Part shown: piece after piece, positions 1-64,000 of the stretch
Numbering within the stretch: the first letter of the stretch is position 1
Layout of the letters: every line of letters starts with the position of its first letter
Notes under the pieces: model-generated
What the model saw: only the letters and a program-made list of their open reading frames with translations
What the model was told of the DNA's origin: nothing
Databases searched by the model: none
Position numbers and translations under genes: made by a program
Origin: Ilumatobacteraceae bacterium
GTDB lineage: Bacteria > Actinomycetota > Acidimicrobiia > Acidimicrobiales > Ilumatobacteraceae
Assembly (NCBI GenBank): GCA_017859395.1
Contig: JAFMNE010000001.1
Coordinates: 62,001 to 126,000 of the forward strand
Direction: 5' to 3'
DNA: 64,000 nucleotides

Positions 1-1
1 C

Positions 2-1537
2 ACGTCCGGCCCGGCGGCCACCAACTTGGTGACACCGCTGATGGACGCGTACATGGATTCGATTCCGATGGTGGCGATCACCGGGCAGGTCGGCACGGGT
101 GCGATCGGTTCGGACGCGTTCCAAGAGTGCGACACGGTCGGCATCACGCGTAGTTGCACCAAGCACAACGAATTGGTGATGAGCGCCGATGACATCCCGC
201 TCGCCATCCGCCAGGCCTTCCACATCGCCACCACCGGCCGCCCCGGTCCGGTTCTGGTCGACCTGCCAAAGGATGTGCTGCAGAACCAGATGTCATGGCA
301 TTGGCCCACCGATGAGGAGGTGGCAGCATCGCTGCCCGGGTACCGCCCGACGTCAAAGGGTCATCCGCGGATGGTCGCTGAAGCGGCCCGCATGATCCTC
401 GAAGCAGAACGCCCTGTTCTCTACGTCGGCGGCGGCATGTTGAAGGCTCGTGCCGCAGAAGTGCTGATGGAACTCGCCGAGCTGACCCAGATTCCGGTCG
501 TGACCACCTTGATGGCGCGTGGCGTGTTCCCCGACAACCATCCGCTGTGTCTGGGGATGCCTGGCATGCACGGCACCATCGCCGCCACCACGGCGATGCA
601 GCGCGCCGATCTGCTGATTGCACTGGGTGCGCGTTTTGACGACCGCATCACCGGGCGTCTCGATGGTTTCGCCCCCGATGCGCGCGTCATCCACGTCGAT
701 GTCGATCCGGCTGAACAGGGCAAGGTGCGTCGTCCCGATGTGCCCATTGTCGGTGACTGCCGATTGGTCACCACCGACATCGTTGCGTCGCTGCGGTCGT
801 TGCTCGATGGCGGTACCACTCAGGCCGATGTCGGGCCGTGGCGCAGCCAGATCTCCGGGTGGCAAGAGGTGTTCCCGCTGACCTATGACGCCGCGGAGCC
901 TGGTGGCGCGTTGAAGCCGCAGTACTGCTTGGAGCGTCTGCGCGATTCGGCCGCACCGGGCACCATCGTTGCCTCTGGCGTGGGACAGCATCAGATGTGG
1001 GCATCGCTGCACTGGCATTTCAACGAGCCCTACACCTGGGTGAACTCGGGTGGTCTCGGCACGATGGGCTTCGCCATTCCCGCTGCGATCGGCGCCAAGA
1101 TGGCCCGCCCTGACGCCATGGTGTGGGCGGTGGACGGCGATGGCTGTTTCCAGATGACCGCCCAAGAGCTCGTCACCGCTGCTGTGGAGCGCATCCCGGT
1201 GAAGATTGCGCTGCTGAACAACTCCTATCTCGGCATGGTGCGCCAGTGGCAGGAGATGTTTTACGACGAGCGGTACAGCGAGGTGTATTTGTCTGTCGAC
1301 ACGCCGGACTATGTGAAGTGGGCCGAGTCGATGGGGTGTGTCGGCATCCGGGTCGAGTCACCCGAAGAGGTGCAGCCCGCGATCGACAAGGCGAACTCGA
1401 TCAATGATCGCCCGGTGGTCGTCGAGTTCCGCACCGATGCGTCCGAGAAAGTGTTCCCCATGGTTCCGGCGGGCTGCACGAACGATGACGTGATCGTCCA
1501 TCCCTCCCAGCAGGACCAGCGAGCCCAACTGGGCTGA
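2..1537 (+). CDS. ilvB: Acetolactate synthase large (catalytic) subunit, 5' truncated by window edge
   Basis: This cytosolic enzyme condenses two pyruvates, or pyruvate with 2-oxobutyrate, in the first step of branched-chain amino acid synthesis, using TPP, FAD and Mg2+. The open frame runs in from base 2 ([20 protein letters not shown]), matching the ALS motif that normally lies about 100 residues from the N-terminus, so roughly the first 90-110 residues lie outside the window. The central domain has [12 protein letters not shown]. The C-terminal TPP-binding motif is visible as [12 protein letters not shown] followed by [14 protein letters not shown]. ilvN follows 25 nt downstream and ilvC after that, the usual ilvBNC order. 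The TTG at base 26 that opens the longest complete ORF is not the start. Confidence 0.97.
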
Positions 1538-1562
1538 TCCGCGACCGGTACGAAAGGCAGCC

Positions 1563-4631
<3,069 letters not shown>

Positions 4632-4633
4632 CC

Positions 4634-4662
4634 TTGCAAGTCAAGAATTAGCGCCATAACAT
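4634..4662 (+). promoter_or_regulatory. Promoter of metY
   Basis: TTGCAA at 4634-4639, a 17-bp spacer, then TAACAT at 4657-4662, ending 8 nt before the metY ATG. No Shine-Dalgarno sequence is present, consistent with a leaderless or near-leaderless transcript. No SAM or other riboswitch fits in the 39-bp gap. Confidence 0.55.
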
Positions 4663-4670
4663 GCGCGCTC

Positions 4671-5981
4671 ATGACAGAGAACTGGGATTTCGCAACACGT
4701 CAGATCCACGTCGGTGGCGATCCGGATCCGACGACCGGCGCACGGGCCGTGCCCATCTACCAGACCACGTCCTATGAGTTCCGCGACGCTCAGCATGCCG
4801 CCGACCTCTTCGCTTTGGCCGAGGTGGGCAACATCTACACCCGCATCATGAACCCCACGCAGGGTGCGCTCGAAGCCCGACTGAACTCGCTTGAGGGTGG
4901 CTGCACCACCGCCATCGGACTGCCGGGATCGCTGGTGACCTCGTCGGGTCAGGCCGCCGAAACATTGGCCATCCTCACCCTGTGCGAGGCTGGTACCCAC
5001 ATCGTGGCCTCACCGTCGCTGTACGGCGGGTCGTACAACCTCTTGCACTACACCCTGCCCAAGATGGGTATCGAGGTGACCTTCGTCGAGGATCCACACG
5101 ATCTCGACCAGTGGCGTGCCGCAGTTCGCGATGAGACGCGCCTGTTCTACGGCGAAGTTCTGCCGAACCCGAAGAACGACATGTTCGACATCGAGGGCGT
5201 GTCGTCGGTGGCCCATGCCGAAGGTATCCCGCTGATGGTCGACAACACGGTCGGCACGCCGTATCTGGTGCGCCCCCTCGAATGGGGTGCCGACATCGTG
5301 GTGCACAGCCTCACGAAGTTCATGGGCGGTCACGGCACCTCAGTGGCGGGCGGCATCGTCGATGGTGGGACCTTCGACTATGGCGCGTCGGGTCGCTTCC
5401 CGAACTTCACCGAGCCCGATCCCAGCTACCACGGTTTGGCCTACTGGCCGGCCCTCGGCCACGGGTCGATGATTCTGAAGGCGCGAGTGCAGCTGTTGCG
5501 CGACCTCGGCATGGCGGTGTCGCCATTCAATGCCTTCATGATCTTGCAGGGCATCGAGACCCTCAGCCTGCGCATGGAACGACATTGGTCAAACGCACAG
5601 GCCGTCGCTGAATTCCTTGATGGGCACGCCCAGGTGCGCTCGGTGAATTATGCGGGTCTCGCGTCGAGCCCATGGCATGAGCGCGCGACACGACTTGGTG
5701 GTGGGCGCGGCTACGGCTCGGTGTTGGCCTTCGAGATCGATGGTGGGCTCGAGGCCGGCAAGCGATTTGTGGAAGGGCTCAGCCTGCACAGCCATGTGGC
5801 AAACATCGGTGATGTGCGATCGCTGGTGATTCAGCCGGCGAGCACAACCCACAGCCAGTTGACACCCGAGGAGCAGGCGGCCAGCGATGTCACCCCGGGC
5901 CTGATCCGACTGTCGGTGGGGCTCGAGGCCATCGCCGACATCATCGCTGACCTCGAAGCGGGTTTCGCCGCCGCCCGCTGA
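4671..5981 (+). CDS. metY: O-acetylhomoserine aminocarboxypropyltransferase (O-acetylhomoserine sulfhydrylase)
   Basis: PLP enzyme forming homocysteine (or methionine with methanethiol) from O-acetyl-L-homoserine and sulfide. The N-terminus (FATRQIHVGG, PIYQTTSYEF, YTRIMNPTQ) and the full length of 436 residues match the OAH sulfhydrylase branch of the Cys/Met-metabolism PLP family rather than the shorter cystathionine synthases and lyases. The PLP lysine lies in HSLTKFMGGHGT. The C-terminal SQLTPEEQ and LIRLSVGLE blocks are conserved. It is monocistronic. It ends 8 bp from the convergent sulfatase, with a hairpin across the junction. Confidence 0.95.
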   Translation: MTENWDFATRQIHVGGDPDPTTGARAVPIYQTTSYEFRDAQHAADLFALAEVGNIYTRIMNPTQGALEARLNSLEGGCTTAIGLPGSLVTSSGQAAETLAILTLCEAGTHIVASPSLYGGSYNLLHYTLPKMGIEVTFVEDPHDLDQWRAAVRDETRLFYGEVLPNPKNDMFDIEGVSSVAHAEGIPLMVDNTVGTPYLVRPLEWGADIVVHSLTKFMGGHGTSVAGGIVDGGTFDYGASGRFPNFTEPDPSYHGLAYWPALGHGSMILKARVQLLRDLGMAVSPFNAFMILQGIETLSLRMERHWSNAQAVAEFLDGHAQVRSVNYAGLASSPWHERATRLGGGRGYGSVLAFEIDGGLEAGKRFVEGLSLHSHVANIGDVRSLVIQPASTTHSQLTPEEQAASDVTPGLIRLSVGLEAIADIIADLEAGFAAAR

Positions 5982-5989
5982 TCGGGCGG
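5971..5989. terminator. Hairpin between convergent metY and sulfatase genes
   Basis: A perfect 7-bp GC stem (CCCGCC type arms at 5971-5977 and 5983-5989) with a 5-nt loop overlaps the metY stop and abuts the sulfatase stop. No U-run follows, so it may act as a weak bidirectional terminator. Confidence 0.4.
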
Positions 5990-8317
5990 TCACTGCGTGC
6001 TGAGTCCGGCGCGCCACATTCCTTCGGCGACTTGGCGCACGACGTCGGGTGATGGTTCATTGAGCCGTTCGAGGGTGACATCGATGATCTCGGCTGTACA
6101 GCGGTAGTCGTGAGGATACGGGCCCACTGGTGCGCCCGTATCGGTCCCGACATCGAAGGTTTCGCCGCTCATCGAAAAAACCAGCGGGACAGTGCGTTCA
6201 AGTCGTGCTGCACCTGCGCCGTCGCCATTCACGCTGATCATCAGGTCCCCACCGCGGCCAAAACCACCGTCGTACACAAAGTCCACGCGCAGTGTGTGGT
6301 CGCCGGGCGTCAACGCAGGTCCCTCGATCACGGTGAGGTCATGCCCGAAACAGTTGTAGATGAAGCGCGGAATGCCGTCGTCCAGCCATAGCGCCCAGCC
6401 GGCCATATTTCCGCCTTGGCAGACGATGACCCCGTGGTCGTCGCCGGAGCAGCGGATGCGTGCAGTGATCTGCCATGAGCAGTTCTTGAGGCTGACGACC
6501 GACGCTTCGGGCATGCGGACGTGAGCCGTGGTGTAGGTCATCATGCGGCGGCCTCCGAGCGAATGCGGCACTGCGCGGTCGCCGTCGCGGCGCGAGCCGG
6601 CGTCACGTAGGGGGTAGACCCCGTTGCGTCGAGCCTCTTCGTCGAACAGGGCCGTGAGTTGCGCGAGGCGATCCGGGTGGTCATCGGCGAGGTTCACAGA
6701 CTGCGAGAAATCATTCGTCACGTCGTACAACTCCCAGCTTTCATCTGGCCCATCGAATTCATAGGCCTGCATTCGAATCCAGGGGACACGGCCGTGGAAA
6801 CACGACGCGATCCAGCCGTCGTGGTAGATCGCGCGATTGCCAAGGATCTCGAAGTACTGGGTGTGTCGGTGGCTCGTGCCGTCTGCATCGAAGCTGTAGT
6901 TCATTGCGACGCCGTCAAGATCCATCTGCTCGATCCCGTTGACCCGCGCGGGAGGCTCGATGCCCGCGGCGGCGTAGATCGTCGGTGCGATATCCACCAC
7001 ATGGTGGAACTGCGATCGCAGCCCACCCCCGGCGGGGATATGACCCGACCACGACATGGCCAATCCGTTGCGTGTACCACCAAAGTGTGATGCCACCTGT
7101 TTCATCCACTGGAACGGCGCGTCGAGCGCCCAGGCCCAGCCCACATTAAAGTGGTTCTCGCAGCGCGCAGTGCCGAAGTCGTCGATGTGTTCGAGGAGCC
7201 ATTCCGGATCCTCATGCACCCCATTTTGAAACGATGGGGCACTCCATGCACCGTGCACGGTGCCTTCAGCAGAGGCGCCGTTGTCACCGGTGAGATAGAT
7301 GACCAACGTGTCGGTGCCGTCGCGCTCGTCCAATTGGCGACTGGCGTCGATCACTCGTCCGATGTGGTGGTCGGTATGGGCGAGGAAACCGGCAAAACAC
7401 TCCATCAGGCGGGTGGCCACCGGGCGGTACCTCTCTGGGTAGTCCTCCCATGCCGGGACCTGTTCGGGGCGCCGGGTGTTCGCAGTTCCTGCTGGGATCA
7501 CCCCCAGTTCGAGTTGGTGTCGATAGATGGTGTCGCGGAGGTCATCCCAACCATCATCGAAGGCGCCGGCAAATCTGTCGATCCACTCGGGCGGCGCGTG
7601 GTGTGGTGCGTGCACCGCAGGGGTTGAGAAGTAGCAGAACCACGGGGTGTCGGGAGCTGATGCCCGCTGGCGCTGCATCCATTCGATGGCGTGGTCGGCG
7701 AGATCTTCAGTGAGGTGATAGCCAGGGCGCCCGACATGAGGAGAGATCGGCGTCGTCTGGTCGTAGACCGCGGGTTCCCACTGCGATGCCTCCGCGCCGA
7801 TGATGCCGTAGAAGCGGTCAAATCCCAGACCGGTTGGCCATCGGTCGAATGGGCCTGCCGGGCTCTGCTCCCACGAGGGCGTCAGGTGCCATTTGCCGAA
7901 GCACGATGTCGAATACCCCGACATCCTCAACACCTGGGCAACGGTCGCGGCCTCAGCGGGAAGAGCAGAGTCGTAACCGGGGTACGAGTTTGCGATTTCG
8001 GTGATGCCGCCCATATGGACGCGGTGGTGTTGCCGGCCGGTCAACAGTGCGGCACGAGTGGGGGAACACAATGCGGTGGTGTGGAACTGGTTATAGACGA
8101 TGCCGCTGGTGGCCACCGCGTCAAGTGCCGGCGTCGGAACCGGCCCGCCGAAGGTTGACATCGATCCGAAACCCACATCGTCGAGCATGATGAGCAACAC
8201 GTTGGGCGCTGGAGTGGGCCGGCCGTGAGACGGGAATGGTGCAGGTGTGGAGTCATCGATGAGGCGTTCGATGTGACCGCTGAACGGGACACTGGGGCGG
8301 GGGAGGTCAGTCATCAT
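5990..8317 (-). CDS. Type I sulfatase (arylsulfatase, AtsA/AtsD-like)
   Basis: Hydrolyses sulfate esters using a formylglycine made from the Cys of the sulfatase signature, here CSPTR at residues 84-88 within TALCSPTRAALLTGRQ. Metal-binding aspartates are visible in LLIMLDDVGFGS (46-47) and in the later GDNGAS block. The core of about 570 residues is followed by a C-terminal beta-rich region of about 200 residues, as in the long mycobacterial AtsD-type enzymes (775 residues overall). There is no signal peptide, so a cytosolic location is likely. The start is MM at 8317/8314, overlapping the end of the upstream MBL-fold gene by 8-11 nt, so the two are translationally coupled. No formylglycine-generating enzyme is encoded in the window. 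Confidence 0.95.
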   Translation of the reverse strand: MMTDLPRPSVPFSGHIERLIDDSTPAPFPSHGRPTPAPNVLLIMLDDVGFGSMSTFGGPVPTPALDAVATSGIVYNQFHTTALCSPTRAALLTGRQHHRVHMGGITEIANSYPGYDSALPAEAATVAQVLRMSGYSTSCFGKWHLTPSWEQSPAGPFDRWPTGLGFDRFYGIIGAEASQWEPAVYDQTTPISPHVGRPGYHLTEDLADHAIEWMQRQRASAPDTPWFCYFSTPAVHAPHHAPPEWIDRFAGAFDDGWDDLRDTIYRHQLELGVIPAGTANTRRPEQVPAWEDYPERYRPVATRLMECFAGFLAHTDHHIGRVIDASRQLDERDGTDTLVIYLTGDNGASAEGTVHGAWSAPSFQNGVHEDPEWLLEHIDDFGTARCENHFNVGWAWALDAPFQWMKQVASHFGGTRNGLAMSWSGHIPAGGGLRSQFHHVVDIAPTIYAAAGIEPPARVNGIEQMDLDGVAMNYSFDADGTSHRHTQYFEILGNRAIYHDGWIASCFHGRVPWIRMQAYEFDGPDESWELYDVTNDFSQSVNLADDHPDRLAQLTALFDEEARRNGVYPLRDAGSRRDGDRAVPHSLGGRRMMTYTTAHVRMPEASVVSLKNCSWQITARIRCSGDDHGVIVCQGGNMAGWALWLDDGIPRFIYNCFGHDLTVIEGPALTPGDHTLRVDFVYDGGFGRGGDLMISVNGDGAGAARLERTVPLVFSMSGETFDVGTDTGAPVGPYPHDYRCTAEIIDVTLERLNEPSPDVVRQVAEGMWRAGLSTQ

Positions 8318-10016
8318 CGACTCCCCGAAAGGCTGGGTGATCCAGCGACGCGCATGCCGCGAGGACCGTGGTGGCGTTCCCGTCGATGATCACCGTGCCG
8401 CTAGCGATCGCTGTCGCGAGTATGTCGTCGCCGGCAAGAAGGGTATTCCAGGTGTCGCGAGAGCATCGCAGGGTGTGGTCAGCAGATGCTCCGTCGGTCG
8501 GACACATGATGTGGTTACGAAAGTGCAGCCCGCATTGGTCGCCATCAATTTGGAGGGCGATATGGCAATCGATCCCTGTGAGGCGGTCTGGGTCGACCAT
8601 GACCCTGAGCACACCGACCGTTGTGACGAGGTCCCAACCAGTGAGCTGTCGGCGGCTCAGCCGATGCGAGCGGTGGCGCGCCATATTGATGGTTCCATCG
8701 ATCTCACGAGCGGTTGTGAGACACCAGTTCCGAATGTTTGCGCTGGGTGTCCGTCGGGCCACGGTGCGCAGAGCGGTGGCAAGCAGGCCCTGATCGGTGT
8801 CATCGGCGTCGGGGTGAGCAGCCAGATTTGCGGCGAGATGCAGCGCCCATCGCAGATCGTTGTCAATCGCCTCAGTGCACCGTTGGCGCACGCTGTCGCG
8901 TCCCCCCATCGCCTCGATCATTCGCACGGCATGGTCGGAACGGTCATGGGGGAGGAGGTGCGCGGGGTCACCGTCGAAGAAGCCGAAGAGGCCGCTGCGG
9001 ATCTGGCGGGTGTGGTGTTCGGCAATTCCGTAGTGCTGCTGGGTGAGCCAATCATCGTCGTAGATGTCGGGAAGACGCACGCGGTGGGCGAGTTCGGCCG
9101 AAGTGGCGCCGCGATTCGTCCACCGCACGGTCTGGTCCCATAGGTATTGGATCGCGTCGCGATAGCGCCGCAGACGCGTGGTGATCTGGTCGGCGCCTGA
9201 CAGGGGCGGGCCGTGAGTGGCAACAAGATGCTCCGCGCCGAGGGTGTGGAGGTGATCAAGGCCGGTGAGGAGAATCTGTGGGTCTCGGTATTCCTCACCG
9301 CGAATGGCGAAGACATTGAACAGCACCGGCCACATCAGGTTGTGCACAGCCAATCCGTAGTGGGGGATCCAGAGGGTGACGGAGTCGTCAGCATCTGACG
9401 GGGCGGGAGTCACCTCGATGTCTAGACCCGCGACGTGGATGGTCGTTGCCTGATCGAAGGTCTGCGTTGCCGGCACATGTCCAGGTGTAAACGGGGCGTG
9501 GCGGGGCATGCGGTAGGCAAGGCCCAGTCCCACATTCACGACACCGTCGGGTCCGTCATCGGGGAGTTGGATGCCGAACTGTTGCACGAGCCCGCGTCCA
9601 TAGGCCGGTGCGATCTCGGTGGCCGACCGCCGGAGGTTGTCCGAAATCCGAGCATGTCCCCAGATTTCTCTTACCGGCTCCGAGTCGATGAGAGCGGCGG
9701 TGCCGGATACGTAGTGGAAGTGCGTGTAGATCACGGCGACGATCGGCGTTGTGGTCACTGTGCGTAGCGTCGCGACCGCCTCGCGCATTTCTTCGACCGA
9801 TTCACCGGTGTCGATAGCGATGATGCCCTCTGGCCCTTCGACGAACGTCTGGTTTGACAAGCCGTTGCCGACGAGGCACCACACTCCGTCGGTGATCTGA
9901 TGGAGCATTGGGGCAAGACGCTGTGAGTGTTCGGCCAGCGAGCGGTCAGCTACTTGTCCACGTGTGTCGGTGATCACTTCTGCGTCGTCGGGACGCAATG
10001 CATCGGTGGTAGGCAT
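8307..10016 (-). CDS. MBL-fold alkyl-sulfatase-like protein with altered metal motif
   Basis: About 569 residues with the architecture of SdsA1/Pisa1 alkylsulfatases. There is an N-terminal metallo-beta-lactamase domain, then an alkylsulfatase dimerisation domain (RSGLFGFFDGDPAHLLP block), then an SCP2-like C-terminal domain. The MBL signature HxHxDH is degenerate: YTHFHYVSGT at residues 97-106 keeps both first histidines (H99, H101) but has V103 and S104 where Asp and His are expected. The acidic ligand block that usually reads AE is VHNLMWP. H268 (ATHGPP) is retained. It may bind one metal, use other chemistry, or be inactive. The ATG at 10016 has TACTAT 6 nt upstream. It is coupled to the downstream arylsulfatase, suggesting the pair handles sulfated substrates. 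Confidence 0.8.
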   Translation of the reverse strand: MPTTDALRPDDAEVITDTRGQVADRSLAEHSQRLAPMLHQITDGVWCLVGNGLSNQTFVEGPEGIIAIDTGESVEEMREAVATLRTVTTTPIVAVIYTHFHYVSGTAALIDSEPVREIWGHARISDNLRRSATEIAPAYGRGLVQQFGIQLPDDGPDGVVNVGLGLAYRMPRHAPFTPGHVPATQTFDQATTIHVAGLDIEVTPAPSDADDSVTLWIPHYGLAVHNLMWPVLFNVFAIRGEEYRDPQILLTGLDHLHTLGAEHLVATHGPPLSGADQITTRLRRYRDAIQYLWDQTVRWTNRGATSAELAHRVRLPDIYDDDWLTQQHYGIAEHHTRQIRSGLFGFFDGDPAHLLPHDRSDHAVRMIEAMGGRDSVRQRCTEAIDNDLRWALHLAANLAAHPDADDTDQGLLATALRTVARRTPSANIRNWCLTTAREIDGTINMARHRSHRLSRRQLTGWDLVTTVGVLRVMVDPDRLTGIDCHIALQIDGDQCGLHFRNHIMCPTDGASADHTLRCSRDTWNTLLAGDDILATAIASGTVIIDGNATTVLAACASLDHPAFRGVDDD

Positions 10017-10022
10017 CCGCTG

Positions 10023-10028
10023 ATAGTA
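10023..10028 (-). promoter_or_regulatory. -10 element of MBL/arylsulfatase operon
   Basis: TACTAT on the minus strand, 6 nt before the ATG at 10016. No Shine-Dalgarno sequence, so leaderless initiation is likely. Confidence 0.45.
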
Positions 10029-10068
10029 CGCAGGCAGCGGGGGTGCCCTTGACGCTGGCCGATGCCCC

Positions 10069-10956
10069 CTAGCCGTCGGTGTCGTCGTCGAGGCCGCGTA
10101 AGAACTCTTCGAGTTCGGCCCCGAGATCCTCTGCGGAGGGGATCTGCGCCTCGGTGCGACGGTCGTGCTCGCGTTCGAGCATCGCCACGTACATGGCCAA
10201 CTGTGGATCTGCGGCGACGACCTCATCGTGCATCGCACGTGCCGCGGCAATGTCGTCGGAGAGGTCGGCGTCCACTCCCAAACCGAGCACATGCGATAGG
10301 TGATCCACAAGTGCGGCGCTCGACATCGGATGACCGGTATTCGACAGATAGTGCGGAATGCCGACCCTCAGCGACACCGATGGCCGTCCGATGTTGTCGA
10401 GGAGCGTCTGCAACACACCCACTAAACCGGTCACACCCTGATACGACGGTGCGGATAAGCCCAGCCGTCGAGCGAGATCAACCGTGGTCGAGCTGCCGGT
10501 CACAAACGGGCGTCGGCTGTGGGGGATGGCCTCAGCGCCGGCGCCCAAGGTGACGACGAGTTGGCAGCCGAGGCGCTCGGCGACCTCGATGACCGCGCGG
10601 GCGAATGTGTCCCAGTACAGATGGGGTTCCACGCCGGTGAGCACCACCACATGGCGTCCACCTCCAGGGGCTCGCCACAAGTCGATGCGGTTCTCTGGCC
10701 AGATGATCTGGCGCAACTCGCCATCGGTCATTTCCACCCGTGGACGCTCCACGGTGAAGTCGTAGAACGGGTCAGGGTCGATCTCGCCAATCGTCAAGCG
10801 GTGAGACCGGTCGAACAGTTCATCGACAGCACGGGTGGCGGCGCCCGCCATGTCGAACCATCCCTCGAGCACCAGCACCAGCACCGGGCGTTCAAGCTCA
10901 CCGAGATCGGCGGTGTGCAGGTCGAGGACCTCGTCGACGGAGATCGGACGTGTCAT
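10069..10956 (-). CDS. PAC2 family protein (proteasome-assembly-chaperone-like)
   Basis: 295-residue protein of the PAC2 (proteasome assembly chaperone 2-like) family common in Actinobacteria. Recognisable blocks are VLVLEGWFDMAGAATRAVDELF at the N-terminus, the LWRAPGGGRHVVVLTGVEPHLYWDTF region, and GLVGVLQTLLDNIG followed by VGIPHYLSNTGHP. The C-terminal 60 residues are acidic. The bacterial role is not firmly established. The eukaryotic and archaeal relatives assist proteasome assembly. The ATG at 10956 lies 1 nt after the serC stop (TGAGATG), so it is co-translated with serC. The open frame runs further upstream inside serC. Confidence 0.85.
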   Translation of the reverse strand: MTRPISVDEVLDLHTADLGELERPVLVLVLEGWFDMAGAATRAVDELFDRSHRLTIGEIDPDPFYDFTVERPRVEMTDGELRQIIWPENRIDLWRAPGGGRHVVVLTGVEPHLYWDTFARAVIEVAERLGCQLVVTLGAGAEAIPHSRRPFVTGSSTTVDLARRLGLSAPSYQGVTGLVGVLQTLLDNIGRPSVSLRVGIPHYLSNTGHPMSSAALVDHLSHVLGLGVDADLSDDIAAARAMHDEVVAADPQLAMYVAMLEREHDRRTEAQIPSAEDLGAELEEFLRGLDDDTDG

Positions 10957-10957
10957 C

Positions 10958-12085
10958 TCAGCCGAGTTGCCCCACGACGTGATCGATGCAGGCGCACAAC
11001 GCAGCCAGATCGGCCGGGTCGATTGCAGGAAACATGCCAATGCGCAACTGATTACGCCCGAGCTTGCGATAGCTGTCGGTGTCGACAACGCCATTGGCGC
11101 GCAGGACGGCCGCGACATCGGTGGCCGTCACCGCATCGTCGAGATCGATCGTGGCAACCACTTGGGAGCGCTTCGCAGGATCGACCACGAAGGGCGTGGC
11201 CCAGTCGCGCTCGTTGGCCCAGCCGTACACCGTGGACGATGATGCCCCCACCCGTTCAGACACCCATGCCGCTCCACCGTTGGCCAGGATCCAGCGCACC
11301 TGTTCATCCAACATGATCAATGTGGCCAGCGCCGGGGTGTTGTAGGTCTGGTCCTGACGGCTGTTGGTGAGTGCGATCGAAAGGTCAATCGATGCGGGAC
11401 ACCAGCGGTCGCTTGCGCCGATGCGCTCGATCCGTTCGACAGCTGCTGGCGAGCACGCAGCCAGCCACAGCCCACCGTCGGAGCCGAACGACTTCTGAGG
11501 TGCGAAGTAATAGACGTCGACCTCGGCGGGGTCCCAGGCCAGTCCGCCCGCGGCAGAGGTGGCATCGACCAGCACCAGCGCGTCAGGGTCGGCGCCGGTC
11601 GGCCGGCGCAACTGCATGGCCACGCCGGTGGAGGTTTCGTTGTGGGTCAGCGCGTAGGCGTCGACTCCCGGCCGGCCCACAGCGTCGGGGTGGTTGCCGG
11701 GGTCCGTCGTGATCACCTCAGGTGTGCCGAGATGTGGTGCAGCGTCAACTGCTTGGGCGAACTTCGAGGAGAACTCACCGAAGCTGAGGTGCTGGCTCGA
11801 GTTGTCGATGAGTCCGAATGTGGCAGCATCCCAGAACACGGTGGAGCCGCCGTTGCCAAGCATGACCTCCCAGCCGTCGGGCAGGCCGAACAGTTCGCTC
11901 AGGCCCGCGCGGACCGAGGCCACCACCGATTTCACCGGAGCCTGCCGGTGTGATGTGCCCATGACATCGCGTTGGCGTTGCACGAGGGCGTCGATTTGGG
12001 CCGATCGCACCAGTGACGGTCCGCAGCCGAAACGCCCGTCGGAGGGCAATAACTCGCTCGGGATCACAATGTCGGTTGGGCTCAC
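10958..12085 (-). CDS. serC: Phosphoserine aminotransferase, mycobacterial type
   Basis: PLP aminotransferase converting 3-phosphohydroxypyruvate to phosphoserine in serine (and pyridoxal) synthesis. [40 protein letters not shown] and HNETSTGVA are hallmarks of the actinobacterial SerC branch. The PLP lysine is in [14 protein letters not shown]. From GTG 12085 the protein is 375 residues, close to the M. tuberculosis enzyme. Another GTG lies 6 nt upstream, and the open frame to 12244 runs into the divergent aspartate aminotransferase, so the long form is rejected. It is followed directly by the PAC2 gene. Confidence 0.95.
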
Positions 12086-12131
12086 CCCCACAGGATGCCG
12101 TGTCGGGGGAGTGACCGCACCAAGTTGGTGG

Positions 12132-12137
12132 CAACAT
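12132..12137 (+). promoter_or_regulatory. -10-like element of aspartate aminotransferase gene
   Basis: CAACAT ending 6 nt before GTG 12144, the same hexamer and spacing seen before the SET-domain gene. The divergent serC promoter must share this 58-bp gap. Confidence 0.35.
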
Positions 12138-12143
12138 GTGGGG

Positions 12144-13334
12144 GTGAATCGCACCTCGCAACGACTTGCATCCATCGCTCCATCTGCGACCCTCGCCGTC
12201 GACGCGAAGGCGAAGGCGCTGCGCGCCGAGGGAGCCGACGTCATTGGTTTCGGGGCGGGTGAGCCCGACTTCCCAACACCTGATCACATCGTTGAGGCGG
12301 CCGTGGCCGCCTGCCGCGATCCGAAGAACCACCGCTACACACCGGCACCAGGTCTGCCCGAGTTGCGCTCTGCCATTGCCGACAAGACCCTTCGCGACTC
12401 CGGGGTGGAGGTCGAGGCCTCCCAAGTACTCGTCACCAACGGCGGAAAGCACGCGGTGTACACCGCGTTCGCTGCACTGTGCGACCCCGGTGACGAGGTG
12501 ATCTGCCCGGCACCGTATTGGACGACCTACCCCGAGGCGATCACCCTTGCCGGTGGTGTCCCGGTGGTTGTCGACACCGACGACAGCACCAACTTCAAGG
12601 TCAGCGTCGAACAGTTGGAGGCCGTGCGCACCGATCGCACCAAAGTGCTGCTGTTCGTGAGCCCCGATAACCCCTCAGGGGCGGTGTACTCACCGGCGGA
12701 AATCACCGCGATCGGCACCTGGGCGTTGGAGCACGACATCTGGGTGATCACCGACGAAATCTACGAACACCTCGTCTACGGCGATGCGGTGTTTGCTTCG
12801 ATGCCAGCGCTCGTTCCGGATCTTGCCGGGCAGTGCATCATCGTGAACGGTGTGGCCAAGACCTATGCGATGACCGGGTGGCGGGTTGGTTGGATGGTCG
12901 GCCCGAACGATGTCATCTCGGCAGCCGCGAACTTCCAGAGCCATGCCACCTCGAACGTGTCGAATGTGGCCCAGCGCGCCGCTCTCGCCGCGGTGGCTGG
13001 TCCTCTTGATGAGGTGTACGCAATGCGCACCGCATTCGAACGGCGCGGAACGGCTATGCACGCAATGCTGAACGACATCCCCGGGGTCACCTGCGGCGCT
13101 CCCGAGGGTGCCTTCTACTGCTTCCCGAATATCAGTGGACTTTTCGGTGTGGATCTCGGCGGTCGTCGCGCAGCAAACGGGCTCGAACTCGCTGATCTGA
13201 TCCTCACCGAGGCGAACGTGGCGTTCGTTCCCGGAGAGGCATTCGGCGCACCGGGATATGCCCGGTTCTCATTTGCGCTCGGCGACGACGATATCGCGAC
13301 CGGGCTGGGGCGAATCGCCGACCTGGTCAGCTGA
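12144..13334 (+). CDS. aspB: Class I pyridoxal-phosphate aminotransferase (aspartate aminotransferase type)
   Basis: 396-residue aminotransferase of the Ib/AspB type, most likely aspartate:2-oxoglutarate transamination. The start [20 protein letters not shown] and the [15 protein letters not shown] block are typical. PLP-pocket residues are visible in [22 protein letters not shown] and the Schiff-base lysine block [15 protein letters not shown]. The Arg near the C-terminus lies in [15 protein letters not shown] 12144 is chosen because homology begins there. The longer open frame overlaps serC antisense. Convergent with the DUF368 gene, with 2 nt between stops. Confidence 0.93.
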
Positions 13335-13342
13335 CCTCAGGT
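13321..13342. terminator. Possible hairpin between convergent aspB and popT-like genes
   Basis: ACCTG ... CAGGT arms enclose the 10-bp palindrome GTCAGCTGAC across the two stop codons. The structure is modest and has no U-run. Confidence 0.25.
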
Positions 13343-14230
13343 GGTGGGTCGGCGCACCACGCGGTCGATCCCCAGCACCGCGAGAGCCGCACCCACGCCC
13401 AACAGCACGGTGAGCAACACCTGGTGATCGGGTGTGCCGAGGTCGGTGGTGGCCGTGCCACCTGGCCACGGCCACAACACGCGGAGCGAACCGATCATCA
13501 GGCCCACCATCGCGGCCAGCACCATGTCGTGGTGGTCGGCCAACAGCTTGTTCAGCACTGTGGAGAACACGCCGAGGCCGACCGCACAGCCAGCCGCGGT
13601 AGCGGCCAGCGCCACCACATCCCGGTCGTTGACGGCACCGAGGACTTCGGTGTACATCCCGATCATCACCAACAGGAACGACCCTGAGACCCCGGGAAGA
13701 ATCATCGCGCAGATAGCGACGGCACCGGCCAGGGTGAACACCCACCAGGGCCGGGTCACGATCTCGTCGCCGGTGGCCTCGGTCGCCGATCGAAGACCGA
13801 GCAGCGCGAATGTGGCGATGGCGACGATTGCGGCCATGGCGATGCGATCTCGCGCGACGTTGTGCACCTCTCGCCAAGCCACCGTGGTCGATGCGGCGAC
13901 AAGGCCGAAGAACACGCCAGCAGTTGGTACCGGATGGTCGTGGAGCAGGCCCTCGAGCACAGCGGATAACGCAGCGATTGCGCAGAGCACGCCGGCGAGC
14001 AGCGAACCCAGCCAGAGCCATTCGATCTCGCTAAAACGCTGCCGCGCCGCGCTGGCCCGTCCACGAACGAGGTCACGCACCGCATGAGCGGCGGCACCGA
14101 TGTTCGTTAGCAGCCGCTCATAGATACCGAGAACCAACGCGACGGTGCCACCTGACACCCCAGGCACGATGTCGGCAGAACCCATCGCGAAACCGCGCGC
14201 GAACTGGGAGGGGGCATCACGCAGAGGCAC
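13337..14230 (-). CDS. popT: DUF368 family membrane protein (PopT-type polyprenyl-phosphate transporter)
   Basis: 297-residue multi-pass membrane protein. The N-terminal RGFAMGSADIVPGVSGGTVA and a second related block ICAMILPGVSGSFLLVMIGMYTEVL are the two inverted-repeat signature loops of DUF368. Family members have been described as flippases that return undecaprenyl phosphate across the membrane for envelope polymer synthesis. The symbol is assigned by family only. GTG 14230 follows TAGCCT by 6 nt. UppP, which produces the transported lipid, is encoded at about 36 kb. Confidence 0.88.
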   Translation of the reverse strand: MPLRDAPSQFARGFAMGSADIVPGVSGGTVALVLGIYERLLTNIGAAAHAVRDLVRGRASAARQRFSEIEWLWLGSLLAGVLCAIAALSAVLEGLLHDHPVPTAGVFFGLVAASTTVAWREVHNVARDRIAMAAIVAIATFALLGLRSATEATGDEIVTRPWWVFTLAGAVAICAMILPGVSGSFLLVMIGMYTEVLGAVNDRDVVALAATAAGCAVGLGVFSTVLNKLLADHHDMVLAAMVGLMIGSLRVLWPWPGGTATTDLGTPDHQVLLTVLLGVGAALAVLGIDRVVRRPTT

Positions 14231-14236
14231 GCCGCG

Positions 14237-14242
14237 AGGCTA
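14237..14242 (-). promoter_or_regulatory. -10 element of DUF368 gene
   Basis: TAGCCT on the minus strand ending 6 nt before the GTG start at 14230. Leaderless arrangement. Confidence 0.45.
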
Positions 14243-14248
14243 CTCGTA

Positions 14249-15169
14249 TCAGGTGGCGGGTACCCGGACGTCGAGAATCCAGCCGTTGTCGATCTCCATG
14301 TCGGTGATGGCCGCGGCTGGTGGCAGCGTCACCGCGTCGGTGGTGTTGAGGTGCAGCGGCTCGTCAGAGGTCGCGATATGGACGATGGCTGTCCCTTCCA
14401 TCACGAACATGAAGCGGAATTCAAGCGGTGTGCGAGTGACGGCGATGGCCGTGTCGTCGGCTGTCAGCCGTTCAACATGCACGAGGCCGTCGGTGGCACC
14501 AGCGACCGCAGTCGGCTCTGCTGCCACCCCCGCACAGTCCCACCCGACGGTGGCGCTATCACCGGGGCGGTCAACAACGAATCGTTGACCGCTCCACCGT
14601 CGCTGCGGGTCACCGGTGCCATTGGGCAGCGTCATCTGGTGATCCATTTCGGTCAGATGATCCGCGGGTGCACCGATCTCCACGATCTCAAAGTCGCCGT
14701 CGGTGGCAAGGACACGATGGCGGATGTGTGGCGGTTGCAGAACGACGTCGCCCGCTGACATCCAGAAGGGATCACCCTGGTCCTCGTAGACCACCTGCAC
14801 AGCACCCCGCCGCACGGCGAGAAACTGAAAGCGCACATCGTGGTGGTGCACGCTGTCGGGCACATCACCCGCGGTCGGCACGCGAATATGGGAGGCGATG
14901 AACCGCCCGTACCACCGGTCGGGGATGAGGTCGCGGTACCCCATCTGGGCGCGGCCCACATGCCAGGCCTGCGCGTCGTTGCCGCGCGCTATGTGAAGTG
15001 GTGTGCGCCGTAACAACGTGTGGCGACCACTGGCGCTGGTCATCATTGCCGCGGCTGGGTCATCGGCGGGCCGGATCCACACCAGTTGGTGCCCAGCAGC
15101 GGTGCGCTGGGCGATCTCGGCACTCAGGTCCGCGGTGTCGATGATGTCATCAGCACCGGGGGCAACCAT
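14249..15169 (-). CDS. Cupin-domain protein (two cupin folds)
   Basis: About 306 residues. The N-terminal half has a clear cupin: VHHHDVRFQFLAVRRGAV (HxH metal motif), then WMSAGDVVLQPPHIRHRV. The C-terminal half looks like a second, degenerate cupin (FRFMFVMEGTAIVHI, DAVTLPPAAAI) without the histidines. It could be a small-molecule dioxygenase, isomerase or sensor; the substrate is unknown. It lies just after cobO on the same strand. The start is ambiguous: ATG 15169 lies after the cobO stop, while GTG 15199 would overlap cobO by 17 nt. Neither has a good Shine-Dalgarno sequence. Confidence 0.72.
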   Translation of the reverse strand: MVAPGADDIIDTADLSAEIAQRTAAGHQLVWIRPADDPAAAMMTSASGRHTLLRRTPLHIARGNDAQAWHVGRAQMGYRDLIPDRWYGRFIASHIRVPTAGDVPDSVHHHDVRFQFLAVRRGAVQVVYEDQGDPFWMSAGDVVLQPPHIRHRVLATDGDFEIVEIGAPADHLTEMDHQMTLPNGTGDPQRRWSGQRFVVDRPGDSATVGWDCAGVAAEPTAVAGATDGLVHVERLTADDTAIAVTRTPLEFRFMFVMEGTAIVHIATSDEPLHLNTTDAVTLPPAAAITDMEIDNGWILDVRVPAT

Positions 15170-15182
15170 TCCAGAACCGTGG

Positions 15183-15767
15183 TCAGTAGTCGATGCCACG
15201 CTTGGCTCGGATGCCCTGTTGGTAGGCGTGCTTCACTTCGCGCATCTCGGTCACTGTGTCGGCGATATCGATCAGCGCCTGCGGGGCATCACGGCCGGTC
15301 ACCACCACGTTGACGTGATCGGGCCGGTTGGCCAAGGTGGAGACTACTTCGTCGACATCCACCCACGACCATGTGCATAAGTAGGTGAGCTCGTCGAGGA
15401 TGACCAAGCGATGCTCGCCAGCTTCGATAAGGGCCTTTGCCCGGCCCCAGCCTTCGGCAGCGTGTGCACGGTCCTGCTCAAGGTTGTTGGAGTCCCAGGT
15501 GAAGCCGTCGCCAAATGAGTTCCAGTCGACGCCGAGTTGCACGCCCATTTGTTCTTCGCCGACTTTCCAGTCGCCGCTCTTGATGAACTGCACCACGGCA
15601 ACTTTCCAGTCCAGAGCGAGTGCTCGCAGCATCACGCCGAAAGCGGAGGAGCTCTTTCCCTTTCCGTCACCGGTGTGGACCAGCAACAACGAGGTGGCGG
15701 AGCGCAAACCGTCGGGACGTGGATCGTCGGTCAACGGTTCGGCATCGGGGGACTGCTCGGGGGACAT
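15183..15767 (-). CDS. cobO: Cob(I)yrinic acid a,c-diamide adenosyltransferase (CobA/BtuR family)
   Basis: Transfers the 5'-deoxyadenosyl group from ATP to corrinoids in adenosylcobalamin synthesis or salvage. The P-loop LLVHTGDGKGKSSSAFG is near the N-terminus, followed by VVQFIKSGDWKVGEE, LVILDELTYLC and VVVTGRDAP, all diagnostic of the CobA/CobO/BtuR family. Length is about 194 residues from ATG 15767. A further in-frame ATG at 15797 would add 10 residues. ATG 15767 is preferred because TATGCT lies 9 nt upstream. No other cobalamin gene or cobalamin riboswitch is nearby. Confidence 0.94.
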   Translation of the reverse strand: MSPEQSPDAEPLTDDPRPDGLRSATSLLLVHTGDGKGKSSSAFGVMLRALALDWKVAVVQFIKSGDWKVGEEQMGVQLGVDWNSFGDGFTWDSNNLEQDRAHAAEGWGRAKALIEAGEHRLVILDELTYLCTWSWVDVDEVVSTLANRPDHVNVVVTGRDAPQALIDIADTVTEMREVKHAYQQGIRAKRGIDY

Positions 15768-15776
15768 GCGTCTGTG

Positions 15777-15827
15777 AGCATAGGGTCCCGTCGGCATCGG
15801 TGCCCGGTTGTGTCCATCGCCTACGGT
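15777..15827. promoter_or_regulatory. Divergent promoter region, cobO / mycothiol-dependent enzyme
   Basis: Minus-strand TATGCT at 15777-15782 (9 nt before cobO ATG) and plus-strand TACGGT at 15822-15827 (6 nt before GTG 15834) point away from each other. Confidence 0.4.
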
Positions 15828-15833
15828 GCGCTC

Positions 15834-16475
15834 GTGATGGCCGACCGCGATCTACGCCGCGACCTTGACGGTGTTGCTGGGGCACATGCCCGCCTTCTGC
15901 AGCGCCTACACGCCGCGGTGGAGGCATCGCCCCAATTGCTCAATCCGGCTCGGATGAGTCGCTGTCAGGGGTGGACGGTGGGCCATGTGCTGACCCATCT
16001 CGCACGGAACGCCGACAGTCATGTGGAGATGCTCGAGGGCCGTCCGCAGTATCGCGATGCCGCCGCCCGCAATCACGACATCGACACAGGGGCATCGCGG
16101 GGGATCGACGCGCTCCTCGACGATGTCGCCGCGGCATCTGCCCGGTTGGAAACAGCCTGGGCTGCGTGTGCGTCGTGGGACGTCACGGTGATGACCGCAT
16201 CGGGGCCTCGGCTTGCACGCCAGGCACCGCTGCTGCGGTGGCGTGAAGTGGAGTGGCATACGGTCGATCTCAACATCGGGGTGGAGAGTGACCACGTTGA
16301 TGCCGACTATCTCCGTGTCGAGTTGTACCTCCAAGAGATCATGTGGCGGTCGCGGCACACCATTGGCCTGACGGGGCTGCCGGCGGAACTGTTGGCCGAA
16401 CCTCCACACCTGCGGGCAGCGTGGTTTCTTGGGCGGTACGCGCCGCCCACGCTGAGCCACCTCAGCCCCACGTGA
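15834..16475 (+). CDS. Mycothiol-dependent maleylpyruvate isomerase-family enzyme
   Basis: About 213-residue protein of the DinB-like four-helix MDMPI_N family. Metal-site features are visible in GWTVGHVLTHLARNADSHVEML and, further on, LLRWREVEWHTVDLNIG (helix with E and H ligands). Family members use mycothiol for isomerisation, transfer or detoxification reactions. GTG 15834 (VMADRDL) follows TACGGT by 6 nt; ATG 15837 is the alternative. Its 3' end overlaps the convergent unknown gene by 14 nt. A second family member is at 24612-25373. Confidence 0.82.
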   Translation: MMADRDLRRDLDGVAGAHARLLQRLHAAVEASPQLLNPARMSRCQGWTVGHVLTHLARNADSHVEMLEGRPQYRDAAARNHDIDTGASRGIDALLDDVAAASARLETAWAACASWDVTVMTASGPRLARQAPLLRWREVEWHTVDLNIGVESDHVDADYLRVELYLQEIMWRSRHTIGLTGLPAELLAEPPHLRAAWFLGRYAPPTLSHLSPT

Positions 16476-17862
16476 GCGACGCCGTTGTCGTCACCCGGGC
16501 GACATAGGTCGACAGATGGAGGTCATTGTCGATCACCCGGTCCACATCCGCGAGTGCCCGATCGCGTTGATCGACGTCGTCTGCTGCATCGGCACGCTTT
16601 AGGGCATCAGCGAGCGATGTCCAGCGTGCGGTGGGTACAGCGGCGAGACCGACGCGTGCTCTGACCTCGGGGCGATCGACCAGGATGCGAACAATGCTCA
16701 CGGTGGTCGCGGTGGCGATCGCTGCAGCAGCTGCCGCGGGTGCGGTGTCGACGTTGGCCACCAGCGCCACCACCGGGTCGAGTGCGAGCGGCAGGGCGCG
16801 AACCGCAATGGCCGGTATGGGATGGCTGGCCGTCGTCAACGCAGCCAGGTAGCCAAGACCCTGCCGGGTGCCAGCAACCGCCGCAGCAGCTTGCACGCCC
16901 GTGAGGTGGGCCTGCTGACGGGCTGCCTCGGCGATCATGCCCACCAGGTCGGCCACTGGCGCCAGGCGGGCACCGATCACGTCGATCGGATCCAGGCCAT
17001 CCACGTCGGCGTCCATCGCGGCGCGCAACCGGCTATTGGTGATGTCGCCAACCGTGACGCCAACCGCGGTGCGACCCCGGTCATCGTCGAGCAATTGGCC
17101 GAGGAAGTTGACGACATCGGCACGGGAACCGAGCACGGTGGTGGCGTCGACTCCGTCGAGCGGCACGGTGATCACCGACCGGTCGAGGGTGGAACTGCTC
17201 GCATTGAGCAGGGGCAGGGTTGTGTGAATGGCAAATTCGAGCCCGGCGGGGCTGAGGCGGTCGAGCGCCGCGGTGCGGACCACCATGGCGGCCAGATCAA
17301 GGCGCTGGTCACCGAGCGTCGCGGCATACACGGCGGCTAAGGCATCATCAACGGTGCTGCGGTCGAGGCGTTCGGTGGTCAACAAGGTCGACATGACGTG
17401 GCCCATGGTGGCGACCTGGGCGGCGACACCAGGTCGGTGTCGGACCTCGTCGAGTACGGCATGGACCGCATCGAACACGGTGGGGGCATGGTTGCCGCCG
17501 GTCGCGGTGTGCACCCAGATGACGGCACGCAGTCGTTCGAGCAGCGAGCGGTCGTCGAGGGTGGCCACATCCACGTGCGTGATGCCACGGCGGGCAGCGA
17601 GATCGATGAGCTCGTCCGGAATTGGAGCGGTGGCGGTCATCGCATCGCTGGCGAGGATGGTCTCAATCGCGCTGTAGAAGTGGGTGTCGAGCGTGTGCCG
17701 CAATCGGGTGAGCACCCCCACATCTGGGGCGATGACCCCGTCGGGCAACCGCACGGCATCGATGCCTCTGGCGAATATCGCGCATCGCTCGGATGCGTCG
17801 GCGACGAGAGCCCGCAGCCGCTCCATACCTGCGGGCGAATAGCCGAGATAACCGACCACCAC
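16462..17862 (-). CDS. Unknown protein, possible secretion-substrate-like helical protein
   Basis: I do not recognise this 466-residue protein. It is Ala/Val/Asp/Thr-rich and mostly predicted helical, with no signal peptide. Its N-terminus (GYLGYSPAGMERLRALVADASERC) resembles the helical N-termini of ESX/LXG-type secretion substrates. The middle contains two Ala-rich hydrophobic stretches near residues 330-400. GTG 17862 is chosen because it lies 7 nt after the stop of the preceding small ORF with GAGGT just upstream. ATG 17904 would add 14 residues and overlap that ORF by 35 nt. It is last in the thiamine-transport operon but has no obvious thiamine link. Confidence 0.6.
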   Translation of the reverse strand: MVVGYLGYSPAGMERLRALVADASERCAIFARGIDAVRLPDGVIAPDVGVLTRLRHTLDTHFYSAIETILASDAMTATAPIPDELIDLAARRGITHVDVATLDDRSLLERLRAVIWVHTATGGNHAPTVFDAVHAVLDEVRHRPGVAAQVATMGHVMSTLLTTERLDRSTVDDALAAVYAATLGDQRLDLAAMVVRTAALDRLSPAGLEFAIHTTLPLLNASSSTLDRSVITVPLDGVDATTVLGSRADVVNFLGQLLDDDRGRTAVGVTVGDITNSRLRAAMDADVDGLDPIDVIGARLAPVADLVGMIAEAARQQAHLTGVQAAAAVAGTRQGLGYLAALTTASHPIPAIAVRALPLALDPVVALVANVDTAPAAAAAAIATATTVSIVRILVDRPEVRARVGLAAVPTARWTSLADALKRADAADDVDQRDRALADVDRVIDNDLHLSTYVARVTTTASLTWG

Positions 17863-17869
17863 CGATACC

Positions 17870-18133
17870 TCACCATGGGGTGGCTGTGCCGGTGATGATG
17901 GCATGGGCCGCAGCGCACCGGCGGCTCGCCATGCGCAGGTCGTCGCGCAGGGTCTCTATGGCCATACGGTCACGAGCCAGTAGCGACAGACAGCGATATG
18001 CGACCGGTCCCGACCATACGTCGGTGCCTCCGCAACGGGCAATGTCGGCAAGAACGTCCGCGAGAGATGCGCCGTGGGGGTGGTCGGCGAGACGTTCAAA
18101 TTCAATAGCCGCGTGGCTCCAGAGGTCGGTCAT
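17870..18133 (-). CDS. Small unknown protein, WXG100-like
   Basis: 87-residue protein with no signal peptide, two predicted helices and a central VWSGPVA, which resembles the W-x-G turn and length of WXG100/ESAT-6-like proteins. The resemblance is by eye only. It lies 51 nt downstream of the ThiQ-GNAT gene and is coupled to the following 466-residue gene, the size order (small WXG-like then larger helical protein) seen in some type VII secretion pairs. No EccC or other ESX machinery is in the window. It could also be an unrelated small helical protein. Confidence 0.5.
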   Translation of the reverse strand: MTDLWSHAAIEFERLADHPHGASLADVLADIARCGGTDVWSGPVAYRCLSLLARDRMAIETLRDDLRMASRRCAAAHAIITGTATPW

Positions 18134-18184
18134 GGCGGTGGTGGCGACCGTGAGACGCCGTGGCTGGAAAGGACCGGCGGGCGA

Positions 18185-19294
18185 TTAACGGAGAAGATCG
18201 ATGGTCACGTCGCGGTGTTCGAGGCCGGTCGTGTCGTCCATATAGATGTCGCCAACCGATCGGAAGCCTCGGTGCAGATAGAAGCGCTCGGCGGTGACTC
18301 GTGCTCGCGCCCACACATATGCCGCACCGGCGGTACGGGCGCGCTCGCACCCTGCAGCGAGTAGTTCATCGCCGAGGCCACGGCCCTGAAGGTCCGCTGC
18401 TGTGGCCATGGATCGCAACTGCACACCACCTGGTCGCTCAGCATGATCACGGCGGTACCAACTCGAGATCGACATCACTCGCCCGCTGCCGTCGCGGACT
18501 CCAAGATGCACGGTGTCGGGTTGGTCATCGCCGTCGAATTCGACGGTGGCCTGTGCGTCATCATTGCGGAGAACCGAGCGACGCAGATCGTGGGTGGCGC
18601 CGGAACAGAGATCGACGATTTCGAGTAGCGACCCGGTCGGTCCGAGTCGGTGTACCTGGCGGGCAATCTGGTGGGCCTCGTCATGGTCGTGGGTGACCCA
18701 GATCGTCGTGATCGCAAGATCGGACAGAATGACCGAGAGGTCGCGGAGCAGGCGATCGCGCAGGGCCCGGTCGAGCCCCGACAGCGGCTCGTCGGCCATC
18801 AACAGTCGAGGTGCCGGTGCGATCGCGCGCGCCACGGCCACCCTTTGTGCCTCGCCTCCCGACAGTTCGGTGACCTGGCGGTGGCCCTTGTCGGCAAGAC
18901 CGACGATGTCGAGCAGGTCGCCGACGCGACGGCGGCGATCCGCGCGCGACCACTTAGCTCGTCGGAGCCCGTAAGCGATGTTGTCGGCCACATTGAGGTG
19001 GTCGAAGAGTTGACCATCTTGGAAGACCATCGCGACACGTCGTCGGTGCACTGGTACATCGGTGATGTCGGCACCGTCGACGGTGATCGTGCCCGAGGTC
19101 GGATGCAACAGCCCACACACTGCACGCAGCAGGGTGGACTTGCCGCTCCCGGATGCCCCGAGCACAGCGGCAACGGTTCCACCGGGGACATCGAGGCGTA
19201 GTTGTCGCAGAACCGAGACATCGCCGCGGGTCACCGACAAGTTGGCAATATGAAGGTCACCCGGCGTGCTCACCAAATGATCATCGTGTGGCAT
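18185..19294 (-). CDS. Thiamine ABC transporter ATPase fused to a GNAT acetyltransferase domain
   Basis: 369 residues. Residues 13-215 form an ABC ATPase: Walker A GASGSGKST 46-54, Q-loop FQDGQ, signature LSGGE 144-148, Walker B RLLMADEP 163-170, switch His 202. Residues about 224-369 form a GNAT N-acetyltransferase: acetyl-CoA loop QGRGLG 303-308, then ERFYLHRGFRSVG. There is no Met/Val start at the junction and the frame is continuous, so this is a true fusion or a recent gene merger. It follows the ThiP permease with a 14-nt overlap (ATG 19294 inside thiP), so the ATPase energises thiamine uptake. The acetylation target is unknown. Confidence 0.9.
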   Translation of the reverse strand: MPHDDHLVSTPGDLHIANLSVTRGDVSVLRQLRLDVPGGTVAAVLGASGSGKSTLLRAVCGLLHPTSGTITVDGADITDVPVHRRRVAMVFQDGQLFDHLNVADNIAYGLRRAKWSRADRRRRVGDLLDIVGLADKGHRQVTELSGGEAQRVAVARAIAPAPRLLMADEPLSGLDRALRDRLLRDLSVILSDLAITTIWVTHDHDEAHQIARQVHRLGPTGSLLEIVDLCSGATHDLRRSVLRNDDAQATVEFDGDDQPDTVHLGVRDGSGRVMSISSWYRRDHAERPGGVQLRSMATAADLQGRGLGDELLAAGCERARTAGAAYVWARARVTAERFYLHRGFRSVGDIYMDDTTGLEHRDVTIDLLR

Positions 19295-20804
19295 CGTCGT
19301 CCCCTCGGTCGATCCCGAGAACCAGGATCACGGTGACGACAGCAAGGAGCACCGCCAGGGCGTGCCCGCGAGCTACGAAGTCCCCACCGGTGCGGGCCAG
19401 CAGTCGTTCGATCACGATCGGCAGTGTTTCGCCACCGGTCCGTGACAACAAACTGGTGGCACCGAACTCACCGACAGACACAGCGGCAGCCAGGCCGGTT
19501 GCGGCGAGCACCGGTCGTCGCAGAGCCGGGAGAACTGCGCTACTCCACGCGCGCAGCGGCCCAGCACCGAGGGTGGATGCCGCGGCGACTCGGTCTGCTG
19601 AGATCGAGCGCGCGGCGCCGATGGTGGACCGCACCACGAACGGCGTGGCGACAAGCGCTTGGCCGAGCGGCACCATGAACCATGAAGCTCTCCAGTCCAC
19701 TGGTGAGGAGTCAAAGGTGACCACGAGACCGAGCCCGATCGTCACCGCCGACAACGCGAGGGGAATCATCAACGCGCCATCGAGCAGTGCCCCGATCCGC
19801 GATGAGCCAACCACCGCGGCAACGGCGAGCACGCCGATCGTGACCGCGATCGTCGTTGCCACAGCGGCGGTGCCGAGGGTGCGCAGAACTGCAGCACCTG
19901 GATCCAGGCCAAGGCGAAGGCCCGGTCGGACCTCGTCGTCGAACATCGATGCCCACGCCGACCAAGTCACACCCTCGGCCGTGCGCACCGACCCGACGAC
20001 GAGAGCGACGAAGGGTGCCGCACAGGCGACGGCCAGTGCCGCGACTGCCAGTCGGCCCAGCACGGGCGGGGATCCAACCGGTCGGGTGCGGTGCGATGAG
20101 GTGACGCGGCGGCCAGCGAGGGCGTTGCCGACCATCACCGCGGCTGCGAGCGCGACGAGTTGTGCCAATGACAGCACGATGGCGCTGTCGACCCGCCCCA
20201 GTTGGATGGCCTGACGCCATATCTCCACTTCGATCGTCGATGTGGCGACGTCGCCGAGTACACGCACCACTCCGAAGCTCGTGGCGTCGAACAAGAACAC
20301 GATGGTGGTGGCCCCAATAACCGCCGGTCGGATATGTGGCCACGTGACGGTTCGTGCCACCGTGATGGGTGACGCGCCCAATGTGCGCGCGGCTGCTTCG
20401 CGTTCAACCGGCGGGGATGCTGCGCCAACGGTGCGTACCACCACCGCGAGGTTGAACACGGTGTGGGCAACCACGATGGCAAACAGACCTCGGTCGAGGC
20501 CGTCGGGTAGCAGGGTGCGTACGCCAGCAGCGAGGACCACAGTCGGCATCACGAATACGGCGGTCAACCCTGCGAGTAGTGCGCGACGACCGCGAAATCG
20601 GTAGCGAGCGATGACGAGCGCGGGCCCCACCCCAATCACGACGGTGACCGCTGTGCTGATCGCTGCCTGCACCACGGTGAAGCGGGCCACCTCGAGGGTG
20701 CGTTGTGCGGTGAGGACGTCGATGACCGCTGATGTTCGACCCGCTCGGATGGTCAGTTCGACCATCGGCCAGATGATGAACACCGCGATGGCCGCGGCCG
20801 GCAC
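19281..20804 (-). CDS. thiP: Thiamine ABC transporter permease (ThiP-like, duplicated BPD domain)
   Basis: 507-residue membrane protein with two binding-protein-dependent permease halves. The EAA-like loop of the first half is AARTLGASPITVARTVTWPHIRP, and that of the second is AASTLGAGPLRAWSSAVLPALRRP. This double layout is typical of ThiP and iron(III) permeases, and the linked ThiB and thiamine diphosphokinase point to thiamine. The reported start GTG 20804 begins only one residue before the first membrane helix. The open frame continues upstream (RWRLAAGIVPAAA) through a CTG next to the thiB stop, so the true N-terminus may be about 15 residues longer. Confidence 0.92.
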   Translation of the reverse strand: MPAAAIAVFIIWPMVELTIRAGRTSAVIDVLTAQRTLEVARFTVVQAAISTAVTVVIGVGPALVIARYRFRGRRALLAGLTAVFVMPTVVLAAGVRTLLPDGLDRGLFAIVVAHTVFNLAVVVRTVGAASPPVEREAAARTLGASPITVARTVTWPHIRPAVIGATTIVFLFDATSFGVVRVLGDVATSTIEVEIWRQAIQLGRVDSAIVLSLAQLVALAAAVMVGNALAGRRVTSSHRTRPVGSPPVLGRLAVAALAVACAAPFVALVVGSVRTAEGVTWSAWASMFDDEVRPGLRLGLDPGAAVLRTLGTAAVATTIAVTIGVLAVAAVVGSSRIGALLDGALMIPLALSAVTIGLGLVVTFDSSPVDWRASWFMVPLGQALVATPFVVRSTIGAARSISADRVAAASTLGAGPLRAWSSAVLPALRRPVLAATGLAAAVSVGEFGATSLLSRTGGETLPIVIERLLARTGGDFVARGHALAVLLAVVTVILVLGIDRGDDDATR

Positions 20805-20848
20805 GATGCCGGCCGCGAGACGCCATCGGGTGGGAAGCGCTGCCGTGT

Positions 20849-21925
20849 TCAGGCGTCGACCAATCTGATCCAGGTATCGACCCAGTCAGCCCGGCGTTGC
20901 TCGATGATGGCGGGGTCGATACTCGCCGGTGAGTCAGGCACCACGGCAAAGCGTTCGAACACCGGATCGAGTTCAACATCTGGATGCACCGGGAACACGT
21001 ACAGATCGTTGGCAACGTGGCGTTGGAATTCCTCGGACGCCAAGAAGTCGACGAGGCGGCCTGCGAGTTCAGGTGCGTCGGTGCCATCGAGCACACCGGC
21101 GAATTCGACCTGCCGATAGCAGGTGTCGGGGATCACGCCGGTTGGTGCGGTGTCAGCATCGGGGTTCTCGCCGAAGAGCACTTCGTAGGGCGGGCTTGAG
21201 CCATAACTGACCACGAGTGGTCTGTCGCCGCCGGCGCGAGTGAACGCCCCGTAGTACGCGCCGTCCCAGTCATCGGTCACGGCCACATCGTTGGCCACAA
21301 GGCTGTCCCAATAGGCCTCCCAGTCGTCGCCGTACCGGTCGATGGTGGCGAGCATGAACGCCAGTCCTGGGGAGGAACTGGCGGGATTCTGCACAACCAG
21401 ATGCCCCGAATACGTCGGGTCGGCAAGTGCGGCAAGGTCGGTCGGTGGCGCGATGCCACGCTCGGCATACCAGGTGGCGTCGTAATTGACGCACACATCA
21501 CCGAAATCGACGGGGGTGACGAGATCATCAACGATCAACGAGGTGAGTGACGCATCGATCTGGTCACGTTCGCTTGCCACGTGCGGAGCGAAGATCTCGG
21601 CCTCGACAGCGCGCGACAGCAGATTGTTGTCGATACCCCACATGACATCTCCCTCGGGATTGCCCGCGGTGAGGGCGGCCTTGGTCAGCATGGTGCCGGT
21701 ATCTCCAGCCACCAGAATCTCCACGGTCACACCCTCGCGCGCTGCGAAGGCATCGAGAGCGTCATTCACGCCGGTGCCCTCCACGGGGAACGACGAGTAG
21801 GTCACGAGGGTCACGGTGTCGGCCTCAGGGCCATCATCTCCGCAGGCACCTGCGGTGGCCGCCAGTGCAGCGATGCCCGCAAGGGCCAATGTGCGTGACC
21901 CGCGTCGGTGTTGGGGGTGGTTCAT
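20849..21925 (-). CDS. thiB: Thiamine ABC transporter substrate-binding lipoprotein
   Basis: 358-residue solute-binding protein. The N-terminal signal peptide has a lipobox (LAATAGAC, Cys about 29) followed by an acidic linker, so it is lipid-anchored outside the membrane. The mature part resembles ThiB: VTYSSFPVEG, GDVMWGIDNNLLSRA, NYDATWYAERGIAPPTDLAAL, and VSYGSSPPYEVLF. ATG 21925 overlaps the upstream stop as ATGA and has a strong GGAGGT about 7 nt upstream. It delivers thiamine to the ThiP and ATPase proteins encoded downstream. Confidence 0.92.
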   Translation of the reverse strand: MNHPQHRRGSRTLALAGIAALAATAGACGDDGPEADTVTLVTYSSFPVEGTGVNDALDAFAAREGVTVEILVAGDTGTMLTKAALTAGNPEGDVMWGIDNNLLSRAVEAEIFAPHVASERDQIDASLTSLIVDDLVTPVDFGDVCVNYDATWYAERGIAPPTDLAALADPTYSGHLVVQNPASSSPGLAFMLATIDRYGDDWEAYWDSLVANDVAVTDDWDGAYYGAFTRAGGDRPLVVSYGSSPPYEVLFGENPDADTAPTGVIPDTCYRQVEFAGVLDGTDAPELAGRLVDFLASEEFQRHVANDLYVFPVHPDVELDPVFERFAVVPDSPASIDPAIIEQRRADWVDTWIRLVDA

Positions 21926-22596
21926 GTTGGTACCTCCGTAAAAATGCAGAGCGTCCCGGTGGACAGCGACACATCGACGGCACCGGTCACGATGTTGCTC
22001 ACACCGAGATCGGACAGCGCCGGAATGGTCATGCCATCCAGTGGCCACTGGGTGCCGGTGAGGTGTACACCGGTGCAGTTATCGGTGAGTGGTACCAACG
22101 ACAGCGTCGTGCCCTCCGGGGGATGGATGGTGGTGCGGTCGGGTCCGCGCAGCACCCGGATCCGTTGACGCCCCCATCGCACCTCCAGATACGGCACATC
22201 GATCAGTGCCGGGTCGCGGAGTGCGCCGAGTGCGCCGAGGGTGTGATCGAGACGGTCACCAATTCCGGTGACCAGCACGATCCGATCCGGTACCAGCTCG
22301 GCCGCACGTCGCAGAGCGAGTCGTGTGTCGGTGGCATCTTTGTCGGCGGGGTATGGGTCGATCACGCAGTTGCGTTCGGCCCAGCGTCGGCCGCGCGCCG
22401 ACACCGAGTCGAGATCGCCGACAAGCAAATTCGGGTCGAGCCCGGCGCGACGCGCATGATCGAGCCCCGAATCTGCTGCGATGACGTGGCACGACCCAAC
22501 GTCGAGGTCGGCGATCACGTCGCGGGTGATCGGTCCGGCCCCGGTCACGACGATGACCGTGAGGTCGTCATCGGTGGTGTGTGAATCGTGCGCCAT
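21922..22596 (-). CDS. thiN: Thiamine diphosphokinase (thiamine pyrophosphokinase)
   Basis: 224-residue enzyme converting thiamine plus ATP to TPP. The signature DSGLDHARRAGLDPNLLVGDLDS is followed by YPADKDATDTRLAL and GIGDRLDHTLG, the nucleotide- and thiamine-binding motifs of TPK. ATG 22596 is chosen because GGAGGGAG lies just upstream. The in-frame ATG at 22614 falls inside the conserved riboswitch core and is not a start. First gene of the operon, so its translation is most directly controlled by the riboswitch. Confidence 0.93.
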   Translation of the reverse strand: MAHDSHTTDDDLTVIVVTGAGPITRDVIADLDVGSCHVIAADSGLDHARRAGLDPNLLVGDLDSVSARGRRWAERNCVIDPYPADKDATDTRLALRRAAELVPDRIVLVTGIGDRLDHTLGALGALRDPALIDVPYLEVRWGRQRIRVLRGPDRTTIHPPEGTTLSLVPLTDNCTGVHLTGTQWPLDGMTIPALSDLGVSNIVTGAVDVSLSTGTLCIFTEVPT

Positions 22597-22599
22597 ATC

Positions 22600-22692
22600 T
22601 CCCTCCGCCGGCATTACCCGGATCAGGTTCTCGGGTCGGTGGCCCCGGCCACCCTCTCAGCCCGCCGTTGGCGCGGGCTCCCCGGTTGTGTC
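22600..22692 (-). promoter_or_regulatory. TPP riboswitch (THI element)
   Basis: Read on the minus strand, the element begins ACAACCGGGGAGCC, forms a GC stem-loop, then has CTGAGAGGGTGGCC, a hairpin, and the conserved 3' block GAGAACCTGATCCGGGTAATG, ending in GCCGGCGGAGGGA. These are the canonical THI-box segments that bind TPP. The 3' end runs straight into the GGAGGGA Shine-Dalgarno of the diphosphokinase gene, so TPP binding most likely sequesters the ribosome site. There is no room for a separate terminator. Confidence 0.96.
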
Positions 22693-22699
22693 ACCACTT

Positions 22700-22705
22700 A
22701 GGTTA
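22700..22705 (-). promoter_or_regulatory. -10 element of thiamine operon
   Basis: TAACCT on the minus strand about 8-10 nt before the first conserved riboswitch bases, so the transcript would begin almost exactly with the aptamer. No convincing -35. Confidence 0.4.
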
Positions 22706-22719
22706 GCCCTGCGTGACAC

Positions 22720-23550
22720 TCATGCTCTACCGAGCAGGCGATTGAGTGCCGCGGCGGTCTCGCCGCTGTCGGGTTCGTCGGCAGCGGCGAGTCGACTCAG
22801 ATAGGTGATTGCCACCTCGTCGGCTTCGATCGCGCCGCCATCGGTGGCGACGGGAAGATCGGTCTTGTCGCCGTACGCGACTTTGACGCGGTAGCTGTCG
22901 CTTTGGCCTTCGATTGGGAGGAGTTCAGCGGTGGCCATTGTGCGTATGGGCCGATTCGCTACCTCGGTGCGCCGCCATCCGGCCATGTCGGCAACGGGCA
23001 TATCCGGAACGTTGATGTTCACCACGACCGGGTCCGCTGGCAATCCGTTGGCGAGAAAGCCGCCAACGAAGCAGCCGGCCACCTCGGCCGCGGAGTCCCA
23101 GTTCTGGTCTTTGATCATGTCGTCCCAGCCCTGGCCGAGGACACCCCACCCGGTCACCGCTTGCGAGACGGCGATGCCGCTGATCCCGCCATTGCGGGCC
23201 GTGAGGCAGGCGCCGATAGTGCCCGAGTGGTACACGGACCAGCCGACGTTGGCACCGGGATTGATGCCCGACACCACGAGGTCGAAGGGGCCACCGAAGG
23301 CACCGAGTCGCGCGAAGTACACACACAGTGCGGGCGCGCCGTTCACCGCCCATGCGGTGTCGATGCCGTCGAGGCTGACACGGTGTGCTTCGGGAGTGAT
23401 GCGGTACAGCGCCCCGAGGGCAGCCCCAGCACCGGAGAACTCTCTGTCGGGGGCGACCACGGTCACCTCCCCGTGCTTGGTCATCGCCTGCGCGAGTCGG
23501 TGGAGCCCCACCGACGAGATGCCGTCATCGTTGGTCACAAGGATCCTCAC
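22720..23550 (-). CDS. surE: 5'/3'-nucleotidase SurE
   Basis: Metal-dependent nucleoside-monophosphate phosphatase. The N-terminal RILVTNDDGISSVGLHRLA carries the paired aspartates of the SurE active site. VVAPDREFSGAGAALG, FDLVVSGINPGANVGW and the YHSGTIGACLTARNGGISGIAVS block complete the family signature. 276 residues from GTG 23550. The open frame to 23592 adds a non-homologous N-terminus. It ends about 30 bp upstream of the riboswitch region and is separately transcribed from the thiamine operon. Confidence 0.95.
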   Translation of the reverse strand: MRILVTNDDGISSVGLHRLAQAMTKHGEVTVVAPDREFSGAGAALGALYRITPEAHRVSLDGIDTAWAVNGAPALCVYFARLGAFGGPFDLVVSGINPGANVGWSVYHSGTIGACLTARNGGISGIAVSQAVTGWGVLGQGWDDMIKDQNWDSAAEVAGCFVGGFLANGLPADPVVVNINVPDMPVADMAGWRRTEVANRPIRTMATAELLPIEGQSDSYRVKVAYGDKTDLPVATDGGAIEADEVAITYLSRLAAADEPDSGETAAALNRLLGRA

Positions 23551-23629
23551 ATGGCCATCATCGCATGCGGGCTGCCCGAGTCGGTCGTCCACTCGACGTT
23601 CACCTGCGCTGGCGATTACTGCAGTGACG

Positions 23630-23654
23630 CACCTCGTTGAGCGCTCAACGGGTG
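23630..23654 (-). terminator. Terminator-like hairpin after the EamA transporter gene
   Basis: A perfect 16-nt palindrome CGTTGAGCGCTCAACG at 23635-23650 is extended by CACC/GGTG arms with one bulged base. It overlaps the stop codon of the minus-strand transporter. It could terminate that gene or, being palindromic DNA, be a protein-binding site. Confidence 0.45.
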
Positions 23655-24622
23655 CGTGAGGTCCACAACACCAGGCCGAGTCCGCCGATGACCAATGCCA
23701 TGCCGGGAATCTGCCCGATGGCTACCGCCTCATCGATCAGCAGCCACGCCCAGAATGTGGAGAATGCGGGCTGGCTTGTCTGCACCAGGCCGATCGTGGC
23801 GATCGGCACCGATCGTTGGGCAAAGACCAGCAGTCCGTGGGCTGCCATGCCGGTCAGCACCGCCAAAATGCCGATTGATGCCCATGTGGTACCGGTGTCG
23901 GGCCAGATATCGCCGCGCGCGGTGATCAACGCGACCGGTGTGGCCGTGATGACCGCGACCGGCATCAGAATTGACATGAAGTCGGCCACGCCGACCCCTG
24001 CTGAGCGCGCGCGTTTGGTGCCGACGAGGTAGCCGAGAAAGGCCACCAGGGCGACCACGACCAGCAGGTCACCGCTGAGGCTCGCATCGCCGTTGGATGG
24101 CCCGGCGGCCAACACGATGACCAGGCCGATGAAGCTCAACGCCGCCCACCGCAGTGAGCGCCAGTTGGGACGTTCGCCGAATAGCACCACGCCAAGCGGG
24201 GCAAGCAGCACCGGCGACAAGGCCATGATGAATTCGCTGTGCGCCACGCTGGTGCGGGTGACGGCGGTGAACAGCACCGAGATGTTGATGCCGAACGACA
24301 ATGCCGCGGGAGTCACCAGCGCCCAGGTACGACGATCGGGAAGCGGGCTGCCCCGCCACCGTCGACGGCACCACAGCAGCGCCCACCAGATCACGGTCGA
24401 CACCACCAACCGCCACCATGCGATGACCGCCCCCGATGTGCCGGGCCACTTGATCACCGAGTAACTGATTGCAAAACAGGTGACCGCGCCTAGAACAGCC
24501 ATGAGACCGAGTCGGCGGGCCGCGGCCTCGGCCGAACGTGGTGCCTGTGACGCGTCCCGTGGCAGGTCGGTTGCCTCCGAATCGGTTACTTCTGACCCGG
24601 TTGCCTCCGACTCAGTTGCCAC
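23645..24622 (-). CDS. EamA/DMT-family transporter
   Basis: About 325-residue membrane protein with ten hydrophobic segments and two EamA repeats. The first starts at GLMAVLGAVTCFAISYSVIKWPG, and the second starts near LLVVVALVAFLGYLVGTKRARSAG. VAHSEFIMALSPVLLAPLGVVLFGE is a typical EamA helix pair. The substrate is unknown (drug/metabolite exporter superfamily). GTG 24622 overlaps the upstream gene's stop by 11 nt. The polar N-terminal tail is rich in Ser-Glu-Ala-Thr repeats encoded by a 15-bp tandem repeat, followed by a basic segment before the first helix. Confidence 0.85.
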   Translation of the reverse strand: MATESEATGSEVTDSEATDLPRDASQAPRSAEAAARRLGLMAVLGAVTCFAISYSVIKWPGTSGAVIAWWRLVVSTVIWWALLWCRRRWRGSPLPDRRTWALVTPAALSFGINISVLFTAVTRTSVAHSEFIMALSPVLLAPLGVVLFGERPNWRSLRWAALSFIGLVIVLAAGPSNGDASLSGDLLVVVALVAFLGYLVGTKRARSAGVGVADFMSILMPVAVITATPVALITARGDIWPDTGTTWASIGILAVLTGMAAHGLLVFAQRSVPIATIGLVQTSQPAFSTFWAWLLIDEAVAIGQIPGMALVIGGLGLVLWTSRTR

Positions 24623-24627
24623 CGATG
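24568..24627. repeat. Four imperfect 15-bp tandem repeats
   Basis: Units at 24568, 24583, 24598 and 24613 follow the pattern CGGTTGCCTCCGACT with substitutions. They encode pentapeptide repeats of SEAT/SEVT type in the transporter N-terminus. The last unit lies over the 3' end of the upstream gene. Confidence 0.7.
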
Positions 24628-25373
24628 GCCGTCCAGGCGTCGGCGACGGCGCGGTCGCCAACAATGTCAACCTCGCCCGCCACCGCTTGGCGGCCCCACA
24701 TCGTCAGCCAGAGGTCGCGCGCTGTTCCGCGCATGGCGGCGTCCCCCTTGGCGTGTTCACGCACCAGGTCAACACCATCGGGCCCTGGGGTGAGCAACCA
24801 CTCGCCGGCGGTGTCGGTGCAGTGGAGGTGGAGACTTCCCGATGGCGCGGTCGCACGTCCGGAATTGAGTAGGCGCGTGAGGATGACATCGAGATACTCA
24901 TCGATCCCGTCGGCCGCGATGGCAGCAGCCACCGTCGGCGTCCGCCCGAGCGCGACCGCAGCATCGATTGCATGCATCTGGGTTTCGTGTGCCATCCGCC
25001 GCGGCCAGAAATCAGTGGTCTGTGCGGCGGGAAAGGGATGCCATGTCGGTGCGCCGGGTGATAGCGCATCCATGGTGGTGACCACCGCGGCTGCGCCATC
25101 GGTGAACCATCCGGCGAGATCGGTGTTGGCGATGTCGGCAGCGGGAGGCTGCACAACATCGAACGGTGTGGGTGCAGCAGCGGTCATCGCCGCAGTTGCC
25201 CACCGATGGACGGTGCCGAGGTGGCGGACGAGGTCGCCCATCGCCCAGCCGGGGCAGGTGGGAACGGGCGTATCGAGAGAGCCCAACGCTGCGAGGACCT
25301 GAGCGTTTGCCTCGCGCGTGGCTTCGATGAGCGCGGCTGTGTCCACGAAGGTGTTGGAGGGGTCGACCGTCAT
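24612..25373 (-). CDS. Mycothiol-dependent maleylpyruvate isomerase-family protein (MDMPI N + C domains)
   Basis: 253 residues. The N-terminal DinB-like domain shows the family opening TCPGWAMGDLVRHLGTVHRWATA and the metal-site helix RRMAHETQMHAIDAAVALG. The C-terminal half (LHLHCTDTAGEWLL, GTARDLWLTMWGR) is the MDMPI_C/SCP2-like domain. This is the actinobacterial two-domain type commonly annotated maleylpyruvate isomerase family; the actual substrate is unknown. The ATG start follows TACCGT by 8 nt. Followed by the EamA transporter with an overlap, so the two are co-expressed. Confidence 0.87.
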   Translation of the reverse strand: MTVDPSNTFVDTAALIEATREANAQVLAALGSLDTPVPTCPGWAMGDLVRHLGTVHRWATAAMTAAAPTPFDVVQPPAADIANTDLAGWFTDGAAAVVTTMDALSPGAPTWHPFPAAQTTDFWPRRMAHETQMHAIDAAVALGRTPTVAAAIAADGIDEYLDVILTRLLNSGRATAPSGSLHLHCTDTAGEWLLTPGPDGVDLVREHAKGDAAMRGTARDLWLTMWGRQAVAGEVDIVGDRAVADAWTAIGGN

Positions 25374-25381
25374 GTGGCTCG

Positions 25382-25391
25382 ACGGTAGCCT
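25382..25391. promoter_or_regulatory. Overlapping back-to-back -10 elements
   Basis: Minus-strand TACCGT (25382-25387, 8 nt before ATG 25373) and plus-strand TAGCCT (25386-25391, 6 nt before ATG 25398) share two bases. Only 24 bp separate the divergent start codons, so both transcripts would be leaderless and polymerase binding mutually exclusive. Confidence 0.5.
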
Positions 25392-25397
25392 GTGTAC

Positions 25398-26057
25398 ATG
25401 GGTCCGTTCGACGAGTCCGCCTCTGGAGCCGCCGACACCGGTGCCGGTGAGGCCACCACATCTGACACAATCATCGAGATCACGCCCGGCGCGCTCGAGG
25501 TGATCACGGGTCTGCGCGCCGATGAACCCGATCCGGATGAACTGGGTCTGCGGGTGGCGGTGATTTCAGGGCCCGGTGAAGATTTCCGATACGACCTGTC
25601 GTTCGAGGCGTACCTCACCGCTGGGTTCAGCGATGAAGTGCGCACGATCGGTGACCTCAAGGTAATCGTTCCCGCCGACAGCGTGCGCTCGTTGAACGGG
25701 GCAACGCTCGATCACACCGAGAGCCAGGGTCTGGTCATCCGCAATCCGAATCGTCCCGAGCCGATGCAGGTTGAGGGACTTGTCGCCGATGATGAACTCT
25801 CCGCGGAGATCGAAGCGATGCTGACAGCCGAGGTCAACCCGGCATTGGCAGCCCACGGCGGTTTTGTGACCTACGTGGGCCACGACGACGATGGGGTGGC
25901 ATATCTCACGATGGGCGGCGGGTGTCATGGTTGCTCGATGTCGGCGGCCACGATGATGGACGGTGTGCAGACGATGCTGGTCGAGGGCATCGAGGCGGTG
26001 ACTGCGGTGCGGGACCTCACCGATCACGCCACCGGTGCGAACCCGTTCTACTCCTGA
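25398..26057 (+). CDS. nfuA: NfuA-type iron-sulfur cluster carrier
   Basis: 219 residues. Residues about 20-115 form an HesB/IscA-like A-type domain that lacks its cysteines, as in NfuA. The C-terminal NifU domain has the cluster-binding GGGCHGCSMSAATM (CxxC). It carries and transfers Fe-S clusters to apo-proteins. Likely clients in this window include MoaA. ATG 25398 follows TAGCCT by 6 nt; GTG 25392 is less likely. It overlaps the convergent PLP-enzyme gene by 10 nt. Confidence 0.9.
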   Translation: MGPFDESASGAADTGAGEATTSDTIIEITPGALEVITGLRADEPDPDELGLRVAVISGPGEDFRYDLSFEAYLTAGFSDEVRTIGDLKVIVPADSVRSLNGATLDHTESQGLVIRNPNRPEPMQVEGLVADDELSAEIEAMLTAEVNPALAAHGGFVTYVGHDDDGVAYLTMGGGCHGCSMSAATMMDGVQTMLVEGIEAVTAVRDLTDHATGANPFYS

Positions 26058-27214
26058 GCGTCGAGGGCGGCCGAGATATCGGCCCACAGGTCATCGACAT
26101 GTTCGAGACCAACCGACATGCGAATGTGACCGTGGCGAAGCCCGATGGCCTGTTGCTCTTCTGGCGACAGCGAGACATGGCTGGTGGTGATGGGCCGACA
26201 GACCAGGGTCTCGGGCCCTCCGAGGGAGGTCGCACGGCGGACCAGCCGGAGAGCATCGAGGAAACGTTCGGGATCGTCGCGGACCTCGAGGGCAAGCATC
26301 GAGCCAAACCGGCGTAGCTGGGCGACCGCCAGGTCGTGCTGGGGGTGGCTATCGAGGCCGGGATAGTCGACACCGGCGATACGCGGGTCACTCGACATCC
26401 GCTGCGCCAACTCCAGTGCGGTCGCGCACTGGCGGTCCATTCGCACATCGAGGGTGCGTAACCCACGCAGGGCGAGCATGGCATCAAATGGTGACGGAGT
26501 GGCGCCGTGCAACACGCCGTATGCCCAGATGCTGTCGAGCAGTTCGCGTTCTCCCGCCACGAGGCCCATCGTCACGTCGTTGTGGCCGGCGATGCCTTTG
26601 GTGACCGAGTGGAGCACCAGGTCGACCCCATGATCTGCGGGTCGTTGACCGAGCGGAGTAGCGAAGGTGGAGTCGACCATGGTGAACGGGCCACTGATCG
26701 CGCTCACCTCGTCGAGATCGACCAGGTCAAGGCGCGGGTTCGCCGGCGTTTCGGCGATGACGAGCATGGTGCGTCCGGGCCGCACTGCAGCAGCCATCGC
26801 TCCGGGGGAGCGACCGTCGACGAATGTTGTCTCGATGCCGAGCCGAGCCGCGGGACCACGCAAGAAGGCACTCGTGCCGCCGTAGATGTGCTGGGTGGCC
26901 ACGATGTGGTCACCGTTGGAACACAGCGCGAGTACCACGCTGGCGACGGCTCCCATCCCCGAGGCGAATGCCAGCGAGTCCTCGGTGCCCTCGAGGCGGG
27001 CCACGGCATCACAGAAGGCGGTCACTGTCGGGTTGCCGTAGCGCCCGTAGAACCGGTCGGGTCGATGCCCCGTCGCCAGTGCGGCCAGCTCAGCTTCGCT
27101 TGCGGTCTCCCACACCGCTGCAGGCCACAGGGGCGTGGTGAGTGACCCATGGTTGTGATTTCGACCGCCCGCGATGACGTCGGTGGCTGGTCGCCACTGG
27201 TCGTCGGCGCTCAT
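26048..27214 (-). CDS. Cys/Met-metabolism PLP-dependent enzyme (cystathionine gamma-synthase/lyase type)
   Basis: 388-residue trans-sulfuration family enzyme. GRYGNPTVTAFCDAVARLEG, the SGMGAVASVVLAL cofactor loop and the PLP-lysine block LHSVTKGIAGHNDV are clear. RRATSLGGPETLVCRP and LSVGLE-like RMSVGLEHVDDL close the fold. Candidate activities are cystathionine gamma-synthase, cystathionine gamma-lyase or methionine gamma-lyase; sequence alone does not decide. It is distinct from the longer metY product at 4.7 kb. The ATG at 27214 follows TACCGT by 7 nt, an element that overlaps the stop codon of the upstream phosphatase gene. Confidence 0.88.
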   Translation of the reverse strand: MSADDQWRPATDVIAGGRNHNHGSLTTPLWPAAVWETASEAELAALATGHRPDRFYGRYGNPTVTAFCDAVARLEGTEDSLAFASGMGAVASVVLALCSNGDHIVATQHIYGGTSAFLRGPAARLGIETTFVDGRSPGAMAAAVRPGRTMLVIAETPANPRLDLVDLDEVSAISGPFTMVDSTFATPLGQRPADHGVDLVLHSVTKGIAGHNDVTMGLVAGERELLDSIWAYGVLHGATPSPFDAMLALRGLRTLDVRMDRQCATALELAQRMSSDPRIAGVDYPGLDSHPQHDLAVAQLRRFGSMLALEVRDDPERFLDALRLVRRATSLGGPETLVCRPITTSHVSLSPEEQQAIGLRHGHIRMSVGLEHVDDLWADISAALDAQE

Positions 27215-27219
27215 AGTGG

Positions 27220-28026
27220 TCACGGTAGCGGCGCGGACAGCCGACGGAGCACCTCGTCGTGGAGCACTCCGTTGGTGGAGATCGCTGTGGGCGACCGGTG
27301 GGTGTCGACCCCATCGACGTCGCTCAGGCGGCCACCGGCAGCGGTGACGATCAGTCGGGGTGCGGCCACGTCGTAGGGCTGCAGGCCAACGGCATCTACG
27401 GCGACATCCAGAGCGCCCTCGGCGACGAGGCAGTGCTGCCAGAAATCGCCAAGCGCTCGGCTGCGTCGCGCGGCGAGCATCAACTCCCACAGAGCTTGGG
27501 TGCGACCAAGTTCAGCCCATCCATCGTTGACGGTCACGCTCACCTGGGCATCGGCGAGATCATTCACCTGCGAGACAGTGCACGGGCGCTCTGTGCCGTC
27601 GGGCCCCCGAGTGCGGGTGCCCGCGGCGGTGGTCGCCCACCAGCGTCGACCCAATGCCGGCGCGGAGATCACGGCAACCACGGGCTCGTCGTCGACTTCG
27701 AGCGCAATCAAGGTGGCCCAGATGGGTATGCCGCGGGCGAAACCTGAGGTGCCGTCGATGGGGTCAATGACCCATCGGCGCCGACGGTCACCCACCACCT
27801 CGGCTTCTTCCTCGCCGAGGATGCTGTCGTCGGGGCGTACACGAGCGAGCAGTTCACGTGCCGTGCGTTCAGCCTCACGGTCAGCGTCGGTGACCTCGGT
27901 GTGGTCGTGTTTGTGGGCCACGGTGAAGGAACGATCGGTGAAACGCCTGAAGGTGATCGCGTCGCAACGATCGGCGATGTCCATCGCCACGGCCATGTCG
28001 TCGGCGGTGGTCATGGCGTCATCCAT
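27220..28026 (-). CDS. hisN: Histidinol-phosphatase / inositol-monophosphatase family protein
   Basis: 268-residue Mg2+-dependent phosphatase. The metal motifs are GEEEAEV, WVIDPIDGTSGFARGIPIWATLIAL and the C-terminal QPYDVAAPRLIVTAAGG. The run after DGT resembles HisN more than SuhB, so histidinol-phosphate dephosphorylation is the best guess; inositol phosphatase is the alternative. ATG 28026 overlaps the stop of the enoyl-CoA hydratase gene by 8 nt. ATG 28014 is a second possible start. Third gene of the dxs operon. Confidence 0.85.
   Translation of the reverse strand: MDDAMTTADDMAVAMDIADRCDAITFRRFTDRSFTVAHKHDHTEVTDADREAERTARELLARVRPDDSILGEEEAEVVGDRRRRWVIDPIDGTSGFARGIPIWATLIALEVDDEPVVAVISAPALGRRWWATTAAGTRTRGPDGTERPCTVSQVNDLADAQVSVTVNDGWAELGRTQALWELMLAARRSRALGDFWQHCLVAEGALDVAVDAVGLQPYDVAAPRLIVTAAGGRLSDVDGVDTHRSPTAISTNGVLHDEVLRRLSAPLP
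27222..27227 (-). promoter_or_regulatory. -10 element of PLP-enzyme gene
   Basis: TACCGT on the minus strand ending 7 nt before ATG 27214, lying at the very end of the upstream hisN-like coding sequence. Confidence 0.4.
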
Positions 28027-28840
28027 CGTTGTGCATCCTGCCGAAATCGGGCCGCCGTTTCTCGACCAGTGCGGCGTGGCCCTCGGCGGCATCGGCGCCC
28101 AAGAAGTCGAGCATCTCGTAGGCGAGCGACGCCTCGAAGGCGGGCAGTGATTGGCGTAACCAGTGGTTCAACGCTCGTTTTGTGAATTGTGTGGCGTGAC
28201 GCGGGCCGCGGGCCAGGCGGTGAGCGATATCCAGCGCGGTGGGCAGCACCTTGTCGGCGGCGACAGCACGTGATACGAGCCCGATGCGTTCGGCTTCGGC
28301 ACCGTCGAGAAAATCAGCGGTCATGAGGTAGTACTTGGCCTTGGCCATACCGCACAGCAGCGGCCAGATGGCGACGGCGTGGTCGCCGGCGGTGACACCG
28401 AGGCGGATGTGTCCGTCGGTGAGGCGGGTGTCGCGATCGATGACCGAGATGTCGGCCATCAACGCCACCGCCAATCCGGCGCCGACCGCTACACCATTGA
28501 TGGCGGACACGATCGGCGTATCGCAGTCGATCATGGTGCGAACGATGTCACCGGCTTCACGCATGACGCGCATCGTCTGGGCGTGATCGCCGACTTGGGT
28601 CCCGATCCAGTCCAAGTCACCGCCAGCGGAGAACGCCCCGTCATCGCCGGTGACCAGCACGCATCGCACCGAGTCGTCTCTGGCGATGTCGGCGAACACG
28701 GTGGCGAGTTCGGCGTGCATCGTGGCGTCGGTGGCGTTCATCCGCCCCGGATTCGACAAGGTGATGATCCATACGCCGTCACCGTCGTCGGTGAAGCGCA
28801 GCCGTTCGTAGCGGTCGGTCCAGCGTGGGGCGGCGGTCAC
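28019..28840 (-). CDS. Enoyl-CoA hydratase/isomerase family protein
   Basis: 273-residue crotonase-fold protein. Oxyanion-hole elements are visible in [14 protein letters not shown] and [39 protein letters not shown] and TKRALNHWL follow the family plan. The second acidic catalytic residue of true hydratases is not obvious ([14 protein letters not shown]), so the reaction is uncertain. It starts at GTG 28840, 10 nt after the dxs stop; the longer open frame overlaps dxs. It lies between dxs and hisN-like in an operon. Confidence 0.9.
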
Positions 28841-28850
28841 GCCTGCGAGC

Positions 28851-30779
28851 CTACGCGCCAGCGGCAGCTGCGATCCCCGCGGCGTCCAGGCCGTGACGGG
28901 CCAAGATGTCGTCGGGTGAGCCGTGAGTGAGGAACTGCGTGGGCAGCCCCAGCACGCGAATCTCTGGTGTTGCGCCATCGGTGGTGCGAAGAGCATCAGC
29001 AATGGCAGCGCCGATACCACCGGCAGCGATGCCATCTTCCACGGTGACGACGCGGCCGTGGCGCGCAGCGTCGGCGATCATGTCGGCATCCAGTGGAGAG
29101 CAGCAGCGCACATCCCACACGGTGGCCTCCACACCCTCGGCAGCGAGTTTTCCTGCGGCGGCCACCGCATCGGCCAGAGTGCGCCCCACAGCGCAGATAC
29201 ACACCTGGGCGTTGTCGTCGTGTCGAACACGGCGAGCGGAGATTCCTGAGCCGACGTCGCCGGGTTCGGCGCGGTGTGCCGCACCGCGCGGATAGCGAAT
29301 GGCAACAGGCCCGTCGTCGGCCAGCGTGGCGGCATCGGCCACCATCTGTTCCAGTTCAAGATCGCTCGACGGCGCCAAGACGCGCATACCGGGCACCTTG
29401 GAGAGCAACGCCATGTCGTATACGCCGTGATGGCTGGCACCGTCGGGTCCGGTGACGCCAGCTCGATCCAAACAGAACACAACCGGCAGGCGATGCAGGG
29501 CGACGTCGTACACCACCTGGTCCCAGGCGCGCGACAAGAAGGTGGAGTAGATCGCCACAACGGGGCGCAGGCCGGCCATTGCCATTCCTGCGGCTGCGGT
29601 CACCGCGTGCTGTTCGGCGATGCCGACGTCGAAGACCCGCTCGGGGTGCATCTCTTGCAATGGGAGTAGCCCGGTCGGCCCGGGCATGGCGGCGGTGATG
29701 GCCACCACGCGGTCGTCGGTGTCGGCCAAGCGACAGATCGCGCGAGAGAACGACTCGGTGTATCCACTCGGGCCGGATTTTGGTGGTCCCGACATCGGGT
29801 CGAAAGTGGGGGCATCGTGGAGGTGCTTCTCGTCGTCATCTTCGGCGGGCAAGTAGCCGCGGCCTTTTGAGGTCAGCAGGTGCACGACGATCGGGCCCTC
29901 GCTCGACAGTTCAATCGCGTTATGCAGCGCGTGCTCCACGGCTGCGATGTCGTGCCCGTCGACCGGGCCGGTGTAGCGCACGCCCAGCGCTTCGAAGAAC
30001 GCGGGGGGCTGTAAGAACTCGCGCACACCGGCCTTGAGTGCATCGAGAGCGCGTTCGGCCTGTGTTCCGACACCGGGCAGATCATGCAAGAACCGTTCGA
30101 TGCGACGTTGACGCCGCACGTACACCGGATTCATACGGATGTCGGTGAATACATGTGACAGTCGGTCGGTGAGTCGATCGACCACGGTGGTGGGTTCGTC
30201 TGGAGTTGGCCCACCGTCGTTCCATAGGTTCGACACCGTGGGCGCGTACGACCGGCCATTGTCGTTCAACACGATGATCACCCGGCGTCCGCTGTGCCCC
30301 AGGTTGTTCAGGGCTTCGAATGCCATACCGCCGGTCATTGCGCCGTCGCCGATTACCGCGACGATGTGGCGATGATCGTTACGCCCGGCATCGCGGGCAA
30401 CAGCGAGCCCGAAGGCATAGCTGAGCACCGTGGAGGCATGACTGTTTTCGATGAAGTCGTGGCGACTTTCCTCGCGGCTGGGATAGCCGGATAGTCCGCC
30501 GCCCTGGCGCAACTCATCAAAACGGTCGCGGCGCCCGGTGACGATTTTGTGCACATAGGCCTGATGGCCGGTATCCCACAGCACGGCATCGGTGGGTGAG
30601 TCGAACACCCGGTGGAGAGCGAGCGTCATCTCGACAGCGCCGAGGTTAGAGCCGAGGTGGCCGCCGGTGACGGACACCTTTTCGACGATGAACTGGCGGA
30701 TCTCCGCCGCCAACTCGTCGAGTTCGGGGTGGGAGAGTGCGCGCAGATCCCGTGGTTCGCTGAGGCGCTCGAGATGCAT
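28851..30779 (-). CDS. dxs: 1-deoxy-D-xylulose-5-phosphate synthase
   Basis: TPP enzyme joining pyruvate and glyceraldehyde 3-phosphate in the first step of the MEP isoprenoid pathway. 642 residues, full length. SHPELDELAAEIRQF, GGHLGSNLGAVEMTLALH, the TPP motif GDGAMTGGMAFEALNNLG ... LNDNGRSYAPT and the transketolase block DRAGVTGPDGASHHGVYD are all present. The ATG at 30779 has TAGCGT 9 nt upstream. It heads an operon with a crotonase-fold gene and a HisN-like phosphatase. It depends on TPP supplied via the thiamine operon. Confidence 0.97.
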   Translation of the reverse strand: MHLERLSEPRDLRALSHPELDELAAEIRQFIVEKVSVTGGHLGSNLGAVEMTLALHRVFDSPTDAVLWDTGHQAYVHKIVTGRRDRFDELRQGGGLSGYPSREESRHDFIENSHASTVLSYAFGLAVARDAGRNDHRHIVAVIGDGAMTGGMAFEALNNLGHSGRRVIIVLNDNGRSYAPTVSNLWNDGGPTPDEPTTVVDRLTDRLSHVFTDIRMNPVYVRRQRRIERFLHDLPGVGTQAERALDALKAGVREFLQPPAFFEALGVRYTGPVDGHDIAAVEHALHNAIELSSEGPIVVHLLTSKGRGYLPAEDDDEKHLHDAPTFDPMSGPPKSGPSGYTESFSRAICRLADTDDRVVAITAAMPGPTGLLPLQEMHPERVFDVGIAEQHAVTAAAGMAMAGLRPVVAIYSTFLSRAWDQVVYDVALHRLPVVFCLDRAGVTGPDGASHHGVYDMALLSKVPGMRVLAPSSDLELEQMVADAATLADDGPVAIRYPRGAAHRAEPGDVGSGISARRVRHDDNAQVCICAVGRTLADAVAAAGKLAAEGVEATVWDVRCCSPLDADMIADAARHGRVVTVEDGIAAGGIGAAIADALRTTDGATPEIRVLGLPTQFLTHGSPDDILARHGLDAAGIAAAAGA

Positions 30780-30788
30780 GCAGATGCG

Positions 30789-30848
30789 ACGCTACCGGCG
30801 CTGTTGGAACCTGTCGCACTCGTGCTGTGGTCTGCGCTCACCTAGAGT
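30789..30848. promoter_or_regulatory. Divergent promoters, dxs / acetolactate-synthase-like gene
   Basis: Minus TAGCGT at 30789-30794 (9 nt before dxs ATG) and plus TAGAGT at 30843-30848 (7 nt before GTG 30856) lie within a 76-bp divergent gap. Confidence 0.4.
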
Positions 30849-30855
30849 CGCGCCC

Positions 30856-32481
30856 GTGACCGAGATCATCGGACATCCAGGGGTGCAGACAACAGCGGTC
30901 ATGCGAGCCGCTGGCGTGGATCATCTCTTTACGTTGAACGGCGCCCATATCTGGCCCTTTTATGAGGGTGCACGTGACCGGGGTATGCGCATTGTCGACA
31001 CGCGCCACGAGGCGACTGCGGTGTTTGCCGCCGAGGCCTGGGCGAAGCTCACCCGTGGTCCGGGCTATGCGGCATTGACCGCTGGCCCCGGCGTCACCAA
31101 CGGTGTCTCGGCGATCACGTCGGCGGCATTTAATGGGTCGCCGGTGGTGGTGGTTGGTGGCCGCGCCCCACAACTGCGGTGGGGGTCGGGGTCGCTGCAG
31201 GAATTCGACCATGTGCCGGTGCTGGCGCCGATTGTGAAAGAGGCCCGAACAGTGACCGACCCGGCAGCGGCGGCCGATGTGATGTGCGACTTGGTGGCAT
31301 CGGCGGCGACGCCTGGCCGTGGTCCGGTGTTCGCCGATTTCCCACTCGATACGTTCCAGCCACACACCGTGGAACTCGACGAGCAGTGGTGGTCACAGGT
31401 CGACACTGGGTCCGAGCCCGATCCCGATGCGCTGGCCGCAGCGGTTGCGGCCCTGTCGTCGTCTGAACGCCCGGTGATGATGGTGGGCTCAGATGCCTAC
31501 TGGGGTGACGCCGATGTCGGCATTCTGGCCACGGCAACCGCGTGGGATATCCCGTGTTATGCGAACGGCCTGGGACGTGGCGTCGTGCCGGCGCGCCACC
31601 GACTCGGGTTCATGCGCACGCGCGGCCTGTGGCGGTCCCGTGCCGACCTCATCGTGGTCGTTGGGGCGCCTCTCGATTTCCGTCTGTCGTTCGGTGATTT
31701 CGGTGGCACGCCTGTGGTGCACCTCGTCGACCACGAGTCCAAGCGCGCGTCCCATGTCGAGGGCGTCGTCACCGTGGTCGGCGATATCTCGAGGTCGCTC
31801 ATGCATCTGGCGCTGGAGGCGCCCGCGTCGATGCGCCGTGATGATTGGGTGGGAGAAGTCCGTGCGGCCGAAGATGCCGCGGCCGCGGCCGATCGTGCCC
31901 TGCTCGATGATGACCATGATCCGGTGCGCCCGGGTCGTGTGTATGGCGAACTGCAGCGACGACTCGCCGACGATGCCGTGGTGATTTGCGATGGCGGCGA
32001 TTTCGCGTCGTATGCGGGCCGTCTCGTCGAGATGTCGCGCCCGGGATGCTGGCTCGACACCGGTCCCTACGGATGCCTTGGCAATGGGTTGGGGTACGCC
32101 CTCGCGGCCCGCCTTGCCCGGCCGTCGTCACAGGTGGTGCTGTTGCTCGGCGACGGTGCCGCAGGTTTTTCGCTCATGGACGTCGACACGCTGGTGCGCC
32201 ATCGACTGCCGGTGGTGATGGTGGTGGGGAACAATTCGATGTGGGGTCTCGAGAAACATCCGATGCAGATGATCTACGGCTGGGATGAGGCCTGCGACTT
32301 GGCGCCGGGGACGCGCTACGACGAGGTGGTTCGGTCCCTTGGTGGTGATGGAGAAACCGTCACCCGTCACGATCAGGTGGGTCCGGCCTTGGACCGGGCG
32401 TTTGCGTCATCGGTGCCGTATCTGGTGAATGTTCTCACCGACCCCGACGATGTGTACCCACGAACGTCGAATCTCGCCTAG
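30856..32481 (+). CDS. Acetolactate-synthase-like TPP-dependent enzyme
   Basis: 541-residue TPP enzyme of the IlvB/oxalyl-CoA-decarboxylase superfamily. The catalytic Glu is in RHEATAVFAAEAWAK, the central domain in RADLIVVVGAPLDFRLSFG, and the TPP/Mg motif in GDGAAGFSLMD ... VVGNNSMWGLEKH. It differs clearly from the ilvB product at 1.5 kb and lacks a partner small subunit, so it may not be an acetolactate synthase. Actinobacterial proteins of this type (mycobacterial IlvX-like) have unproven substrates. GTG 30856 is supported by TAGAGT 7 nt upstream. Confidence 0.9.
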   Translation: MTEIIGHPGVQTTAVMRAAGVDHLFTLNGAHIWPFYEGARDRGMRIVDTRHEATAVFAAEAWAKLTRGPGYAALTAGPGVTNGVSAITSAAFNGSPVVVVGGRAPQLRWGSGSLQEFDHVPVLAPIVKEARTVTDPAAAADVMCDLVASAATPGRGPVFADFPLDTFQPHTVELDEQWWSQVDTGSEPDPDALAAAVAALSSSERPVMMVGSDAYWGDADVGILATATAWDIPCYANGLGRGVVPARHRLGFMRTRGLWRSRADLIVVVGAPLDFRLSFGDFGGTPVVHLVDHESKRASHVEGVVTVVGDISRSLMHLALEAPASMRRDDWVGEVRAAEDAAAAADRALLDDDHDPVRPGRVYGELQRRLADDAVVICDGGDFASYAGRLVEMSRPGCWLDTGPYGCLGNGLGYALAARLARPSSQVVLLLGDGAAGFSLMDVDTLVRHRLPVVMVVGNNSMWGLEKHPMQMIYGWDEACDLAPGTRYDEVVRSLGGDGETVTRHDQVGPALDRAFASSVPYLVNVLTDPDDVYPRTSNLA

Positions 32482-32504
32482 GGCAGCCGCGGCATGCGTG
32501 GTTC

Positions 32505-32903
32505 TCAGCTCGGCGTGGTGGTCGCGCCGCAGCACTTCGACATGAAGCGCTCCAGGTCAACCAGCACCCGGGTGACCCGACCGGCGGCCACGAGGCCCCC
32601 GTCGTCGGTCACCGACACGGTGAAATGAAGCCGGCGACCCTCGGTGCGGTCGAGCACGGCTTCGGCGCGAACGGATGCGCCCACCGGCGTCGGCTGTAGA
32701 TGGTCGATCTGTACGCGCATCCCGACGGTGGTCGCATCATCGTCAAGGTGACCGGCAAGAGCGGTGCACGCAGCCTGTTCGCACAGGGCCAACAGGCGTG
32801 GTGTGCCGAGCACATCGATGTCGCCAGAACCAAGCGCGCGCGCGGTATCGCCGTCGGTGACGGTCAGGGTTGATTCACCGCGGAGGCCCACCGGTACGTT
32901 CAC
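32505..32903 (-). CDS. Hotdog-fold thioesterase, FlK-like
   Basis: 132-residue single-domain protein. The pattern LALCEQAACTALAGHL followed by GMRVQIDHLQPTPVGASVRAEAVL matches FlK-type (fluoroacetyl-CoA thioesterase-like) hotdog proteins, in which a Glu, Thr and His form the active site. Probably hydrolyses a small acyl-CoA. GTG 32903 has TAGCGT 8 nt upstream on its strand. Convergent with the TPP-enzyme gene and divergent from tldD. Confidence 0.8.
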   Translation of the reverse strand: MNVPVGLRGESTLTVTDGDTARALGSGDIDVLGTPRLLALCEQAACTALAGHLDDDATTVGMRVQIDHLQPTPVGASVRAEAVLDRTEGRRLHFTVSVTDDGGLVAAGRVTRVLVDLERFMSKCCGATTTPS

Positions 32904-32911
32904 GGCTCACG

Positions 32912-32957
32912 ACGCTAACCGATCCGCGACGACGCCGACACATGTCCGCTCTAGCAT
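32912..32957. promoter_or_regulatory. Divergent promoters, thioesterase / tldD
   Basis: Minus TAGCGT at 32912-32917 (8 nt before GTG 32903) and plus TAGCAT at 32952-32957 (6 nt before ATG 32964). Confidence 0.45.
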
Positions 32958-32963
32958 GGCCTG

Positions 32964-34361
32964 ATGATCGACGGTGATGTTCTTGAACGCGTCCTGTCCA
33001 CCGCCACGCGTCGCGGCGCGGCCTTTGCCGAGGTATTCGCCGAAGATCGCCGATCCACGGGGTTCTCCTTCGATGAGGGGCGCGTCGACCAGGTGACATC
33101 AGGACGCGACCGTGGAGCTGGCGTGCGCGTGGTGGTCGGTGACACCACCGGGTACGCACACACCGCGGATCTATCCGAGGCGTCGTTGATTGCGGCGGCC
33201 GAAGCGGCAGCGGAGGCTGCAGGTATGGGAGATGGCGCCGCGCGGGTGATCGCTCTCGACGGCGCCGGCCCGCGTCGCCATCCGGTCGGGGAGGTGCGGA
33301 TCGACCCGCGATCGATCCCCAAAGACGCCCGCGTCGATCTGTTACGCGCGGCCGATGACGCTGCGCGCGCCTACGACCCGCAGGTGGTGCAGGTGTCCGC
33401 AGGTGTCGCTGACAGCCGTCGCCGCATCCTGGTGGCCAACACCGATGGACTGCACGCCACCGATGAGGTCACTCGGGTGCTGTTCCGGGTGAACGTGGTG
33501 GCCGACGCCGACGGCGGCAAGCAGACCGGCTACCAGTCGATGGGACGCACCACCGGATGGGAAGCCTTCGATGAGTACGACGTCGCGGCCATGGGCAGTG
33601 ATGCAGCACGCCAGGCGGTGGTGAAACTGCGTGCCCGTCCCGCCCCCACGGGTGCGATGCCGGTGGTGATCGCCCGCGGAACCGGCGGGGTGCTGTTTCA
33701 CGAGGCGTGTGGCCATGGCCTCGAAGCCGACCACATCGCCAAAGACGCCAGTGTGTATGCCGGTCGGATGGGCGAGTTGGTGGCCTCGGAACTGGTCACG
33801 CTGGTCGACAATGGGTCAATGGCCGGAGAGTGGGGAGCGCTCGGCATCGACGACGAGGGGCATCCCACGCAGCACAACGTGTTGATTCAAGATGGGATCT
33901 TGGTCGACTACATGTGGGATCACCTACGCGCTCGGGACGCGGGTCGGGCGCCGTCGGGAAATGGTCGACGCGAGTCCTACGACTGTCTGCCGATGGTGCG
34001 GATGACCAACACTTACGTTCTTGCTGGCCCGCATGACCCCGATGAGATCGTGGCCGCAACCGACCACGGCGTGTACATCGCAGAACTCGGCGGCGGGTCA
34101 GTGAACACCGCCACCGGTGACTTTGTGTTCGGTATGCGCGAGGCCTACCTCATCGAGAACGGTCAGATCACCGAGCCATTGCGTGAGGGCAATCTCATCG
34201 GTAACGGCCCGCAGGTCCTGGCCGATATCGACATGCTGGCGGATGATTTTGCGATGGGGTCGCCGGGCACATGTGGCAAAGATGGTCAGGGTGTGCCCGT
34301 GGGCGATGGGCAGCCGACGCTGCGCGTGTCGTCGATGACGGTGGGTGGCACGGCGGCATGA
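32964..34361 (+). CDS. tldD: TldD metalloprotease subunit
   Basis: 465-residue zinc protease that works as a heterodimer with TldE, degrading unfolded or modified peptides and maturing some RiPP-type peptides. The zinc motif HEACGHGLEAD (HExxxH) lies after GTGGVLF. GEWGALGIDDEGHPTQHNVLI and GGGSVNTATGDFVFG are also typical. The start ATG follows TAGCAT by 6 nt. Its stop overlaps the tldE start as ATGA. Confidence 0.95.
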   Translation: MIDGDVLERVLSTATRRGAAFAEVFAEDRRSTGFSFDEGRVDQVTSGRDRGAGVRVVVGDTTGYAHTADLSEASLIAAAEAAAEAAGMGDGAARVIALDGAGPRRHPVGEVRIDPRSIPKDARVDLLRAADDAARAYDPQVVQVSAGVADSRRRILVANTDGLHATDEVTRVLFRVNVVADADGGKQTGYQSMGRTTGWEAFDEYDVAAMGSDAARQAVVKLRARPAPTGAMPVVIARGTGGVLFHEACGHGLEADHIAKDASVYAGRMGELVASELVTLVDNGSMAGEWGALGIDDEGHPTQHNVLIQDGILVDYMWDHLRARDAGRAPSGNGRRESYDCLPMVRMTNTYVLAGPHDPDEIVAATDHGVYIAELGGGSVNTATGDFVFGMREAYLIENGQITEPLREGNLIGNGPQVLADIDMLADDFAMGSPGTCGKDGQGVPVGDGQPTLRVSSMTVGGTAA

Positions 34362-35704
34362 GCGCCGACATCGCCGACCTTGTTGCATCGCTGGCTGCTG
34401 CTGCCGGGCCCGACGAGCAGATCGAGGCCTACGCGTCGCGAGGGTCATCCACCGAAGTGCGCGTGTGGCGCGGACAGGTGGAGCATTTCGTCTCCGCGGC
34501 CTCGGAGGGTGTGGGCGTGCGCGTGGTGTCGGGCGGGCGCACGGGGTTCGCCTATGCCGGAACCCTTGAGGCCGATGCGGTCGCGGAGGTATTGGCCGAG
34601 GCCCGCGAGAACGTTGCCTATGGCACCGCTGACCCTGATGCAGGTGTGGCCGAGCCGGACGGTGTCGAGCCGGTGGATATCGAGTTGTGGAGCGATGAAC
34701 TCGACCGGTTCGCCACCGCGGACAAGATTGAACTTGCACTTGAACTCGAGCGCATGGTGTTGGCTATGGACCCGCGGATCCGGGTCGATGATGCGAACTA
34801 CATCGACGGTGGTGGCGAGATGGCTGTTGCCACCTCTACGGGCATTGTGCGGCACCGTCGGGGGAACTCGTGTCATGTGTCGGTGTCGACCCTTGCCGAT
34901 GATGGCGACGAGACCCAGACCGGCTTTGGGTACTCCATTGGTGATCATCCAGGTGAGTTCGACCTTGAATGGGCAGCGCGTGAGGCCGTGGAACGGGCGA
35001 CGCGGCTACTCGGTGCCGAGAAGCCACCGTCGGAGCGCACCACGGTGATCTTCGATCCGTTCGTCACCGCTCAACTGTTGAGCATCATCGGCTCGACGCT
35101 GAACGGTGAGGCGGTGGTGCGAGGACGCAGTCTGTTCGCCGATCGGGTGGGTGACGTCATCGCCTCCGAGCTGGTGACCCTGATCGACGACCCGACCGAT
35201 GTCCGCGCGTACACCGCCACCGATGTCGATGGTGAAGGTTTGGCCACTCGGCGCAATGTGCTGATCGATGCCGGCCGCCTCGACCATTTCGTGCAGTCGA
35301 CGTACTCGGCACGGCGGGCGGGAGTGGTGTCGACGGGGAACGGGGTGCGTGGTGGCTATTCATCGACGCCGGGAACCGGGTGTCTTGCTCTGCAACTCGT
35401 ACCCGGGGCGCGTTCCCGCGATGATCTCATCGCCGATGTCGACCACGGCGTGCTGGTGCAGAGCCTGTCGGGGGTGCATTCGGGTGTGAACACCGTGTCG
35501 GGTGATGTGTCGGTGGGTGCCACGGGAATGACGATCCGCAACGGTGCGCTGGCCACCCCGGTGCGCGAGTTCACAGTGGCGAGCACGATTCAACGCCTTC
35601 TCACCGACGTTGTCGAGGTTGGCGGCGACATCGAATGGCTGCCGTCGCGGGCGGCTGGGGTGTCGCTGGTCGTGCGCGATGTGTCGGTGAGCGGCACATC
35701 GTGA
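34358..35704 (+). CDS. tldE: TldE/PmbA metalloprotease partner subunit
   Basis: 448-residue TldD/PmbA family protein without the HExxxH zinc motif, hence the TldE (non-zinc) partner. FDPFVTAQLLSIIGSTLNGEAVVRGRS and SGVHSGVNTVSGDVSVGATG match the family. ATG 34358 lies in the ATGA overlap with tldD. No precursor-peptide gene for a RiPP was found nearby, so a housekeeping role is likely. Confidence 0.93.
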   Translation: MSADIADLVASLAAAAGPDEQIEAYASRGSSTEVRVWRGQVEHFVSAASEGVGVRVVSGGRTGFAYAGTLEADAVAEVLAEARENVAYGTADPDAGVAEPDGVEPVDIELWSDELDRFATADKIELALELERMVLAMDPRIRVDDANYIDGGGEMAVATSTGIVRHRRGNSCHVSVSTLADDGDETQTGFGYSIGDHPGEFDLEWAAREAVERATRLLGAEKPPSERTTVIFDPFVTAQLLSIIGSTLNGEAVVRGRSLFADRVGDVIASELVTLIDDPTDVRAYTATDVDGEGLATRRNVLIDAGRLDHFVQSTYSARRAGVVSTGNGVRGGYSSTPGTGCLALQLVPGARSRDDLIADVDHGVLVQSLSGVHSGVNTVSGDVSVGATGMTIRNGALATPVREFTVASTIQRLLTDVVEVGGDIEWLPSRAAGVSLVVRDVSVSGTS

Positions 35705-35735
35705 TCGTGGGTGCCGTGGCGTTGGCGGTGAGTTG

Positions 35736-36560
35736 ATGCCGTGGTGGCAGGCGTTGGTGCTCGGCCTCGTGCAGGGCGCCACAGAGTTTTGGCCGGTGTC
35801 ATCAAGCGGTCATCTTGAACTCACTCGGTGGGTGTTTGGATGGGATGGCACCGGGTCGGATTCGGTCGACCAAGCAGTGGATGTCGCCTTGCATCTCGGC
35901 ACGTTGGTGGCGGTGGTGGGGTATTTCCGACACGACATCGTGGCGTTGGTTCGTGCCGGGATCGGGTCGTTCGTGCCGGGCCGAACTGTTGATAAGGGCT
36001 CGGCGCGGTTGGCGCGGTTGTATGTGGTGTCGGCTATTCCGGCGTCGTTGGCGGGCGTGATCTTTGACGACGTGATCGGCGATCGGCTCGGCACCCCGGC
36101 GATCATCGCGGTGTCGCTCATCGTTTTCGGTGTTGTGTTGTTCTGGGCCGACCGGGCGCCTGGCACGCGAGATGTGTCGTCGGTGGGTCTACGCGATGCG
36201 TTGACCATCGGAGCGGCGCAGGTGCTGGCGTTGAATCCCGGTACATCGCGTTCGGGCATCACGATTGCAGCGGGACGGCTGTGCGGGCTCAGCCGTGATG
36301 CAGCCGCACGTTTTGCCTTTGTCATGGGTGTTCCGGTGATTGCGGGCGCCGGTGTGTGGAAACTGGTGGGGCTTGCGCGCGATGGAGTGCCCGACGGCGT
36401 GGTGTCGGCCATGCTGGTTGGTGTGGCAGCAGCCACCGTGTCGGGCATGGCGGCGGTGTGGGCCACGTTGCGCATCATCCAGCGGGTGTCGTTCGCCCCG
36501 TTTGTGGCTTATCGGGTGGTGTTGGGAGTGGTCGTGCTGGTCGCGGTCGTTGCTGGCTGA
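35736..36560 (+). CDS. uppP: Undecaprenyl-diphosphatase (UppP/BacA)
   Basis: 274-residue integral membrane phosphatase that converts undecaprenyl diphosphate to the monophosphate carrier for cell-wall synthesis. The motifs GATEFWPVSSSGHLELTRW and LNPGTSRSGITIAAGRLCG are the two active-site signatures; a Trp replaces the usual Leu before PVSSSGHL. Eight or so hydrophobic segments. ATG 35736 follows tldE by 31 nt with GGCGGTGAG upstream; probably co-transcribed. It works with the PopT-like transporter at 13.3 kb. Confidence 0.94.
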   Translation: MPWWQALVLGLVQGATEFWPVSSSGHLELTRWVFGWDGTGSDSVDQAVDVALHLGTLVAVVGYFRHDIVALVRAGIGSFVPGRTVDKGSARLARLYVVSAIPASLAGVIFDDVIGDRLGTPAIIAVSLIVFGVVLFWADRAPGTRDVSSVGLRDALTIGAAQVLALNPGTSRSGITIAAGRLCGLSRDAAARFAFVMGVPVIAGAGVWKLVGLARDGVPDGVVSAMLVGVAAATVSGMAAVWATLRIIQRVSFAPFVAYRVVLGVVVLVAVVAG

Positions 36561-36715
36561 CGTCTCGATGTCGGTTCACCGGCGTGGTCACAGTCGTGGC
36601 CGGCCGACCAGAACGCAATCACCGCACACATCGCAACCACACCACGCATCAGGTCGGGGCGCTGTGCGCGCCAGGTGCGCCATCGCGCACCCGCATGGAT
36701 CAGCATCGGTGGCAC
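36509..36715 (-). CDS. Candidate 68-aa single-helix membrane peptide
   Basis: A short ORF starting GTG 36715 with a basic N-terminus, one hydrophobic helix (LMRGVVAMCAVIAFWSAG) and a Thr-rich tail. I do not recognise it. Support: TACGGT lies 6 nt before the GTG, the same leaderless promoter spacing seen for recognised genes here, and the 170-bp gap between uppP and fmdB is otherwise empty. Against: it overlaps the 3' end of convergent uppP by 52 nt. It could be a shadow ORF. Confidence 0.3.
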   Translation of the reverse strand: MPPMLIHAGARWRTWRAQRPDLMRGVVAMCAVIAFWSAGHDCDHAGEPTSRRQPATTATSTTTPNTTR

Positions 36716-36731
36716 GGGGCCACCGTAGGGG

Positions 36732-37073
36732 TCAGTCCGACGAGGTTGTTGTGCTCGTCGAGGTGTTTGTCGACGATGTCGTCGATGACGACGACGTGGA
36801 GGACGAGTCGCTCGACGTCGAACTGGTCGACGTGGTCTCTGAAGTGGTCGACGAGGTTGTGGTGCTCGATGATGACGCCGACGACGACCGGGCATCGTTT
36901 TTGTAGAAGCCACCGCCCTTGAAGGTCACCCCGATGGGCTGGAACACCTTCTTCACCGGCATCGTCTCGCCGGTGGTCGGATGAACGGCCTCGGTGAGGG
37001 CGTCATCGGTGAACGACTGCTGCACCTCGATGGTTTCGTCGGTGTCGATGAATTTGTACACGTAGGTCGGCAT
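36732..37073 (-). CDS. FmdB-family protein lacking zinc-ribbon cysteines, with Ser/Thr-rich tail
   Basis: 113 residues. Residues 1-60 follow the FmdB/regulatory-protein zinc-ribbon plan (MPTYVYKF, EVQQSFTDDALTEAV, IGVTFKGGGFYKND), but none of the usual cysteines is present and the zinc-ribbon loops read FIDTDE and HPTTGE instead. Residues 62-113 are almost pure Ser/Thr with a few Asp/Glu, an unusual low-complexity tail that could be disordered. Function unknown. ATG 37073 has TAATTT 10 nt upstream. Divergent from galU. Confidence 0.85.
   Translation of the reverse strand: MPTYVYKFIDTDETIEVQQSFTDDALTEAVHPTTGETMPVKKVFQPIGVTFKGGGFYKNDARSSSASSSSTTTSSTTSETTSTSSTSSDSSSTSSSSTTSSTNTSTSTTTSSD
36738..36897. 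repeat. Low-complexity trinucleotide-like tract (CGA/TCG/GTG)
   Basis: About 160 bp of short GTCGTCGAC/GACGACG/GTGGTC-type repeats encoding the Ser/Thr tail of the FmdB-like protein on the minus strand. It also gives Asp/Val-rich translations on the plus strand that are not genes. Prone to copy-number change. Confidence 0.6.
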
Positions 37074-37083
37074 GACGGTTCAA

Positions 37084-37111
37084 AAATTACCGCCGAAGTG
37101 TCCGATACGGT
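37084..37111. promoter_or_regulatory. Divergent promoters, fmdB-like / galU
   Basis: Minus TAATTT at 37084-37089 (10 nt before ATG 37073) and plus TACGGT at 37106-37111 (6 nt before GTG 37118) in a 44-bp gap. Confidence 0.4.
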
Positions 37112-37117
37112 CATGTT

Positions 37118-37975
37118 GTGCGCATACGTTCCATGGTGATTCCGGCCGCCGGTATGGGAACGCGGTTTCTTCCGGCGACCAAGGCGGTGCCCAAGGAGTT
37201 GTTGCCCCTCGGCGACACCCCGGCGTTGCAGTACGTGATCGATGAAGCATTAGGTGCCGGAATCGACCACATCGTGTTGGTGTCGAGTGCACACAAGCCT
37301 GCTATCGCTGAGTACGCCCGACCCGACCCGGCGTTGGTCGACACCATCCGTCGCAAAGGTGATGAAGCACTGGCTGAACGTCTTGCCGGTATCGGCCGCG
37401 ATTGGCGTGCCACCGTCGTGTTTCAAGATGCACCGCGTGGGCTGGGGCATGCGGTGGGGTGTGCGGCCGAGGTGGTGGAGGGCGATGCCGTGGCCGTGGC
37501 CCTTCCGGACGAGGTGATGGGCGACGCCACGCTGCTCAGTCGCATGGTGCAGGTATGTGATGACACCGGTGGCTCGGTCGTTGGTTTTATGACCGTGCCG
37601 ATGGAGCAGACCTCGGCCTATGGGGTGATCGATCCTGCTGGGCCATTGGCTGATGGCGTTGTTCCCGTGGCGGACCTGGTGGAGAAACCGGCGCCGGGCA
37701 CCGCACCCAGTGGCCACATCCTGATTGGGCGTTACGTCCTGACCGTCGATGTGTTCGACGAGATCGCGGCCACAGCGCCAGGTGCGGGTGGCGAGATTCA
37801 ATTGACCGATGCGTTACGTGCGCAGGCTGCTCGGGCACCGTTCCATGGTGTGTTGAACACCGGTCTTCGGTGGGACACCGGCACGCCGTTGGGCTTTTTG
37901 CTCGCGGCGATCGATATCGCCGGTCGCGATCCCGAGGTGGCCGCCGCTGTGCGAGCCCATCTGGACCGCGACTGA
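37118..37975 (+). CDS. galU: UTP--glucose-1-phosphate uridylyltransferase
   Basis: 285-residue nucleotidyltransferase making UDP-glucose for cell-surface polysaccharides and glycolipids. VIPAAGMGTRFLPATKAVPKEL is the nucleotide-binding signature; VEKPAPGTAPSG, GRYVLTVDVFD and GGEIQLTDALR are conserved GalU blocks. GTG 37118 is supported by TACGGT 6 nt upstream. Monocistronic. The downstream gene is convergent. Confidence 0.95.
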   Translation: MRIRSMVIPAAGMGTRFLPATKAVPKELLPLGDTPALQYVIDEALGAGIDHIVLVSSAHKPAIAEYARPDPALVDTIRRKGDEALAERLAGIGRDWRATVVFQDAPRGLGHAVGCAAEVVEGDAVAVALPDEVMGDATLLSRMVQVCDDTGGSVVGFMTVPMEQTSAYGVIDPAGPLADGVVPVADLVEKPAPGTAPSGHILIGRYVLTVDVFDEIAATAPGAGGEIQLTDALRAQAARAPFHGVLNTGLRWDTGTPLGFLLAAIDIAGRDPEVAAAVRAHLDRD

Positions 37976-38026
37976 GTCGGTGCGGAGCCTCCGTGTCGGG
38001 CGGGTGCTCCCGGTGTAGGTCGTGGG

Positions 38027-38626
38027 TCAGCGTCGGCGGTAGACGCCATCAACATCGGTGGGGATGCCGTGGTGGTCGACCTCGAGCCGCTGGCTATCGC
38101 CGGTGGCCGTGTCCGTAATTTCCCAGGTTGTCGGCGCGATACGGCAGGCGGTGTGCTCGACGACAACAAGGCCCAAGGTCTCGGTGTCCACCCGGACCAC
38201 GCGAGTGCTGATGCCCTCGCCAACGGAGAGCGGAGCGCGACGCAGAAGGGGTGTGTGGTCAAATCCGCTGCAGCCAACGACCACGTCGGTGGCGCCGTCG
38301 AGGTCGGGCCGATGGGCGCCATTGACCTCGCCCCAGCGGCCGCCGCCATCGGTGCCGAGCCATAGGTCGGGCATCTCGAGGTCGCGGAAGAGTAAGAACT
38401 GGCGGATCTGCCACAACGGGGAGAGGCGCAGCACCCACTGCACACGCTCGGCCATGGAGTGACCGCTGACGGTCCAGGCTTCATTGTCCCAGCGGACGAC
38501 GACCTCTTCTCCTTCGCCACCATTCCATGGATCCCACCGCAGGGTGAGGCCATCGGCGGGCAGCGGTTCGAGGGGGTCGTCGCGCACGGCGCCAGTGTGC
38601 CCGATGATCTGAGACAGCACCACCAC
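38027..38626 (-). CDS. Putative glycolipid-binding domain protein
   Basis: 199 residues. LWLGTDGGGRWGEVNGAHRPDLDGATDVVVGCSGF followed by HTPLLRRAPLSVGEG and the L-V-V-V-E run match the layout of the putative glycolipid-binding family (PF06475, formerly DUF1089). The family fold binds glycolipid-like ligands; the cellular role is unknown. The opening TLRWDPWNG is typical of the domain start. GTG 38626 or GTG 38587 could be the start. It neighbours galU, possibly a hint of glycolipid metabolism. Confidence 0.6.
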   Translation of the reverse strand: MVVLSQIIGHTGAVRDDPLEPLPADGLTLRWDPWNGGEGEEVVVRWDNEAWTVSGHSMAERVQWVLRLSPLWQIRQFLLFRDLEMPDLWLGTDGGGRWGEVNGAHRPDLDGATDVVVGCSGFDHTPLLRRAPLSVGEGISTRVVRVDTETLGLVVVEHTACRIAPTTWEITDTATGDSQRLEVDHHGIPTDVDGVYRRR

Positions 38627-38689
38627 AGCCGGGCCACCGGCAGATGAGATGTCATCGGGCCACGGTGGCGGTGGGTCGTGTGGTCTGGG

Positions 38690-38695
38690 TACCGT
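38690..38695 (+). promoter_or_regulatory. -10 element of moeA
   Basis: TACCGT ending 7 nt before GTG 38703. It favours GTG 38703 over the in-frame GTG at 38694. Confidence 0.4.
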
Positions 38696-38702
38696 GCAGT
38701 GC

Positions 38703-39902
38703 GTGATCCCTCTTGAACAGGCTCAGCAGTTCGTGCTTTCCTCGGTCGCGCAGCTCGACCCGGTGACGCTGCCACGTGCCGAGGCTGTGGGACGAGTGCT
38801 TGCTGTCGACGTGGTGTCGGCCGACGACGTGCCACCGTTCGACAACACGGCCGTCGATGGGTTCGCGGTGCACGCGGCCGATGTCGCCTCCGGCGAGGCC
38901 GATCTGCGAGTGGTCGCGACTCTGGCGGCAGGCGACCACACCGATCGGGTGCTCGAACGAGGTGAGGCGATTCGCATCATGACCGGTGCTCCGATCCCCG
39001 CCGGGGCCGATGCGGTGGTCATGGTGGAGGATTCCGAGATGCTGGCCGCCGATGTTGTGCGGCTGTCGGCGGCCGTGTCGGCTGGGGCAGCGGTGCGTCG
39101 TGCTGCCGAAGACGTGGCGGCCGGTGAGACGGTGCTCAGCGCCGGCACCGAGATCACGCCGGCGGTGCTCGGCGTGCTGGCCACAGTGAATGTCCATGAG
39201 GTGTCGGTGCGTCCGGCGCCGCGGGTGGCGGTGGCCTCGACCGGCGACGAACTTGTCGTTGGCGATGGCCCGCTGCGTCCGGGCCAGATTCGTGAGTCGA
39301 ATCGTCCGATGCTGGCGGCCGCATTGCGCGACGCCGGTTGTGAGGTCACCGATCTTGGTGTGATTCCCGACGACGAAGATCAACTGGCGGAGGTGCTGAC
39401 GAGCGCGGCGGCCACCCATGATGCGGTCGTGACGTCCGGGGGTGTGTCGATGGGCGACTACGACGTCGTCAAGGCGGTGCTTGGACGTATTGCCGATATG
39501 ACCTGGATGCAGGTGGCGATCAAGCCAGCAAAGCCCTTCGCCTTCGGACTGCTCGGCGGCACACCGGTGTTTGGCCTGCCGGGGAACCCGGTGTCGTCAC
39601 TGGTGAGCTTTGAGATGTTCGCCCGTCCGGCGTTGCGCCAGATGGGTGGTCACCAGCGACTATCGCGTCCCAGCGTCGTGGCCGTAGTGGATGAGGATCT
39701 GCGCCGCGGCCCCGACGGCAAGACGCACCTCATGCGGGTGCGTGCCGACTTCGCCGACGATGGGCGGTGCCATGTGGTGCCAGTGCGTGCTCAGGGCAGC
39801 CACCAGTTGGCGGCGACCGCGACCGCAAACGGAATTGCGGTGGTGCCCGACGGCGACGGTCTGCCTGTTGGTACCGAGGTGGCGGTCCTGCTACTCAGTT
39901 GA
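38703..39902 (+). CDS. moeA: Molybdopterin molybdenumtransferase
   Basis: 399-residue MoeA, inserting molybdate into adenylated molybdopterin. VPPFDNTAVDGFAVHAAD, TGAPIPAGADAVVMVED, ASTGDELVVGDGPLRPGQIRESN, TSGGVSMGDYDVVK and FGLPGNPVSSLVSFEMF are the ordered MoeA motifs. The short region before VIPLEQAQQFVL is not homologous, so GTG 38703 is chosen. First of a run of molybdenum-cofactor genes (moeA, moaA, moaC), each with its own promoter-like element. Confidence 0.96.
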   Translation: MIPLEQAQQFVLSSVAQLDPVTLPRAEAVGRVLAVDVVSADDVPPFDNTAVDGFAVHAADVASGEADLRVVATLAAGDHTDRVLERGEAIRIMTGAPIPAGADAVVMVEDSEMLAADVVRLSAAVSAGAAVRRAAEDVAAGETVLSAGTEITPAVLGVLATVNVHEVSVRPAPRVAVASTGDELVVGDGPLRPGQIRESNRPMLAAALRDAGCEVTDLGVIPDDEDQLAEVLTSAAATHDAVVTSGGVSMGDYDVVKAVLGRIADMTWMQVAIKPAKPFAFGLLGGTPVFGLPGNPVSSLVSFEMFARPALRQMGGHQRLSRPSVVAVVDEDLRRGPDGKTHLMRVRADFADDGRCHVVPVRAQGSHQLAATATANGIAVVPDGDGLPVGTEVAVLLLS

Positions 39903-39950
39903 ATGCATCGGGTTCGGGTTCACCACTCGCAGCCCATCGATACGGGGGCG

Positions 39951-39956
39951 TAGGCT
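39951..39956 (+). promoter_or_regulatory. -10 element of moaA
   Basis: TAGGCT ending 6 nt before ATG 39963; no Shine-Dalgarno sequence. Confidence 0.45.
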
Positions 39957-39962
39957 GGCCAT

Positions 39963-40958
39963 ATGGGAGAAGAGGCCGTCGATCTCGTCGACCCCTTCGG
40001 GCGCATTATTCGAGATCTGCGGATCTCGATCACCGATCGCTGCAATTTTCGCTGCACCTATTGCATGCCCTCAGAAGGAATGCAATGGCTGCCACGCTCG
40101 GAGGTACTGACCTTCGAAGAGATCGAGCGTCTGGCTCGGATCTTTGTGGAACGTTTCGGTGTGGAGGGTATTCGTCTCACCGGCGGAGAGCCCACGGTTC
40201 GTGCGCACTTGCCGGCCTTGATCTCGCGTCTGGCTGATCTTGGTGTGGATGTGGCGATGACAACGAACGGCGCCACATTGCGGAACACGGCCGATGAGTA
40301 CCGCGCTGCTGGGTTGCGGCGCATCAACATCAGCCTCGACACGTTGGATCGTGCGCGTTTCGCTGAGATGACGCGCCGCGACGAACTCGACAATGTGCTG
40401 GCGGGTATCGATGCGGCGGTGGCCGCAGGATTCGATCCGGTAAAGGTCAATGCGGTGATTGAGCGCGGAGTGAACGACCACGAAATCGTCGACCTGGCTG
40501 CGTTCGGTCGGGATCGTGGGGTGGAGGTGCGCTTCATCGAGTTCATGCCGCTCGACGCCACCGGGCACTGGATGAACGACAAGGTGGTCGGGCAAGACGA
40601 GATCGTGGCAGCGATCGACGCGGTGTTTCCTGTTGAACAGGTGCCGGCCCGTGGTGCAGCTCCGGCGGATCGGTGGCGCTATCTCGACGGTGGTGGCACC
40701 GTGGGCGTCATTCCGTCGGTGACCAAGCCGTTCTGTGGTGACTGCGACCGTGTGCGTCTCACGGCCGAAGGGGCATTTCGTACCTGTTTGTTCGCCACTG
40801 AGGAATTCGATCTGCGCGCAGCGATGCGGTCGGGAGCCAGCGATGATGATCTGGCCGCGCGCATCGTGGCGGCTGTGGGCACCAAGTGGGCAGGGCATCG
40901 GATCAACCAGGTGGATTTCATCCGACCGTCGAAGTCGATGAGCCAGATCGGTGGCTGA
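39963..40958 (+). CDS. moaA: GTP 3',8-cyclase (radical SAM)
   Basis: 331-residue radical-SAM enzyme that, with MoaC, converts GTP to cyclic pyranopterin monophosphate. The N-terminal cluster motif is CNFRCTYCMPSEG (CxxxCxxC). The LTGGEPTVR SAM-binding block and the C-terminal second cluster (KPFCGDCDRVRLTAEGAFRTC) are complete. It ends QIGG, matching the functionally needed GG-type C-terminus. ATG 39963 fits the leaderless promoter 6 nt upstream. Fe-S assembly probably involves the NfuA-type protein at 25.4 kb. Confidence 0.97.
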   Translation: MGEEAVDLVDPFGRIIRDLRISITDRCNFRCTYCMPSEGMQWLPRSEVLTFEEIERLARIFVERFGVEGIRLTGGEPTVRAHLPALISRLADLGVDVAMTTNGATLRNTADEYRAAGLRRINISLDTLDRARFAEMTRRDELDNVLAGIDAAVAAGFDPVKVNAVIERGVNDHEIVDLAAFGRDRGVEVRFIEFMPLDATGHWMNDKVVGQDEIVAAIDAVFPVEQVPARGAAPADRWRYLDGGGTVGVIPSVTKPFCGDCDRVRLTAEGAFRTCLFATEEFDLRAAMRSGASDDDLAARIVAAVGTKWAGHRINQVDFIRPSKSMSQIGG

Positions 40959-40980
40959 GTCCGCAGTGACGGGTCGCGAC

Positions 40981-40986
40981 TAGGTT
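40981..40986 (+). promoter_or_regulatory. -10 element of moaC
   Basis: TAGGTT ending 7 nt before ATG 40994; no Shine-Dalgarno sequence. Confidence 0.4.
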
Positions 40987-40993
40987 CTCAGCG

Positions 40994-41491
40994 ATGTCCG
41001 AACCTCAGTTCACCCATCTTGACGATGCGGGCCGCGCCCACATGGTTGATGTCACGGCCAAAGATGTGACCCATCGCCGCGCGGTCGCACGCTGTGTGGT
41101 GCGGATGAAACCCGAGACGGTGGCCGCAATTACCGCAGGTGAAGTGCGAAAGGGCGACGTGTTGGCGGTGGCCCGGGTCGCGGGCATCCAAGCAGCCAAG
41201 CGCACCTCGGACATGATTCCGTTATGTCACCCCTTGATGGTGGGGGCGGTGTCGGTTGGTTTCGAACCAGGGGTTGACCACATCGCCATCACCGCTGAGG
41301 TGGAGGTGGCCGATCGCACAGGTGTGGAGATGGAGGCACTGCATGCCTGCTCGGTGGCGGCGCTCACCATCTACGACATGTGCAAGTCGGCCGATCGGGC
41401 GATGGTCATCGACGACTTGACGTTGTGGGAGAAATCGGGCGGTCGATCTGGTGTTTTTCAACGCGTCGCCGATGAGTCAACGGGTGAGTGA
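40994..41491 (+). CDS. moaC: Cyclic pyranopterin monophosphate synthase
   Basis: 165-residue MoaC acting after Moa[30 protein letters not shown] is the standard N-terminus. [15 protein letters not shown] and [28 protein letters not shown] carry the catalytic Lys/His/Cys region. Full length. The later Moco genes (moaD, moaE, mogA) are not in the window. Confidence 0.97.
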
Positions 41492-41505
41492 CATCGTCGC
41501 AGTAG

Positions 41506-41535
41506 TTGTCGATGTCATGACAATCGTCGTAGAAT
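41506..41535 (+). promoter_or_regulatory. Promoter of SepX/GlpR-like gene
   Basis: TTGTCG at 41506-41511, 18-bp spacer, TAGAAT at 41530-41535. One of the best -35/-10 pairs in the window. The start codon lies 14 nt downstream of the -10. Confidence 0.55.
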
Positions 41536-41549
41536 CGTAAAGAACTTGT

Positions 41550-42086
41550 ATGGGTGAAATCGTCCTCGTCGTCGTCGCTGCCGCATGGGCAGCCGTTTTG
41601 CTTCCGCCGCTGTTGCGTTCGCGGGTGCAGAATCGACCAAATTCGTCGATTTCGGATTTCAACCGGCAGTTGGGTCGTCTGCAGGGCACGGTGCCGGGCC
41701 GAGCGCAAGCAGGTATGCGTGCATCAGCACGGCCCCTCGCACCTAATGCACGTCCGGTCGGCCGCCCAGGCGACATGCGCCATGGCACGATTCGACCCGC
41801 CGAGACGGTCGACCGACGTCCGCTGCGTCATGGTGACCCCAGTGGCCAGATTCAGCGACCCGGGCGTGCGTCGTCGGAGCTTGTTCGCCGTCGTCGGGCA
41901 AACACGCTCGCCGGTCTGCTGCTGTTGACCCTGTCGATGTTGTTCTTGGCGGCCACGACCCAAGAGGTGGTGCTGCTGTACATGTTCGCACTGGCATTCC
42001 TGGTGCTGTGTGGCTACGTGTACTTGTTGATCTCGGTGCGTCAGCGCGAACTTGATCCCGTTCGCTCTGATGTCCTGCGTCGCTAA
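41550..42086 (+). CDS. SepX/GlpR-like actinobacterial divisome membrane protein
   Basis: 178 residues. An N-terminal membrane helix (EIVLVVVAAAWAAVLLPPLL) is followed by NSSISDFNRQLGRLQ, a long Arg/Pro-rich basic linker, then two C-terminal helices (LAGLLLLTLSMLFLAATT and VVLLYMFALAFLVLCGYVYLL). This layout and the SSISDFxRQL motif match SepX (Streptomyces) and GLP/GlpR (Corynebacterium), FtsZ-associated proteins found only in Actinobacteria. Assignment is by pattern. Confidence 0.72.
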   Translation: MGEIVLVVVAAAWAAVLLPPLLRSRVQNRPNSSISDFNRQLGRLQGTVPGRAQAGMRASARPLAPNARPVGRPGDMRHGTIRPAETVDRRPLRHGDPSGQIQRPGRASSELVRRRRANTLAGLLLLTLSMLFLAATTQEVVLLYMFALAFLVLCGYVYLLISVRQRELDPVRSDVLRR

Positions 42087-42099
42087 CCGACGTCGCCGG

Positions 42100-42105
42100 T
42101 ACACT
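42100..42105 (+). promoter_or_regulatory. -10 element of tRNA-Ala gene
   Basis: TACACT, ending 10 nt before the first base of the tRNA; -35 weak. Confidence 0.35.
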
Positions 42106-42115
42106 TCGCCACCAC

Positions 42116-42188
42116 GGGGCTGTAGCTCAGTTGGTAGAGCGCAACAATCGCACTGTTGAGGTCAGGGGTTCGATTCCCCTCAGCTCCA
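42116..42188 (+). tRNA. tRNA-Ala (anticodon CGC)
   Basis: 73-nt cloverleaf. The 7-bp acceptor stem pairs GGGGCTG with CAGCTCC and includes the G3:U70 wobble that marks alanine tRNAs. The D arm is GCTC/GAGC, the anticodon stem CAACA/TGTTG with loop ATCGCAC (anticodon CGC at positions 34-36), and the T arm AGGGG/CCCCT with TTCGATT. Discriminator A73. CCA is not encoded. It reads GCG codons. Confidence 0.97.
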
Positions 42189-42315
42189 CTCCGAGGCTCG
42201 TGTGCCAATCCAGTCGGCCCGGCAGCCATCGTTGCGGTCGACATGTCCTTGTCGTTGTCCTGCGGTGCCGTGGAACTGTTGTCGGCCGGTGTCGCTCGTA
42301 GAGTTCTGAGCGAGG

Positions 42316-44106
42316 TCAGCGGCGCGAACGGGTGCGCAGCGGACGCCGTCGGGCGTGGGGAAATACCCGTGAGAACTGTTCCTCTGCGGTGTCGGTCCCG
42401 ACGAGAAGCAGCTCGCCATCTGCTGGGAGCGGCTGTTGGGCGTCAGGGTTGCCGTGAAGGATGCCGTGTTGTTCGATGGCCACCACGTTGCACTGTGTGC
42501 GTCGGTAGATGTGTGCTTCTGCCAATGTGACACCGACCAACTCGCGGGGTACTGGCGTGCGGAACATGTTTAGGCCCTGCGCCACGAGCAGTGTTTCGTC
42601 ACCGCGGAAATGGTTCCAGATCGTTGCTGAGCCGGTGCCGGCGTACGACAGCACGGCATCGGCTCCGGCGCGGTACAGCGTGGTGACGTTCCGGCTGAGG
42701 TTGGATCGGGACACGATGCGGGCATCTGGTCGCAGGCCACGGCAGTACCTCGTGAGATACACATTCACGTTGTCATCGTGGGTGGTGATGAGAATCGCCC
42801 CGGCATCAGCAATTCCAGCTTGGTCGAGAACGGCGCGATCGGCGGCATCCCCGATGACGTAGGTGGGGTGGGAACGTTGTCGCTCGGGTAGGCGATCGAT
42901 GATGGTGACGTCGATGTCGTCGTCGGAAAATGCACGAGCGGCGGCACGGCCCACACGGCCTCCGCCAATGATGATCGCTTTGGTGGCCGCGGGGGAGTCG
43001 ACGGCGAACTCTTGGTCGAACGCCGTGAGCTGTTCGGCAGTGCCGGCAAGAAGAAGAATCGAGGAATCACACAGCACGGTGTCGCCGGTGGCGACGGAGA
43101 AATCACCGCGATCCCATACACCGATGATGCCCACCCCGAAGCGCTGTCGCAGTTGGGTTTCTTGCAACGTGCGGTTGGCGAAGTCGGTGCCTACTACGCC
43201 GGCCTCAGCGATCCGGAGGCCGGCGAAATGTCCGATCTGGTGGCTGGTGCCGCCAAGCCCAAGCGCCCGTGCAGCCATGGCTGTGCCGAGCACATTGCCC
43301 AGTTGCACCACATGGTCGGAGCCGGCGATCTCGAGAATGTCGACCGCAGCAGGTGAGTTCGCGCTTGAAATGATCGTGGTGTCGGGGGCAATTTCGCGCA
43401 CGGTGAACGCGATGTTGGTGTTGATTTGATCGTTTTGGGTGGCGACAACCAAGGCGGCTTGTTGGACGCGGGCGTTGTGATATGTGGCGGGGTCGTCAAG
43501 GGCTCCCACGATGACGCGCCGACCCTCGTCATGGAGGCGGCCCGCTTCGTCGACGTCTTCGACCACGAGCACATACGGGAGTTCCGTCTTGTCAGCGCGA
43601 TCGATCAGGTCCTGTTCGATGGGGCCGAGAGCGGTGAGAATCAGATGCCCTGACGTCGACTCGGCGAGGGTACGCGGGGCACGTCGGCGCTCACGCTCGT
43701 TGATCCAGGGGATGAACACAAACTGGATGAACGCAAATGGGAGTACAACAAGCAAGAACGCGGAGCCAGAGACCAGCACCACCACTGAGAACGAGCGCCC
43801 AAGGTCGGATGTGAATGTGATGTCACCGAATCCGAGGGTGGTCATCGTCGTCATCGTCCAATAGATGCTGGTGGGCCACGAGTACGACCGACCCTCGCGA
43901 GCCATCAGTTCGTGGAAGATGAAGCTGAATACCAGCACCAAGACGATGAACATGACGGCAAGAAGGGCCACGGTCTTGCGTCGGCGCCGGCGTTCGGTTT
44001 GCTGTGCGATCTGCTGAGCGCGATCGGCCCGGCTGTGCGATTGTTGATCAGCCGAGCGGATTTGCTGGGTGACTTGGGTGACCAACATCCCCAACGACTT
44101 CAGCAT
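42316..44106 (-). CDS. Potassium channel with two RCK (TrkA) domains
   Basis: About 596 residues. A basic cytosolic N-terminus leads to a two-helix pore. The P-loop YWTMTTMTTLGFGDITF carries the selectivity filter TLGFGD, a variant of TVGYGD. After the second helix come two RCK units: the first (HLILTALGPIEQDLIDRA) lacks a clean GxGxxG, while the second (AIIIGGGRVGRAAARAF, then GDAADRAVL) has it, so the second probably binds nucleotide. A TrkA_C domain ends the protein. Likely a gated K+ channel tuned by ligand or redox state. The start is ATG 44106 or GTG 44115. Confidence 0.92.
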   Translation of the reverse strand: MLKSLGMLVTQVTQQIRSADQQSHSRADRAQQIAQQTERRRRRKTVALLAVMFIVLVLVFSFIFHELMAREGRSYSWPTSIYWTMTTMTTLGFGDITFTSDLGRSFSVVVLVSGSAFLLVVLPFAFIQFVFIPWINERERRRAPRTLAESTSGHLILTALGPIEQDLIDRADKTELPYVLVVEDVDEAGRLHDEGRRVIVGALDDPATYHNARVQQAALVVATQNDQINTNIAFTVREIAPDTTIISSANSPAAVDILEIAGSDHVVQLGNVLGTAMAARALGLGGTSHQIGHFAGLRIAEAGVVGTDFANRTLQETQLRQRFGVGIIGVWDRGDFSVATGDTVLCDSSILLLAGTAEQLTAFDQEFAVDSPAATKAIIIGGGRVGRAAARAFSDDDIDVTIIDRLPERQRSHPTYVIGDAADRAVLDQAGIADAGAILITTHDDNVNVYLTRYCRGLRPDARIVSRSNLSRNVTTLYRAGADAVLSYAGTGSATIWNHFRGDETLLVAQGLNMFRTPVPRELVGVTLAEAHIYRRTQCNVVAIEQHGILHGNPDAQQPLPADGELLLVGTDTAEEQFSRVFPHARRRPLRTRSRR

Positions 44107-44276
44107 GATGCACACCCAACGGCTGACACCTCATCAGCGTGCCACATCGGGTACCGGGCATGAGGCGACGTGGTCCGATGTTGTTGGGCCCGTAATGGCA
44201 GCAATGTCGTGCGGATGGCGTTGTGTGGCCGTGCTGATGGCGACGCTGGTTGTGTCGTGGCGCCAACCGGCCTGCG

Positions 44277-44282
44277 TAGAGT
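44277..44282 (+). promoter_or_regulatory. -10 element of 34-aa ORF
   Basis: TAGAGT ending 6 nt before ATG 44289, identical in form to the promoter of the TPP-enzyme gene at 30843. Confidence 0.4.
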
Positions 44283-44288
44283 TCCACC

Positions 44289-44393
44289 ATGGTGCAGGTC
44301 ATTGTGCTCGCCGCGACCATTGGGTTGATTCTGGTGGGGCGTTCACGCTGGGGTCTGATGAAAGACCGCCGAAAGAACCCGCCTCGCTACTGA
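44289..44393 (+). CDS. 34-aa single-pass membrane peptide
   Basis: A short ORF encoding a hydrophobic helix (VQVIVLAATIGLILVG) followed by a strongly basic tail (SRWGLMKDRRKNPPRY). This is a classic N-out/C-in small membrane protein profile. TAGAGT lies 6 nt before the ATG. It occupies the otherwise empty interval between the divergent K+ channel and the convergent SDR gene. Function unknown; association with the channel or another membrane protein is possible but only suggested by position. Confidence 0.5.
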   Translation: MVQVIVLAATIGLILVGRSRWGLMKDRRKNPPRY

Positions 44394-44404
44394 ACTGGGA
44401 CCGA

Positions 44405-45349
44405 TCAGAGCCAGTCAAGGGCCTCTTCGTCAAGGCTGATCCGTACCCGGGACCATGAGGTGTGCAGGTCATCAGCCTCACCGGTGACGTTGAGACGGAA
44501 ACAACCGAGGTCTAACTCGTCAGCCGGTCGCGACAGCAGTTGTGCCACGCTGAGCGCCGCTTCATGGGTTTCGAGCATGCGTGACTGCCATCGGCCATAG
44601 ACCTTGTCGTTGTCCGCGTACTCTTCGGTCATCGAGGTGCGGATGAACGGGAACATCACCGAACAGGCGCTGACCATGTCAGCCGATCTGCCCAGATTGA
44701 TCCGCAGCACGTCGGGCAATCGCAGAACCGCCCAGTTAGCGATCACGTATCCCGGCACGGCCACGCCCGGATCAATGGCTTGTGAGGACGATACGTAGAC
44801 CAGTTGTAACGGGGTGCCGTGGTACACGGCCTCGCTCGCCCACAGATGAGTCCATGACAAGAAGCCGTCGATTTTGGTGTTCATGACCAGTCGCGATTCC
44901 GTCAGGTTGGCCATGAAGGCCGAGCGCACTCGCGCGCGTCGTTCAGCCATATGTTCACCGTCCACTTCTGGCAGCGAACGGCCGAATCGATAGCCGGCTT
45001 CTGTGAGGCCAGAGTTGCAGATGATGACGTCTGGAATCTTTCCGCCCATCTGATCAATGGTGTAGGTGCGCGATGCCCACAGGTCCGCATGGCTCGTCAC
45101 ATCCGCCTGCAGGGCAAAAGCGTTCACACCCTGTGCTCTGATGGCGTCGACGAGATCGAAGCCGTCGCGGTAACTGCTGTTGAAGTGGACCCCGACCACT
45201 TCGGCGCCGTTCATGGCCGCCGCAAGTGCGAGACCTTGGCCGAGTCCTCCATCTTTTCCTGACCCGGTGATGAGCACTCGTTTGCCGGCGAACGCCGACG
45301 CGTAGTGACCACCGAAATCAAATGCGGCGGTGTTGGCGGTGAAGGGCAT
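44405..45349 (-). CDS. SDR-family oxidoreductase-like protein with YxxxN instead of YxxxK
   Basis: 314 residues with a Rossmann-type N-terminus (KRVLITGSGKDGGLGQGLALAAAMNGAEVVG) carrying an expanded glycine motif. Further SDR landmarks are ADVTSHADL, DVIICNSGLTEAGY and YVSSSQA. The expected catalytic YxxxK is Y201-V-I-A-N205, so the lysine is missing. A C-terminal acidic segment extends beyond a typical SDR. Start ATG 45349 has a strong AGGAGGA 4 nt upstream, unusual in this window. Reaction unknown; it may be non-canonical or non-catalytic. Confidence 0.8.
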   Translation of the reverse strand: MPFTANTAAFDFGGHYASAFAGKRVLITGSGKDGGLGQGLALAAAMNGAEVVGVHFNSSYRDGFDLVDAIRAQGVNAFALQADVTSHADLWASRTYTIDQMGGKIPDVIICNSGLTEAGYRFGRSLPEVDGEHMAERRARVRSAFMANLTESRLVMNTKIDGFLSWTHLWASEAVYHGTPLQLVYVSSSQAIDPGVAVPGYVIANWAVLRLPDVLRINLGRSADMVSACSVMFPFIRTSMTEEYADNDKVYGRWQSRMLETHEAALSVAQLLSRPADELDLGCFRLNVTGEADDLHTSWSRVRISLDEEALDWL

Positions 45350-45372
45350 GTCGTCCTCCTTGCGTGAAGCCC

Positions 45373-45415
45373 ATTATCTCCTAGGCTGACCGCAAAGTTA
45401 CCGTAAAGTAATAAA
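45373..45415 (-). promoter_or_regulatory. AT-rich promoter/operator region of SDR-like gene
   Basis: GATAAT at 45373-45378 on the minus strand resembles a -10. Upstream is an AT-rich stretch with the palindrome TTACCGTAA (45398-45406) and repeated AAAGT motifs, which may be an operator. Confidence 0.35.
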
Positions 45416-45462
45416 GCCGGCGGCGCAAGGGCGGAGACGCTCAGCGATGGCGGAACGTCGAA

Positions 45463-46353
45463 CTAGCGATGTCGCATTGCGGGCATCCAACGTGGGCCAG
45501 CGGTCGCGTCGATTCTGGCGAGCAAAATGTCGTGATACGGCTCGACCGCATCGCAGAACACTGTGGTGGCGTCAACCCCGACGGCAGCCCAGGCTGGGGC
45601 GGTAGCTGCGTCGGTGCGGCGTTCTAACTCGAGTCGGAAGTCGCGACCGGCGTCGTTGAGGCGGTGCCCGTTGGCAAGGCCCTTCGCCGCGAGACGCGCC
45701 CATCCCGTAGCGATCGCATCGTCGTCGTGGCCCCGGCTGCGCGCGATCCATTCCTGTCCGCCGTACTCATCCTCGTTCACCATGACCGCATGCAAGAGCC
45801 CCACTTCGACGCCGTCGAGGTCTTCAGCGGCGCACAACGCCCAGTGATTGTCGCCGCGAAATTCGCGCAAACAGTTCGCAGCAAGCCATGCCGACAACAC
45901 AGGATCATCGGGCCGTACCGCTGATCGGGTGGCCGCGAACATAGGTCGAGCGCCGTCATGTACCGCGTCGGCACCGCGCCACAGATCATCAGCGAGTCCC
46001 GCGATCTGTTCCCCAAGACCTGGGGCCGCCTTCTCCAGACCCGGGATGACGGATGCATCGCGCACCGCAGTGATCGCAGTCTCGTCAGTCGCACCGCGGT
46101 AGATGCCCATCACCGCCTCAATCACCAGCGGTGCAATCGAATATGTTGCCGCAGCAGCCGCAGCGGGTGTGATCGCCCCAAGTGGCGCCAACCGCCATGC
46201 CACTACCCAGCCGGCCCCATTCGGCACACCGAGATCCGCAAAGCGGTTGATCGCTGCCTGGTCCCACATCAACCAGCCGACAAGATCGTGACCCGCGTGA
46301 CCCGCACGCGCCGTCAGCCGCATGAGGTCCTCTGGTAGGGCCGTGTGACTCAT
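45463..46353 (-). CDS. SCO6745/SalK-family protein
   Basis: 296 residues matching the actinobacterial SCO6745 (SalK) family: WRLAPLGAITPAAAAAATYSIAP in the first half, LREFRGDNHWALCAAEDLDGVEVGLLHA in the middle, and a C-terminal helical region ending ERRTDAATAPAW. The fold looks like a helix-turn-helix-type scaffold, but the biochemical role is unknown. ATG 46353 overlaps the GGT stop (ATGA), so the two genes are translationally coupled. Confidence 0.75.
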   Translation of the reverse strand: MSHTALPEDLMRLTARAGHAGHDLVGWLMWDQAAINRFADLGVPNGAGWVVAWRLAPLGAITPAAAAAATYSIAPLVIEAVMGIYRGATDETAITAVRDASVIPGLEKAAPGLGEQIAGLADDLWRGADAVHDGARPMFAATRSAVRPDDPVLSAWLAANCLREFRGDNHWALCAAEDLDGVEVGLLHAVMVNEDEYGGQEWIARSRGHDDDAIATGWARLAAKGLANGHRLNDAGRDFRLELERRTDAATAPAWAAVGVDATTVFCDAVEPYHDILLARIDATAGPRWMPAMRHR

Positions 46354-47915
46354 CGGCCGATGACCGCTCCGACACGGGCACGAGGATCGGCCGCACCGGC
46401 GAGGCCATCGCCGTCAGCGACGATGGCGTGCGCGTGACCAAATGTGGAATCGAAGGCCGGTAGCCGACTCACACGGTGGCCGCGCGCCGCCAACCCTGCG
46501 TCCCAGGCGTTGGGTGCATGCCCTTCGATCTCGAGGTGTTGCACCGTTGGGTCATCCCACGTGTCAAACCCGGTTGTCGGTCCGGCAAGGGCCCACCGCG
46601 GTGCGTTGATTGCCGCCGCGGGAGATGCGCCATCGGCAAACAGGCGCGCGGCGACCTGTAACAGAATCTGTGGCTGGGCGTCCCCTCCCATAGTCCCGAA
46701 GACCGAGACGAGATCACCGTCACGGGTGGCGACTGCTGGCGACAAAGTGTGCGGCGGGCGTCGACCTGGTCCGAATTCAGCGGGATGCCCGGGCTCAAGT
46801 GAGAACCCCAGGCCGCGATCGTGGAGGTTGATACCGGTGGAGGGTTCCACGATCCACGAACCGAACCCGGAGGCATTGGACTGGATCAACGACACCGCCA
46901 TACCGTCAACCTCGGCGGTGCAGAGATAGGTGGTGTCACCGGCCAGACCCGGTGCCGACCAGGTGGAGCAGCGATCGAGGTTCAACAGGTGTGCGCGTGA
47001 GCGGATCATCTCCAGTAGTGCGTCACCATCGGCGTGTTCATGGAGCACGGCTGGCCGATCATGACCAGCGACTTTGGCCGCTTCGATCAGAACATGGGCC
47101 CATCGGTCGGTATCGGGGTCGTCGAGGTCTACCTGGTCGGCCACGATGGTCCCACCAAGTGTGAGATAGCCCTGCGAATTCGGGCCGATGGTATGCATCT
47201 GCACGCCGAAGGCATCGGCGCAGAGCGGTCGGACCCAATCTGCAACGACGCGGCGCAGATCGTCAACATCGAATAGGCCACGTCCCAGAGCGCGCAGACC
47301 ATCACCGAACGCACCGAGATAGAAGGCGTCGCGCCCCCCATCGGCAATCGCGCGTAGCGCATCAGCCACCCCGGGCCGTCGCACCCGTGCACCCACTCGG
47401 GTGGCCTGTGACACCAGTTCATGTAGTTGTTCACGCCCGCGCGCATCGACGCGCGATGCGGCCCCCACCAGAAGTGGGCTTGCCGGGAAACCGCGGTCGG
47501 CAAGGTCAATGGCAGGGGCGAGCAACGTCGATAGCGGCAGCGACCCGAACCGGTCATGCAGAGCCACCCACCCGTCGACACACCCGGGCACGGTCACCGC
47601 CGCAATCTCATGGCGCAGAGGCATTGCGGCATGGCCGGCGTCGCGCAGTGCTGCGGCATCCGCTCCCGATCCAGCGCGCCCGCTGGAGTTGAGCGCCACC
47701 ACACCGTCGGGGGTGTGCACCAGTGCGAACAGGTCACCGCCCATACCGCAGAGGTGAGGCCCGGTCACGGCGATCGCGGCATTGGTCGCAATCGCTGCGT
47801 CCACTGCATTGCCACCCGCTGAGAAGATCGCGTCACCCGCGCGTGCCGCCAGATGATCCGCCGCAGCGACCAGATGCTGAGTGGCACGAGTGGATGCCTG
47901 CGGAAGAGGATTCAC
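46350..47915 (-). CDS. ggt: Gamma-glutamyltransferase family protein
   Basis: 521-residue Ntn hydrolase. AAARAGDAIFSAGGNAVDAAIATNAAI and NSSGRAGSGADAA begin the large subunit. The nucleophilic Thr of the autoprocessing site lies in AGDTTYLCTAEVDGMAVSLIQS. FGSWIVEPSTGINLHDRGLGF and FGTMGGDAQPQILLQV follow. No signal peptide, so it may be cytosolic and act on gamma-glutamyl or related amides; glutathione is unlikely to be the main thiol if the cell uses mycothiol. GTG 47915 is supported by TACGGT 7 nt upstream. The longer ORF overlaps the SET gene. Confidence 0.9.
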   Translation of the reverse strand: MNPLPQASTRATQHLVAAADHLAARAGDAIFSAGGNAVDAAIATNAAIAVTGPHLCGMGGDLFALVHTPDGVVALNSSGRAGSGADAAALRDAGHAAMPLRHEIAAVTVPGCVDGWVALHDRFGSLPLSTLLAPAIDLADRGFPASPLLVGAASRVDARGREQLHELVSQATRVGARVRRPGVADALRAIADGGRDAFYLGAFGDGLRALGRGLFDVDDLRRVVADWVRPLCADAFGVQMHTIGPNSQGYLTLGGTIVADQVDLDDPDTDRWAHVLIEAAKVAGHDRPAVLHEHADGDALLEMIRSRAHLLNLDRCSTWSAPGLAGDTTYLCTAEVDGMAVSLIQSNASGFGSWIVEPSTGINLHDRGLGFSLEPGHPAEFGPGRRPPHTLSPAVATRDGDLVSVFGTMGGDAQPQILLQVAARLFADGASPAAAINAPRWALAGPTTGFDTWDDPTVQHLEIEGHAPNAWDAGLAARGHRVSRLPAFDSTFGHAHAIVADGDGLAGAADPRARVGAVIGR

Positions 47916-47922
47916 TACCGTG

Positions 47923-47928
47923 ACCGTA
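47923..47928 (-). promoter_or_regulatory. -10 element of ggt
   Basis: TACGGT on the minus strand ending 7 nt before GTG 47915. Confidence 0.4.
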
Positions 47929-47958
47929 GTCGGGCACTGGGTGTGGGTGATGCGCCGT

Positions 47959-48312
47959 TCAGAAACCGAAATCCCGGTCGGGGTCGCCGGCTGCGTAATC
48001 GATCGTGAGTTCATCACCGACGCGAATATCGCGTAGTGATGTCACGGTCGCCGTCTCGTCGCCCAGTTCAATGGCGCAATTTGGGTCGCCACGCCGGTGG
48101 TTCAACAGTGACCCCTCTCCCAAGATCAACGCGAAACCGTCATCGAGTTCAAAGACGTAATGCTCGATGAGCGAACCGGTTCCCCACACCGGGTCGGCAG
48201 CGTCGAAGACGAGCAGCGGCCACACCGCGATCGTCGTGCCGGCAGCGATATCGGTTGCGGCAACCAACCCGCGGCCGTGTAGAGCTGAGTCGGCGACCTG
48301 AAACGTCGTCAC
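47959..48312 (-). CDS. Small SET-domain protein
   Basis: 117 residues making up a minimal SET domain: HGRGLVAATDIAAGTTIAVW, the knot-forming GSLLNHRRGDPNCAIEL (equivalent of NHSCxPN) and GDELTIDYA. It probably methylates a protein lysine using SAM; post-SET cysteines are absent. GTG 48312 follows CAACAT by 6 nt. Confidence 0.85.
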   Translation of the reverse strand: MTTFQVADSALHGRGLVAATDIAAGTTIAVWPLLVFDAADPVWGTGSLIEHYVFELDDGFALILGEGSLLNHRRGDPNCAIELGDETATVTSLRDIRVGDELTIDYAAGDPDRDFGF

Positions 48313-48318
48313 GCCGAC

Positions 48319-48386
48319 ATGTTGGCCGATGGGGTGGGCTGGCGCCTACCTCCGGTCGATCTCGGTAACGATCCCGTGGCTAATTT
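48319..48386. promoter_or_regulatory. Divergent promoters, SET gene / CoA-transferase
   Basis: Minus CAACAT at 48319-48324 (6 nt before GTG 48312) and plus TAATTT at 48381-48386 (6 nt before ATG 48393). Confidence 0.4.
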
Positions 48387-48392
48387 CGGCCT

Positions 48393-49637
48393 ATGAGCCG
48401 CGCATTGCACACCGGTGGACCCCTCGAGGGGATTCGAGTTGTCGAACTTGCCGTGTGGATCGCTGGCCCCGCGGCCGCACTGGTCCTCGCCGACTGGGGG
48501 GCTGATGTCATCAAGGTCGAACCACTCGACGGCGATCCGAACCGGTCATTCAAGTACCTCTTCGGGGGCGACCCCGACACCAACCCGGTGTTCGAACTCG
48601 ACAACCGAGGTAAACGCGGCATCGCGGTCGATATCCGTTCATCAGAGGGTGCGGGCATTATGGAACGCCTACTCGTTGACGCCGATGTATTCGTCACCAA
48701 TCTGCGTCCCGGGGCGCTGCAGCGCGCTGGTCTGGATGCTCCCACCGTGATGGCGCGTCATCCGCGCCTGGTCTATGGCCACATCACTGGATATGGCACC
48801 GATGGGCCTGATGCTGACCGCGCCGCCTATGACCTGGCCGCGTTCTGGTCGCGCACGGGCATCGCCGACACCTTGCGGACACCGGACGGCCAGGTACCTG
48901 TCCAACGCGGAGGGATGGGTGACCACGCCACCGGCATGACCCTGGCCGGTGGCATCGCGGCCGCATTGTTTCAACGCGAACGCACCGGTCGCGGTGAACT
49001 CGTCACCACATCGCTTCTGCGCCAAGGCGTCTACATGCTGGGATTTGATCTCAACGTGGCGCTCGATTGGGGGCGGACCGCGCCGTTGGTCGATCGGCTG
49101 CGCGCCCCAAACCCGATGGCCAATAACTACACCTGTGCTGATGGGCGCACCCTGTGGTTGGTGGGTGTGGCCAGCGACCGTCACTGGCCACCGCTGGCGC
49201 GGGCCATGGGGCATCCGGAATGGCTCGACGATGAACGTTTCGCCACTGAACGGGGGCGTTTCAAAAACCGTGAGGAATTGATTGCGCTACTCGACGCCGA
49301 GTTCGCGACCAGAGATTTGAACGATTGGGCAACAGCGTTTGCCGGTGAACCCGATGTGTTCTGGGCGCCGGTTAACTCGATCGAGGATGTTCTTGCCGAT
49401 CCGCAAATCGGTCCCTCCGGGGCGATCGTCGATGTGCCCGAACGCGACGACGGGTCGCGGCAGATGGTGGCGACCCCCATCGATTTCGCTGGCGCCTCGC
49501 CACGTCCCCGCCGAGTTGCCCCCGACATCGGAGAGCACTCCCGTGATGTACTGGCCGCCCTCGGCTACGACGATGCAGCACTGGATGCCCTAGTGGCATC
49601 CGGCGTGATCGGCGATGGCTCACCTGGCGCGAGCTGA
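48393..49637 (+). CDS. CaiB/BaiF-type (family III) CoA-transferase
   Basis: 414 residues. The opening GPLEGIRVVELAVWIAGPAAALVLADWGADVIKVEPLDGDP, VFVTNLRPGALQRAGLD and YGHITGYGTDGPDADRAAYDLAA (catalytic Asp region) are standard for formyl-CoA/succinyl-CoA-type transferases. The acyl substrate is unknown. Leaderless-type promoter 6 nt before the ATG. Convergent with the sortase gene, with a hairpin across the junction. Confidence 0.93.
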   Translation: MSRALHTGGPLEGIRVVELAVWIAGPAAALVLADWGADVIKVEPLDGDPNRSFKYLFGGDPDTNPVFELDNRGKRGIAVDIRSSEGAGIMERLLVDADVFVTNLRPGALQRAGLDAPTVMARHPRLVYGHITGYGTDGPDADRAAYDLAAFWSRTGIADTLRTPDGQVPVQRGGMGDHATGMTLAGGIAAALFQRERTGRGELVTTSLLRQGVYMLGFDLNVALDWGRTAPLVDRLRAPNPMANNYTCADGRTLWLVGVASDRHWPPLARAMGHPEWLDDERFATERGRFKNREELIALLDAEFATRDLNDWATAFAGEPDVFWAPVNSIEDVLADPQIGPSGAIVDVPERDDGSRQMVATPIDFAGASPRPRRVAPDIGEHSRDVLAALGYDDAALDALVASGVIGDGSPGAS

Positions 49638-49656
49638 TTCGAACGAGCGAATTCAG
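49634..49656. terminator. Hairpin between convergent CoA-transferase and sortase genes
   Basis: CTGATTCG (49634-49641) pairs with CGAATTCAG (49648-49656) with one bulged base around a 6-nt loop, covering both stop codons. Probable bidirectional terminator; no U-run. Confidence 0.45.
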
Positions 49657-50420
49657 GCAGTTATCGGTTCGGCGTAGACCACGACATTGTCGTCGAAACG
49701 GCGGATGTCATCGTCGAACTCTCCGCCGCAGGTGATGAGTACCAGTGTTTCAGGACCATTGGTTGTCCATATGCGATCGGGTGGCAGAGCGTCTTTCGGG
49801 TATTGATGACGTTCGGTGACTTGGTACTCCAGCACCTCGCCACCATCGACGGTGACCTGAACCCGGTCACCGGCTTCCAGGGTGCCGAGTTCGAGGAATG
49901 GGCCGAATTGGTCGCCCCAGGTCACGTGCGCGGCCAGCACGGTGGCGCCGTCCTCTCCCGGAGCGGATCCTGGCCGGTACCAACCAACAACGTCCACATC
50001 GGGGACGTCGAGTTCGCCCTCGGGAGTCGTGCCCACATCGATGATGCGCACATCGATTTTCAAACGATCGATCAGAACTCTGACTGGTTCGGCACGCTCA
50101 CGGGGTGGGACGGGCAGTGCAGATCCTCGGTCGTCGGGGTTGAGAGACGCAATGATCGCCGCGACGTCGGTGGTGTCGTTCGCAGTTGTGGACTCGGGGA
50201 CGCCGGTGCTCGGCGGCGTGGTCGTTGGCGCAGCGGTACCAGTTGAGGGTGGTACCGATGTGGTGATCGCCGTGATGGTTCCAAAGTCGTCGATGCGTGA
50301 GCCCTGCAAACCGGCGATCGCGAGCCCGATGCCAGCCACCGCCAACAACCCGGCGAGAACGAGCAGAGAACGGCCACGGGCCGACCCCGCGGTAGTCGCA
50401 GAGTCGGCCCGTGGGTCCAT
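49653..50420 (-). CDS. Class F-like sortase
   Basis: 255 residues. An N-terminal membrane helix (LLVLAGLLAVAGIGLAIAG) is followed by a Thr/Pro/Ser-rich linker and a sortase beta-barrel. The catalytic triad is visible as His in VLAAHVTWGDQFGPF, Cys in LVLITCGGEFDDD and Arg in RRFDDNVVVYA. The TCGGxFD ... DNVVVYA pattern is that of class F sortases. It lies 10 nt downstream of the DUF4397 gene, its likely substrate, so the pair is co-expressed. ATG 50420 is the start; the longer ORF overlaps the upstream stop. Confidence 0.9.
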   Translation of the reverse strand: MDPRADSATTAGSARGRSLLVLAGLLAVAGIGLAIAGLQGSRIDDFGTITAITTSVPPSTGTAAPTTTPPSTGVPESTTANDTTDVAAIIASLNPDDRGSALPVPPRERAEPVRVLIDRLKIDVRIIDVGTTPEGELDVPDVDVVGWYRPGSAPGEDGATVLAAHVTWGDQFGPFLELGTLEAGDRVQVTVDGGEVLEYQVTERHQYPKDALPPDRIWTTNGPETLVLITCGGEFDDDIRRFDDNVVVYAEPITA

Positions 50421-50430
50421 CAGTGTTGTC

Positions 50431-51222
50431 TCAGACGGTGTCGCGACGACGCAGCACGACCACACCGCCGCCAGCCATGAGGGCAGCAGCGGCGAGGGCG
50501 AGCAGTGTCGTGTTCACACCGCTGTCGACGGGAGCACCCGTGTTGACCGCGGTCGGGGCCTCGGCGCCCACTTCGATCACCTCGGTGAGGAAGGTGAACG
50601 TGTCATCGGCGAGAGATCCAACGGCGTAGACAATGAGGTCCTCGCCGGCAACGACTTCAACGGTTGGCACGTCCACAATCGGGTCACCACCGGTCGGAGC
50701 GATCTGCGCACCAGCAACTTCGCCAGCGGGCAGGGCAAGAACGGCCTCGTCGCCGTTGGCAGCGTTCACCACTGGGCGTACATCGCCGAGCACGACGTCA
50801 ACCTCAGGAGCGGCAGCAGCGTGACGGATCGTCAGCCGACCCTCTCCTGCAGCTGTCATCGAGGTGTCGTTTTCGAACACAGCGATGGCGGGTGCACCGT
50901 CAGCGTCGAGATGAGCGAGAACAGTCCAGTTACCCTCGGCCGGCACATCGAAGTCGATGGGGCCGATGGCAGCCGTGTCGGTACCAGCCAGCAGCGCGGT
51001 CACGCCGGGGATGGAGGTGCCCGCGAACGGCGTCAGGTCAAAGGTGTCGCCGAACTCAAAGCCGGGCACCACGGTGGCGCCAGCGGCGGCGACGTCAACG
51101 ACGACGTCGGGGATGCCGTGCAGCAAGATGACAGAGGTCTCGTCGGCATGGCCATCGGCCGATGCCACCGAGGGAGCGAGGATTGCGACCGCCGCGGCGG
51201 CCACAGCGAGTACTGGTCGCAT
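50431..51222 (-). CDS. DUF4397-domain cell-wall protein, probable sortase substrate
   Basis: 263 residues. A cleavable signal peptide (MRPVLAVAAAAVAILAPSVASADG) is followed by DUF4397-type beta domains, visible as VILLHGIPDVVVDV and later LTIRHAAAAPEVDVVL, and a C-terminal sorting signal. The latter reads AVNTGAPVDSG, a hydrophobic helix (LLALAAAALMAGGGVVVL) and RRRDTV. The motif is not LPxTG, but a TG follows the right spacing. ATG 51222 has AAAGGA about 10 nt upstream. The protein is probably displayed on the wall by the adjacent sortase. Confidence 0.85.
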   Translation of the reverse strand: MRPVLAVAAAAVAILAPSVASADGHADETSVILLHGIPDVVVDVAAAGATVVPGFEFGDTFDLTPFAGTSIPGVTALLAGTDTAAIGPIDFDVPAEGNWTVLAHLDADGAPAIAVFENDTSMTAAGEGRLTIRHAAAAPEVDVVLGDVRPVVNAANGDEAVLALPAGEVAGAQIAPTGGDPIVDVPTVEVVAGEDLIVYAVGSLADDTFTFLTEVIEVGAEAPTAVNTGAPVDSGVNTTLLALAAAALMAGGGVVVLRRRDTV

Positions 51223-51246
51223 AGGAGGGGTCCTTTCAATGGGGGG

Positions 51247-51272
51247 AACATCAACAGTGAGCTGTTGATGTT
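51247..51272 (-). promoter_or_regulatory. Perfect 11-bp inverted repeat between pepN and DUF4397 gene
   Basis: AACATCAACAG (51247-51257), a 4-nt loop and CTGTTGATGTT (51262-51272). In the minus-strand transcript it follows pepN and precedes the DUF4397 Shine-Dalgarno by about 15-20 nt. Either a pepN terminator (followed by CCCCCC rather than U) or an operator/5'-UTR hairpin for the wall-protein operon. Confidence 0.6.
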
Positions 51273-51307
51273 CTTCGTGTAACACCGCGGTACGCGATGC
51301 CATTCCC

Positions 51308-53815
51308 TCACGGGCTAATGAACTCGGTGGCGATCCGGCGTGCCAGTGCTGCATTGACCTGCTGGCGCTCAAGGATCTGACGCAGCGTGATCGTGGCCTG
51401 CGCGATGGGACGCGCGGCAAAGAACGCCGGAATGTGCTCGAGATCGTCATCGTCGACGAGCCACTTCACCGGGTCCACCATCCGCACGATGGTGTTGGTG
51501 GGGAAACGTTCGTTGATGTCGTCCCAGGCGTCGCTGATGATGTCCCACACCCGCCGTCCACCGGCGGGGTTGGCCATGCAGGCTCGCAATACGAACGGGG
51601 CGTTTTGTGTCCGCACCGACGACGTCAGGGCGAACCGCGCAGTGGCCTCGACGAGATTGGCATCATCGAACTCGGCAAGGGCATACAAGTTGCGAAGTTG
51701 TTCTTGTGGAGTGTCCGCGGATTCGAACGCCGCTGTCAGTGCTGCATGCTCGGCTGCATCGCCGTACTGGGCGACCACGACGGTGGCCGCAGCCAGCACC
51801 TCGGCATCGACCGATGCGCCGGCACGGGCCTGATCCACCGCCGACCGGCAGTACGCGATGGTGTCGGAATCAGCCCCCAGGGTTCCCAGGGTGCGTATCA
51901 GCAGGCCACGCAGGCTGGCATCGAGTTCAGTGTCCTCAGGCTGTGGGTCACCAAGGCGGTGGAGCGCAGGGCGGCAGATATCGGCGCAGGTGGTGGCAAA
52001 ACCTGCGCGACGCTCCGCGGGTATCACGCGAGCGAGCTGGCGCAAGGCATTGATCATGGCCTGCCACACCGCCAGAGTGCTCTCGGCGCTCATTGCGGTG
52101 ATGAGGTTCAACATGTCCTCTGCGGTGGCACGGCCGGCGAGTACCTCATTCCATAGGTCATCGACGAGGTGGTATCGCTCGAGGACCTCGAGCGAGTCGA
52201 GGTTGTGGACGAGTCGTTTACGCAACTGGTGGTCGTAGCCCACGCGGTAGAAACCGTGCCCCTCATGGTTGACCACGACCGCGCCGGTCGTACCAACAGT
52301 GATGCTCACCGGTTCCGACTCGAGCAACAACCGTTGAATTCCGGCATCGGTCCGCACCACTACCGGCACGACGTAGGTCGTGTCACTAACATCGTCCGAC
52401 CACGAGAAACGCTGCTGACGCAGGGTGACGGTGCCGTCATCGGCAGCGCTCGCCGACACGATGGGGTGACCCGGTTGCCAGATCCACGAGTCCATGAGGC
52501 GCCGCACTGGCTCACCGCTGGTGGTCTCCAATGCATCCCACAGGTCAGAGGTTTCGGTACTCGAATAGCTGTGTGTCTCGAGATAGTGGCGCACCCCATC
52601 GCGGAATCTCTCGGAGCCCAAATACTGCTCCAGCATGCGCAGCACAGCACCGCCTTTGATGTAGGTCAAGATGTCGAACATGCCCTCGGCATCAGCGGGG
52701 GACCGCACGTCGAATTCGATGGGGCGCGTGCTCGTGAGTGCGTCGGTTTCAAACGCCGCGCTGCGTTCCAAGCCGAACGACAACCATCGTTCCCAGTCCG
52801 GCCGGTAGGCATCGCAGGCCGCGAGTTCCATGAAGGTTGCAAAGGCCTCGTTCAACCAGATGCCGTTCCACCAGCGCATGGTGACGAGGTCGCCGAACCA
52901 CATATGGGCGAGCTCATGGGCGACCACATCGGCAACGACCTGGCGTTCGGGTTGCGTCGCGGATGCAGGGTCGACGAGCAACAGGTTCTCTCGAAACGTG
53001 ATGCACCCGAGGTTCTCCATCGCGCCGGCGGCGAAGTCCGGCAATGCCACCAGGTCCACTTTGTCGCCCGGGTACGCGATGCCGTAGTAGTTCTGGAACC
53101 ACCGCAGACAGAACGACGCAACGTCGATCGCGAAGCCGGTCAGGTCTCCCTTACCGGGCACGTGGACCACGCGGAGGTCGATGCGGTCCACATCCACCAC
53201 CGAGGTGATCTCGAGCGGGCCCACCACCATGGCCACGAGATAGGTGCTCATCGGCATCGTGTCGGCGAATGTCACTGCAACACGCCCGCCCTCGCGAGGG
53301 CTGCGGGCAACTTCGGCACCGTTCGACACAGCGACGAGGGTGTCGTCGACGACCAGAGTGATACCGAAAGTGGCCTTCGCTTCTGGTTCGTCCCAGCACG
53401 GAAACACTCGCCGACAGTCGGTTGCCTGCATCTGGGTTGTGGCAATGACCCGATCGTTACCATCGTCATCGGTGAACGTCGATCGGTAGAGGCCGCGCAG
53501 AAGGTCGTTGATCACGCCTGAGAACGAGACGTTGATCACATGCTCTCCGATGCTCAATGGTGTGTTAGCGGCGAGCGTGAGCCGCTCGGTCTCGGGGTCG
53601 AGTCCGGTGGCGACCGCGGTTCCGTCAATCGTGGCGGCCTCCAGCTCCAGATCGATGGCATTCAGCACCAGTGCCTCGGTCTCCTCGGTGACCTCGACCG
53701 TGATGGCGACGTGCCCACTGAACGTGCAGGTGGTCAGATCGGGTGACAACTCCACCTTGTAGTGCACCGGTCGTGCATGACGTGGGAGGCGGTGGGGGTC
53801 TGCTGTGGTGCTCAC
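51308..53815 (-). CDS. pepN: Aminopeptidase N (M1 zinc metallopeptidase)
   Basis: 835 residues. The exopeptidase motif GAMENLGCITFRE is followed by the zinc site VVAHELAHMWFGDLVTMRWWNGIWLNEAFATFME (HExxH and downstream Glu). An ERAP1-type C-terminal helical domain completes the protein. It cleaves neutral or basic N-terminal residues from peptides in the cytosol. The GTG start follows TACGCT by 7 nt. Divergent from the PfkB gene. Confidence 0.96.
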   Translation of the reverse strand: MSTTADPHRLPRHARPVHYKVELSPDLTTCTFSGHVAITVEVTEETEALVLNAIDLELEAATIDGTAVATGLDPETERLTLAANTPLSIGEHVINVSFSGVINDLLRGLYRSTFTDDDGNDRVIATTQMQATDCRRVFPCWDEPEAKATFGITLVVDDTLVAVSNGAEVARSPREGGRVAVTFADTMPMSTYLVAMVVGPLEITSVVDVDRIDLRVVHVPGKGDLTGFAIDVASFCLRWFQNYYGIAYPGDKVDLVALPDFAAGAMENLGCITFRENLLLVDPASATQPERQVVADVVAHELAHMWFGDLVTMRWWNGIWLNEAFATFMELAACDAYRPDWERWLSFGLERSAAFETDALTSTRPIEFDVRSPADAEGMFDILTYIKGGAVLRMLEQYLGSERFRDGVRHYLETHSYSSTETSDLWDALETTSGEPVRRLMDSWIWQPGHPIVSASAADDGTVTLRQQRFSWSDDVSDTTYVVPVVVRTDAGIQRLLLESEPVSITVGTTGAVVVNHEGHGFYRVGYDHQLRKRLVHNLDSLEVLERYHLVDDLWNEVLAGRATAEDMLNLITAMSAESTLAVWQAMINALRQLARVIPAERRAGFATTCADICRPALHRLGDPQPEDTELDASLRGLLIRTLGTLGADSDTIAYCRSAVDQARAGASVDAEVLAAATVVVAQYGDAAEHAALTAAFESADTPQEQLRNLYALAEFDDANLVEATARFALTSSVRTQNAPFVLRACMANPAGGRRVWDIISDAWDDINERFPTNTIVRMVDPVKWLVDDDDLEHIPAFFAARPIAQATITLRQILERQQVNAALARRIATEFISP

Positions 53816-53822
53816 GTTGACG

Positions 53823-53855
53823 AGCGTAGGAGCCGGATGGACCGGCGACTAGCGT
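53823..53855. promoter_or_regulatory. Divergent promoters, pepN / adenosine-kinase-like gene
   Basis: Minus TACGCT at 53823-53828 (7 nt before GTG 53815) and plus TAGCGT at 53850-53855 (7 nt before GTG 53863). Confidence 0.45.
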
Positions 53856-53862
53856 GGCGCGG

Positions 53863-54846
53863 GTGACGGCATCAGCGCCCCGATACGACGTCGTCGGTAT
53901 CGGAAACGCACTCGTGGATGTAATCGCCCACGTCGACGACGACTTTCTGACGCGTCACGAGCTCGTGAAAGGGGCCATGACCCTTGTCGAAACCGATCGC
54001 GCACTCGAACTCCACCGCGCGTTGCCGACTGCGATCGAGATGAGCGGGGGATCGGCGGCGAATACGGTCTGCGGCGTGGCGAGCATGGGTGGCTCTGCGG
54101 CCTATGTGGGCAAGGTGTCTGCCGACGACCTCGGTGGTGTCTTCGACCACGATCTGCGTGCGGTGGGTGTGCGGTTCGCGCGTGCTGCACAGCACGCCGA
54201 CGTGCCGACGGGTCGCTGCATCATTGCCGTTACCGACGATGCCGAACGCACGATGAATACCTATCTGGGCGCATCGAGTCTGTTAGCTCCCAATGACATC
54301 GACGCCGAAGTCGTTGCGGCCGGTGCGGTGTTGTACATGGAGGGATACCTATTCGATCGTGACGATGCCAAGGCGGCGTTTCGACGGGCGGCGTCGATTG
54401 CTCATGACGCCGATCGCCTCGTGTCGCTCACGCTCAGCGACTCGTTCTGTGTCGATCGGCATCGCGAGGACTTCGTCGGTCTCGTCGCCGACGAGGTGGA
54501 CGTGTTGTTCGGCAATGCCGACGAGATCTGCTCGCTCTACGAGGTCGACGATCTCGACACGGCGGTCGCCGCGGTGCGAGCCGACTGTGCGATGGCGGCC
54601 ATCACCGTCGGTGCACGTGGAGCACTCGTGGCCACCGCTGACGGCCTCGTTGAGGTGCCAGCAACCCCGGTGCCCAAGGTCGTCGATACCACCGGCGCGG
54701 GCGACCTGTTCGCTGCCGGTTTTCTCTTCGGGCTGACCCATGGGCATGATCCCGTTGGCTGCGCTCGCCTCGGGGCAATCGCCGCAGGTGAGATCATCTC
54801 CCACGTCGGCCCGCGCCCACTCGTGGAGCTGCGGACGTTGATCTGA
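53863..54846 (+). CDS. PfkB-family kinase, adenosine-kinase-like
   Basis: 327-residue carbohydrate/nucleoside kinase. The N-terminal motif MSGGSAANTVCGVASMGGSAAYVGKV and the catalytic block VVDTTGAGDLFAAGFLFGLTHG (with the Asp base) are PfkB signatures. Overall layout fits the adenosine kinase branch, consistent with the two adenosine deaminases nearby; other sugar kinases remain possible. GTG 53863 is chosen because TAGCGT lies 7 nt upstream; GTG 53854 is the alternative. The stop overlaps the next start by one base (TGATG). Confidence 0.85.
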   Translation: MTASAPRYDVVGIGNALVDVIAHVDDDFLTRHELVKGAMTLVETDRALELHRALPTAIEMSGGSAANTVCGVASMGGSAAYVGKVSADDLGGVFDHDLRAVGVRFARAAQHADVPTGRCIIAVTDDAERTMNTYLGASSLLAPNDIDAEVVAAGAVLYMEGYLFDRDDAKAAFRRAASIAHDADRLVSLTLSDSFCVDRHREDFVGLVADEVDVLFGNADEICSLYEVDDLDTAVAAVRADCAMAAITVGARGALVATADGLVEVPATPVPKVVDTTGAGDLFAAGFLFGLTHGHDPVGCARLGAIAAGEIISHVGPRPLVELRTLI

Positions 54847-56441
54847 TGGGCGCTGCCCACAACATCGATCCCGCCGAGTGGCTTGCTGCCGAGCCCGATG
54901 ACGACATACGCAGCGAATTGGCCGACTTGATGGCAACCGACCCCGCAGAGGTGGCTCGCCGTTTCGCTGAACCGTTGCAGTTCGGCACCGCAGGACTGCG
55001 CGCCGCGGTGGGTGCCGGACGTAATCGAATGAACCGGCTCGTCGTGCGGGCAGCGGCCGCCGGTGTAGCCGACTATGTGCTCGCAACTGTTGTGGGTGCT
55101 GCCGAGTCCGGGATCGTCGTTGCCCGCGATGCTCGTCGCAAATCCGATCTGTTCGCTGCCGACACCGCGGCGGTATGTGCGGCGCGCGGGCTACGCGTGT
55201 GGTGGATCGATGGTGCTGTGCCCACCCCAGTGTTGGCTCATACGGTGGCAGCGACAGGTGCCGCCGCTGGGGTGATGGTGACCGCGTCGCACAACCCGCC
55301 TGAGGACAACGGCTACAAGGTGTATCTCGCAGGAGGCGCCCAGATCGTCGCTCCGGTCGATGCTGCGATCGCTGAAGCCATCGCTGCGATCGACCCCACG
55401 TGCGTGCCCATGGCCTCTCTGAACGACCCGTTGATCACCGATGTTCCTGCTGACGTTCTCTCGGCATACATCGAGCGTGTCGCGGGCGTGCGGCATCGCC
55501 TGGATGTCGGTGCGGTTCCTGTGGCCTACACCGCTCTGCACGGTGTCGGTGGTGACACGGTCTGTGCCGTCTTTGAGCGTGCCAGCCTCGGTCGACCTCA
55601 TGTGGTGACTTCGCAATTCAGCCCCGACAGCACTTTTCCCACGGTGGCATTCCCGAACCCCGAAGAACCGGGCGCCATGGATGCGGTGATCGATCTGGCG
55701 CGCACCACCGGGTGCACAATCGCGATCGCCAACGACCCCGACGCCGACCGTCTCGGCGTTGCGATTCCGACGGGCGAGGGCGAGTGGCGTCGACTGGCCG
55801 GCGATGAAATCGGGTGGCTGCTCGCCGATCATGTGCTGGCGCATACCACGGGCGACGATCGGCTCGTGGTGACCACGGTGGTGTCATCGGGGTTACTCGC
55901 ACGGATGGCCAGCGCTTATGGAGTGCATCACGCCGAAACTCTGACCGGTTTCAAGTGGATCGCCAGAGCAATTACCGAACGCCCCCATCTGCGTGCGGTC
56001 TTCGCCTACGAGCAGGCCCTGGGGTATCTCGTCTGCCCGGCACCACCCGACAAAGACGGCATCTCTGCGGCGGTGATGATGGCCGAGATCGCCGCTGTCG
56101 CAGCCAGCGAGGGGGTCACCATTGCGGATCGTCTCGCGGTAATCGCTGATCGATTCGGCGAACACCTTCTGGCCGAACGCTCGGTGGGGACGCCGGTGGG
56201 ACATGAGGCGGTCGCCGCTCTTGTCGCCCACCCACCGTCCACGCTTGGTGGCCAACCGGTCACTGACGTCGCGTACCTTGCCGATGCCATGTTGCTGCGC
56301 CTGAGTTTGGCGGGCGGGTGTCGCGTGCAGGTGCGTCCGAGTGGCACTGAACCCAAGGTGAAGATCTACGCCGAGGGCGTGGGCGTCGACCCGGGCGCAG
56401 CAGCCGACGAGATGGCACTGCTCTTGCGCGCCCACAGTTGA
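54846..56441 (+). CDS. Phosphohexomutase (phosphomannomutase/phosphopentomutase type, PMM/PGM superfamily)
   Basis: 531-residue alpha-D-phosphohexomutase. The phosphoserine loop GVMVTASHNPPEDNGYKVY, the metal loop NDPDADRLGVA, and the C-terminal phosphate-binding RPSGTEPKVKIYAEG are clear. FAEPLQFGTAGLRAAVGAG is the standard N-terminus. This length fits the PgmB/PMM type, which in several bacteria also acts as a phosphopentomutase in nucleoside catabolism, attractive given the co-transcribed adenosine-kinase-like gene. Confidence 0.9.
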   Translation: MGAAHNIDPAEWLAAEPDDDIRSELADLMATDPAEVARRFAEPLQFGTAGLRAAVGAGRNRMNRLVVRAAAAGVADYVLATVVGAAESGIVVARDARRKSDLFAADTAAVCAARGLRVWWIDGAVPTPVLAHTVAATGAAAGVMVTASHNPPEDNGYKVYLAGGAQIVAPVDAAIAEAIAAIDPTCVPMASLNDPLITDVPADVLSAYIERVAGVRHRLDVGAVPVAYTALHGVGGDTVCAVFERASLGRPHVVTSQFSPDSTFPTVAFPNPEEPGAMDAVIDLARTTGCTIAIANDPDADRLGVAIPTGEGEWRRLAGDEIGWLLADHVLAHTTGDDRLVVTTVVSSGLLARMASAYGVHHAETLTGFKWIARAITERPHLRAVFAYEQALGYLVCPAPPDKDGISAAVMMAEIAAVAASEGVTIADRLAVIADRFGEHLLAERSVGTPVGHEAVAALVAHPPSTLGGQPVTDVAYLADAMLLRLSLAGGCRVQVRPSGTEPKVKIYAEGVGVDPGAAADEMALLLRAHS

Positions 56442-56488
56442 AGCCAGCGTCAGGGCCCAGAACTATCAGTAATGGGGATGCGTCAGCG

Positions 56489-57121
56489 TCAGATGGTGCC
56501 GAAGGCACGGTCGCCCGCGTCGCCGAGTCCGGGCACGATGAAAGCATTGTCGTCAAGGCGTTCATCAATCGCAGCCACAACGATGTGGACATCCACCAGG
56601 GCTGACTGCACCCGGGCGAGGCCCTCTGGTGCAGCGAGTAGTGACATCACCGTGATCTCACCGGTGGCACCCGCCTGGCGCAATCGGTGGACCACATCAA
56701 TGAGCGAGCCTCCCGTGGCGATCATCGGTTCAGTGATGATCACCCGGCGCGTTGCCAGATCGGCGGGCAGGCGTTCCAGGTAAGTGCTGGCCACATGGGT
56801 GTGCTCATCGCGCGCCATGCCGATCATGCCCACCGCGGCGGTGGGGATGAGGTCGCGAAGGCCTTCCACCATGGTGAGGCCGGCCCGGAGCACAGGGATG
56901 ATCGCCACATCTGCAGCCAGACGGTGAGCAGACGTCATCGCCAATGGGGTCTGGACCGACACTGGTGCAAGGGGAAGGTCGGCGGTGGCGTGCAGAGCGA
57001 GAACCTGGGCAATACGGCCCATACCGGCCGAGAAATCGGTGGTCGACGTGGATGCATCGCGGATGATCGCCAAGGTGTCGGCCACCACCGGGTGATCGAT
57101 CACAGTGACCCGAACGCTCAC
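56489..57121 (-). CDS. upp: Uracil phosphoribosyltransferase
   Basis: 210-residue PRTase converting uracil and PRPP to [20 protein letters not shown] and the PRPP loop [16 protein letters not shown] are diagnostic (the usual DPMLATGGS reads EPMIATGGS). [25 protein letters not shown] is the C-terminal uracil-binding end. Third in the PhyH-add-upp operon, with ATGA overlap with add. Confidence 0.96.
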
Positions 57122-58209
57122 CGCGCCCCCATGTCGGCCTCTGAGCGCAGCAGCGCGTAACGCGGCTTCACAATGCCATCGATAATCCGCAGCCGCTCAG
57201 GAAATGGAATGAACGCACTCTTCATCGCATTGATGGTCAGCCATTCGGCATCGGCGAGCCCCCAGCCGAAGGCCTGTGACAACTGCACCATCTCGTTCGA
57301 CATCGATGTATCCGACATCAAGCGGTTGTCGGTATTCACCGTCACCCGAAAGCGCAATCGTCGCAGGAGGCCAATTGGATGGTCGGCGATTGCGGGCACC
57401 ACACCGGTGTTCACATTCGACGTGGGGCACAACTCGAGTGGCACGCGGCGGTCACGTACGAATGCAGCGAGACGGCCGAGGCGTTCACCGTCTGGTGCCG
57501 GCTCGATGTCATCGACTATGCGCACCCCATGACCAAGCCGTGCCGCACCGCAGTACTGGAGGGCCTCCCAGATGCTCGGAAGGCCAAATGCCTCGCCAGC
57601 ATGAATGGTGGAGTGAAAGTTCTCCCGCTGCACGAACTGAAAGGCGTCGAGGTGGCGCGACGGTGGATGGCCGGCCTCGGCTCCGGCGATGTCGAATCCG
57701 ACCACACCGGCATCACGCCACCGGGTGGCCAACCGAGCGATATCCATGCTGTGCGCAGCCGTGCGCATCGCCGAGCAGATCACGGCGATGGTGATGTCGC
57801 CGGGCGTTTGAGCGCGAGTGAAGCCGGCGATGACTGCGTCCATCACCTCGTCAAGGGTGAGTCCGGCCTCGACGTGCAACTCCGGGGCGAAACGCACCTC
57901 GGCGTAGACCACGCCGTCATCGGCGAGATCACGTCCACATTCGTACGCCACCCGCTCGAGCGCATCGCGATGCTGCATCACCGCCACGGTGTGAGCAAAG
58001 GTCTCGAGGTAGAGCACCAAGTCGTTGCGTTTTGCGCCGCGATTGAACCAGCGCGCGAGTTCGTCGACGTCATGGGTGGGCAGCCCGTCGTAGCCGAATT
58101 CGCTGGCGAGTTCGACAACGCTGGCCGGGCGCAGCCCACCATCGAGATGGTCGTGCAGCAGCGCCTTTGGTGCGCGTCGGGCAAGCTCTGGTGTCAGCAG
58201 CGCGTTCAC
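57118..58209 (-). CDS. add: Adenosine deaminase (paralogue 1)
   Basis: 363-residue zinc enzyme deaminating adenosine/deoxyadenosine to inosine. The metal and catalytic motifs are [10 protein letters not shown] (HxH), [10 protein letters not shown] (His, catalytic Glu), GHGVR and [23 protein letters not shown] is also typical. Flanked by ATGA overlaps with PhyH upstream and upp downstream, so translation of all three is coupled. The second paralogue lies 0.9 kb away. Confidence 0.95.
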
Positions 58210-59078
58210 CGGTCGCTGCGATCCAGGCGACGTAGCGGCATGTCCTCGCCGCGCTGCAGCCAGTTCCAGTCGGGATAGTCGGCGGCTGCAGAGATGCAGT
58301 GGAGGGTGTAGGCATGCCGGCTCTTCGGCGAGCGGTTCACGTCGCTCCAGTGGGGCAGCCGGCCATCGAGAACGACGAGCGTTCCTGCGGGCACTTCGAG
58401 GGGCACCAGGTCATCTGGCGCAGCCGGCAGCGGTGTGGGGTCAAGATCGACGAATTCGGTGCCAGCGTCGTTGTCGCCGCGACGACGGAATTGGCGGCGC
58501 AGTGGGTCACGATGCCGGCCGGGTGCGGTCCACAAACATCCGTTGTCCAGTGTTGCGTCTTCAACCGCGAACCAGAATCCGGTGACCGAGAGCGGATCGG
58601 TATAGAGGAAGGTGGCGTCTTGGTGGCATGACACTTCACCACCGATGCCCGGTTGTTTGAAGATGTACATGCTCTGCAACGCAACGGCATCGCTGAGACC
58701 GATATCGCTGGCCACACCGGCGAGGTCATCGGTGTAGCTGAACCGTTCGAACACGTCATCGAGGTCGTGCTGGGCATGACCGATCTTGTTGACCGCAAGT
58801 GACTTGTCGCGGGTGAGATGCCCCTCAGCATCCACGGCTCCCTCTTCGAGAAAGCACCAGATGCGTCCGCCCGATGACAAGAACTCGTCATTGGAGCGAC
58901 GCTGTTGGTCCTCGGTGGTGAAGACAGTTGCAGCAGCCGTTGGTTCCCAGGCATCGACGATGTCGTCGGCGCGCTGGCGCAACTCGGCCAGTGCATCCGG
59001 GCCAACAAACCCTTCGATGGCGAGTACACCATCGCGGCCAAAAGCGGCGATCTGGGCATCATCGAGAAGGTGTCCCAC
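58206..59078 (-). CDS. PhyH-family 2-oxoglutarate/Fe(II) dioxygenase
   Basis: 290-residue phytanoyl-CoA-dioxygenase-like protein. The iron motif HxD is [11 protein letters not shown], and the distal His plus 2-oxoglutarate Arg lie in [25 protein letters not shown]. The family hydroxylates varied small molecules. Here it is the first gene of an operon with adenosine deaminase and uracil PRTase, suggesting a nucleoside-derived or related substrate (inference). GTG 59078 has TACGCT 6 nt upstream. Confidence 0.9.
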
Positions 59079-59084
59079 GTGGGC

Positions 59085-59090
59085 AGCGTA
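59085..59090 (-). promoter_or_regulatory. -10 element of PhyH-add-upp operon
   Basis: TACGCT on the minus strand ending 6 nt before GTG 59078, lying in the 62-bp gap after the second adenosine deaminase gene. Confidence 0.45.
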
Positions 59091-59140
59091 TCCGACCGTC
59101 TACGAGGCCTGCCGCGGTCGGAGCGACCGTGTGGTGATGG

Positions 59141-60220
59141 CTAGCGCGCAGCGTTGAACCAGGGGTCGACGATGTCGCGCAGCACGCCCATGCGGACCTC
59201 TCGCGGCGCGAAGCCAGACCCGATGGCGTTCGACACGAGTTGATGGACGTCATCCCAAGTCAACGTGTGCGCGGCATGGAGGGCGATGAGTTCTCCTGTG
59301 GGGGAGACATCGCTCATCAACCGGTTGTCGGTGTTGACCCCAACATTGAATCCGTGCCGGAGGAATGGGATCACCGGGTGGTCAGCCACAGAGGCCACGG
59401 CACCGATCTGGGTATTGCAGGTGGGAGCCATCTCAAGATGAATGCCCCGGTCGTAGATGTGGCGTGCGAGCGGGCCGAGGCGCAACTCACCATCCACGCG
59501 TGAGACACCACGGTCAAGTCGCACCCCGTGACCGATGCGGTGCGCGCCGTGACGCAGCGCATCCGAGATGAGTTCAAGGTCGGGTGGTTCGCTGGCGTGG
59601 AGTGTGATGTTCAGATGCGCGGTGCGGGCAATCTCGAGGGCCTCGGCATGCATCGATGGGGGAAAGCCGGTCTCGGCGCCCGCCAAGTCGAACGCAACCA
59701 CCCGGTCATCGATCTCACGCATACGATCGACGAATCGGGCGATCTCTGCGGAACGGTGTTCGGTGCGCATAGCGCACACGATCACCGAGGTGACGATGGT
59801 GTGGCCGGTTCCTGCCAGTTCAGCTTCGGCGCGCCGGATGCCCGCGGTGACGGCAGCGGTGGACGACGCGAGTGGCATGTCATGCAACTCGGGAGCAAAG
59901 CGGATCTCGGCGTAGACCACGCCGTCGGCAGCGAGGTCGTTCACGGCCTCATAGGCGATGCGTTCGATGTTGTCCTCGGTCTGCATCACCGCCAAGGTGT
60001 GCTCGAAGGTGGCGAGATAGGCGAGGAGATCGCCCGAGGCCGCCCCGGCAGTGAACCAGGCCTGCAGCGCATCTGGATCGGTGGTGGGTAGCTGTGGTGT
60101 CCAGCCGATGCGGTCGGCCAATTCGAGCACGGTTGCCACCCGTAGCCCGCCATCGAGGTGATCATGTAGGAGTGCCTTGGGAGCGGCCCGCAATGACGTG
60201 GCGTCGACCGTCAACGCCAT
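59141..60220 (-). CDS. Adenosine deaminase (paralogue 2)
   Basis: 359-residue AMP/adenosine deaminase-family enzyme, clearly related to the paralogue at 57.1-58.2 kb ([38 protein letters not shown]). It differs at two places around the active site: the Gly of HAGE is Ser (LHASEPPD), and the CPTSN motif reads APTCN. Catalytic His and Glu are kept, so activity is likely, perhaps on a different purine nucleoside or base. The ATG lies 1 nt after the nucleoside permease stop, so it belongs to the transporter operon. Confidence 0.92.
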   Translation of the reverse strand: MALTVDATSLRAAPKALLHDHLDGGLRVATVLELADRIGWTPQLPTTDPDALQAWFTAGAASGDLLAYLATFEHTLAVMQTEDNIERIAYEAVNDLAADGVVYAEIRFAPELHDMPLASSTAAVTAGIRRAEAELAGTGHTIVTSVIVCAMRTEHRSAEIARFVDRMREIDDRVVAFDLAGAETGFPPSMHAEALEIARTAHLNITLHASEPPDLELISDALRHGAHRIGHGVRLDRGVSRVDGELRLGPLARHIYDRGIHLEMAPTCNTQIGAVASVADHPVIPFLRHGFNVGVNTDNRLMSDVSPTGELIALHAAHTLTWDDVHQLVSNAIGSGFAPREVRMGVLRDIVDPWFNAAR

Positions 60221-60221
60221 G

Positions 60222-61466
60222 TCAGTGAGCGCTACCCGGTCGGTACGGAACCCCCGCGCGTGCCGGCGGTCGTAATCGTTGGCTCGCAGTTCCGAGCACC
60301 ACCAGGGTGATCACGTAGGGCAGTGATTGCGTGAGCGACTCTGGCACCTCGTCAACGGTGAGATAGGCCAGCATCGCCACCGCTACCACAGCTGCAGCCG
60401 CGAGGGTGCGGCGCATCGACGCCCGCACAAGCCCCGTCACAGCTGCGAGTGCGGCGACGATCGCGATGAACAAGAACAGGCCGGTGATCGAGTTTCCTGC
60501 CACCAGTTTGAGGCCCTCGGAGTATCCGAACACCGCGGCCCCGCCGAGCACGCCGGTGGGGCGCCAGTTGCCAAAGATCATCGTGGCCAGTCCGATGAAG
60601 CCACGGCCCGCGGTCTGGCCTTGGCGGTAGTACGACGACGACACAATCGCCAAGAATCCGCCACCGAGACCTGCGAACGCCCCGGAGATCAACAGTCCCT
60701 GATAACGAACGCGGATCACGTTGACACCAAGGCTCTCGGCCGACTCCGGTGATTCGCCCGATGACCGAAGCCGAAGGCCGAAGGTGGTGCGCCACAGAAT
60801 CCATGCCGACAGTGGGACCAAGACGATGGCGATCAGCGACGCCCACGACACCCCATTGGTCAGGCCGCGCGCAATGCCGGCGACGTCGCCGATGATGAAC
60901 CATCCGCGTTCCTCAAGGTTGCCGAGGATGTCCGGACTGGTCCAGCCGCCGATACGACCTCCCGACAGGAACGGCACATCGAAGCGGCCGATGGCTGATG
61001 ATTGCGGGGGAGATTGGCTGATGCCGCCCTGGGGTTGGCCAACGAAGGCCAGTTCGCTGAGATACCGCACGCCGAAGAAGGCGAGCAGGTTGATGACCAC
61101 ACCTGAAATTACTTGGTCGATGCCGAAGCGAATCGTTGAGATGGCGTGAATACCGCCGCCGATCATCCCGCCGCCAATTGCGAACAACAGGCCGACCCAC
61201 GGGCCGAACTTCCATGCGCCGAACGCACCGAACCAGGTTCCAAGGATCATCATGCCCTCGATGCCGATGTTCAAGATCCCCACACGCTCGGCCCAGAGGC
61301 CGGCGAGGCCGGCCAGCAAGATCGGCACGGTGAGACGCAAGGTGGCGCCGATGGTGCCCGACGACGTGAGATCGTCAAAACCGGTCCAGGTTCGTACGAC
61401 CGACATCGTGACGACGAACACGACCATGATGGTGACGATGCGCGGCATGCGCTGCAGAAGGTTCAC
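60222..61466 (-). CDS. Nucleoside ABC transporter permease (BmpC/NupQ-like)
   Basis: 414-residue branched-chain/nucleoside-type permease with about ten hydrophobic segments. VPILLAGLAGLWAERVGILNIGIEGMM is the family signature; GVNVIRVRYQGLLISGAFAGLGGGFLAI holds the EAA-like loop. GTG 61466 overlaps the preceding stop (GTGA). Together with the second permease and the double ATPase it forms a BMP-type purine nucleoside importer; the substrate-binding protein must lie beyond 64 kb. Confidence 0.92.
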   Translation of the reverse strand: MNLLQRMPRIVTIMVVFVVTMSVVRTWTGFDDLTSSGTIGATLRLTVPILLAGLAGLWAERVGILNIGIEGMMILGTWFGAFGAWKFGPWVGLLFAIGGGMIGGGIHAISTIRFGIDQVISGVVINLLAFFGVRYLSELAFVGQPQGGISQSPPQSSAIGRFDVPFLSGGRIGGWTSPDILGNLEERGWFIIGDVAGIARGLTNGVSWASLIAIVLVPLSAWILWRTTFGLRLRSSGESPESAESLGVNVIRVRYQGLLISGAFAGLGGGFLAIVSSSYYRQGQTAGRGFIGLATMIFGNWRPTGVLGGAAVFGYSEGLKLVAGNSITGLFLFIAIVAALAAVTGLVRASMRRTLAAAAVVAVAMLAYLTVDEVPESLTQSLPYVITLVVLGTASQRLRPPARAGVPYRPGSAH

Positions 61467-62614
61467 GATGCCTCCCCGGAATCGGTCTGTGCTCGCATCT
61501 GTTCAGCGGTGCGCGCGTTCAGGCGGCGGATGGTGGCTTCGTTCACGACGACGACGGCCAGAACGATGATCGACTGCATGACCTTCACGATCGAGTTCGG
61601 CACGTCAGCCAACTGCAGCACCGCCGATGTCGAGTCCAAGAAACCGAACAGCAGAGCCGCGATCACAATGCCGATCGGATGGTTGCGGCCCAGCAACGCG
61701 ACGGTGATGCCAGCGAATCCGAACTGCGTCGGTGTGGCACTCGGACCGTAGGCGTAGGTCTCGCCGATCACGCTGTACATCGCGACGAGTCCAGCGATCG
61801 CTCCCGAGATCAACATCGCCGCGATGATCATGCGGCGTGCACCGATACCGGCCACCTCAGCAGCGTTCGGGTTGTATCCGCTGGCGCGCAGTCGGAAGCC
61901 GAAACGACTGCGGTACACCAGCACCCAGAATGCGCCGGCCGTCGCCAGAGCAACCAAGAACATCGCGTTCAGTCGGCCGTCGACGAGGTCGGGCATCTGG
62001 CCGGATTCCGCGATGATCGTGGTTTTGACATTCAGGCCTTCAACCGTGTCATCACGGAAGAAGTTCTCGAATAGCCACTGGATCACCGACAACGCGATGT
62101 AGTTGAGCATGATCGTCGAGATCACCTCGTGGATGTTGCGGTACACCTTCAAAATGCCCGAGATCGATGCCCACAGCGCACCGGCCGCCATTGCGACCAG
62201 AAGGATGAACACAATGTGTGCCACGGCGGGCAGCGACACCCTGCTGCCGGCTTCGGCGGCGATCAGCGCTGCGAAGAGGTACTGGCCCTCGACCCCGATG
62301 TTGAACAAATTCATTTTGAACCCGACAGCAACTGCTGTCGCTGAGAAAATCAGCGGTGTTGACCGCCGCAGCATCTCCAGCAATTTGTTGCTATCTCCAG
62401 CGGTCTCCAAGATGGTGGAATACGCATCGACCGGGCTTTTGCCGGTCACGAGCAGCAGTACCGCACAGATCGACAGTGCAATCGCCACTGCGGCGAGCGA
62501 ACTGGCGACGGTGGTCAGTGAGGTGCGGAGGCTGCCGGCGTTGCTGCCGGTTGTGATGCGCGAGAGGAGACCGCTCAGGCCGGTTGGGCGTTCGGTGGTG
62601 GCGGTGTCGGTCAT
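61463..62614 (-). CDS. Nucleoside ABC transporter permease (BmpB/NupP-like)
   Basis: 383-residue permease. TPLIFSATAVAVGFKMNLFNIGVEGQYLFAAL is the family signature, and ASGYNPNAAEVAGIGARRMIIAAMLISGAIAGL the coupling loop. A longer N-terminal cytosolic region precedes the first helix (VASSLAAVAIALSICAVLLLV). ATGA overlap with the ATPase gene upstream and GTGA with the second permease downstream show tight translational coupling. Confidence 0.93.
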   Translation of the reverse strand: MTDTATTERPTGLSGLLSRITTGSNAGSLRTSLTTVASSLAAVAIALSICAVLLLVTGKSPVDAYSTILETAGDSNKLLEMLRRSTPLIFSATAVAVGFKMNLFNIGVEGQYLFAALIAAEAGSRVSLPAVAHIVFILLVAMAAGALWASISGILKVYRNIHEVISTIMLNYIALSVIQWLFENFFRDDTVEGLNVKTTIIAESGQMPDLVDGRLNAMFLVALATAGAFWVLVYRSRFGFRLRASGYNPNAAEVAGIGARRMIIAAMLISGAIAGLVAMYSVIGETYAYGPSATPTQFGFAGITVALLGRNHPIGIVIAALLFGFLDSTSAVLQLADVPNSIVKVMQSIIVLAVVVVNEATIRRLNARTAEQMRAQTDSGEAS

Positions 62615-64000
62615 GAGGCCGCTCCGGTGGTGGCACCGGTCATATAGCCGCCGAGAATGGCGGGGCTGACGTCGTCGGGGTCAACCTCGGCAGCGATGCG
62701 GCCGTCGAACATGACCAGCAAGGTGTCGGACAAGCCGATGAGCTCATCGAGGTCGGCCGACACCAGCAAGATGGCGCATCCGGCATCACGTGCATCGCGG
62801 AGTTCAGCCCACACGGCGGCCTGCGCGCCAACGTCGATACCACGAGTCGGGTGTGCAGCTATCAGCACGGCGGGTTCGGTGATCATGGAGCGTCCAACCA
62901 CCAGTTTTTGTTGGTTGCCACCCGACAGGGCGAAGGCGGGCACGGTCTCGTTGGGGGTCAGAACGCCGAAGCGGTCGATGATGTCGCGTGTGGAGGAGCG
63001 TGCGGCGCCGATGTTCACCAAGGGGCCGGTCGACAGCTCTGGTGATGCCTCGCGTCCGAGGAGTCCGTTCTCCCACAGCGACGAGTTCAACATGAGCGCC
63101 TCTCGGTGGCGATCGAAGGGGATGTAGGCCACACCGGCATCGTGGCGGTCGCGCACACTGGCAGTGGAGATGTCATCACCATCCACTATCACCGTGCCCG
63201 TGGCGGGCCGCAATCCGATGATCGCGGTGCACAGTTCGTATTGGCCGTTGCCCTCCACCCCGGCGATGCCGACGATCTCGCCAGCGCGCACCGCGAAGGT
63301 GGCGTCCTCGACTACCAATCGGCCGTCAGCGCCAACGACGGACAAGTTGGCAACTGTCAGTCGCTCGGTCTCGCCGATGTCGGTCGTACGACCGCCGGGA
63401 GTCGGTAGTTCGGATCCAACCATGAGTTCGGCCAGACCGGCCCGATCGATGTCGGCTGGCGCCACGCTGGCCACTGTGGTGCCCTGACGCATCACAGTGA
63501 TGGCATCAGAGACCTGCAGCACCTCGTCAAGTTTGTGGGAGATGAAGATGACAGTGGTTCCGTCGTTGACGAGTCGACGCAGAGTGGCGAAGAGTTCGTC
63601 GACCTCCTCGGGCACGAGAACTGCCGTCGGCTCGTCCAGAATCACGATGTCCGCACCGCGATAGAGAACTTTCAGGATCTCGACGCGTTGGCGTTCTCCG
63701 ACGCCGAGTTCGGACACCGGGGTATCGAGATCGAGGGTGACGCCGACGGTGCGCATCAACTCGGTGAGGTCAGTGCGTGCACTGGCGGCATCGATGACGC
63801 CCCGATGGGCGGGTTCGCTGCCCAAGATGATGTTCTCGAGCACGGAGAAGTTGTCGGCCAGCATGAAGTGCTGGTGCACCATGCCAATGCCCGCGGCGAT
63901 GGCATCGGCAGGGGACTTCATGTGCATGTCAGTGCCGTTCACGGCAACCGTTCCGGCATCTGGTCGGTGCATGCCGTACAGAGTCTTCATGAGTGTTGAT
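62611..64000 (-). CDS. Nucleoside ABC transporter ATP-binding protein, 5' truncated
   Basis: Two fused ABC domains, as in NupO/RbsA/YufO-type proteins. The window ends inside the first Walker A (frame continues as STLMKTLYGM to base 64000), so about 40 N-terminal residues are missing. The first domain has ELGVGERQRVEILKVLYRGADIVILDEPTAVL, the second VEGNGQYELCTAIIG (degenerate Walker A), ALSGGNQQKLVVGRSM and AAHPTRGIDVGAQ. It drives nucleoside uptake with the two downstream permeases. The ATG at 63990 is internal. Confidence 0.93.
   Translation of the reverse strand, partial: STLMKTLYGMHRPDAGTVAVNGTDMHMKSPADAIAAGIGMVHQHFMLADNFSVLENIILGSEPAHRGVIDAASARTDLTELMRTVGVTLDLDTPVSELGVGERQRVEILKVLYRGADIVILDEPTAVLVPEEVDELFATLRRLVNDGTTVIFISHKLDEVLQVSDAITVMRQGTTVASVAPADIDRAGLAELMVGSELPTPGGRTTDIGETERLTVANLSVVGADGRLVVEDATFAVRAGEIVGIAGVEGNGQYELCTAIIGLRPATGTVIVDGDDISTASVRDRHDAGVAYIPFDRHREALMLNSSLWENGLLGREASPELSTGPLVNIGAARSSTRDIIDRFGVLTPNETVPAFALSGGNQQKLVVGRSMITEPAVLIAAHPTRGIDVGAQAAVWAELRDARDAGCAILLVSADLDELIGLSDTLLVMFDGRIAAEVDPDDVSPAILGGYMTGATTGAAS

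Follow-up and report, generated by a model that had tools for sequence, protein, structure and literature searches.

A PHYHD1-type dioxygenase gene within a nucleoside import and salvage operon of Acidimicrobiales, with a predicted step for ribose-methylated nucleosides

The general nucleoside salvage operon of actinobacteria has the order Bmp-ABC-permease-permease-cdd-deoA-add-upp. The catabolism of 2'-O-methylated nucleosides had been largely unexplored, and a substrate was assigned to PHYHD1 only in late 2025, with the demonstration that PHYHD1 and a number of related bacterial enzymes remove the methyl group from free 2'-O-methyl nucleosides (PMC12709175). FJS, an enzyme obtained by functional screening, and human PHYHD1 acted on free nucleosides; the nucleotides tested were not demethylated, and the RNA substrates tested gave no sign of activity. 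Another three bacterial members proved active, human PHYH was inactive, and one tested PhyH-family enzyme accepted 2'-O-methylguanosine only (PMC12709175). Docking identified K102, H105, Q139, S154, F161, and W277 as the nucleoside contacts of human PHYHD1; the Lys, His, Gln, and Trp are conserved in the tested non-bacterial enzymes, and Tyr replaces F161 in the bacterial ones (PMC12709175). The enzyme family is already known. Its importer/salvage operon context was not found in the literature searched: the main text of that paper, under operon, gene cluster, genomic context, and transporter, describes no such operon, and the open-access literature searched yielded no operon or gene context for PHYHD1.

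Layout of the operon

The window, meaning the whole 64,000-nucleotide stretch of an Ilumatobacteraceae genome that was analysed, contains the following genes at the locus.

53854..54846, plus strand: PfkB-family kinase; convergent, conserved neighbour in the family, under every curated cut-off listed
54846..56441, plus strand: phosphohexomutase-family protein (PGM); convergent, conserved family neighbour, under every curated cut-off listed
56489..57121, minus strand: upp, uracil phosphoribosyltransferase (TIGR01091, 229.2 against a cut-off of 208.35; Pfam UPRTase)
57118..58209, minus strand: add1, encoding ADD1, by sequence an ordinary actinobacterial adenosine deaminase, 363 aa (PF00962, NF006847, TIGR01430, tree)
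58206..59078, minus strand: PHYHD1-type Fe(II)/2OG dioxygenase (PhyH), 290 aa (PF05721, 143.8 bits, cut-off 22)
59141..60220, minus strand: add2, encoding ADD2, a PF00962 deaminase with HASE (Ser210) and APTCN (Cys268), 359 aa (Pfam, tree)
60222..61466, minus strand: ABC importer permease 2 (PF02653, BPD_transp_2; conserved operon position)
61463..62614, minus strand: ABC importer permease 1, nucleoside/Bmp type by context (PF02653; conserved operon position)
62611..63999, continuing beyond the window end, minus strand: ABC importer ATPase (ABC_tran PF00005, two stretches)

The two deaminases that the original prediction placed on either side of the dioxygenase both belong to PF00962 (348.5 and 254.0 bits, cut-off 27), lie with it on the minus strand, are 49% identical, and are the only PF00962 genes that a profile search recovered from the source draft genome. 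The proposed coupling of the first deaminase to PhyH and upp is borne out by GTGA stop/start overlaps on both sides of add1, and that of the second to a nucleoside importer by the single base separating add2 from a nucleoside-type permease gene. The gap between add2 and PhyH, which the earlier description did not give, is 62 bases. The arrangement is more than chance because it recurs in relatives. The PGM protein may have a role in sugar-phosphate recycling.

The ATPase and the two PF02653 permeases are, by their context, probably components of a Bmp-type nucleoside ABC importer. The ATPase starts 140 bases outside the window, at position 126140 of contig C53 (frame traced in locus L062), with about 200 bases of contig left ahead of that start. 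A Bmp gene (PF02608) stands at the operon head in many relatives; a search of the source draft genome gave a single Bmp gene, which reaches the end of a different contig, C23, and the short frame at the end of C53 bears no resemblance to the ends of the relatives' Bmp proteins. Importer and salvage genes are shared between actinobacterial nucleoside salvage operons and the relatives' loci, whereas the window operon differs in the added PHYHD1-type dioxygenase and second deaminase and in the absence of deoA and cdd.

The dioxygenase and its kinship with PHYHD1

Judged from its sequence and modelled fold, the dioxygenase is a PHYHD1-type protein. Its best sequence match in the PDB is human PHYHD1 (E 3.7e-60), followed by a match at 5.7e-11 and PHYH at 1.4e-4, and human PHYHD1 is also its closest fold (Z 36.2, rmsd 1.8, 41% identity), ahead of the next unrelated structure (Z 23.7), human PHYH (23.4), and EctD (21.8). 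The Fe-binding HxD...H residues H152, D154, and H243, together with R254, which we take to be the 2OG-binding Arg, are the same in human PHYHD1. Beyond the PhyH fold and triad held in common with the PHYHD1/FJS demethylases, K98, H101, Q135, S150, F157, and W273 of the dioxygenase reproduce all six docked nucleoside contacts of human PHYHD1 (PMC12709175). The Lys, His, Gln, and Trp are invariant in 25 of 25 rows of the homologue alignment, window protein included, and S150 is variable, with Ser in 5 of the 25 rows. All four residues occurred together in none of 20 PhyH paralogues in either of two alignments; the Lys and Trp columns were unaligned in all 20 in one of them, and in the other, which is poor for most paralogues, L226 has the His, Gln, and Trp. 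A segment aligns with the helix peculiar to PHYHD1 at the mouth of the cavity (human Q56-L71), and the model has short helices at 58-61 and 64-67, with a mean pLDDT of 61 at residues 51-60. Because the tested bacterial enzymes carry Tyr for F161, the window dioxygenase looks nearer to human PHYHD1 than to FJS as the latter is described in the paper (PMC12709175). The dioxygenase is predicted to be a 2'-O-methyl nucleoside demethylase, an activity assigned to it by analogy with the tested members.

Linkage of PHYHD1-type genes to nucleoside genes

The PHYHD1-type gene has an importer or salvage gene no more than 4 kb away at 28 of 29 loci from relatives, at 32 of 33 loci of the order (Acidimicrobiales) from many families, and at 32 of 34 longer Actinomycetota loci, in sets that overlap so that some contigs belong to two. 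The 33 order loci were hand-picked from 69 for family breadth, with deaminase positions already known, and longer loci are those with at least 4 kb of total flank (34 + 41 out of 80). The linkage on which the original prediction depended is conserved in relatives. Corresponding figures are 4/41 for longer loci from other phyla and 0/20 for loci of PhyH paralogues; among shorter loci, 2/3 from Actinomycetota and 0/2 from other phyla are linked. Unlinked loci comprise L130, L143, and the short L123 in Actinomycetota, L054 among relatives, and L185, a 3.6 kb contig, in the order. Neighbours were labelled by blast against reference proteins, a procedure that other nucleoside genes could escape, and the draft genomes compared may miss genes. 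Pfam/NCBIfam matches bore out the initial by-eye naming of the cdd, deoA, deoC, and nucleoside hydrolase references, with the nucleoside hydrolase confirmed by Pfam only and scoring under the NCBIfam cut-offs. The protein c21 of L044, L049, and L051, guessed as deoA, was rejected as such on finding a copper-binding domain.

Counting only matches to ADD1 at E <= 1e-60, 30 of 69 order genomes have a deaminase no more than 250 bp from PhyH and 39 have one no more than 3 kb away; the deaminase is on another contig in 14, far away on the same contig in three, and absent at the cut-off in eight. These adjacency counts are too low, because extra deaminase pieces near PhyH in G487 (L198), G572 (L194), and G682 (L200) fell outside the count. 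Outside Actinomycetota, three alphaproteobacterial loci have the PHYHD1-type gene within other salvage operons, and in the alphaproteobacterial L126 and L163 it adjoins an ADA of another subfamily. Ten non-actinobacterial neighbours, from Kiloniella, SAR324, Janthinobacterium, Polyangium, an oceanospirillacean, an acidobacteriote, and Woeseiaceae, include MFS, DUF4269, M20 peptidase, LysR, chemotaxis, LysE, and GST types, a TIM-barrel protein barely under its cut-off, and two proteins with no Pfam match. A universal PhyH-add-upp operon was rejected on the 4/41 figure. A tree of linked and unlinked members (95 thinned rows plus yardsticks, actinobacterial rows set to linked by default save three) supports no conclusion.

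It could be argued that the function of PhyH lies outside nucleoside metabolism and that the gene order is accidental, as the 37 of 41 longer loci outside Actinomycetota with no labelled gene within 4 kb might suggest. However, this reading is already contradicted by the conservation across many families of the order, set against the complete absence of linkage at paralogous PhyH loci, and is hardly credible. A further proposal is that the dioxygenase hydroxylates or oxidises another nucleoside, for example 2'-deoxynucleosides at C2' in the manner of Neurospora PDN2'H, so that nucleosides from DNA would enter ribonucleoside salvage. Any nucleoside substrate would suit the operon, and deoA, deoC, cdd, or tk adjoin PhyH in several relatives; PDN2'H, reported as a 2'-deoxynucleoside C2' hydroxylase, is named in the PHYHD1 paper, whose substrate table contains no 2'-deoxynucleosides (PMC12709175). 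Nevertheless, PHYHD1, a shown 2'-O-demethylase, is far closer to the window protein than the other solved structures found, and the identity of every docked contact residue makes a different nucleoside substrate improbable. Oxidative processing of a modified nucleoside, hinted at in the original prediction, is well supported by the PHYHD1-type dioxygenase, the demethylation carried out by tested members, and the linkage conserved in the order (PMC12709175).

The region is thus probably an import-and-salvage operon for RNA-derived nucleosides with a step for ribose-methylated ones catalysed by a PHYHD1-type demethylase. The ABC importer would take up nucleosides, presumably including 2'-O-methyl nucleosides. 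With O2, Fe(II), and 2-oxoglutarate, the dioxygenase would attack free Am, Gm, Cm, and Um (and Im) at the 2'-O-methyl group, oxidising it and yielding formaldehyde and the ordinary nucleoside. ADD1 would then deaminate adenosine, ADD2 would serve as a second nucleoside aminohydrolase that may accept a modified adenosine, and Upp would recycle uracil. A conserved bacterial operon joining a PHYHD1-type enzyme to nucleoside import and salvage provides independent evolutionary support for the demethylase function, and suggests that methylated nucleosides from decayed RNA are scavenged by free-living bacteria. The operon also offers simple test cases, with one dioxygenase, two deaminases, and one importer.

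The two deaminases

ADD1 exceeds both curated adenosine deaminase cut-offs (NF006847, 550.2 > 412; TIGR01430, 236.2 > 216.55), whereas ADD2, with HASE and Cys268, falls just under both (395.2 < 412; 205.9 < 216.55). The motifs are as originally described, HAGE and CPTSN in add1 and HASE and APTCN in add2. In the deaminase tree, a quick one made without bootstrap and having long branches, paralogue 1 appears ordinary and all 18 HASE rows form one clade that holds paralogue 2 (SH-aLRT 99). Among 113 deaminases, in which the window's add1 and add2 are each counted twice, Ser216 occurs in 26, always with Cys265, and Gly216 in 87, always with Ser265; the rows were pre-grouped by HASE/HAGE, so that only position 265 is an independent split. 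These G216S and S265C changes lie next to the catalytic site. H15, H17, H214, E217, H238, and D295, whose numbering and catalytic roles we take from ADA, are present in 100% of the 26 HASE rows, and the position of Asp19, presumably the ADA reader of the 5'-OH, is kept in 113/113.

The suggested difference in substrate for paralogue 2 is a possibility: one supported clade and clade-specific residues favour it, but the catalytic residues and Asp19 are as in paralogue 1. As regards the role of ADD2 alone, simple drift is quite plausible, though less likely than not; ADD2 would then be just another adenosine/2'-deoxyadenosine deaminase with the usual specificity. Positions 15, 17, 19, 184, 214, 217, 238, 295, and 296 are the same in both deaminase types, the nearest folds are adenosine deaminases (Z 44.4), and of the 12 genomes with ADD2 in the order sample, 3 have no PhyH at the cut-off. 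Simple drift, however, sits less easily with the strict pairing of residues 216 and 265, the single HASE clade, the scores under cut-offs that ADD1 exceeds, and the retention of ADD1 beside ADD2 in the genus genomes possessing ADD2. Beyond the probable import-and-demethylation operon, a fuller Acidimicrobiales pathway for ribose-methylated nucleosides can be put forward tentatively, and is rather unlikely, in which import and PHYHD1-type demethylation are joined by an ADD2 clade evolved for Am, m6A, or N6,2'-O-dimethyladenosine. If true, methylated nucleosides would be kept from kinases and polymerases.

In the order sample, PhyH is found in 9 of the 12 ADD2 genomes, a hand-compiled list (Fisher p 1.5e-4, uncorrected for relatedness); in G052, G569, and G667, ADD2 occurs but no PhyH match reaches E <= 1e-60. 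With these three, and with 60 of 69 PhyH genomes outside those 12, ADD2 was rejected as an obligate PhyH partner. Nothing pointed to cytokinin-type, adenine-deaminase, or ADAL-like roles for ADD2, given its best fold match and its Asp19. The ADAL/MAPDA N6-methyl-AMP deaminases share the PF00962 fold with ADD2 (Z 41.8 for 8qch, 40.9 for 6ijn); unlike them, ADD2 lies nearer to the adenosine deaminases and keeps the ADA Asp19 position.

Gene layout of the salvage operon

In the 2.25 Mb draft genome (G000), the window (G000:C53:62001-126000) carries a minus-strand series of probable nucleoside import and salvage genes, in the following order:

from 62611, past the window end (-): ABC ATPase
next in order (-): two permeases (PF02653)
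59141-60220 (-): ADD2, deaminase with HASE and APTCN motifs
58206-59078 (-): PhyH, PHYHD1-type Fe(II)/2-oxoglutarate dioxygenase
57118-58209 (-): ADD1, deaminase with HAGE and CPTSN motifs
56489-57121 (-): upp

The genes are closely packed, with one base between the second permease and ADD2, 62 bases between ADD2 and PhyH, and a GTGA overlap at both PhyH/ADD1 and ADD1/upp. Two further genes, for a PfkB-family kinase and a phosphohexomutase-family protein, converge toward upp, a position kept in many genomes of the family. A PF00962 search of the draft genome returned two genes, ADD1 and ADD2, which are 49% identical and carry the distinguishing motifs that the original prediction had assigned to them. 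The closest PhyH match among the named records listed is an Actinomycetota MAG (97% identity over PhyH), and many of the other near records among the matches listed belong to Ilumatobacteraceae, Ilumatobacter, Acidimicrobiales, or Acidimicrobiaceae.

One gene for the importer's binding protein (Bmp, PF02608) was found in the draft genome, at G000:C23:67157-68147. It runs up to where contig C23 stops, with a reading frame that extends beyond the usual Bmp end. A short open frame immediately upstream of the ABC gene marks the end of contig C53, and the two contigs might adjoin in the genome. Between this frame and the ABC ATPase gene, at about 64230-64260 in window numbering (past the window end), folding gave a strong, GC-rich stem-loop with T's after it, which looks like a terminator or attenuator.

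The dioxygenase and its candidate pathway

By sequence, the best PDB match of PhyH is human PHYHD1 (E 3.7e-60), followed by EvdO2 (5.7e-11) and human PHYH (1.4e-4). The AlphaFold2 model (mean pLDDT 91.9) likewise matches human PHYHD1, with Z 36.2 and an rmsd of 1.8 over 270 residues (41% identity); other structures score Z 23.7 at most, human PHYH among them at 23.4. According to PMC12709175 (NAR, December 2025), free 2′-O-methyl nucleosides are demethylated by human PHYHD1, by the soil-metagenome enzyme FJS, and by other animal, plant, fungal, viral, and bacterial members. In the same paper, neither FJS nor human PHYHD1 acted on the nucleotides tested, and FJS and the enzymes from human and plant showed no action on the RNA substrates examined; human PHYH is inactive, and one other enzyme accepts only 2′-O-methylguanosine (PMC12709175).

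The docking model described there surrounds the nucleoside with K102, H105, Q139, W277, F161, and S154 (PMC12709175), and all six have the same letter in the window PhyH (K98, H101, Q135, W273, F157, and S150), as do the positions for metal and co-substrate (H152, D154, H243, and R254). In an alignment of 25 rows (the window and 24 homologues at 49-71% identity, 8 rows having been removed beforehand), the K, H, Q, and W contacts are invariant, residue 157 varies between F (22 rows) and Y (3 rows), and just 5 rows have S at 150. All four of K/H/Q/W together occurred in 0/20 PhyH paralogues from relatives, an imperfect control in which K and W lay in unaligned ends in one alignment and paralogue L226 had H, Q, and W in an alternative one. 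Since the paper gives Tyr at 161 in bacterial demethylases and K/H/Q/W conservation for non-bacterial enzymes (PMC12709175), the window PhyH looks closer to the human enzyme than to FJS at these positions.

A pathway may be proposed in which a nucleoside is imported, as suggested by the permease and ATPase families and by Bmp in relatives, and then demethylated by PhyH, as its family, fold, and contact residues and the activity demonstrated by others for relatives would predict. ADD1 would deaminate adenosine, as expected of its family, and ADD2, an aminohydrolase judging by its residues, might act on 2′-O-methyl- or N6-methyl-adenosine, both candidate substrates being guesses. Cleavage would fall to enzymes encoded elsewhere in the draft genome, where two PNP-family and two nucleoside-hydrolase-family genes were found, along with three of the cytidine/deoxycytidylate-deaminase family, and Upp would return uracil. 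Neither the enzyme activity nor the set of salvage enzymes is new. A bacterial operon joining a PHYHD1-type enzyme with a nucleoside importer was found neither among the papers listed from the open-access literature searched nor by a term search in the main text of PMC12709175.

Linkage of PhyH to nucleoside genes

Linkage of PhyH to nucleoside genes is conserved in relatives. Among 61 genomes (own and 60 relatives), 44 gave a PhyH match (E ≤ 0.001), often a weak paralogue. Around the best matches listed, a gene for import or salvage lies 4 kb or less from PhyH in 28 of 29 loci (importer 20, salvage gene 28), the sole unlinked locus being L054, and the commonest order is Bmp-ABC-permease-permease-(ADD2)-PhyH-ADD1-upp. 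In 33 loci with flanks, hand-picked for family spread from the 69 of 298 genomes of the order sample with a PHYHD1-type gene (E ≤ 1e-60), an importer was present in 29, a salvage gene in 23, and either in 32, all within 4 kb, versus 0/20 control loci of paralogous PhyH genes. Across the 69 genomes, the distance from PhyH to the deaminase match is at most 250 bp in 30, up to 3 kb in 9, and 3-10 kb in 5; the match is far away but shares the PhyH contig in 3, sits on another contig in 14, and is absent at the cut-off in 8. Three genomes tallied as apart or missing have deaminase pieces near PhyH. Variant layouts include importer-cdd-deoA-PhyH-add, importer-PhyH with no labelled salvage gene nearby, and, in locus L058, PNP-amidohydrolase-cdd-PhyH with deoC and thymidine kinase close. 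In the phylum sample, a PHYHD1-type gene was found in 11/396 genomes (E ≤ 1e-30), every one within Acidimicrobiales.

Further genes adjoin the operon in some relatives. In three of them a gene of the QueF-II (preQ1 synthase) type lies beside PhyH or ADD2 (L042:10059-10445 (+), L047:2016-2459 (+), and L044:13709 (+)), which makes a further connection to modified nucleosides; TIGR03139 scores are 98.9 bits (L042) and 93.6 (L047) against a cut-off of 86.9, and the L044 copy was assigned by clustering only. A plastocyanin-type copper-binding-domain protein stands beside the importer or PhyH at L044:12225, L049:8265, and L051:8315, identified by Pfam in L051 and L049 and by clustering in L044.

The GTDB genome scan, of which the best 80 of at least 549 relatives (at least 598 pattern matches) were taken, showed how far the linkage extends. 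Among loci with at least 4 kb of flank in all, importer or salvage genes were linked in 32/34 actinobacterial loci and in 4/41 from other phyla:

Pelagibius: Bmp-ABC-permease-permease-cdd-PNP-deoC-deoA-PhyH, confirmed by family profiles
Curvivirga: ABC-permease-permease-cdd-PNP-deoC-deoA, an unlabelled frame, PhyH, add
alphaproteobacterial MAG: deoA-PhyH-add
Woeseiaceae MAG: fourth linked locus beyond Actinomycetota

Thus, linkage is strong in one order and recurrent in a few proteobacteria, and it is without counterpart in most other carriers seen among the best 80; the Burkholderiales, SAR324, Kiloniella, and myxobacterial loci there had no labelled importer or salvage gene near PhyH. The deaminases beside PhyH in two of the linked alphaproteobacterial loci (L126 and L163) pass TIGR01430, their best NCBIfam model being PRK09358.1-3, just below its cut-off. 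Their identity to ADD1 is only 27-30%, so the pairing with PhyH probably arose independently there.

Two types of deaminase

ADD1 scores above the NCBIfam adenosine deaminase cut-offs and ADD2 slightly under both. In a quick tree of 87 deaminases, built without bootstrap, the 18 HASE sequences all fall in a single clade (SH-aLRT 99) whose members come from three or more family-level groups in the order (f1, f17, and f97), whereas ADD1 falls among ordinary actinobacterial enzymes. Across 113 deaminases, Ser at ADA position 216 goes with Cys at 265 (26/26) and Gly at 216 with Ser at 265 (87/87), and 21 of the 26 Ser216 sequences have C changed to A at 262. The remaining ADA contact positions compared are mostly unchanged in ADD2; Asp19, the reader of the 5′-hydroxyl, is 100% conserved in both types. 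The ADD2 model (pLDDT 94.1) has mouse adenosine deaminase as its best structural match (Z 44.4).

Site 216 is hinted to be sensitive, since a Gly216Arg allele (human position 216) is recorded for an ADA-deficient patient in PMC9853035. PMC12709175 ascribes the smallness of the rise of free 2′-O-methyladenosine in phyhd1 knock-out zebrafish to fast deamination to 2′-O-methylinosine; it is thus plausible that either ADD1 or ADD2 deaminates this nucleoside.

Where ADD2 and PhyH were both seen in the window's genus, ADD2 lies after the permease and before PhyH, a position it also takes in L188 and L189, which belong to a different family; ADD2-type deaminases stand behind an importer, PhyH not nearby, in L211 and L212. 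PhyH is present in 9/12 ADD2 genomes (Fisher p 1.5e-4, in a test that ignores kinship). In L213 and L214, an ADD2-type deaminase occurs with neither PhyH nearby nor a labelled importer close. Divergent HAGE deaminases (44-50% to ADD1) directly follow PhyH at L195:9124, L196:8729, and L206:8747 (families f96 and f118) and branch away from ordinary ADD1 in the tree.
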